Shown: positions 1 through 29,245 of the stretch, piece after piece
Layout of the letters: each line of letters opens with the position of its first letter
Position numbering within the stretch: the first letter of the stretch is position 1
IMG/VR virus record: IMGVR_UViG_3300036978_000388
Location: 1-29,245 of that record
Source of the DNA: a virus
DNA: 29,245 nt
Reading direction: 5' to 3' (one strand)
The notes under the pieces: model-generated
Told to the model about the DNA's origin: nothing
Databases searched by the model: none
Seen by the model: the letters and a program-made list of their open reading frames with translations, nothing else
Position numbers and translations under genes: made by a program

Positions 1-206
1 CTTCCTTTGGTGTTATTACCCATACCAACAAATCCTTCTGGTAATGATACTTCTGAATCATTATAATTGTCTAACCAACCACCATTCTTCATGTTGTTAG
101 AATTATCTCTACCACACTCATGACATATGTACATATCTTTCTTACTAGAATCAGATTTGTTCCAACTCCAACCGCATGTGCATTTTACTTTACCACTATT
201 ACTCAT
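1..206 (-). CDS. N-terminal part of a zinc-ribbon phage protein (runs off the left edge)
   Basis: Sixty-eight codons are visible, starting at an ATG at 206 whose A is also the last base of the upstream gene's TAA stop (TAATG overlap). The N-terminus has a four-cysteine metal-binding pattern: C-T-C-G-W-S-W, then about 18 residues later C-H-E-C-G. It is followed by a segment containing N-G-G-W-L-D-N-Y and later G-F-V-G-M-G. I recognise this arrangement from proteins encoded just after the muzzle in crAss-like and related Bacteroidota phages, where longer homologues are virion-associated. In crAss001 this position is held by an ejected cargo protein, so a cargo or cell-wall-active role is possible. 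The catalytic part, if any, lies outside the window, so the function is inferred from position only. Confidence 0.7.
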   Translation of the reverse strand, partial: MSNSGKVKCTCGWSWNKSDSSKKDMYICHECGRDNSNNMKNGGWLDNYNDSEVSLPEGFVGMGNNTKG

Positions 207-1075
207 TACTTGTAAGATATTTGTGCAGGTGTTAATATAAATTGAGACACTAAATGTGTTGTTGCAGAGTTATCAAGAATGTGTCTCACCTTTAATTCTT
301 TTGCTCTTATTGTAGCTTTCTTAAAACTTCTCAATCCATAATCCATGTTCTCTTGATTCACTATTTTATCTATTGACATAGACTCACATGATGATCTGAA
401 TAATGGAACCTGAGAACTCTTCTCTAAAGCCCAGAATGTATTATACTGATAGAAGTTATCACTCTTAGTGTATGTGATTGTTTTACTGTCTGTATTATAT
501 ATTGGGTACTGTCCGTATGCCTGTAAGTTATTCATAGGCTTAGGAACAAGTTCTAGTATTCCAGAACTCTGTTGTCCATTATATAGAATAGCTTTATTAA
601 ACCATTTGTTATTTGTTTCTATTCTTACATTATCATTAAATACACCATCAGGTATAGGAAGATATTCATATGCCTTAGTGTAGTCTTTTACATTCTGTAA
701 TATCTCATCTTGATAATTATATGAGAAAGGATATTCAATTATATATGGATCTATGTTTCCATAGAAGTAATTGTATATTCTAATGTCCGTTAAGTGTCTC
801 CATAAACAACCTGTCAATGCTTGTGTATATCTAGCTTCAGCAAAATCTGTAATGGTAAAATTAGTCAATTGAAAAGTCTTTTTAGATTGACATTCACCAG
901 TAGATTGTATTGTTATAGCAGTCACCTTTGAGTTAACAATATATGTTACTCCTCTTATCAATTGCATCTTAGAAACATTCTCTGCAAGAACTTCTCCAAA
1001 ATTATCAGTGACAGTAAATGGGCCAGCTATTGCACCAGCTCTTGTTAATTTTATTGTTATGTTCTTTGTTGCCAT
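206..1075 (-). CDS. Third (C-terminal) piece of the split muzzle protein, with an added N-terminal beta module
   Basis: This 289-residue protein starts at the ATG at 1075. The frame is open upstream to 1159, but that extension lies inside the poly-Thr tail of the preceding gene and reads as low-complexity Leu/Gln, so the internal Met (M-A-T-K-N) is preferred. Residues 1 to about 70 are a small beta domain (N-I-T-I-K-L-T-R-A-G, then G-P-F) paralogous to the product of 10536-10874. Residues from about 95 to the end (Y-F-Y-G-N-I-D-P-Y-I-I-E-Y-P, later F-N-K-A-I-L-Y-N-G-Q-Q-S-S-G, Y-P-I-Y-N-T-D-S-K, D-N-F-Y-Q-Y-N-T-F-W) match what I know as the extreme C-terminus of crAss-like muzzle proteins. 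The gap to the upstream stop is 4 bases, which suggests coupled translation. The assignment comes from remembered family patterns, not an alignment. Confidence 0.75.
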   Translation of the reverse strand: MATKNITIKLTRAGAIAGPFTVTDNFGEVLAENVSKMQLIRGVTYIVNSKVTAITIQSTGECQSKKTFQLTNFTITDFAEARYTQALTGCLWRHLTDIRIYNYFYGNIDPYIIEYPFSYNYQDEILQNVKDYTKAYEYLPIPDGVFNDNVRIETNNKWFNKAILYNGQQSSGILELVPKPMNNLQAYGQYPIYNTDSKTITYTKSDNFYQYNTFWALEKSSQVPLFRSSCESMSIDKIVNQENMDYGLRSFKKATIRAKELKVRHILDNSATTHLVSQFILTPAQISYK

Positions 1076-1079
1076 AATA

Positions 1080-1919
1080 TTAAGGAATGGTAGTTGTGGT
1101 TGTTGTAATAGAAATAGTAGTGGTTGTAGTTGTGGTAGGATTACAACTAGCAATTTCAAAAACTACTCCACCTACAACATGATATACATAATTTTCAAAA
1201 TTATCTCTTTGACTAGTGTACCACCCATCAGCAATAACCGCACATCCTGGTTCATTAAATCCAGTGTAAATAATATCTCCAACTTCAGGATTTCCGTATA
1301 TGTTAAAAGTTTGTAAAGCACCTTCTATAAAATAAACAGTTAGTGTTGGAGGATTATTATTATAGTAATCTTCAATTGTTGGTACTGAAAGACAAACATC
1401 TAATAAACTTAATGTTGTATCAACATATACACCAGGAGCAACTAAATCATCTATATATCCAATAGCTAAAATTATTTCATATAACCCAGATGGTTTAGAA
1501 CAAAGTGTTGTAGTAGTAGTTGGAGGAACTGTAATTACTCCCTCACCTTCTAACTCACAAGAAGTTTCAATTACAACACCTGCTAAAGAACAATCTAAAA
1601 CTGTAGTGGTAGAAGTAGTAGTTGGTATTGGAGGAAAGTATTTTGTAGTAGTTGTTGTTGTAACAATCACTCTGTCCATCTCTCCAACCAACGCTTCAAA
1701 ATCAGCTTGTCCATCTGTTTCAGTACAACATCCATTGATTCCTGAATAGAAGAAATTATTTTCTCCTATATAGAAGTTAGGAATATAACTATGGAAACTC
1801 ACCCAACTCTTAGTATTAAAGTTGAATGACATGGTCCAGGATTTATTACAAAAGAATTCTGGATCATTCAGATAAACTGGTGTTCTTATTATTACAGGTA
1901 CTGTGATTCCTTCACTCAT
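1080..1919 (-). CDS. Middle piece of the split muzzle protein, carrying poly-Thr linkers and a small surface module
   Basis: The protein has 279 residues. Residues about 14-62 (Y-L-N-D-P-E-F-F-C-N-K-S-W-T, W-V-S-F-H-S-Y-I-P-N-F-Y-I-G-E-N-N-F-F-Y-S-G) are a signature I recognise from the C-terminal third of crAss-like muzzle proteins, where it is normally internal. Here it begins a separate ORF, 5 bases after the stop of the 1674-residue muzzle ORF. From residue about 85 it changes to Thr runs and a module with D-G-W-Y-T near its end, seen in other Bacteroidota phage fibre proteins. It ends in Thr runs followed by Ile-Pro. No catalytic motif is visible. The likely role is part of the muzzle at the tail tip, perhaps with an exposed ligand-binding insertion. 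The start is the only Met before the conserved segment. Confidence 0.75.
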   Translation of the reverse strand: MSEGITVPVIIRTPVYLNDPEFFCNKSWTMSFNFNTKSWVSFHSYIPNFYIGENNFFYSGINGCCTETDGQADFEALVGEMDRVIVTTTTTTKYFPPIPTTTSTTTVLDCSLAGVVIETSCELEGEGVITVPPTTTTTLCSKPSGLYEIILAIGYIDDLVAPGVYVDTTLSLLDVCLSVPTIEDYYNNNPPTLTVYFIEGALQTFNIYGNPEVGDIIYTGFNEPGCAVIADGWYTSQRDNFENYVYHVVGGVVFEIASCNPTTTTTTTISITTTTTTIP

Positions 1920-1924
1920 GATTA

Positions 1925-4900
1925 TTAATTTTTTATTAAACGTACTGATACACCATCTCCTTTATTTGTACTTGTAGCATTATAAGCTTGTGCACTATCC
2001 CATCTAAAAAATACAAGTTTAGAACTAGCACTATCAGTTTGTGTAGATGTCCAAAAATATCCAGTGTATCCTATGTTTGAAGGAGGATAAATATCTGTTC
2101 CAGCAATATTATTATGACCTCCAGGACGAGCTGTAAACCCACTAGTATTAGTAGCTCCAGTATTTGGAGATTGCCAATGTGAAGTAGTAATCTCTTTTAA
2201 TTTACCACCTGCAACTGTGTTACCACCTAAACAATCAATTAATGTATTAAATTCTGTAATAGTTGGAATATGATAACCAACAGGAGCCAGTCCTCTAGGA
2301 TCGTTTATTGCATGCCAGTTATATAACCTACCGTATGTTGATTGATTTGAAGAATCATAATTAGCATAAGACCAACATCCTGTACCTGATGCATTGTAAT
2401 TAATTAATTCAGTTTGATTATTTGCTTTTGGTATTACATCACCATTTCTATAAGTAGTAACATCTAGATTATATTTTGTCCACACTTGATTACAAATAGT
2501 AACTACTGGATAAGGCACTATTGTAGTGGTACTTGTTGTAGTTGATGTAGATGTAGATGTAGTACTACTACTAGTAGTGGTTGTTGTACTAGGAGGCACA
2601 AGAGTTGTTGTACTTGTAGTTGTAGGAACTGTAATATATTCTATTGTTTCTACGTAAAACTCTTTAGTATCAGGATCATATTTAACGTCTTTACTTAAAG
2701 GAATATAATCAAGCTTAGTAATAATTACTCTATCAAATTTACTATCATACACACCATGTAAACCAATACCATTAAAATTATTATCTGTATCAACCTTAGG
2801 GAAATATCTAAGTATTTCAAAAGCTAAATGGTCTGTCATAAATCTATTTACACCAGAACCAAATCCTGTTATATCAACAGCTTGTGTTCCTGATATAAGA
2901 AATATCTGCCCACGTTTAGCATCTACAGTTACTTGTCCTTGAGGAATCTTTAATAACATCTTATTCTGACTTCCTACATATCCAAGATCTGTTTCAGCAA
3001 AATCAATTGGAGGAGCACTAAACATATTAGGATTACCTACATACGCAGCTTGTGGGTTACTTGTATCAATCGTTAATAAGTTGTTATACATTAATGTCTT
3101 ATTCTCAAATCTAGCAAGAATCGCTCTATTCTGAATACCATCTAATGATGTAAGATTTCCATAGTTTTGTGGAAAATCATGATACGAAAGAGCTCTATAC
3201 GTTAACCAGTTATTCACTCTATTATCAGCATCTACAGACTGTGAATCTGAATAGATAGTTCTAAATGGATAATTAGTAAAACATATACTACTCCAATCAT
3301 TAGGAAGATTTGAATTAGGTGTTTCTTTATTTTGTTTAGAATATGTTATATTATAATAATATGTATTGTCTTGTATAATAGGAACATATGTTTGCTGAAC
3401 CCAATCATCAGGAATACCTGTAGACACATGTGGCCAGAAATTACCTTCTCTATCATTAAATGCTTGTCTAAGATCTGTATTGTAAGAACTCTCACAATAG
3501 AAATTAGGAATACCATAGGCAAACAAATAAAAGAACCCATCATAGAATGTTCTATATGTGCCTGAAGGACCACCTAAAGTTTTAGGTATTGCTGCAGGAT
3601 CATTAGGACAGTCAAAGTTATGTGCTTTAATTGACACAATATTTGTCATACTAAGATATGAAGATAGTATACTTCTTGCAGAGTGCCAGTATTTTGGATA
3701 GGCAACATTTCCAATTTCATCATAGAATATATCTGAATCATCTATACCATCCACTCTATTATCAATAAAGAATGGAAGTTTAGTTTTGAATGCAAATCTA
3801 CTTATAAATGTATCTCCTCCAAAAATAACTTCTAATGGATAAATTGATGCATTAAAGAATGCTTGATATCCTGTATCAACAGTTGTATATGTATATATTT
3901 GTCCCCATTGACTAGGTGCAACATTTTTTAAAGAAGCATAGTATGAAACAACTTTTATCTCTTGTTCTTTTTCTGGAGTGTCACATAAATCATTTGTAGA
4001 AATTGTAAACCTTGAAACCTCAGTTATTAATGGTGTTCCTGATGAAGACAATAAAGATGCTGTTGCATTAGGATAAGGGAATGAAGGAATATAAGTTCCT
4101 TCAGTACCTTTTGTTCTTAAGTATACAGATGATTCTCTTTGGAAGTTATTTATATTCTTATCATCTCCAATGTTTTGAACTCCAGGAATCAAATATGATT
4201 TTAAATCTAAAGGTCTTTGTTTTATTCCTGTTATTCCATTTGATGTAATGTTGTTACCAATCTCTGAAGAATAATCATAGCTAGCTATAGAATTGAATGA
4301 ATACGCATAATTCTTTCTTGTAATACCATTTACATAGATAGTTAAATATGCTTGATATGCTGTAAATCTAGCAGTTATATCACTAGGAGCAATATTAAAT
4401 GATGCATCTAATGCATCTTCTTGAGCTTCTTTTGAAAGAAGTCTGTATTTAGCATTGTTCTTAACACCAACAAAGTGTGCTCTACCACCACCAAACATTA
4501 CATTTTCAAGTTTCAATATATCACCTAAGAATGGTTGACCAAATGATGTTTCAGGAGAATTAAATATTTGTCTATATTTATTAGTAGAGTTTTCAGTTAT
4601 AGGTAGAGGTTTTGGATTAGTACATACTATTTTAGATCTTCTACCATATCTTGGATTTGATGGAAATTCTCCTTCATCGCAAAACTCAAATGGTTGAAGT
4701 GTTGCTCCTGGTGCAGGATTTCCATTTCCATCAGTAGGAAGCACGCCTAAATCTTGTCTATAAACAAATACCACCCATACATAATACGGACAATATAAAC
4801 CAACAGGGGCATAAAGTGTATCAAATGCAGGATCATTATTAAATGTCCATCTAGTTATTCCTCTTGGTTGATAACATTCTGCGTTAACATTTCCAGGTAT

Positions 4901-6949
4901 ACGATAATAATCATAATTTGCAGGACCTATTCCTGCTAAACCACTTAAGAATGTAGGACGTGTCAATGAACAAAACTCATAGTTTTCTCCTGCTTGCATA
5001 TCTTTAATAGTGTATCTTCCTGTTTCTGGATCTGTATAAGCATACTTTCCAGTTGTTCTACATTCAACAAACCACACTTCTGTTTGTCCTAAAACTGAAT
5101 ATGCATTGTTTGAAGTTAATAAGAAAGGATCTTCATTAAGATCATTGTATGGATAGTTTGGATAGTAAAGAGTTTGATCACTTCTTTTATATTCTCCAAT
5201 GTTTCTTAACATACCTTTAGCTACAATAGATTTATTTGTAGATCTATCTCCTCTAAATATCTTGAATCCAACTATCTCTGTTTTTTGTTCTTGAGTAAGA
5301 TTAGATGTTTGAACCAATGAATTAACTTCAGCAACATCAATTTTTACACCAATTGGAAAAACAGCATTATCTTGCATTGCTGGTTGAAATCCAGGACCTA
5401 ATGTGTATATAGGATTTTCATATATAGGACTTACAAGAACATCTGGAAATTTATGATGTCTAATTTTTTGTCCTGCAAGATCACCCCATAATAAATCATT
5501 ACATGAATATTCTAATTCAGATTCCCAATAAGCAAACTCTCCATATTGATATGGTGTAGCGTTACCAATAGGTGCTCCAGTAGCAACTCCTTTTACAGAA
5601 GCTGTATTATATATTTTCCAATAAGGACTATATCCAATTCCTGTAACAGGATCAATATAATCTGGTTCTCCTATAAAGTCAGAATTTGTATTTGGTACAT
5701 CTGGTAAAGCTTCGTTATAATTTTTTAATCTACCAGGAATATGAAAACCATCTGTTTGTTTTCCATTCTTTAATAAGAATGCAATCTCAAATGCATACAC
5801 TTCATCACGTAGATATCCACGTAAGTTTGTAGCATTCAATTCATCAGCATAATCTTCATTAGGAGGAATTCTATATGTTTCCCAATTTAATGATATATTA
5901 TTAGCAATAGATTGATAGTTTATTCTATCAATAGATGTTAACTGATCCCATACAAGAACATCTTGCACAGCTGTTAAATCTTGAGCAATATCATAGTAAG
6001 GAAATCTTTCAAAAATATCATTTATAGATACAGTTACATTTATAACACTTTGTCCTGTGTAAGTGATTGTATTGTATGCCTCTTCTATAGAGAACGTTCC
6101 AACTAGTTCAGCTGATGTAATTGCATTTATTGTTTTAATTACAGCAAGATTATAGTAATTGAACTGTCCACTTAAGTCTAATTCATTTATATCAACCTTA
6201 ATAGACTTCCCAACTTGGTAACTAAAATCAGGTGTAGTTAACTGTGGATTAGCAATAGGAGTTGGATTTGTAACAGAATAATATGACGTATAAGGATTAC
6301 CTTGAGCATCTGAATACTGTATAGCAAACTGATAAGTTCCTGAAGTAAGATCTCCTCCACTTATAACATCTACTATGCTTAATGTAGGAATTGAAAAGTT
6401 AGGTTGTATCTTTAATTGATTACAATCTAATTGAGTTGTTTCTACAGCATCACAAAGATTTGTATCTATCTGTAAGATATAAGGAATATTATCAATGTCC
6501 ATATATCTTCTTGGATTATATCCATCAGTCCAATAGATCTCCGTAGAACAATTTGTTATTCTATGAACCACTTTAGGAATTGGATAGTCTACATTAAAGT
6601 TTAAACAGTCAGCATTTATAAGTGTTTTATAAATACAATCGTTGTTGTCCATGTATCCAATTTCACTTTGTCCTGTTAAAGGATTAGCTAAAAAGAATAT
6701 GTTTTTATTTTTTTCTGAGATAAGATGACTTCCAATCAATGAGTATCCATCAGGAAAACTGATACATAATTCATTACCTGGTTCATTTTGATAGTTAACA
6801 GAATTTGCATCAAAGTTTTCAACAGCTGCATTTAATGCATACGTAAGAGTACCTGGCTTAATCTGATTAACAGATTGATCCATATTTAGTCCTACAGTAG
6901 CATTGTTATACTCTTGTCTTATATTTGATTGTTGTTTTTCTTCAGCCAT
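1925..6949 (-). CDS. Muzzle / tail stabilisation protein, main piece, ending in a FISUMP domain
   Basis: At 1674 residues this is the largest gene here. The N-terminus (Q-E-Y-N-N-A-T-V-G-L-N-M-D, P-G-T-L-T-Y-A-L-N-A, then N-E-P-G-N-E) and the segment Y-W-T-D-G-Y-N-P-R-R-Y-M are features of crAss-like muzzle proteins, distantly related to P22 gp10-type tail stabilisation proteins. The crAss001 muzzle closes the distal end of the short tail. Gene order supports this: it directly follows the R1-like ring protein, separated by 5 bases. The typical body ends near residue 1440 (D-R-V-I-I-T-K-L-D-Y-I-P-L, Y-D-P-D-T-K-E-F-Y-V-E). It is followed by a Thr/Ser linker (about 1440-1477) and a FISUMP domain (about 1478-1674) not normally found there. 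The rest of the canonical C-terminus is in the next two ORFs. Confidence 0.88.
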   Translation of the reverse strand: MAEEKQQSNIRQEYNNATVGLNMDQSVNQIKPGTLTYALNAAVENFDANSVNYQNEPGNELCISFPDGYSLIGSHLISEKNKNIFFLANPLTGQSEIGYMDNNDCIYKTLINADCLNFNVDYPIPKVVHRITNCSTEIYWTDGYNPRRYMDIDNIPYILQIDTNLCDAVETTQLDCNQLKIQPNFSIPTLSIVDVISGGDLTSGTYQFAIQYSDAQGNPYTSYYSVTNPTPIANPQLTTPDFSYQVGKSIKVDINELDLSGQFNYYNLAVIKTINAITSAELVGTFSIEEAYNTITYTGQSVINVTVSINDIFERFPYYDIAQDLTAVQDVLVWDQLTSIDRINYQSIANNISLNWETYRIPPNEDYADELNATNLRGYLRDEVYAFEIAFLLKNGKQTDGFHIPGRLKNYNEALPDVPNTNSDFIGEPDYIDPVTGIGYSPYWKIYNTASVKGVATGAPIGNATPYQYGEFAYWESELEYSCNDLLWGDLAGQKIRHHKFPDVLVSPIYENPIYTLGPGFQPAMQDNAVFPIGVKIDVAEVNSLVQTSNLTQEQKTEIVGFKIFRGDRSTNKSIVAKGMLRNIGEYKRSDQTLYYPNYPYNDLNEDPFLLTSNNAYSVLGQTEVWFVECRTTGKYAYTDPETGRYTIKDMQAGENYEFCSLTRPTFLSGLAGIGPANYDYYRIPGNVNAECYQPRGITRWTFNNDPAFDTLYAPVGLYCPYYVWVVFVYRQDLGVLPTDGNGNPAPGATLQPFEFCDEGEFPSNPRYGRRSKIVCTNPKPLPITENSTNKYRQIFNSPETSFGQPFLGDILKLENVMFGGGRAHFVGVKNNAKYRLLSKEAQEDALDASFNIAPSDITARFTAYQAYLTIYVNGITRKNYAYSFNSIASYDYSSEIGNNITSNGITGIKQRPLDLKSYLIPGVQNIGDDKNINNFQRESSVYLRTKGTEGTYIPSFPYPNATASLLSSSGTPLITEVSRFTISTNDLCDTPEKEQEIKVVSYYASLKNVAPSQWGQIYTYTTVDTGYQAFFNASIYPLEVIFGGDTFISRFAFKTKLPFFIDNRVDGIDDSDIFYDEIGNVAYPKYWHSARSILSSYLSMTNIVSIKAHNFDCPNDPAAIPKTLGGPSGTYRTFYDGFFYLFAYGIPNFYCESSYNTDLRQAFNDREGNFWPHVSTGIPDDWVQQTYVPIIQDNTYYYNITYSKQNKETPNSNLPNDWSSICFTNYPFRTIYSDSQSVDADNRVNNWLTYRALSYHDFPQNYGNLTSLDGIQNRAILARFENKTLMYNNLLTIDTSNPQAAYVGNPNMFSAPPIDFAETDLGYVGSQNKMLLKIPQGQVTVDAKRGQIFLISGTQAVDITGFGSGVNRFMTDHLAFEILRYFPKVDTDNNFNGIGLHGVYDSKFDRVIITKLDYIPLSKDVKYDPDTKEFYVETIEYITVPTTTSTTTLVPPSTTTTTSSSTTSTSTSTTTSTTTIVPYPVVTICNQVWTKYNLDVTTYRNGDVIPKANNQTELINYNASGTGCWSYANYDSSNQSTYGRLYNWHAINDPRGLAPVGYHIPTITEFNTLIDCLGGNTVAGGKLKEITTSHWQSPNTGATNTSGFTARPGGHNNIAGTDIYPPSNIGYTGYFWTSTQTDSASSKLVFFRWDSAQAYNATSTNKGDGVSVRLIKN
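1928..2515 (-). other. FISUMP domain at the C-terminus of the muzzle ORF
   Basis: The encoded segment contains V-W-T-K-Y-N-L-D-V-T-T-Y-R-N-G-D, then G-R-L-Y-N-W-H-A-I-N-D-P-R-G-L-A-P, G-Y-H-I-P, L-G-G, a central W-x-S-P-N-T-G-A-T-N-T-S-G-F, then Y-F-W-T-S-T, and closes with V-R-L-I-K. These are hallmarks of the Fibrobacter succinogenes major paralogous domain (FISUMP). A closely similar second copy lies at 16196-16770. The domain is separated from the muzzle body by a Thr-rich linker and stops at the ORF end, so it looks like an appended, surface-exposed binding module. A receptor or glycan-binding role is inferred. Confidence 0.85.
2519..2629 (-). repeat. Thr/Ser codon repeat (linker before the muzzle FISUMP domain)
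   Basis: Low-complexity ACN/AGT codon repeat, read on the + strand as gtagt/gttgt runs. It encodes about 37 residues of Thr and Ser with a short V-P-P break. It is in frame and joins the muzzle body to the FISUMP domain. Confidence 0.85.
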
Positions 6950-6954
6950 AATGA

Positions 6955-7929
6955 TTAATTATTACGTCTTCTTCCATAACGATTAGTTCTGTTAGGAAGT
7001 TCGTACATATTAAACCTGTTAAGATCGTTTTTGATTCTTCTTTGTTTCTCCCAAGGAGTTTGTTTTTTCATTTCAATCTCAGCCATAATATAAGCTTCTT
7101 CATAAGCTTGCTTATGATAGATCATCTTTTGTTGTAACTGATTAAAAGTTTCATCATTAGTTTGATTTGTAAGAGTTTCAAACATTTTAAACTTAATGAA
7201 TGCTTCTATATATTCTCTAATACGATAGTTGTCTGGAATCATTTGATTACCTATCTCATCATATTCTGTAGCATAGAATAACAAGTGAACAACACCATTT
7301 CTAAAATTAGTTACAAACTTATTGTCTCTAATATCAAATGAGTCATAACTTGCAGCACCAGGTGTGAATTCATGAATAGGAGGAGCTTCTGCATAGAAGT
7401 CCCAATTATTTGTATACTCCACTCCACAGTTTTGTCTTGCAGAGATGTTTCCAGGTTTAAGTAAATACTCGTGAGTAAATCCTCTAGCCACAGTGTTGTT
7501 TGTTTTATATACAGCTTGTACTAATACAGGCATACATGTACCATCACATTGTGGAACTTGACAACCAGGTCTATTACAAGGAGTTCCTCCAATAGTTAAT
7601 GGAGCCACTTGAATAGTAGTTGCATTAGCTGCTTGAGAATAAAATGAATTAGCTGATTGATATGGATATCCAGAAACTTGTGTACACATCCAAGCTTCTC
7701 TTACAGCATAAAAGTTATCTGGAAGTCTTGCTTGGAAATCTTCTATAAATAAGACTTCTTCACTTATTACAAAAGTGGTTCTTCCTAACTTCTTTAGAGC
7801 TTTGTCTAAGTAAGTAGGAAATAAAAGATCATCTACTGCTCCAGTATCAAAATAGCTTTTAAGCTCTTCTTTAACTGTTGAATAGACAGGCTCTGGGGAT
7901 ACAAAATTATATTTATAGTAATATGACAT
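6955..7929 (-). CDS. Ring protein R1-like tail/connector protein
   Basis: The protein has 324 residues. The N-terminus (Y-Y-Y-K-Y-N-F-V-S-P-E-P-V-Y, then E-E-L-K-S-Y-F-D-T-G-A-V-D-D-L-L-F-P-T-Y-L-D-K-A-L-K-K-L-G) and a helical, basic C-terminus ending R-R-R-N-N are familiar from the conserved crAss-like gene directly upstream of the muzzle. In crAss001 that gene is ring protein R1 of the tail barrel. A Cys-rich central stretch (C-N-R-P-G-C-Q-V-P-Q-C-D-G-T-C, residues about 118-132) could be a metal-bound or disulphide loop. The downstream gap to the muzzle is 5 bases and the upstream gap 6 bases, so it sits in a tight operon. The R1 name rests on synteny and remembered sequence and should be confirmed by profile search. 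Confidence 0.65.
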   Translation of the reverse strand: MSYYYKYNFVSPEPVYSTVKEELKSYFDTGAVDDLLFPTYLDKALKKLGRTTFVISEEVLFIEDFQARLPDNFYAVREAWMCTQVSGYPYQSANSFYSQAANATTIQVAPLTIGGTPCNRPGCQVPQCDGTCMPVLVQAVYKTNNTVARGFTHEYLLKPGNISARQNCGVEYTNNWDFYAEAPPIHEFTPGAASYDSFDIRDNKFVTNFRNGVVHLLFYATEYDEIGNQMIPDNYRIREYIEAFIKFKMFETLTNQTNDETFNQLQQKMIYHKQAYEEAYIMAEIEMKKQTPWEKQRRIKNDLNRFNMYELPNRTNRYGRRRNN

Positions 7930-7935
7930 AGTTCA

Positions 7936-8412
7936 TTATTTTTTCCATTCATTGTAAATGTGTTGATACTTGTCGTTGGTTTTTAAATAGTGTGACAAAA
8001 GTCTTGATGTAAGTCTTGATGGTTTGAAATACCAAAGGTCTGAGTTTTTAAAACGTGCTGTTTGTTTAAACCACATCCAACCAAAAAAATATCCCTCTGT
8101 ATGATAATTAAAGTTATATATAACCTTTCCTTTCTCTTTAGTTTTTTGCCAGTCAATTGGTAGGTTTACAAACTCTTTTCCATCAGCTAATTTTAGTTTT
8201 CTTCTTTTCTTTTTATTGATAGAGAACTCTCCAAATCCATAAGGTAGCTTTGCTTTATCACCTGTCTCTAAAATATACTCCTTAAATGATTCATTGTAAG
8301 TGTAGAGAATGTTTCTCCACTCATCGTATGTAAGTTTTATAGAGAGATGTTTTTTGCAAAACTGATTATAGTTGTCTTTGCTAGAGCTTCTCCAATCAAT
8401 TTTTGTTCTCAT
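7936..8412 (-). CDS. Conserved small basic protein of the crAss-like tail module, function unknown
   Basis: This 158-residue protein is rich in Lys, Trp and Tyr. The N-terminal half is charged (W-R-S-S-S-K-D-N-Y-N-Q-F-C-K-K-H, K-K-K-R-R-K-L-K-L). The C-terminal half is aromatic (G-Y-F-F-G-W-M-W-F, D-L-W-Y-F-K-P-S-R-L-T-S-R-L-L). No signal peptide, membrane helix or catalytic motif is visible. The start ATG shares its A with the TAA stop of the upstream gene (TAATG), so translation is probably by re-initiation. Its place between the connector gene and the R1-like gene suggests a tail-assembly or DNA-contacting role, but I do not recognise a named family. Confidence 0.75.
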   Translation of the reverse strand: MRTKIDWRSSSKDNYNQFCKKHLSIKLTYDEWRNILYTYNESFKEYILETGDKAKLPYGFGEFSINKKKRRKLKLADGKEFVNLPIDWQKTKEKGKVIYNFNYHTEGYFFGWMWFKQTARFKNSDLWYFKPSRLTSRLLSHYLKTNDKYQHIYNEWKK

Positions 8413-9140
8413 TAATTAGTTGGTTTTGAGTTTGGTGATTGACCATCTATTCCTTCTGCACTAACATCTGATTTAAGATTAAAATATGTAGATAATAATT
8501 TCTTCGATGTTAGTTCAAGAGTCTGTTGTTCTAAGTATCCAGGAAGGGGAAACTCTTTGTCCAAAGGATTTTTACAAATCTCTTCAGTAGTGTATTCTGG
8601 AGTTCCACATCCACATTCTGGATACATTATTTCATTTTCAACATCTTCTTCAAATAAAGCTACAAATCTAATTGCTTTAAGTAAAGGATTGTTTACATAT
8701 AAATATCCATTAGATATCCAATAGTATTCTTCTTTCTTAATTACAGGAAGCTTTAATAAATTGATGTATCTGTTGATAGTTATTTCTTTTAATTTCTTTC
8801 CTAGACCACTCATAGCATTAATAGAATAAACTCCTTGTATTACATATTGGTAATTACCTTCTGATATACGTGGAAGTTTAAATTTAGTTCTAGATATAGA
8901 GCAAGGATCAACATAGTTACAACATTCAGAGATAGATACTTCTATCATCTCTAAACAAGGAATAGTAGTGAATAGTGTATCAGTTGCCCAAAGTTTTCTA
9001 AGATTGGTTTCTCTCTTTATTAATAATAAAGCATTGTTTCTTATCTCAGATGCAATTGCTCTATCTGTTATTAATGAGTCAGTAGAAAGTATCTTGTGGA
9101 CACTTCTAACATCTGATACTAATTTTCTTAATGTTGCCAT
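8412..9140 (-). CDS. Conserved crAss-like virion/tail connector protein
   Basis: The 242-residue N-terminus (M-A-T-L-R-K-L-V-S-D-V-R-S-V-H-K-I-L-S-T-D, then I-T-D-R-A-I-A-S-E-I-R-N-N-A-L-L-L-I-K-R-E) is one I associate with a conserved structural gene of crAss-like phages, placed between ring proteins and muzzle. Cys pairs recur: E-C-C-N-Y-V-D-P-C near residue 68 and E-C-G-C-G near 175. The helical start followed by a beta-rich middle suits an adaptor that packs against a ring. Its stop overlaps the next start (TAATG), and 2 bases separate it from the upstream phosphoesterase gene. Which numbered ring or hub protein it matches in crAss001 I cannot say. Confidence 0.65.
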   Translation of the reverse strand: MATLRKLVSDVRSVHKILSTDSLITDRAIASEIRNNALLLIKRETNLRKLWATDTLFTTIPCLEMIEVSISECCNYVDPCSISRTKFKLPRISEGNYQYVIQGVYSINAMSGLGKKLKEITINRYINLLKLPVIKKEEYYWISNGYLYVNNPLLKAIRFVALFEEDVENEIMYPECGCGTPEYTTEEICKNPLDKEFPLPGYLEQQTLELTSKKLLSTYFNLKSDVSAEGIDGQSPNSKPTN

Positions 9141-9142
9141 AA

Positions 9143-10357
9143 TTATATTCGAGTTTCAAACTCTGCTATTTTACCTAGATTAAGATCATAGACTAAAGCA
9201 AGAGCAGCACGTACTGAATGTACGAAGTTATTATCTAAGTGCCATCTATCAGTTCCTGAAAGACTAGGCATTTGTTGTATTCTCACTCCCTTAACCTCTT
9301 TAGCCATATAGTGATGTTTATCACCTGTATGAACTTCTCTGTAAACAGCATCACCAAATTGGTGACTATATTTAGGATGTGTTGCAAATAATAATGGTAA
9401 GTCTTCTAACTTACAATTACCATGGTGCCATCCAATAAATGTATTTCCTAATGTCAAACCTTTAATAACACTATGTTCTCTTATAAACTCTACATCTTCT
9501 ACATCTTTAAAGAATACATCTAATGCATGAGCTAAGTAAAAAGATTTAGTTCTGTCATGATTTCCTTGTACCAATACCACCTTTACAGTGCTAGAATGTT
9601 TTCTTAATATGTTGATTGTATCTACAAGAATAGCAAATCCTACTTCATACTCATCAGCATAATCCATTATAGTATCTTGTGGAGTACCATTTGTAGTTTG
9701 ATGTTGATAGTTATCAGTATGGAAGTAATCATTTGATATAGGAAGAACAACAGTGTTTATATTGTAACAAGCTTCCACTTTATCAATCAAAGACTGAGCC
9801 ACAGTAACATATCTTAAAGCTCTTGTTGTCACATCATTATCACCATCTACTGTTCTCTTAGCTAAATGATAATCAGATATAGAGATTTCTACATCTACGT
9901 AGTCTTTACTATTAGTACGATCTACTTTGGTGATTGATACATTATTTGGTTTGTAGTTTTCTAAAAACTTAGCAAAGTCTTCAGGAGAGTAATCTTTTGC
10001 TTCTTTTCTTTTTGAAAAGATTGAGGAAGTAAACCTCCCACTTGGTAACATCTTAGACCAGTAGTTGGTTATGATGTATTTATCTAAATTTATTTTATGT
10101 AGCTTAGCTAGTTCAATATCATCTTTAGGTTCGAAGTCTGTAACTATTGTACTTTCTATTGTTCCTTTCTCAACATTCACTTTACGTTCTTCTGCAAAGT
10201 TTTTAACCACATCTTCATTATCTTTTTCTTTAAGTTCTTTCATGAGTTCATTGACCTCAAATTCACTTATCCCTAGTTTCTCAGCATAGAATTTTTTACT
10301 TTTCTTCTGACTTAACAACTCTTCTAATCGGTTTAACAAACTTTGATTTTCAGACAT
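9143..10357 (-). CDS. Calcineurin-like metallophosphoesterase with N-terminal helix-turn-helix
   Basis: The protein has 404 residues. Residues about 18-42 (K-K-F-Y-A-E-K-L-G-I-S-E-F-E-V-N-E-L) look like a helix-turn-helix. The catalytic domain has the metal-binding motifs of the calcineurin/Mre11-type superfamily: D-Y-H near residue 159, N-D-Y-F-H where GD-x2-D is usual, G-N-H-D-R near 264, G-W-H-H-G-N near 311, and G-D-K-H-H near 345 in place of G-H-x-H. A two-metal phosphodiesterase or nuclease acting on nucleic acid is the likely activity; the substrate is unknown. It is the first gene after a double terminator and has its own promoter-like site 28 bases upstream, so it heads the tail-ring/muzzle operon. 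Such phosphoesterases occur in many crAss-like genomes. Confidence 0.85.
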   Translation of the reverse strand: MSENQSLLNRLEELLSQKKSKKFYAEKLGISEFEVNELMKELKEKDNEDVVKNFAEERKVNVEKGTIESTIVTDFEPKDDIELAKLHKINLDKYIITNYWSKMLPSGRFTSSIFSKRKEAKDYSPEDFAKFLENYKPNNVSITKVDRTNSKDYVDVEISISDYHLAKRTVDGDNDVTTRALRYVTVAQSLIDKVEACYNINTVVLPISNDYFHTDNYQHQTTNGTPQDTIMDYADEYEVGFAILVDTINILRKHSSTVKVVLVQGNHDRTKSFYLAHALDVFFKDVEDVEFIREHSVIKGLTLGNTFIGWHHGNCKLEDLPLLFATHPKYSHQFGDAVYREVHTGDKHHYMAKEVKGVRIQQMPSLSGTDRWHLDNNFVHSVRAALALVYDLNLGKIAEFETRI

Positions 10358-10368
10358 ATGTACTTATA

Positions 10369-10460
10369 TTAGTTAAAAATATTGTAAAGATAAATAATAG
10401 TTTTCATATATTCCAAATAATTTTAGTTAGAGATGTAATTATTTATAACTAAAATAGTTA
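10369..10460. promoter_or_regulatory. Repeated TAGTTA motif with a perfect palindrome
   Basis: The motif TTAGTTA occurs at 10369-10375 and at 10423-10429. An inverted repeat TAACTA-aaa-TAGTTA lies at 10446-10460. Copies flank and overlap the candidate promoter at 10385-10417, so they could be operator half-sites. In such AT-rich DNA chance remains plausible. Confidence 0.25.
10385..10417 (-). promoter_or_regulatory. Candidate Bacteroidota-type promoter for the metallophosphoesterase operon
   Basis: On the minus strand, TTTG (10417-10414) is followed after 21 bases by TATCTTTA (10392-10385). The Bacteroidota consensus is TTTG, 17-23 bases, TAnnTTTG, so seven of eight bases of the -7 element match. 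Transcription would start about 20 bases before the ATG at 10357. It lies immediately downstream of a strong terminator, where a new promoter is expected. Confidence 0.45.
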
Positions 10461-10496
10461 GAAACAAAAACTCCTAGCGATAAATATCACTAGGAG
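10461..10496 (-). terminator. Intrinsic terminator of the fibre-gene operon
   Basis: CTCCTAG (10471-10477) pairs with CTAGGAG (10490-10496), and the stem continues after one mismatch with GAT/ATC. On the minus strand the stem is followed by TTTTTGTTT (10470-10462). It lies about 40 bases after the stop of the last fibre gene (10536), which gives the classic rho-independent layout. Confidence 0.8.
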
Positions 10497-10526
10497 AAAT
10501 CTTGTAAAACCAACAAAACAAGATTT
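10497..10526 (-). other. Second hairpin abutting the terminator
   Basis: AAATCTTGT (10497-10505) and ACAAGATTT (10518-10526) form a perfect 9-bp stem with a 12-base loop. It lies between the stop codon of the 10536 gene and the intrinsic terminator, with no spacer before the terminator stem. On the + strand it is followed by a T run, so it could also act in the opposite direction. Confidence 0.65.
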
Positions 10527-10535
10527 TTTATTGTT

Positions 10536-10874
10536 TTAAGGTATTGTAGTAGTCGTAGTTGTTGTTGATACAACTGTTGTTGTTGTTGTGGTAGTAGGAG
10601 CAGCTGTTGTTGTTGTTGTGGTTGTTGGTGCTACTGTTGTTGTAGTAGTAGTTGTAGATTCTAATAAAATATCTACATAGTTTACACACACCCCATTTGA
10701 TTTCACCCTAACGGTTGTTGTATAATCAGGAACTAAAGCAGAAGGATATCCTGCTAATAATGAGGCTTTACTCACTCCTGATTCAAAAGCTGCTGTAAAT
10801 CCATCTAGATTTGAATACAGGTTGAAGGGACCTGAATCAGCCCCAGCAACTGTTAATGTTATTAATACTGTCAT
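10536..10874 (-). CDS. Small beta-domain protein with a poly-Thr C-terminal tail
   Basis: The protein has 112 residues. Residues 1-72 form a small beta domain (V-L-I-T-L-T-V-A-G-A-D-S-G-P-F-N-L-Y-S, later G-V-S-K-A-S-L-L-A-G-Y, V-R-V-K-S-N-G-V-C). It is paralogous to the N-terminus of the 206-1075 protein, and I know the motif from Bacteroidota phage fibre regions. Residues 73-112 are three Thr runs separated by A-P, A-A-P and V-V-S, ending in Ile-Pro. It is the last gene of the fibre operon, 18 bases after the preceding gene, with a terminator directly behind it. The role is probably virion surface decoration or a spare module; no enzymatic feature is visible. Confidence 0.8.
   Translation of the reverse strand: MTVLITLTVAGADSGPFNLYSNLDGFTAAFESGVSKASLLAGYPSALVPDYTTTVRVKSNGVCVNYVDILLESTTTTTTTVAPTTTTTTTAAPTTTTTTTVVSTTTTTTTIP
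10541..10660 (-). repeat. Poly-Thr codon repeat (C-terminal tail)
   Basis: Near-perfect ACN repeats make up the last third of the small beta-domain gene. The repeat is in frame and runs up to the Ile-Pro-stop. Confidence 0.85.
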
Positions 10875-10892
10875 AATATTATTGATTTTAAA

Positions 10893-12011
10893 TTAAGGTG
10901 TACAAGGACCTATTATAAGTATTGCTACACCACCTGCGTCTACTGTATTTGAAAATGCACAGAAAGGATCACTAACAATACCAGAAGGAACTACAAGTGA
11001 CTGAGGATTACCACTACAATCAATATAATTTACTGTTCCACCACCCTCTATTGTACCATCTGCAACGAATTCAATACATGGACCAAAAGTGGTAGTTGTT
11101 GTTGTAGTAGTTGCTGGTGTACAATCACCACCTAAAATTATTGACCATTGATTACTTGGTTGTGTTGGAGGAGTTACACTTTGTGCACAAACTACAGTTG
11201 ATGAATCATTTAATGTTACGCTTTGAGAACCAGCAGTACAATCAATATAATCAAAATTTATATTTTGTGGAAATAAACTAGCTAATGTAAATTCAGTACA
11301 TGTAATTGGTTCACCACAACTTGAACTAACAAGAGTTATAGTAATACCTGGATCTGGAGTTACTGTATCTTCTAGTGCACAGAAAGTATAAGCTGGACCA
11401 CCAGCATATTCATATGATTGAGGATTTCCATCACAATCAGTATAATCAATAAATCCTAATCCACCAATTGCTTCATAAGTTACACATAACTGTAACGGAG
11501 GAAATGTAGTGCTTGTTGTAGTAGTACTACTTGTAGATGTACTAGTAGAAGTTGATGTTGATGTTGATGTTGACGTACTAGTAGAAGTGCTTGTACTTGT
11601 TGATGTACTAGAACTACTTGTAGTAGTGGTAGTAGGAACAGCAGTGGTAGTTGTACTAGTTGTTGAACTACTACTAGTAGTGGTAGTTGTAGGCTGTAGT
11701 GTGGTAGTAGTAGTGGTTGTTACAGGAAGTGTAGTAGTAGTAGTTGTTGTAGGACAACATATACCTAATTGATTATATATGTTATTTACATCTTCAGTTA
11801 TAAGCATAACATCTTCTGTAATATTTATTATTTCTTCTGTAAGAATATCAACATTAGCTTTAACACTGCATATGATGGCATCAAACTTACTAAGAATAGT
11901 ATTTAATCCATCACATGTATTCACGTCTGTACAAGGAAGTGGAGTGCCATCATATGTGACAGCACTCGTTCCTAATATTGTTGTGTTATTTACTTGAGAG
12001 CAATTTCCCAT
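10893..12011 (-). CDS. Modular tail-fibre-type protein with long Thr/Ser stalk
   Basis: The protein has 372 residues. The N-terminal part (V-T-Y-D-G-T-P-L-P-C, D-G-L-N-T-I-L-S-K-F-D-A-I-I-C, then an I-T-E-D-V heptad-like stretch to residue 86) closely matches the start of the neighbouring 768-residue protein and is probably the virion-anchoring and coiled-coil region. Residues 86-169 are a Thr/Ser stalk including a long alternating Ser-Thr run. Three cysteine-bounded beta modules follow, each with Y-x-D-C and a final Cys (about 173-228, 230-298, 308-372), the last two separated by another Thr run. This fits a flexible fibre displaying repeated small domains. Seventeen bases separate it from the upstream gene. 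Confidence 0.85.
   Translation of the reverse strand: MGNCSQVNNTTILGTSAVTYDGTPLPCTDVNTCDGLNTILSKFDAIICSVKANVDILTEEIINITEDVMLITEDVNNIYNQLGICCPTTTTTTTLPVTTTTTTTLQPTTTTTSSSSTTSTTTTAVPTTTTTSSSSTSTSTSTSTSTSTSTSTSTSTSTSTSSTTTTSTTFPPLQLCVTYEAIGGLGFIDYTDCDGNPQSYEYAGGPAYTFCALEDTVTPDPGITITLVSSSCGEPITCTEFTLASLFPQNINFDYIDCTAGSQSVTLNDSSTVVCAQSVTPPTQPSNQWSIILGGDCTPATTTTTTTTFGPCIEFVADGTIEGGGTVNYIDCSGNPQSLVVPSGIVSDPFCAFSNTVDAGGVAILIIGPCTP
11504..11753 (-). repeat. Long Thr/Ser codon microsatellite (fibre stalk)
   Basis: About 250 bases of ACN and AGT/TCN codons, including a run of alternating Ser-Thr codons around 11545-11600. All units are multiples of three, so slippage or unequal recombination would change stalk length without a frameshift. 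Confidence 0.9.
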
Positions 12012-12028
12012 TTGTATTGATTTTTAAA

Positions 12029-14335
12029 TTAAGCTGGTGGACAATTTCCTATTAAAACTACTGATACAGTTCCAGTGGTGCCAGTTATTTGATTTACACA
12101 AATTACACCTGTATTACCTGGAGAAGCAGTATATGTTTGTTCTGGACCAACTACACAATTAATATAAGTAAATGTTCCTCCAGCTATACCACCATCAAAA
12201 GAATACTCTAAACAATCACTAAGAGTAGTAGTAGTAGTTGTAGTAGGTTCAACTGTGGTTGTAGTAGTTGTAGTACTCTCAGCATTACATATATACATAT
12301 CCCATGCACTTCCAGCTAAAGTTGCAGAATTATTTCCTGTTATTGTAATTGTAGTGAAAGAAGTGTCTGCTGTTACTTCAACATTTCCTCCTGTACCACT
12401 TTGTCCAGGACCTAATGAACCTGCAACAATATTAGGAGCTTCAGTTCTAAAATCACCACATCCATCAAGTAAATTCACTGTTGTGTTTGTAGAATTTGTT
12501 GTAATTGTGTAATATTCTGATACTCCTAATTGTCCAGAAACTCCTACTCCTGATACTACAAATTTTACTGCAGTTTGAGGAACACTATATGTTATTATAA
12601 ATGTGAAAGCTCCACCATTGTAATTTAAAAATATAGTTCCTCCAACTCCAACATCTCCAGCAAATTGTCCACCTACGCAATTAGTAAAAGAAGATTGAGG
12701 TACAGTAAGTAATGCAGATCCTGTATATGTTGTATCAATTACTAATCCAGACCCAAGTGTCATAGTTCCATTACCTGTAGTTCTATTTGGAAATCCTACA
12801 GGACCTGTATAACCAGCAGTACATGCTAATACATAAGCTGTAGTAGTTGTGGTTGTTGTAGGAATACATTCACCATTAACTAAACAAGGAGTTCCTAAAT
12901 TAACAACTTGACTCTGTATAACAGTTACTGTCTCATTATCTTTTACATATATTAATTCAAGAATAGGAATTACATTTGCTTTTAAACAATATGTATAAGT
13001 TCCTGCAACTGAAAAACTAGCAGGTGGATCTTGTCCAGCTAATTGTCCTTCACAACTAGCATCTTTCTCTGGCCATAAAAGAACTGTACCATTAAGAAAT
13101 GCCATTGTATTTCCTGTAGCATCATCAATATCATCTTGACTAATAATTATATCTACACAATTACAAGATAATGTAGTTGTAGTTGTTGTTGTAGGTGTTA
13201 TTGTAGTTGTGGTGGTAGTTGTTGGTTCTACATCACAACAAGGACTACCTGTTGAAATTTCAATATAGAAAGCTTGTTCTATACCATCAACTTCTCCTAA
13301 TGCAGTTATTCCTACAGACTGATCTACACAACCTAATGAGTAAACACCTGGTCTATCATATATATCAATATATGGATTAGTAAAACAATCATTATACAAC
13401 ACTGTAAGTTGACCATTATCTGTAGAAGCTAATGTTTCTGATAATATAGTGATCTCTGTATTAAAACAGTTACATAGAGCAGTTGTAGTAGTAGTTGTTG
13501 TAGGAGATGGACATGCTCCATCAATACAATTTGCACCTACCGAAATAGTTACAAGCTCATTAGTAGCTGATGCACAACATCCACAAACTTGAACTGTTTC
13601 AAAAGGATCTATAACAATCACTTCATTAACTATACCATTACAATCAGTGTAAGTTACAATTTGTAAATTACTATCCCCATTATATATTGTAATACATTCA
13701 CAAGCATAAGATGTAGTGGTGGTTGTAGTAGTAGGTGCTATAGTGGTAGTTGTGGTAGTTGTTGGACCACAAGGACCATTTGGTGTCACTATAACAGTTC
13801 CAGGAACAGTTAGAGGACTATCTGTTTCAACACAAATATTTGTTTCTCCTGGCAATAATACAATTGCTTCTTGGTCTCCTGTAATACAATCAGTAATAAT
13901 AATAGCTACTGCCTCAGTTCCTGTATTATCTAATGAGAAGCTTTCACAAGGAGCTGCTGTAGTGGTAGTAGATGTAGTGGTTGCAGAACAACACTCATCT
14001 AATATATTGTATATATTAATTATATCACCATTAATAGTAATCACTTGATTAGTAATATTAGTAACTTGATTATTTAAATAGTTTATCTGTGTTAATAAAT
14101 TACAAATAATCTCATCTATCTTCTGTAAGATTACATTCAACGTATCACATGGTTCAGCCACTATACATGGAAGTACAGGACCATCATATACAATAGTGCT
14201 AGATGCAGTTAAATGCGTTGAGCATGGATTGTTGTTATTACAACCACCGTTAGTGATTGTAGAACTACATCCACAAGGTGTATTCAAAACTACGTCTGTA
14301 CAGCAAGGATTTACTGGTAAAAAAGGATATGCCAT
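12029..14335 (-). CDS. Large modular tail-fibre-type protein, six modules joined by poly-Thr linkers
   Basis: The protein has 768 residues. The N-terminus contains V-L-N-T-P-C-G-C, V-Y-D-G-P-V-L-P-C and L-N-V-I-L-Q-K-I-D-E-I-I-C, followed by an I-T-N-Q-V coiled-coil-like stretch to about 117, as in the next gene. Poly-Thr linkers near residues 117-125, 188-208, 277-285, 368-390, 490-499 and 685-703 divide the rest into six modules. Several modules share the plan Cys, beta strands, Y-x-D/N-C, hydrophobic strands, G-x-C. The 500-684 module is larger, Gly/Asn/Thr-rich and resembles a beta-sandwich. No enzyme motif is visible. The likely role is receptor contact or particle adhesion at the virion surface. 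Repeated modules make it prone to domain gain and loss. Confidence 0.85.
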   Translation of the reverse strand: MAYPFLPVNPCCTDVVLNTPCGCSSTITNGGCNNNNPCSTHLTASSTIVYDGPVLPCIVAEPCDTLNVILQKIDEIICNLLTQINYLNNQVTNITNQVITINGDIINIYNILDECCSATTTSTTTTAAPCESFSLDNTGTEAVAIIITDCITGDQEAIVLLPGETNICVETDSPLTVPGTVIVTPNGPCGPTTTTTTTIAPTTTTTTTSYACECITIYNGDSNLQIVTYTDCNGIVNEVIVIDPFETVQVCGCCASATNELVTISVGANCIDGACPSPTTTTTTTALCNCFNTEITILSETLASTDNGQLTVLYNDCFTNPYIDIYDRPGVYSLGCVDQSVGITALGEVDGIEQAFYIEISTGSPCCDVEPTTTTTTTITPTTTTTTTLSCNCVDIIISQDDIDDATGNTMAFLNGTVLLWPEKDASCEGQLAGQDPPASFSVAGTYTYCLKANVIPILELIYVKDNETVTVIQSQVVNLGTPCLVNGECIPTTTTTTTAYVLACTAGYTGPVGFPNRTTGNGTMTLGSGLVIDTTYTGSALLTVPQSSFTNCVGGQFAGDVGVGGTIFLNYNGGAFTFIITYSVPQTAVKFVVSGVGVSGQLGVSEYYTITTNSTNTTVNLLDGCGDFRTEAPNIVAGSLGPGQSGTGGNVEVTADTSFTTITITGNNSATLAGSAWDMYICNAESTTTTTTTVEPTTTTTTTLSDCLEYSFDGGIAGGTFTYINCVVGPEQTYTASPGNTGVICVNQITGTTGTVSVVLIGNCPPA

Positions 14336-14347
14336 CTTGATGATTTA

Positions 14348-15439
14348 TTAAGGTAAGTATATAATCCAATAAGCAGCGTTTACTGGTTGTATGTTTGTAT
14401 GAGGAAGTCCACCTCCATTATTTTGACAAGTTACATCAACATCTACTTCAACAGTAATTCCTGTTAAAGCAGCATCTGTAGTTCTAGTTGTAGGTACAGA
14501 TTGTCTACCACCATTACCATCTCCAGAAGAGTTAGTTACTCCTTGAAAAGTGTGAGAGTGTCCAGGATCTGTAACATCTGTTGAAACAACAGTTACTATA
14601 CCATGATTATGATCAGGCATTTCTTGAAGACTAAGAGTAACTTGATTCACTCCTGTTACACCTCCTAATGAATAATTAGGATTTCCAGAAACTGATGGAT
14701 CTACAGCAGGATTCATAGTTGGTCCAGGAACACCATTAATAGCACCAACAATAACTCTTCCTCTTAAATCAGGAGTTCCATTATTACCATTACATAAATA
14801 AATTTTATTCCAATCTCCAAGACCTGCTCCTGTAGAATCAAAGTTTGCTAAAGGGCCATAATAAGCTACAACACCATATGGAACCATTCTTGAACTATAT
14901 AATGATCCACTAGAAGTACCATCTATATAAGCTTGTATATAAGTATCTATATCATCAATACTAACGTATGTGTTAGGAAGACTAGCAAGAAGAAGAGTGA
15001 AATCAGTTTTTAATGTACATAGTGTATTAATAACAGCTTGTACAATAGCATGCGTATCTGATGAAGCTGTAACACCTGTTAAACATCCAATTGAATAATC
15101 AGCATTCAATATAGCAAGATCTGCATCAATAGCATCTACCTGTTCTTGAAGATCACAAGCAGCTTCTATAAGAGCTTTTGATATATCTACAATAGTAAGA
15201 TCTCCACATGTAGGAAGATATTGTTGTACAAGGTTACACACCACTGTATCACCAAGATCAATCTTCACTCCTGTACCATCTAATGTAGATGTAAGGAATG
15301 TAATTAATGATTGTTCTACAAATGATAATGAATCACCTGTTTGAATTCCTAAAACAGGAACATCTATTCCTGTATATTTAACACATCTGTCAGAGACAAT
15401 CTCTGTACATCCGTTATAACAATTTGAGCAATTGGACAT
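14348..15439 (-). CDS. Tail fibre with C-terminal phage tail-collar domain
   Basis: The protein has 363 residues. The N-terminus is Cys-rich (C-S-N-C-Y-N-G-C) and leads into R-C-V-K-Y-T-G-I-D-V-P-V-L-G-I-Q-T-G-D-S-L, a longer relative of the anchor domain in the next two genes. Residues about 105-190 are helical and may trimerise. From about 190 a tail-collar-type domain follows: Y-G-V-V-A-Y-Y-G-P, L-C-N-G-N-N-G-T-P-D-L-R-G-R-V-I-V-G, P-D-H-N-H-G, D-P-G-H-S-H and a final I-Q-P-V-N-A-A-Y-W-I-I-Y. The His-x-His motifs are typical of metal-binding, trimeric collar tips. It has no poly-Thr linker, unlike its neighbours. It is probably a receptor-binding fibre tip. Confidence 0.9.
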   Translation of the reverse strand: MSNCSNCYNGCTEIVSDRCVKYTGIDVPVLGIQTGDSLSFVEQSLITFLTSTLDGTGVKIDLGDTVVCNLVQQYLPTCGDLTIVDISKALIEAACDLQEQVDAIDADLAILNADYSIGCLTGVTASSDTHAIVQAVINTLCTLKTDFTLLLASLPNTYVSIDDIDTYIQAYIDGTSSGSLYSSRMVPYGVVAYYGPLANFDSTGAGLGDWNKIYLCNGNNGTPDLRGRVIVGAINGVPGPTMNPAVDPSVSGNPNYSLGGVTGVNQVTLSLQEMPDHNHGIVTVVSTDVTDPGHSHTFQGVTNSSGDGNGGRQSVPTTRTTDAALTGITVEVDVDVTCQNNGGGLPHTNIQPVNAAYWIIYLP

Positions 15440-15450
15440 AATTTTATTTA

Positions 15451-17502
15451 TTAATAGTGGTTATATTTATTTCTTAGATATGTTTCAACTCCAAGAATTT
15501 CAGTAGGTGTTAATGTTGTATTATAAACTATAATCTCAGCAAATGCTACATCACCTTGTTCAGATGGAAAAGTACCTGGACCATTTTGTGCAAATATTCT
15601 AAATTTACGTGGTAAATAAAATCCAGAAACATCAGGTGAAGTTAAAAGTGCTGCATTGTTTATAGAAAAATATTCATTAGTTAAATCTGTACCGCTTCCA
15701 AATGTATAATATGTATTATAAGATACAGTTTGAGTTAATGTTGCTCCTCCTCCAATTACAGAATTCATAGCAGGTGTAGTGTTAGTATACAACTCCATAT
15801 TTGGTGCCTTCACTACATATTGTAATATACCAGGAGAAGTAATAACTTTACAAACTACAAACATAGAACTACCAGTAGAATTGGTATTAGGAAAATTAGC
15901 AGCTGTTGCCATATTTGCAAGTGTTGCAAAATTAACTTTTCTAACAACTGTTGTGCTTAATGTTCCTACAGTGTCAGTCACTGCTTCTGGATAAGCTGTT
16001 AATTCAGTTAGTAAATCATTACCTAATATAGATTGATCTTCCCAAGTAGTAACTTGTGCTCCACCTATTACACCAGCATCTCCTTTATACCATGCCCATA
16101 ATCCAGCAATATCATCAGGATTTATTGGAGCAAGTGTAGTTGTAGTGGTTGTTGTACTACTAGAACTTGTTGTTGTAGTTGTTGTAGGTTCTGTATCTTT
16201 TATTAGTCTTACTGCAAAACCATTTGTTACTGTAAAAAATCCTCGTACCACTGTACCATCAACATATCTTAATTGATATGCATAACCATCAGCACCACCT
16301 AAATATGGTGTACTAGTCCAAAAATAAGTAAAGAGTGTTATTCCAACAAATGGATTCAATAAAGATAATCCTCTATTACCAGATGGAAGTCCTGTAAAAC
16401 CACTACTATTATCTGCATCAGTGTTTGGATCTTCCCAATGACAAAATCCTGGTTCTTTTAAATGCCCACCTGCAACATTATCTCCACCTAAATAGTTAAC
16501 TAATGTAGTCCATTCTGCATCTGATGGAATATGATAACCAATAGGTGCCAAACCTCTCGGATCATTAACTGCGTGCCAGTTGTATAATTTACCATACGTT
16601 GTACCATTAGAACTTGTATTTTCATAATAACACCATGCTCCTGTTGTTAAACTGTTCCAAGCACCTTGATCAGTTACTTCAGGAATTGGATCACCATTTC
16701 TATACGTTGTAACATCTAAGTTACAACCAGTCCAAACTTGTGTACCAATAGTAACATCATGTGCTATACAGTCTTGACATATAGTAGTTGTTGTTGTAGT
16801 GGTAGGAGGTAATGTTGTTGTAGAAGTAGTTGTGATAAATTGACAATCTTGACCACTTCCTCCTAATGGATTAGTGTACCCATTAATAACTGTATATGCA
16901 AATCCTAATATAGATATAGCCACAGTTGAACTTGGATATAAAAGAGTTGTCAATCCTGGATCTGTATATATTGGTGTATTTGGAGGAAATGGTGAAATGA
17001 CGTTATTGGCAGTATATATTGTAATAATCTCATCAGGATTATTACATGCATTCCATAACCAACCTGCAGAAGGTCCTGTGTTTGCAAAACCAGCATTCCA
17101 TGATATACTAGATTGAGTTGTTGTTGTTGTTGTAATAGGTGCAAGTGTACTTGTACTAGTAGTTGTAGGATTTGGTACAATCTTAATGTCACAAGGTTCC
17201 TCTAAGCAACGTTCTAATTCATTACATCTACTAACACATCCTAATGTAAGACGTATAACTCTGCTAGCAATCATAGCCACAGAGTACTCATGTACATAAT
17301 TAGGATTACAATACTTATGCATAAGTATTCTTCTATATGCTATCAGCTGAAGTATGTCACCAGCAGGTATAGGTTTGTTCAACATATATGAAATATTGTT
17401 GTACAAATTATTGCCAAGTTCTGCTAACTTGCAATCTATTTTTTTAAGTAAAGAAGGAATGTTTGCACATTCTGGGCAATTAGTTAATCTTGGTGATAAC
17501 AT
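15451..17502 (-). CDS. Multidomain tail fibre: conserved N-domain, FISUMP and LamG-like domains
   Basis: The protein has 683 residues. Residues 1-110 (C-P-E-C-A-N-I-P-S-L-L-K-K-I-D-C-K-L, Y-N-N-I-S-Y-M-L-N-K, Y-C-N-P-N-Y-V-H, I-A-S-R-V-I-R-L) form a conserved domain that I associate with a short stand-alone crAss-like virion protein. Three poly-Thr linkers (about 110-130, 223-240, 437-456) then join a small module with I-Y-T-D-P-G-L, a FISUMP domain (241-435), and a concanavalin/LamG-like domain (458-683; L-W-A-W-Y-K-G-D-A-G-V, W-E-D-Q-S, F-A-E-I-I-V-Y-N, then E-T-Y-L-R-N-K-Y). Both distal domains are typical carbohydrate- or surface-binding folds. The gene looks like a fusion of a virion anchor with exchangeable binding modules. 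Confidence 0.88.
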   Translation of the reverse strand: MLSPRLTNCPECANIPSLLKKIDCKLAELGNNLYNNISYMLNKPIPAGDILQLIAYRRILMHKYCNPNYVHEYSVAMIASRVIRLTLGCVSRCNELERCLEEPCDIKIVPNPTTTSTSTLAPITTTTTTQSSISWNAGFANTGPSAGWLWNACNNPDEIITIYTANNVISPFPPNTPIYTDPGLTTLLYPSSTVAISILGFAYTVINGYTNPLGGSGQDCQFITTTSTTTLPPTTTTTTTICQDCIAHDVTIGTQVWTGCNLDVTTYRNGDPIPEVTDQGAWNSLTTGAWCYYENTSSNGTTYGKLYNWHAVNDPRGLAPIGYHIPSDAEWTTLVNYLGGDNVAGGHLKEPGFCHWEDPNTDADNSSGFTGLPSGNRGLSLLNPFVGITLFTYFWTSTPYLGGADGYAYQLRYVDGTVVRGFFTVTNGFAVRLIKDTEPTTTTTTSSSSTTTTTTTLAPINPDDIAGLWAWYKGDAGVIGGAQVTTWEDQSILGNDLLTELTAYPEAVTDTVGTLSTTVVRKVNFATLANMATAANFPNTNSTGSSMFVVCKVITSPGILQYVVKAPNMELYTNTTPAMNSVIGGGATLTQTVSYNTYYTFGSGTDLTNEYFSINNAALLTSPDVSGFYLPRKFRIFAQNGPGTFPSEQGDVAFAEIIVYNTTLTPTEILGVETYLRNKYNHY
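16133..16190 (-). repeat. Poly-Thr/Ser linker between FISUMP and LamG-like domains
   Basis: About 19 consecutive Thr/Ser codons lie between the FISUMP end (V-R-L-I-K-D-T-E-P) and the start of the LamG-like domain (A-P-I-N-P). The gene has two further linkers near 16780-16832 and 17113-17170. Confidence 0.85.
16196..16770 (-). other. Internal FISUMP domain of the 683-residue fibre
   Basis: It shares with the muzzle copy the blocks V-W-T-x-x-N-L-D-V-T-T-Y-R-N-G-D, K-L-Y-N-W-H-A-V-N-D-P-R-G-L-A-P-I, G-Y-H-I-P-S, L-G-G-D-N-V-A-G-G, S-S-G-F, Y-F-W-T-S-T and V-R-L-I-K. At base level the two copies differ at many third positions (compare 2281-2340 with 16546-16605), so they are not a recent exact duplication. 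Confidence 0.85.
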
Positions 17503-17515
17503 AATCTAGTCTTAT

Positions 17516-17611
17516 TTATTTTTGAACTTTAGATGCACAGTGTGCACATAACCCATTGGTTAGTTGACATCCACATCCCACTTTAGCTCCACATGAAGTA
17601 CATTGTGCCAT
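17516..17611 (-). CDS. 31-residue six-cysteine mini-protein (zinc-ribbon-like)
   Basis: This gene is too short for usual ORF cut-offs. ATG at 17611 is 2 bases after the stop of the preceding gene, and the TAA is at 17518-17516. It has 31 codons with Cys at 4, 7, 13, 15, 22 and 25, giving C-x2-C ... C-x-C ... C-x2-C, which suits one zinc ion plus a spare pair. The start is M-A-Q-C-T-S-C-G and the end C-A-S-K-V-Q-K. Six Cys in 31 residues with tight coupling to a conserved structural gene is unlikely by chance. I believe similar mini-proteins occur at this spot in other crAss-like genomes, but I could not check. It may be a virion minor component or an assembly cofactor. Confidence 0.75.
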   Translation of the reverse strand: MAQCTSCGAKVGCGCQLTNGLCAHCASKVQK

Positions 17612-17613
17612 AA

Positions 17614-18177
17614 TTAATAAAAGTTTAATAAGTAATTGTTACCAGAACAACCACAGTTGGATTTTAAAAAGTTGTTTAACATATTATCTGCTTGAATATA
17701 TAATGTGTTTGATTCATATTCTGCACAGTTATTAGCTGCCGCAATAGCTCCTTGTATAAAGAAGTTGATTGTGTTTAATTGTACACTAGATTGAGTTTTA
17801 AGAGCTCTATCGCATTCCATCATATTTAATTGCAAAAACGCATTGTCAAACTTCTCTTGAAGTCTATCAACACGTAATATTGTTTTCTCTACATAGTTTG
17901 CATATGCAGGAGCAACTGAATATTTAATTCTATACACTCCATCAGGAAGAGGTTGATTACAACCTACATCTGTTATCCCTAAATTAGATGATGTAAATAC
18001 ATTGATTTCATTAGGAACGAATGGTAATATTTTGGTTCCAAATCCAGGAATATCAATCTCAATAGATGGTGCAGACACCACTGGAGGATTAGTAGGATAT
18101 ACAGAAGCATCTGCAATACCAATTGTAAGTACACTATAAGTAGGAACTACTAATATATCTAATTGTAAGTTTGCCAT
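17614..18177 (-). CDS. Conserved crAss-like virion structural protein (connector/tail candidate)
   Basis: The protein has 187 residues. Its sequence (A-D-A-S-V-Y-P-T-N-P-P-V-V, I-P-G-F-G-T-K-I-L-P-F-V-P-N, N-V-F-T-S-S-N-L-G-I-T, L-P-D-G-V-Y-R-I-K-Y-S-V-A-P-A-Y, then a helical M-M-E-C-D-R-A-L-K-T-Q) is highly characteristic of a gene conserved across Crassvirales. The first half is beta-rich, the second half helical (I-Q-G-A-I-A-A-A-N-N-C-A-E), and the end is Cys-rich (N-C-G-C-S-G). It lacks the poly-Thr linkers of its neighbours. The position downstream of capsid and connector genes and before the fibre suits a tail-barrel or fibre-docking subunit; the exact role is not known to me. Confidence 0.75.
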   Translation of the reverse strand: MANLQLDILVVPTYSVLTIGIADASVYPTNPPVVSAPSIEIDIPGFGTKILPFVPNEINVFTSSNLGITDVGCNQPLPDGVYRIKYSVAPAYANYVEKTILRVDRLQEKFDNAFLQLNMMECDRALKTQSSVQLNTINFFIQGAIAAANNCAEYESNTLYIQADNMLNNFLKSNCGCSGNNYLLNFY

Positions 18178-18193
18178 GTTTGTTTTAAATAAA

Positions 18194-18234
18194 TATGCCA
18201 GAGGAATATGAGTTATCCTCTTCCCTCTGGCATA
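18194..18234 (-). terminator. Strong hairpin after the 393-residue structural gene
   Basis: TATGCCAGAGG (18194-18204) pairs perfectly over 11 bp with CCTCTGGCATA (18224-18234), with a 19-base loop. On the minus strand the stem is followed by TTTATTT, a weak U tract. It may be a partial terminator or an RNA-stabilising or processing hairpin, because no promoter is evident before the next gene 17 bases away. Confidence 0.6.
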
Positions 18235-18267
18235 GGTTATTATTAAATATTATTTCTATTTATATTC

Positions 18268-19449
18268 TTAAGGAATATTTGTAGAAGTAGTAGTTGTAGT
18301 TGGTGCAGGAGCACTAGATGTTGTAGTTGTAGTTGTAATACAAGTATTATTATCTACAACAGCACCTAAACCAGCTACTAATACAGCTTCGATATCTGCA
18401 GCAATTGTAGCACCACCAGTTTGTGAAGCAGCATTTGGAGCAGCGATGATCACTGTAGAATCTTCCATAATGTAATCACCCCATTGGTACTCAGATTTGT
18501 TATACTCATTAAATTTAATGTAGTATGTATCATAAGTAGCACCATCAGATACCCAAGACTCAAAGTTCTCATTGTACCCATTCATTCTGTAAAGGTGTTT
18601 CAAATAACCTGCTTGGTAGCTGTAGAAGTTTTTCTCTAATTGAGCAATTTCTGCAGATGTACCTGAAGCATAAGAAGCACGTTGAGTGATGATTGGTTGA
18701 GCAACAAAGTTACAAGCATCTGCAACGATAAAGTCAGCAGTAGTAGCTGGACCTGCGTATACAAATGTTCTGAAAGACATTCTGTCATATTCAAAAGGGA
18801 ACGCTGCTACATCACAAGGTTGTCCATATTTAGTTAATGGTTTTCCTGTAATACGTAAAATTGTACCACCTACATTTTCAAATGTATAGAATGTAGAGAA
18901 AGAAATGTTGTCAGGGTTGTTTCCTGGAGCTTTTAAGTTTAATTGATAAATCAATTCATTGATGATAGTGTTAGTACTTACATCAGCACATGGATTAGCG
19001 TCACAATCACAACAAGGTGCTTGTATAGTTACTGAACGTGTAAATCCATTGAAATACAATGTGTCAATGTAAGAAGAGTGAGCACGTAAAGTTAACGTGA
19101 TAACTTCTCCACATTGTACAGTGAAATCAGTTACATCAGTGATTTGGTTTGCAGCTGTAGGACATCCTGATACTTTGTACCATTCTGTTACATTTGAGTT
19201 ACAACCAGATCCTGAAGGACATCCTTTGATCTTGTCAGATCTTTTAGATCCTTGTAAATAAGTGTTTGTTCTACCTTGTGCAACGTAGAAATAAGGGAAG
19301 TTATTAATAGTTGTTGCATCTACTGTTGCATACAAATTATTAAAAATTCCAACTTGTCCTGCAGTCAAGTTTTGTGTTGAGCCAGAGCTAGGGAGTGCAG
19401 TTTGCCCCACTGGAACCACGAACAACGTGGTTAATGAAAAATCAGCCAT
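18268..19449 (-). CDS. Probable abundant virion structural protein with poly-Thr C-terminal tail
   Basis: The protein has 393 residues and starts M-A-D-F-S-L-T-T-L-F-V-V-P-V-G-Q. It has a Cys-rich middle (G-C-P-S-G-S-G-C near 77-84, C-C-D-C-D-A-N-P-C near 147-155) and a C-terminal region with N-F-Y-S-Y-Q-A-G-Y-L-K-H-L-Y-R-M-N-G-Y. It ends in Thr runs (about 369-391) and Asn-Ile-Pro. I recognise it as a conserved crAss-like structural gene. Its position after capsid and connector genes and the strong hairpin behind it fit a high-level product, perhaps an auxiliary capsid or tail-barrel protein. The dangling poly-Thr tail is odd and shared with two other proteins here. No enzymatic motif is visible. 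Confidence 0.65.
   Translation of the reverse strand: MADFSLTTLFVVPVGQTALPSSGSTQNLTAGQVGIFNNLYATVDATTINNFPYFYVAQGRTNTYLQGSKRSDKIKGCPSGSGCNSNVTEWYKVSGCPTAANQITDVTDFTVQCGEVITLTLRAHSSYIDTLYFNGFTRSVTIQAPCCDCDANPCADVSTNTIINELIYQLNLKAPGNNPDNISFSTFYTFENVGGTILRITGKPLTKYGQPCDVAAFPFEYDRMSFRTFVYAGPATTADFIVADACNFVAQPIITQRASYASGTSAEIAQLEKNFYSYQAGYLKHLYRMNGYNENFESWVSDGATYDTYYIKFNEYNKSEYQWGDYIMEDSTVIIAAPNAASQTGGATIAADIEAVLVAGLGAVVDNNTCITTTTTTSSAPAPTTTTTSTNIP
18277..18342 (-). repeat. Poly-Thr codon repeat (C-terminal tail)
   Basis: Two blocks of Thr codons, separated by S-S-A-P-A-P, end the 393-residue structural protein just before Asn-Ile-Pro-stop. Confidence 0.8.
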
Positions 19450-19478
19450 TTTAAATTTATTTTAAATGTTAATAAAGT

Positions 19479-20210
19479 TTATTCGTTTGTTTGTATTCTG
19501 AACTGAGCACTCTGAGCTGCAGAAGCATTTTCAGTATACATTGCTAGATTCTGTACTGTAAGATCTAACAGTTCATCTTCTAAATATAATTCAAGTTCAC
19601 AATCTTGATCAAATGATGGAGTTCCATCTAACATTATATATCCTGTTTTATTTATATATTGAGGATATCTCATGTACATTATGTAAACTTTAGTTGGGGT
19701 AAATGTACCATCTGTAAAGTAACTTATCTCATCTGATGATAAAGAGTTGAATGTTTCTTGATATTCAAAACTTGGTTTGTAATGATCATTGTTTAATATA
19801 AACTGAAGATCACCATGCTTTGCAAGATCTCGATTAATCCAAATCTTTCTATCCTTGCATCTTCCTTTATCTGCCAATAAATATGAATCTATGTAGAACA
19901 TATATTTTGGAGTAAGATTATGTACATATGTACACCATTGATTTAATTCAAGATTCTTTAGTGTAAGATCTAAAGGTTGATGATTATAATTCATTATAAG
20001 ACTTTGTAAGTCTTCATAACGTTTTTTAAACGCATCTTGGCCTAACTGACTAGCAGTACTAATACCATCGATCTTTTGTTTTATCAACTTAATCTGAGCC
20101 TCATTCAAAGCTAAGATCTTGTCTTCTAATTGAATCTGTTGGTGCTCATTAGTTGATAGTTTATTTAGTTTCTGATCAATCTTATATAATAAACTATCTA
20201 CTGGTATCAT
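19479..20210 (-). CDS. Head-tail connector/ring protein candidate
   Basis: The protein has 243 residues. The first 70 (L-L-Y-K-I-D-Q-K-L-N-K-L-S-T-N-E-H-Q, I-Q-L-E-D-K-I-L-A-L-N-E-A-Q-I-K-L-I-K-Q-K) are strongly helical. The last third has K-V-Y-I-M-Y-M-R-Y-P-Q-Y-I, then C-E-L-E-L-Y-L-E-D-E-L-L-D-L-T-V-Q-N-L-A-M-Y. That pattern, a strand with R/K-x-P followed by an acidic helix E-L-x-D-L-x-V, is usual at the C-terminus of phage connector and tail-tube-A-type adaptors. The N-terminus is familiar from a conserved crAss-like virion gene. One of the crAss001 ring proteins R2-R4 is the likely equivalent, but I cannot say which. Confidence 0.6.
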   Translation of the reverse strand: MIPVDSLLYKIDQKLNKLSTNEHQQIQLEDKILALNEAQIKLIKQKIDGISTASQLGQDAFKKRYEDLQSLIMNYNHQPLDLTLKNLELNQWCTYVHNLTPKYMFYIDSYLLADKGRCKDRKIWINRDLAKHGDLQFILNNDHYKPSFEYQETFNSLSSDEISYFTDGTFTPTKVYIMYMRYPQYINKTGYIMLDGTPSFDQDCELELYLEDELLDLTVQNLAMYTENASAAQSAQFRIQTNE

Positions 20211-20233
20211 ATTCTTTTATATTTTAAACCTAA

Positions 20234-20250
20234 CCTCGGTTATACCGAGG
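20234..20250 (-). promoter_or_regulatory. Hairpin overlapping a stop codon
   Basis: CCTCGGT (20234-20240) and ACCGAGG (20244-20250) form a perfect 7-bp stem with a 3-base loop. The stop codon at 20242-20240 is inside it. The minus strand continues GGTTTAAAATAT, a poor U tract, so an RNA-processing, attenuation or re-initiation role is as likely as termination. Confidence 0.5.
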
Positions 20251-21211
20251 CTAGCTTTTTAGTTTTTAATTTGCCTTCTAATACTAATAACTCATCTTGG
20301 TTATCATCATCAGCTAAGAATCTAATTAAATCTTCTTCATCTTTAGCTATTTCATATTCACCTTCATAAACCTTACCGTTTGGTTTGATTCTATATATTG
20401 AATGAGCTACAGCTTGTTTTACTAAATCTTTAATATGGAGTAAATCTTCTTTCATGTCAGCAAATCTATTGAACACTTCAACTGGATTCAATCCTGAATA
20501 CTTACCATTCTTGAATTCTGTTTGTTTCAATACATTATCTACTAAGTTGTATACCACTTCTTCTTTTGAATCTTCTGATACTGGAAGACCTAAAAGTCTT
20601 GCAACTTTACGTTTCTTCTCAGGAGTCATACTATCAAACTTAACAATTGCTTTGTTGATCAATTGTTTTTTCTTGAAGATCACTGCATTTTCAATCTCAT
20701 CATCTACAACGTAGAATTGTGTATCTGCAGCATATTCTCCTCTTTCCCAAGCTTGGTATGAAGATGCAATAGTTGGATGTACTCTCAACCATGAAAAGGC
20801 TATTTCTTGAAAAGGAACTGATAAATCAAAATAGTTATCACCATCTAATAACTTAACTGACTGAACGTGTGTTTGGTCATCTGTTGATAATGATAAGCCA
20901 TAGTTCCAAAATGATGAACGAGGTCCTAAATCAATATCGCCTATTTCATTCTCAAGTTTTACTCTAAGAGCTTTAACTCTTTCAATTTCTAATTCTTTTT
21001 CTAAAGGATCTTGAATTCTTTTAATATAAGCAGCAGTCTCATCTAAGCCTGTTCTATACTTTCCATCCAATTCTTTATAAGGATATTTGAATACTCCTGT
21101 TCCAGGGATTCTTGTCATTCCTTTCTGTGATAATCCACTATCCATAGTTTGTAATTGAGCACTATTTGAATAGTCTCTCTTAATAGTAGAAATTTTGCCT
21201 GTTTTACCCAT
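20240..21211 (-). CDS. Conserved crAss-like head-region protein, function unknown
   Basis: This 323-residue protein is charged and mostly helical. The N-terminus (S-T-I-K-R-D-Y-S-N-S-A-Q-L, then G-T-G-V-F-K-Y-P-Y-K-E) is followed by a helical block (I-K-R-I-Q-D-P-L-E-K-E-L-E-I-E-R-V-K-A-L-R). The middle contains M-T-P-E-K-K-R-K-V-A-R-L-L-G-L-P-V, which resembles a short nucleic-acid-binding or SAP-like helix pair. The C-terminus is acidic (A-D-D-D-N-Q-D-E-L-L-V-L-E-G) and then basic. It is the first gene after the tRNA and shares a leader sequence with the scaffold gene. Position suggests a capsid-interior or neck protein. I do not know a function for the family. Confidence 0.65.
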   Translation of the reverse strand: MGKTGKISTIKRDYSNSAQLQTMDSGLSQKGMTRIPGTGVFKYPYKELDGKYRTGLDETAAYIKRIQDPLEKELEIERVKALRVKLENEIGDIDLGPRSSFWNYGLSLSTDDQTHVQSVKLLDGDNYFDLSVPFQEIAFSWLRVHPTIASSYQAWERGEYAADTQFYVVDDEIENAVIFKKKQLINKAIVKFDSMTPEKKRKVARLLGLPVSEDSKEEVVYNLVDNVLKQTEFKNGKYSGLNPVEVFNRFADMKEDLLHIKDLVKQAVAHSIYRIKPNGKVYEGEYEIAKDEEDLIRFLADDDNQDELLVLEGKLKTKKLASV

Positions 21212-21243
21212 AATGTAGTTATTTAATAATGTTTGGTTTATTT
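21212..21243 (-). promoter_or_regulatory. Leader shared with the scaffold gene (copy 2)
   Basis: The + strand 15-mer ATGTTTGGTTTATTT (21229-21243) and ATGTAGTT (21214-21221) precede this gene's start. The same two blocks occur in the same order before the ATG at 24371. Here the leader begins 3 bases from the tRNA 3' end. An A-rich SD-less ribosome entry element is a possible role. Confidence 0.4.
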
Positions 21244-21246
21244 TAG

Positions 21247-21320
21247 TTGCGTGGGAAGGACTCGAACCTTCGACCTCTGGATTATGAGTCCAGCAAGCTA
21301 ACCAACTGCTCTACCACACG
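21247..21320 (-). tRNA. tRNA-Met (CAT), initiator-like
   Basis: Seventy-four bases fold as a full cloverleaf: acceptor CGTGTGG / CCACGCA, D-arm GAGC / GCTT, anticodon stem CTGGA / TCCAG with loop CTCATAA (anticodon CAT), T-arm GAAGG / CCTTC with loop TTCGAGT, discriminator A; CCA is not encoded. Two bacterial initiator features are seen: a C1-A72 mismatch and the A11-T24 pair. Two of the three G:C pairs of the initiator anticodon stem are present (29:41, 30:40), while 31:39 is A:T. Elongator Met and Ile2(CAT) tRNAs normally pair 1:72 and have Y11-R24. The tRNA presumably lies in the capsid transcript and would be freed by RNase P immediately after the structured RNA. Confidence 0.93.
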
Positions 21321-21486
21321 ATTTGCAGAGTGGTTCCACCGAAGGAACTTGATCATGGATACTATCCATATCAAACACTCTTAATTTACTATTTTTAAGT
21401 GCAGAGCTAAGGCAAATGCTTAGTTGGGCACTAGGTTTGAGAATCATCCCCTCTTAGGAGGGAGAGGAGTTGAGGGGAATCTTCTC
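21321..21486 (-). ncRNA. Compact structured RNA between the capsid gene and the tRNA
   Basis: Reading the minus strand: hairpin A pairs GAGAA with TTCTC (21486-21482 / 21443-21439), then after a 3x3 internal loop a 7-bp stem (21478-21472 / 21453-21447) with an 18-base loop. Hairpin B pairs AGTGC with GCACT (21432-21428 / 21402-21398) and CTAAG with CTTAG, loop CATTTGC. Element C is a three-way junction (21381-21327): a 6-bp closing stem, a 10/11-base arm with one bulged base and a 3-base loop, and a 5-bp arm with a 6-base loop. The loop of B (ATTTGC, 21417-21412) is complementary to GCAAAT (21326-21321) just after C, so a pseudoknot is possible. All helices are Watson-Crick pairs found by eye. 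No open frame crosses it. I recognise no known class. Confidence 0.6.
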
Positions 21487-21497
21487 GGATTTTATTA

Positions 21498-23060
21498 TTA
21501 GAATTGTGGCATTTCCTCAATCAACACAGTTCTAGAAAGGTCTTCAATAAATACATCGCATCTATCTTTCATCCAGATTTCGTATCCTGGGAATTTATTA
21601 GCAGAACTCATACCTTGAGATTTAGCAAAACCTAAGTGGTGACGAGTACCATCAATATAACCCCAAGTCATAGAAGGTGCACCCTTCATACGTACTTCAC
21701 GGATGTTGTTTACCATTGATCCATCAGACATTGGAGAAACATCAAACACCATAAATACTGGAGTAGATTTTTTGTTTTGTCCAAATTCTAAGTTAGATTG
21801 TGGTAAATCTAATTCTTTTAAGTGGATTAATTCAACACGTCCAGTCTCACGAGTTACCATTGCATCAAATGCAAAGTTGTAAGTGATGTGTTGTCCTTCA
21901 CCTTGCATATATCTGTTTCCAGAATCTGCCATGAAAGTTAATCCAGAGTTTAATGCATCTGTTTTTAAAGCTTGTTGGAATACATCGAATCCAGCTTCAT
22001 TAGTATACATTTTAACACTTCTATCTTTAACGTCCACACGTCTGTAGAATAAATCTCCAAATACAGAACGGATTAAGTTAGCAGAGAATTCACCTCTGTT
22101 GTATTGTACTAAGTTTCCATTGTTACGCATTCTGTGGTATACACCAGCAGATGTTCTTTTCAATTCTTGTTTAGAACCATTAGTTTTAACTGTACCTGGT
22201 TTAGCCCAGATCATACGTTTAACTTTTAATTCTAACATTGATTTACGCATCCAGAATTCGATGAACGGTTCCCATTTAACATCATTACGAGTTAAAGGTA
22301 ATTGGTTACGTCTTTGTGGAGCATACACTAAAATGTCTAATGGTTTACCAGAAGCATCTCTCATCATTTTGTCATCAGCCCATTCAGTGATTTTGTGCTC
22401 ATATCCATATGCAGAACCTAAAGATTCGAACATAGTGATTTGCTCACCTAATCTTGGAAGACCTAATAAGTCTTGATCAAATTCACCAATAGCAGCATCA
22501 ACTAATTCTAGTTCAACACCATACTGTAAAAATACAGGGTTTACAAAGTCTACAACTGGATTATCAGTTACTAATGTGAATGTGTACAAGAATCCCATAT
22601 TCCAAGGCACAGGATCTTTGATCACGTAGAATCTAGGACCATACTGACGTGTACCTACAGAGATGATAGCGTTTTTAGAAAACTCATTAGTATCTAATAC
22701 TAAAGAAAATTCTTGGCCATCAATACCTGTTTTACCAAGATCAATTAAATCTTGTGTAGAAGAAGGGATGTCAATGATTTTTGGGAATTTGTAAGGAACT
22801 GCTACTTGCCATTTCCAAGCGTCACTGTTATTATCAATGTAATAAGGAGTGCTCTTGTTGATCATGTCCAAGAAGTCATTACTGTAAAGTGAGCTCTGAG
22901 TATATAAAGAGATAATCTTTTTATCATAGTCTGCAGGCTCAGTAGAGTGAAAACTCTCTAAGTGGTTAGAGTCTGTTAGTTTTCCTACAGCACGTTTGTC
23001 CATGGACGCTACACGAGCATAAGTAAAACCAGTTAACCCAGGAATTGTTTGAATTGCCAT
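21498..23060 (-). CDS. Major capsid protein (HK97 fold, crAss-like)
   Basis: The 520-residue sequence (A-I-Q-T-I-P-G-L-T-G-F-T-Y-A-R-V, S-L-Y-T-Q-S-S-L-Y-S-N-D-F-L-D-M-I, Y-V-I-K-D-P-V-P-W-N-M-G-F-L-Y, then R-H-H-L-G-F-A-K-S-Q-G-M, F-P-G-Y-E-I-W-M-K-D-R-C-D-V-F-I-E-D) matches the crAss-like major capsid protein, a long HK97-fold protein that assembles the T=9 icosahedral head. Order supports it: it follows the scaffold-like gene by 36 bases. The leader is A-rich with no Shine-Dalgarno site, normal for Bacteroidota phages. The stop is followed at once by two more in-frame TAA codons, a marked structured RNA and a tRNA, so its transcript has an unusual 3' end. Confidence 0.93.
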   Translation of the reverse strand: MAIQTIPGLTGFTYARVASMDKRAVGKLTDSNHLESFHSTEPADYDKKIISLYTQSSLYSNDFLDMINKSTPYYIDNNSDAWKWQVAVPYKFPKIIDIPSSTQDLIDLGKTGIDGQEFSLVLDTNEFSKNAIISVGTRQYGPRFYVIKDPVPWNMGFLYTFTLVTDNPVVDFVNPVFLQYGVELELVDAAIGEFDQDLLGLPRLGEQITMFESLGSAYGYEHKITEWADDKMMRDASGKPLDILVYAPQRRNQLPLTRNDVKWEPFIEFWMRKSMLELKVKRMIWAKPGTVKTNGSKQELKRTSAGVYHRMRNNGNLVQYNRGEFSANLIRSVFGDLFYRRVDVKDRSVKMYTNEAGFDVFQQALKTDALNSGLTFMADSGNRYMQGEGQHITYNFAFDAMVTRETGRVELIHLKELDLPQSNLEFGQNKKSTPVFMVFDVSPMSDGSMVNNIREVRMKGAPSMTWGYIDGTRHHLGFAKSQGMSSANKFPGYEIWMKDRCDVFIEDLSRTVLIEEMPQF

Positions 23061-23096
23061 TTGTTATTCGTTTTTTGTTAATTATTTATTGTTTTG

Positions 23097-24371
23097 TTAT
23101 AAGAACCATGATTTTGAATTAGCACTACCAGTAGTTCCAGTAGATTTAGCTTTTGTTACTTGTCTTGCAACTTCTCCAAACAGTTCGTTAGACTTTTTAG
23201 TCACGCCTGTTCTTTGTATAGTTGATAATGTAGGATCTTTTTCTAACATCTTTAAAAGAAGACCAACCTTCACTTTCATCGCATGATTCTCAGGTCTTTT
23301 CATATCCAGAATAACACGATCAAAATCTGTAAGATTTTCTCCAGATGCAGTCTTCCATTTATCAACTAATAAGAAGTCTTGTAGTTCGCTTGCTAATTTT
23401 GGATTGATAGGAATTCCATCAAACTCTTTTGCTTTCACCTTATCTTGTAAGATGGTTTGCACATTACTTATATATTGGTTTCTAATAGCTTGTTTTTGTT
23501 GTAACTCTTGTTCAGCTTTAGATTCCATTTGGCTTAACTTAGATGCTTCTTTTTTAACTAACACTTTGTGGTGTTTTGTTGCAACGTTTTCTAAGTCACC
23601 GTAATTTTTAAATCTTTCAATCTCAGATTCAACATCTTCTGTTTCAAATCCTTGATCTAATAATGCTTGTCTAACTATCTTTATTTGATTGTCTTCACTA
23701 GAAAGATCCATCTCGGCAAAGCTAACTACTTGATTATAAACACCAAAGTAATCTTTTGGATTAACTCCTTTCACAAATATGGCTTCAAAAGCTTCTTGGT
23801 AATCTTCTCCAAATTGTCCTATGAAATTGTTTACTGTTTCAATTGCACCTTTTTTCTTCTCTTCATTGAATCGTTCTAAGAACTCTTCTGCAGTGGAGAT
23901 TGATTGTGGATCTTCATCATCTTCAGAAGTGAACACTCCTAATTTATAAAGATCATTTGCAAGAGCAGTGAATTGTGTTCCTTCAGGAGCACCATCTTCA
24001 GCATCATCTGCATCTTCTGTATCAGCATCTGCAGGTTTAGGTTTTGCTACTGGAGCAGGTGTATCATCATCAGAATCATCATCATCAGAATCACTTAAGA
24101 AGTCAGAGATCATTGATTGTCCATCTAATTTCTCTTCATCTGTTTTTCCATCAACGCTTTTAGGAGGAACAATGTCCTTACCTTTTTTTACTGCTGGAGC
24201 TTCAGGAGCTTCAGGAGAATTTGCGTCTTTAATAATAGGTGTAACATCTTCTGGATTAGAAGTTGATGTCTCAGGAGAAAACAAGTCATTTAATAGTTCT
24301 TGGTTACCCATTCCCATTTCCATAGTATCTTGAATACTAAAGTTACCCATAGTTTCTAAATTATCAGCCAT
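23097..24371 (-). CDS. Capsid scaffolding-like protein
   Basis: The protein has 424 residues. The first 130 are highly acidic and disordered, with Pro-Glu-Ala runs and a long Asp/Ser stretch (D-S-D-D-D-D-S-D-D-D). The middle (E-E-F-L-E-R-F-N-E-E-K-K-K, then F-G-E-D-Y-Q-E-A-F-E-A-I-F) and the following Gln/Lys-rich region are helical and coiled-coil-like (K-A-E-Q-E-L-Q-Q-K-Q-A-I-R-N-Q). The C-terminus is basic and ends S-W-F-L. Length, charge pattern and position between portal and major capsid genes are those of a scaffolding protein that shapes the procapsid and is later lost. No protease motif is evident. A promoter-like site lies 34 bases upstream. Confidence 0.75.
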   Translation of the reverse strand: MADNLETMGNFSIQDTMEMGMGNQELLNDLFSPETSTSNPEDVTPIIKDANSPEAPEAPAVKKGKDIVPPKSVDGKTDEEKLDGQSMISDFLSDSDDDDSDDDTPAPVAKPKPADADTEDADDAEDGAPEGTQFTALANDLYKLGVFTSEDDEDPQSISTAEEFLERFNEEKKKGAIETVNNFIGQFGEDYQEAFEAIFVKGVNPKDYFGVYNQVVSFAEMDLSSEDNQIKIVRQALLDQGFETEDVESEIERFKNYGDLENVATKHHKVLVKKEASKLSQMESKAEQELQQKQAIRNQYISNVQTILQDKVKAKEFDGIPINPKLASELQDFLLVDKWKTASGENLTDFDRVILDMKRPENHAMKVKVGLLLKMLEKDPTLSTIQRTGVTKKSNELFGEVARQVTKAKSTGTTGSANSKSWFL

Positions 24372-24400
24372 ATGTAGTTGTATTTATGTTTGGTTTATTT
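24372..24400 (-). promoter_or_regulatory. Leader shared with the 20240-21211 gene (copy 1)
   Basis: ATGTTTGGTTTATTT (24386-24400, + strand) and ATGTAGTT (24372-24379) precede the scaffold ATG. Both blocks recur in the same order before the ATG at 21211. The predicted transcript start from the site at 24405-24435 would fall near the distal end of this leader. Confidence 0.4.
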
Positions 24401-24404
24401 AATG

Positions 24405-24435
24405 TAAAAGTATAACAACACTATTTAATATCAAA
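24405..24435 (-). promoter_or_regulatory. Candidate Bacteroidota-type promoter for the scaffold/capsid genes
   Basis: On the minus strand TTTG (24435-24432) is followed after exactly 19 bases by TACTTTTA (24412-24405), seven of eight matches to TAnnTTTG. The final base is A, as in the site at 10385-10417. It lies in the longest gap of the head genes apart from the RNA locus. Confidence 0.45.
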
Positions 24436-24489
24436 GTGTTATGAACCAATGTGGCTCAATTTTTCAGATAATATAGCATTAATATTTTT

Positions 24490-24506
24490 TTCTCCTCCTA
24501 AGAGAA
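24490..24506 (-). other. Short hairpin with an AGGAGG motif after the portal gene
   Basis: TTCTC (24490-24494) pairs with GAGAA (24502-24506), with a 7-base loop. On the minus strand it contains TTAGGAGG, the only strong Shine-Dalgarno-like string I noticed, but only a 7-codon frame (M-L-Y-Y-L-K-N) starts 14 bases further on. The rest of 24372-24514 holds the promoter and leader and nothing else I can see. Confidence 0.4.
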
Positions 24507-24514
24507 TAAGTTTT

Positions 24515-27100
24515 TTAACCTTTTTTGTTATTTCTTCCCTTAGCATTTTCTTTAGCCACTGCTAAATCATTTTGCATATTCTCTCTAGCCACTGCAATTT
24601 TTTCTAGTTCTATTTGCTTTTTATCATTACTGTCTTTCATTTTAGATTGAATTTCTTGCATTTTTATTTGATAATTTTGTGCAGCATTAGTTTGGTCGTT
24701 TGTAAGTTTACTTACTTCTAATGCATCTGCAACTCCTGAATCATCAACATCAGCTGCTGCATTTTCATTTCTACCTAATGCATTAATAAGAGCAACTTCT
24801 TTTTTATTAATTCTGTCAAGTTCTTTTTGATAATCTTCGTTAGCTTGTTTCTCTTGAGCCATTTGAGCAGCTTGTTGTAATGCAGCTTGTGCTTGTTGAG
24901 ATTGTTGTTCAAGTTTTTGTTGTTCAAGTTGTTGTGCTTGATCTTGTTGAGCAACTTGTCTGTCTCTAAGATCTTTGAATGTTTTCTTCATATCTCTCAT
25001 AGACTTAGTAGTGTATAATTCTACTACATCATAAAGTGTGCCACCATTCTGTATAAGAGCTTGAGAAAGAGCTCTAATTTCATTAAACATCTGAGTGTCT
25101 TCTGGTCTATTAGTTAAGAACACTTTTAAGTCACGGAATTTAAGATCTGAACCATTCACTTGTACGAATGCAGATTCTCCTTCTCCTGTAATATATGATA
25201 GTGTAGATTCAGGTTTACTACTCTCTACATATAATGCAGCATCAATAATAGCTTGATACAATTGACCAAGTACATATTCATGAGCTATAAATAAAGGCTC
25301 TGTCTGAGAATAACTTTGTTGCATAGCAGTGTTTGTACCTGTAGCACTTTCAGAAGCAGAAACATCACCCATACGTTGTCTAGACATACCTACAAGTTCC
25401 CAACACTCAGCTTTAAGTTGTTGTGCTAATGTATATCGAGATTGTATCTCTGATGTACGTGTAAGATCAAGAGCTGTAAACTGATTGAATGAACTAGGAG
25501 ATTTCATATTCTCTGGAGAGTCATCAATAAATACCACACCTCTATTACGTGCTTCCATTTCCCATATGTCAAGAGCATCTTGTGCATCTCCATCTTTAGG
25601 AATAGGAATATGTCTCAATGACATAAGTTGAACCTTACCAACTTCTTTCTCTAGAAGTTTGTATAATTGGTTCATACATACGTTGTAAAGGACTTGAAAA
25701 GGTTTCATTAAGTCTACAAGAGATTTAGCCTCTGTATTCTTCACCTCATATGTTGTACCTATAATAGGACAGTAGTTTAATAATTTGTATGGTTTGATAT
25801 GATAGATGTCTGGACCAATCTTAGTTCCTTGATACCATTCATTAATCCATCCCCATTCTAATGATTGTTGTGTAGGAATAGTTCCTGATTTGTAAGTTTC
25901 ATCAACTAACATTGATTGCTCATTACCCATCTCATCTATATAGATAAGCTTACCTATCTTTCTTTTAGATATCCAATAGCTACGTACAACAACATATTTA
26001 TAACCAAATGAACTTACGTTATTAGTTAGTCCTAAGAAGTCTTTTAGTCCATCATTATTCTCTTTCATTTCTGATTCAATGATCATACGTGTTTGTAACA
26101 CTAATGGGTCAAATGTATCATACATTACAGAGTCTTGTCCAGGAATAGCATCTGGATTACCTAGATTAGATTCTCTAACATTAATCAATCCATAATCTTG
26201 AAGAGATGAACGTAAATGATCTATCTCTTCTTTTGTAAGATCTGGTATGCTCTCAATGATCTCTGAAAGCTCCATAACTTGTACTGTACCAGCAGCATAG
26301 GCTCCTTGAGCTCTACCTGTGGGATCAGATATCCATTTTCTATCAGGAGTGGTAAGAAACCAAGTGTTCTTTGGGTTAGCCACTTCGATGTTGAAACCAA
26401 GTTTCGAGTTGTCTTCATATATATGATAAAATTCTCTAGCAGATATTAATAAGTCTCTGAATGCATCTTCAGATTTTTCTTTCATGTTAAACTCAGCTTT
26501 CTGACAAGTAAGGATGTGGTTAGCCCATTTCTCAGCAACAGATGTATAGCTATCTAATTCATCTTTCACTTGACCCATTGTCATTTGCTCTAACTCTTCA
26601 TCAGGAATTTCAACTCCTTCTATTGCAGCTTTTGCTAAGATTTGTTGTCTAGCTTGACTCATTACAAAGTTTTGTAGAGTATCAGTTTTAAACTGTAACT
26701 CCTCTGCTTTACTGTCATCATCAAATGCCTTAACTCTGTAAGTATCAGGACGTTTGCTTATTTCTCCAACTAATTCATTAACAGGAGTGGTAACAATAGA
26801 ATACATCTTTACATAAGCAGGAAGTTCTAGATCTGCTGTAAGTACATCTGTAAAGCTTCTCACCTCTGGTTCCTGATAGAAATCTTCCATACGTAAGATT
26901 CCTTTCATAAGATCATAATTCTTAACGAATGTGTCTCTGTTCTTTACATACTCAGCATATGCTTTGTTGGAAAAATAGTCCATTGTATTCTTAATCCAAC
27001 TCTCATCTTGCTTTTCCTTTTCTGTCTTGAACTGATCAGGGAAGATGTTTAAGTATGCATACCTAATGGTAGCGTCTTTGGTATATCTAATTATTGCCAT
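24515..27100 (-). CDS. Portal protein
   Basis: The protein has 861 residues. The sequence (Y-A-Y-L-N-I-F-P-D-Q-F-K-T-E-K-E-K, then M-K-G-I-L-R-M-E-D-F-Y-Q-E-P-E, later I-K-P-Y-K-L-L-N-Y-C-P-I-I-G, V-G-M-S-R-Q-R-M-G-D-V-S-A-S-E-S-A-T-G) is of the crAss-like portal type. Residues about 700-755 are a Gln-rich helical stretch (Q-Q-D-Q-A-Q-Q-L-E-Q-Q-K-L-E-Q-Q), followed by more charged helix, as in portal barrel or crown extensions. Position between TerL and scaffold confirms it: the dodecamer through which DNA is pumped. Its ATG at 27100 shares a base with the TerL stop (TAATG), so the two are translationally coupled. The length is within the usual range for the family. Confidence 0.92.
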   Translation of the reverse strand: MAIIRYTKDATIRYAYLNIFPDQFKTEKEKQDESWIKNTMDYFSNKAYAEYVKNRDTFVKNYDLMKGILRMEDFYQEPEVRSFTDVLTADLELPAYVKMYSIVTTPVNELVGEISKRPDTYRVKAFDDDSKAEELQFKTDTLQNFVMSQARQQILAKAAIEGVEIPDEELEQMTMGQVKDELDSYTSVAEKWANHILTCQKAEFNMKEKSEDAFRDLLISAREFYHIYEDNSKLGFNIEVANPKNTWFLTTPDRKWISDPTGRAQGAYAAGTVQVMELSEIIESIPDLTKEEIDHLRSSLQDYGLINVRESNLGNPDAIPGQDSVMYDTFDPLVLQTRMIIESEMKENNDGLKDFLGLTNNVSSFGYKYVVVRSYWISKRKIGKLIYIDEMGNEQSMLVDETYKSGTIPTQQSLEWGWINEWYQGTKIGPDIYHIKPYKLLNYCPIIGTTYEVKNTEAKSLVDLMKPFQVLYNVCMNQLYKLLEKEVGKVQLMSLRHIPIPKDGDAQDALDIWEMEARNRGVVFIDDSPENMKSPSSFNQFTALDLTRTSEIQSRYTLAQQLKAECWELVGMSRQRMGDVSASESATGTNTAMQQSYSQTEPLFIAHEYVLGQLYQAIIDAALYVESSKPESTLSYITGEGESAFVQVNGSDLKFRDLKVFLTNRPEDTQMFNEIRALSQALIQNGGTLYDVVELYTTKSMRDMKKTFKDLRDRQVAQQDQAQQLEQQKLEQQSQQAQAALQQAAQMAQEKQANEDYQKELDRINKKEVALINALGRNENAAADVDDSGVADALEVSKLTNDQTNAAQNYQIKMQEIQSKMKDSNDKKQIELEKIAVARENMQNDLAVAKENAKGRNNKKG

Positions 27101-29127
27101 TATCTAAACAATTTATTTTTCTTTGGTGTGTTAAACATTGATCTGCTTTCTGTAAACAGAGTATTCTTTTTGTTCTTCTTGAACATTGATTGTATTCTTA
27201 CATCTTGCTCTCCTCCTATTTTTCCCATAATGGGATCTAGTTTCATTGCTAAAGCTATTGCAAGCTCTGCAGCAATGATTCTATCAAAGTTGCCTGATTC
27301 ATTATATTGTATCATCTCCTCTAATAGAACAGGATCAAATATCTTAGCCATACCTTTTATTTCAGACTTGATGTTTCCATCCTCATCCTTTTCTGTATGT
27401 ACCACTTCTTCTGAATATTTCTTAAGACATCCATGTAGGAAGTCTCGTATTTTCTCAGAAGATCTATGTATTCCATAATCTCTTCTAACAGTGGTGTTAG
27501 GAACTATTTCTTTTAACCAGTCTGGTTGTTTCTCTAAGTAATGAGCATCTCCTTTAGCTATCATGTAGTCAATGAATGATATCTCGTCATTCTCACATAG
27601 AGCTCTAGCATTATAATACTTAATTAAATATCTAGCTTGTTCTTCCCATGTTTCTTTCTTGTCTGGTCTAGCACAATAGCTGGCCACAAACATATCTTGA
27701 TACTTCTCTCCAGATATAGCATGCATACGTTTATATATGTATACAGATCCAAGCGAACTTGAATATGCAGACTTTCCTTGTCTATAAGGGTCAATCCCTG
27801 CTACATACAATCCATATGGAGGATCTGATATAGGAAACTCATATATCACTACAGGAGCTTCTTTATTGTCACTATTATTAAGAGGGAAGTTTGATATTGG
27901 TAACTTATCTGTGAATTCATGTTTCACACCATCTCCATCATCATATAAAACAACAGGTGTTCCTGTTCTCTCTTGTGCTAACAGTCTGGATTTCTGACGT
28001 TTAGCTGCTTCAATGTCAAATATATTTGTATCCTCGTTCAAGAATATGTCATCCACTTCTTGTGGATAATACATCTTCTCTTTTAAATAAGCAAGTCTAT
28101 CACCAGCTTTCTTTAATCTATCAAGGTTTTCATTTGTAATCTTATCTGCTATCTCTAAATTAGAGACTAACATTTTTACATTATGTAATTCTGAATCTGC
28201 TGGTTGTTCTAAGAACGCACCTAATGTAGAATCTTCTTTAGCTTCCATTCTATACTTATGAGAAATAAATAGTCCATGGATTCTTTGATCATCCTTAGCA
28301 CTATTGTATTCTAAGAAGTTGAAATTGGCCACATCAAACATAAGACTCTTTGCGTCCATGAAGTTTTGCATATCTCCACCTGTACCTGTAAGTATAGGCG
28401 AACATCCCCAACCAAATGGTGTTGTGAATCCTGGTGTAGCAGCTTGTAATCCACGTAAGAAGTTACCCTTACCTATCTCATCAATAATAAGCCTTCTAGG
28501 CTTAGTACCTGCAATAGCCTCTTCATTGTTACCACCATCTAAGTTACGAATAAGGATCTGAGAAAAGGGGATTCTCTCTCCTGCTTTTGTCTTGATCCCT
28601 AATGTAACTTGGTTTTTCCAATTGTCTTCTACCCTCTGCCATCTCCAGGCTTCTGGTAAGAAGTTTAATCCTTTGTCAATCTTATCTGTGATAAGCTTTA
28701 TATCGGGAGCATTCAGTCCTGCAATAATGTTCTGGGAGTTCTCATCGAACGTGGCCCCATGACCTATGTAAGAGCTCTCAATTACTGACTTAGCTAAACG
28801 ACGAATGCCTAATATTACTAGGCCTTTCTTTTCGTTATGTGCTCTATCTATTTCGTTTGTGATTATCCACTCATTATCACGTAGATAAGGATTGGCATAT
28901 TTCTGTGATATTCTTCCTCTGTCATCGATAACATCCACCTCTGTATTCCAGAAGTTTAAATGCCAATATAGAAAAGGGTTAATATAAACTCCTCCCATTG
29001 TACAGCCATCAATACACAGTTGTTTATGAAAAGCATAAAACTCTCTGTATTCCTCTGAGTCTTTTTGAGGAACTCTCTTCTGATTGATGAACCAGTCTTT
29101 ATAGTCAATGCTTTGTAATCCATCCAT
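27100..29127 (-). CDS. terL: Terminase large subunit (TerL)
   Basis: The protein has 675 residues. The ATPase domain carries a Walker A-like motif G-I-R-R-L-A-K-S at residues about 107-114, with Ala where Gly is usual before Lys-Ser, and Walker B R-R-L-I-I-D-E near 211-218. The C-terminal RNase H-like nuclease shows A-G-I-D-P-Y-R near 444, L-C-E-N-D-E near 511 and N-F-D-R-I-I-A-A-E near 613, the expected acidic residues for two-metal cleavage. It packages DNA through the portal encoded next. The ATG at 29127 overlaps the upstream TAA and the stop overlaps the portal ATG. The pattern of large crAss-like terminases fits well. Confidence 0.94.
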   Translation of the reverse strand: MDGLQSIDYKDWFINQKRVPQKDSEEYREFYAFHKQLCIDGCTMGGVYINPFLYWHLNFWNTEVDVIDDRGRISQKYANPYLRDNEWIITNEIDRAHNEKKGLVILGIRRLAKSVIESSYIGHGATFDENSQNIIAGLNAPDIKLITDKIDKGLNFLPEAWRWQRVEDNWKNQVTLGIKTKAGERIPFSQILIRNLDGGNNEEAIAGTKPRRLIIDEIGKGNFLRGLQAATPGFTTPFGWGCSPILTGTGGDMQNFMDAKSLMFDVANFNFLEYNSAKDDQRIHGLFISHKYRMEAKEDSTLGAFLEQPADSELHNVKMLVSNLEIADKITNENLDRLKKAGDRLAYLKEKMYYPQEVDDIFLNEDTNIFDIEAAKRQKSRLLAQERTGTPVVLYDDGDGVKHEFTDKLPISNFPLNNSDNKEAPVVIYEFPISDPPYGLYVAGIDPYRQGKSAYSSSLGSVYIYKRMHAISGEKYQDMFVASYCARPDKKETWEEQARYLIKYYNARALCENDEISFIDYMIAKGDAHYLEKQPDWLKEIVPNTTVRRDYGIHRSSEKIRDFLHGCLKKYSEEVVHTEKDEDGNIKSEIKGMAKIFDPVLLEEMIQYNESGNFDRIIAAELAIALAMKLDPIMGKIGGEQDVRIQSMFKKNKKNTLFTESRSMFNTPKKNKLFR

Positions 29128-29245
29128 TATTTTCTACCCTTTAAGAAATCCTCTGCCATACTTCCTAGTTCAACACCACCTCTTACAGGCACCACCTTTG
29201 CTTCTTCTTTCTCACGTAGTTTTTCCACTTGCTCTAATAGAGCTA
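29127..29245 (-). CDS. C-terminal end of the gene upstream of TerL (partial)
   Basis: Thirty-eight codons and a TAA are visible, the frame running off the right edge. The residues are a charged helix (L-L-E-Q-V-E-K-L-R-E-K-E-E-A-K) followed by V-P-V-R-G-G-V-E-L-G-S-M-A-E-D-F-L-K-G-R-K. The stop shares its last A with the TerL ATG (TAATG). The place just before TerL and the helical charge pattern would suit a small terminase subunit or a packaging accessory protein, but the fragment is too short to identify. Confidence 0.7.
   Translation of the reverse strand, partial: ALLEQVEKLREKEEAKVVPVRGGVELGSMAEDFLKGRK

Follow-up and report, generated by a model that had tools for sequence, protein, structure and literature searches.

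A conserved RNA fold behind the capsid gene

The question raised by this locus is whether the RNA that can be folded from a short interval behind a crAss-like capsid gene is a conserved element and, if so, what it does for the phage. The window, by which we mean the whole stretch of 29,245 nucleotides that was analyzed, carries this interval at 21321-21486, where the gene for the major capsid protein (MCP) lies directly upstream of it on the minus strand. The position is intercistronic within a long same-strand operon, and a conventional large terminase gene is found near the MCP gene. The features of the locus, all on the minus strand, are as follows.

21498 to 23060, minus strand: MCP gene, crAss-like (Pfam PF23898 Crass_capsid, E 6e-27; PHROG 11589, major head protein)
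21439 to 21486, minus strand: hairpin H1, just after the MCP stop; GAGAA, a 3x3 internal loop, UCCCCUC, an 18-nt pyrimidine-rich loop, GAGGGGA and UUCUC; MFE -17.2
21398 to 21433, minus strand: H2, an optional second hairpin outside the conserved core, with a 4x4 internal loop and a CAUUUGC loop
21326 to 21381, minus strand: three-way junction, the conserved part of the RNA alongside H1
21376 to 21381, minus strand: 5' strand of junction helix P1, AGAGUG
21349 to 21374, minus strand: junction arm P2, UUGAUAUGGAU-AGU-AUCCAU-G-AUCAA, with bulged G21354
21333 to 21348, minus strand: junction hairpin P3, GUUCC-UUCGGU-GGAAC, abutting P1 with no linker
21327 to 21332, minus strand: 3' strand of P1, CACUCU
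21321 to 21326, minus strand: conserved single-stranded tail of the junction, R-C-W-A-A, which reads GCAAAU in the window
21246 to 21320, minus strand: optional tRNA with a CAU anticodon (ARAGORN; Rfam RF00005, 63.2 bits), itself followed by a tail of the same type, ACUAAAAUAAACC
20240 to 21211, minus strand: downstream gene, PHROG 16383 (function unknown), on the strand of the MCP gene

The minus strand of 21321-21486 folded with a minimum free energy of -49.3 kcal/mol, against -33.2 +/- 4.1 kcal/mol for 200 dinucleotide shuffles (z -3.95). The fold drawn in the initial annotation, a two-part hairpin with an 18-nt loop, a hairpin with a 4x4 internal loop and a three-way junction with linker U21375 and bulged G21354, was right, and the interval was more stable than all 200 shuffles. 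When the parts were folded by themselves, the junction gave a z of -4.24 with no shuffle as good, H1 a z of -1.2 with 27 of 200 shuffles as good, and H2 a z of -1.7 with 15 of 200. The fold-energy signal is carried by the junction, and H1 and H2 each fall within the shuffled range.

Covariation and strand of the three-way junction

Relatives of the MCP number at least 598 in IMG/VR. The region 3' of the MCP stop was examined in a sample of 167 loci, 124 of them distinct, with MCPs approximately 93 to 100% identical to that of the window. They follow a common plan: the stop codon, a strong H1, optional modules, the three-way junction, an optional tRNA and the A-rich leader of the PHROG 16383 gene.

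A first MAFFT alignment (A1) was left out because the CAGAGATG clade was misaligned in it. In the seed alignment of 11 junctions, 97.4% of the cells were paired, and 10 pairs had changed on both sides. The covariance model built from it, R1, returned 86 distinct copies from 91 sources at a cutoff of E < 0.01, and the copy in the window (E 9e-8) was the sole match there. Across the 86 copies, 93.9% of 1799 cells held standard pairs, two-sided changes occurred in 18 of 21 pairs (311 cells), and 61 further pair types were seen. This alignment was fitted to the model and hence leans toward it. The covariation score was 0.55, compared with 0.16 for shuffled partners, a control that ignores the tree, and 0.05 to 0.07 after partners had been moved by one to three columns, a control that retains relatedness and over which the excess is about eightfold. 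Two-sided changes were present in all 10 modelled pairs of P2, in all 4 modelled pairs of P3 and in 4 of the 7 pairs of P1, where the inner pairs covary and the outer ones (A-U, G-C, A-U) are invariant in 86 of 86 copies. Compensatory changes in homologues, which the initial annotation had made a test of the fold, are massive in the junction and extend to H1.

The alignment also identifies the strand on which selection acts. G-U pairs outnumber A-C mismatches 139 to 9 in the 86 copies, and since a G-U pair is a C-A mismatch on the other strand, the selection is on RNA in the MCP sense. On the same asymmetry, a DNA cruciform was rejected. The gathering of modular insertions, tRNAs and HNH genes at this place would suit a DNA-level element, be it a cruciform or a packaging or recombination site, but the 139:9 ratio points to selection on one RNA strand and largely refutes that explanation, to which we give almost no weight.

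The H1 hairpin

A script found H1 in 123 of the 124 distinct loci, and the last one (locus L036, GACUCUCCUC/GAGAGGGGAGUC) was recognized by eye. The stems covary, with G-C, A-U, U-A and C-G types at one and the same position, so that they are changed yet complementary.

The loop of H1, at 21454-21471 in the window, is rich in CUCC within the window's subclade and resembles an anti-Shine-Dalgarno sequence. The full motif, CACCUCCU, occurs in only 22 of 83 distinct H1 hairpins, for which reason mimicry of the anti-Shine-Dalgarno sequence was rejected. A kink-turn in H1 was likewise rejected by eye, the internal loop being neither conserved nor a fit to G.A/A.G. Pairing of the P3 loop (UUCRRU) with CCGAG, conserved at the start of H1, suits the UUCGGU variants only and, judged by eye, does not covary.

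The CUCC-rich loops, together with the self-contained and stable nature of the fold, could be taken to indicate a small RNA that is freed from the capsid mRNA and acts in trans on host or phage RNAs. We regard this as very unlikely. Apart from a loop of six bases and a tail of five, no conserved seed is exposed, the H1 loop motif occurs in only 54 of 83 distinct H1 hairpins, and complements to the core of the loop, GGAGGGAG and GGGAGAGG, are absent from the sense strand of the window.

Copy number and genomic place

In all 14 contigs of 98 to 119 kb that were scanned with model R2, the junction was present in a single copy 3' of the MCP gene; the one extra match (E 0.27) was not credible. Viral contigs were also scanned independently of the MCP, with a DNA pattern of the junction that held no capsid information. 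The pattern matched 120 contigs, and each of the 116 matches whose position could be measured lay 3' of an MCP gene, almost always 54 to 118 bases past it. The remaining four were at cut contig ends and were followed by the usual downstream gene.

Insertions of HNH homing endonuclease-like genes, which have repeatedly entered the intergenic region behind the MCP gene, are informative about what belongs together. One locus, L256, has an HNH endonuclease gene between the MCP stop and the RNA, and H1 and the junction are still adjacent and intact, beside the downstream gene; therefore, H1 and the junction form one unit. In 11 other loci (L061, L070, L006, L008, L015, L033, L155, L162, L187, L238 and L259), the HNH gene stands 3' of the RNA, which so stays with the MCP gene. 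In two of these, L061 and L070, the HNH gene lies within the tRNA, splitting it at the anticodon loop. With HNH genes either before or after it, the unit has no fixed distance to the MCP stop and is not tied to the part of the next gene where ribosomes bind.

These loci bear on the possibility that the RNA is a regulatory leader of the gene at 20240-21211, acting on translation or as a protein-bound operator. The same gene follows in 174 distinct intergenic regions, and in L256 the RNA is beside it and away from the MCP gene. However, in the 11 loci an HNH gene with a leader of its own intervenes, tRNAs separate the two in 27 of 125 loci, and the downstream gene's A-rich leader, situated 3' of the RNA, does not belong to the conserved fold. 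A leader function is accordingly rated as improbable.

Optional modules, the proposed pseudoknot and the tRNA

The initial annotation had treated the interval as a single compact RNA that included H2. H2 is instead an optional module, present in 11 of 125 distinct loci, or 12 with a variant in L008. A pseudoknot had also been proposed, between AUUUGC in the H2 loop (21412-21417) and GCAAAU (21321-21326). The complementarity exists in the window, and the pairing is not conserved. The loop CAUUUGC is identical in all 11 loci with H2, whereas the tail varies: it reads GCAAAU in three, ACAAAU in three and a noncomplementary sequence (GCUAAU, ACUAAA or ACUAAU) in five. GCAAAU or ACAAAU is also found in 50 of the 114 loci that lack H2. 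The match in the window arises because the GCAAAU strand is part of the conserved junction tail. We reject the pseudoknot as a conserved feature; in single genomes it may form.

That the fold fills the interval between the capsid stop and a tRNA is true of the window, but a tRNA stands behind the junction in only 27 of 125 loci, and a 3' end defined by processing of the tRNA could apply to only about one-fifth of them. The tRNA, at 21246-21320 in the window and in the 26 related loci, always has a CAU anticodon and is built on several different scaffolds. Several of the 27 share features with initiator tRNAs, namely GGG/CCC or nearly so in the stem of the anticodon arm and a 1:72 position that is unpaired, and may be initiator-like tRNAs encoded by the phage beside its capsid gene. 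In some loci the tRNA ends in the tail A-C-W-A-A-A, the same as that of the junction, as if it had been inserted together with the tail or between tail copies.

Other optional modules were seen. H0, between the MCP stop and H1 in 29 of 125 loci (L007, L008, L010, L014, L065 and others), has differing stems around a conserved core, GCU-N-CCCAU-n-AGAACAGC, and looks like a further conserved RNA motif. M2 (ACUUAGUCAAGCCUCUUGC..., 12 loci) and M3 (CAGAACAA...GGACAGC..., 7 loci) lie between H1 and the junction. Elsewhere in the window, the intergenic regions at 18178-18267 and 10358-10535 hold long, near-perfect hairpins (CUAUGCCAGAGG...CCUCUGGCAUA and CUCCUAGUGAUA...UAUCGCUAGGAG, respectively), which may be terminators or sites of processing in the late operon.

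Comparison with known RNA families

Rfam 15 gave nothing above gathering cutoffs except the tRNA, in the window and in 1 of 18 relatives. Matches below threshold were at chance level, and no known ribozyme, riboswitch or pRNA was matched at gathering thresholds. The best subthreshold match, SNORA55 in L086 (30.1 of 45 bits), is a eukaryotic snoRNA with a two-hairpin resemblance and was rejected. The literature searched, which included few subscription papers, contained no description of such an RNA, of crAss-like transcriptomics or of an MCP 3' untranslated region RNA, and no RNA-level mechanism of late gene control in crAss-like phages was found there. The initial proposal that the capsid transcript carries a structured RNA at its 3' end is thus supported by covariation, single copy and place, and this RNA is conserved and new to Rfam.

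The phi29 pRNA is likewise a phage RNA with a three-way junction. It differs from the present RNA in that the Phage_pRNA model (cmscan) had no match in the window, the RNA is in the capsid operon of a terminase-bearing phage, and there is no sign of oligomerizing loops. In phage operons such as those of T4, endonucleolytic processing between genes or at gene ends shapes mRNA ends and decay (PMC3014915); those sites differ in that no conserved three-way junction linked to a single gene is described for them.

Conserved unpaired nucleotides and likeness to tRNA

Outside its helices, the junction is conserved at three places. The P3 loop is UUCGAU, UUCGGU, UUCAAU or UUCAGU (UUCRRU) in the great majority of the 86 copies; its first base is nearly always U, and its fifth is A in about two-thirds and G in 24 of 86, approximately 28% (UUCGGU and UUCAGU). 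P2 has a bulged nucleotide on its 3' side, usually G, at a height that differs among subtypes. The tail begins with R in 85 of 86 copies, followed by C in 86, A or U in 83, A in 85 and A in 78 of 86. A generic stabilizer would not need loop, bulge and tail nucleotides so conserved, and a specific partner therefore probably exists.

That partner might be a phage protein, such as the capsid protein, a scaffold or another late protein, bound for autoregulation, assembly or packaging. The UUCRRU loop, the bulge and the RCWAA tail in a covarying frame resemble recognition elements, and the link to the MCP gene is exclusive. Against this, no candidate RNA-binding protein was found, the Phage_pRNA family is not matched and the terminase is of the conventional large type; we consider such a site rather unlikely.

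A tRNA-processing enzyme is another potential partner. RNase P gauges a length of 12 bp between the T-loop and the site of cleavage, accepts acceptor/T-arm minihelices as sufficient substrates and makes contact with the RCCA tail (PMC11143913). Of 85 junction copies, 60 have 12 nt and 25 have 13 nt between the P3 loop and the end of P1, and P3 often consists of 4 bp plus a mismatch. The junction could be likened to a tRNA, or to a minimal RNase P substrate, in this 12- to 13-nt 3' arm resembling the acceptor and T arms, in the UUC start of the loop, in a linker of zero or one nucleotide and in the R-C-W-A tail. The counterpart of the acceptor/T-arm half would be a 6- to 8-bp acceptor-like helix joined to a 4- to 5-bp T-arm-like hairpin with a UUCRAU-type loop. 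There are also differences from a tRNA. A single arm stands in place of the D and anticodon arms, the loop has six bases rather than seven, and the G at its fifth position in about 28% of copies is disfavored by the canonical T-loop (U54-A58). The tail is RCWA and not RCCA, with no CCA. Model RF00005 did not match the junction even at permissive thresholds, and ARAGORN did not call it as a tRNA.

Distribution in Crassvirales

Model R2 found no junction in crAss001 or in the Leptolyngbya phage and its relatives, and only a 14-nt chance match in Cellulophaga phage phi14:2. The Leptolyngbya phage, L170 (PP438436.1), is listed with that cyanobacterium as its host, and its crAss-like capsid protein is 26% identical to the window's MCP. 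Several of these phages have, right behind the MCP stop, a simple, stable hairpin as a counterpart of H1: that of crAss001 has a U-run after it and is terminator-like, those in relatives of the Leptolyngbya phage often have a U-run, and that of phi14:2 has none. A hairpin at the 3' end of the MCP gene thus looks general in Crassvirales, and H1 looks like an order-wide feature, with the junction special to the window's clade.

One relative, L303, has 87% MCP identity. Model R2 missed its junction, but the minimum free energy structure is a three-way junction, GGAGGGG - arm - GAGA UUCGAU UCUC - A - CCCCUCC, followed by UCAA and preceded by a hairpin, AUAGGG...CCCUAU. A rule written for this layout was satisfied by 2 of 20,000 shuffles of the L303 region and by four places in 468 kb of control sequence (both strands), among them the junction of the window itself and a place in a tRNA of crAss001. 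The sequence of L303 is rewritten, while architecture, loop, arm length and tail are kept. The L303 contig is filed in a metagenome-assembled genome of the Tissierellales (Firmicutes), which is either a true host assignment or mis-binning.

The window's clade differs from crAss001 in having no U-run. None was found after the junction, where the longest is 1 to 2, and the minus strand of 20900-21900 has no terminator-like site, that is, no G+C-rich hairpin followed by a U-run, H1 included. The presence of terminator-like hairpins here in related phages, and of a junction with no U-run in this clade, could indicate an RNA for processive antitermination or modification of RNA polymerase, like HK022 put or EAR, that lets the polymerase pass into the downstream structural operon; the intercistronic place in a long same-strand operon agrees with this. 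However, no Rfam family of this kind is matched, no known downstream terminator needs to be overridden, and H1 is not terminator-like on the minus strand. Antitermination is, in our estimation, a distinctly improbable function.

Proposed function at the 3' end of the capsid mRNA

With structure, strand, conservation, single copy and place of the unit of H1 and the junction established, its role has to be inferred. The reading that we tentatively prefer, with confidence that falls a little short of even, is that H1 and the junction with its RCWAA tail are a cis-acting 3'-end element of the capsid mRNA that would set and protect the end of this abundant message. We propose a 3'-end role because the end and the stability of the capsid message are an obvious need at this spot. 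The transcript of the late operon would run on past the MCP gene, lacking an intrinsic terminator; the junction would be recognized and the RNA cut at or near it; and H1 would then protect the capsid mRNA from 3' exonucleases. Of the three roles offered in the initial annotation, which also included a host-directed regulator, a transcript-stabilizing cap fares best, whereas a packaging RNA of the phi29 type is disfavored by the lack of a pRNA match, the conventional terminase and the place in the capsid operon.

The identity of the cutting enzyme is more speculative. By analogy with minimal tRNA substrates, the junction might be read as a tRNA-like minihelix and cut 5' of P1 by RNase P or a similar tRNA enzyme, a testable idea to which we assign a low probability. 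It would mean that a tRNA mimic, universal in the clade, is built into the capsid mRNA of a double-stranded DNA phage and that a host tRNA-maturation enzyme cuts there and leaves a hairpin-capped capsid message, which we likewise think a doubtful though conceivable outcome.

Phage mRNAs with structured elements for processing or stability are known already; what is new is this particular fold, together with its universal presence in the clade and its link with the capsid gene. If the tRNA-mimic reading is true, the junction would be a dedicated mRNA-processing signal in a phage. The RNA family itself covaries strongly, is absent from Rfam and seems to be obligatory for a group of uncultured crAss-like phages that is large and widely sampled, with at least 598 candidate MCP loci. 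The covariance model of the junction allows metatranscriptomes to be searched at once, and the tie of the family to the gene for the most abundant protein of these phages offers a way into the study of how crAss-like phages control their late genes.
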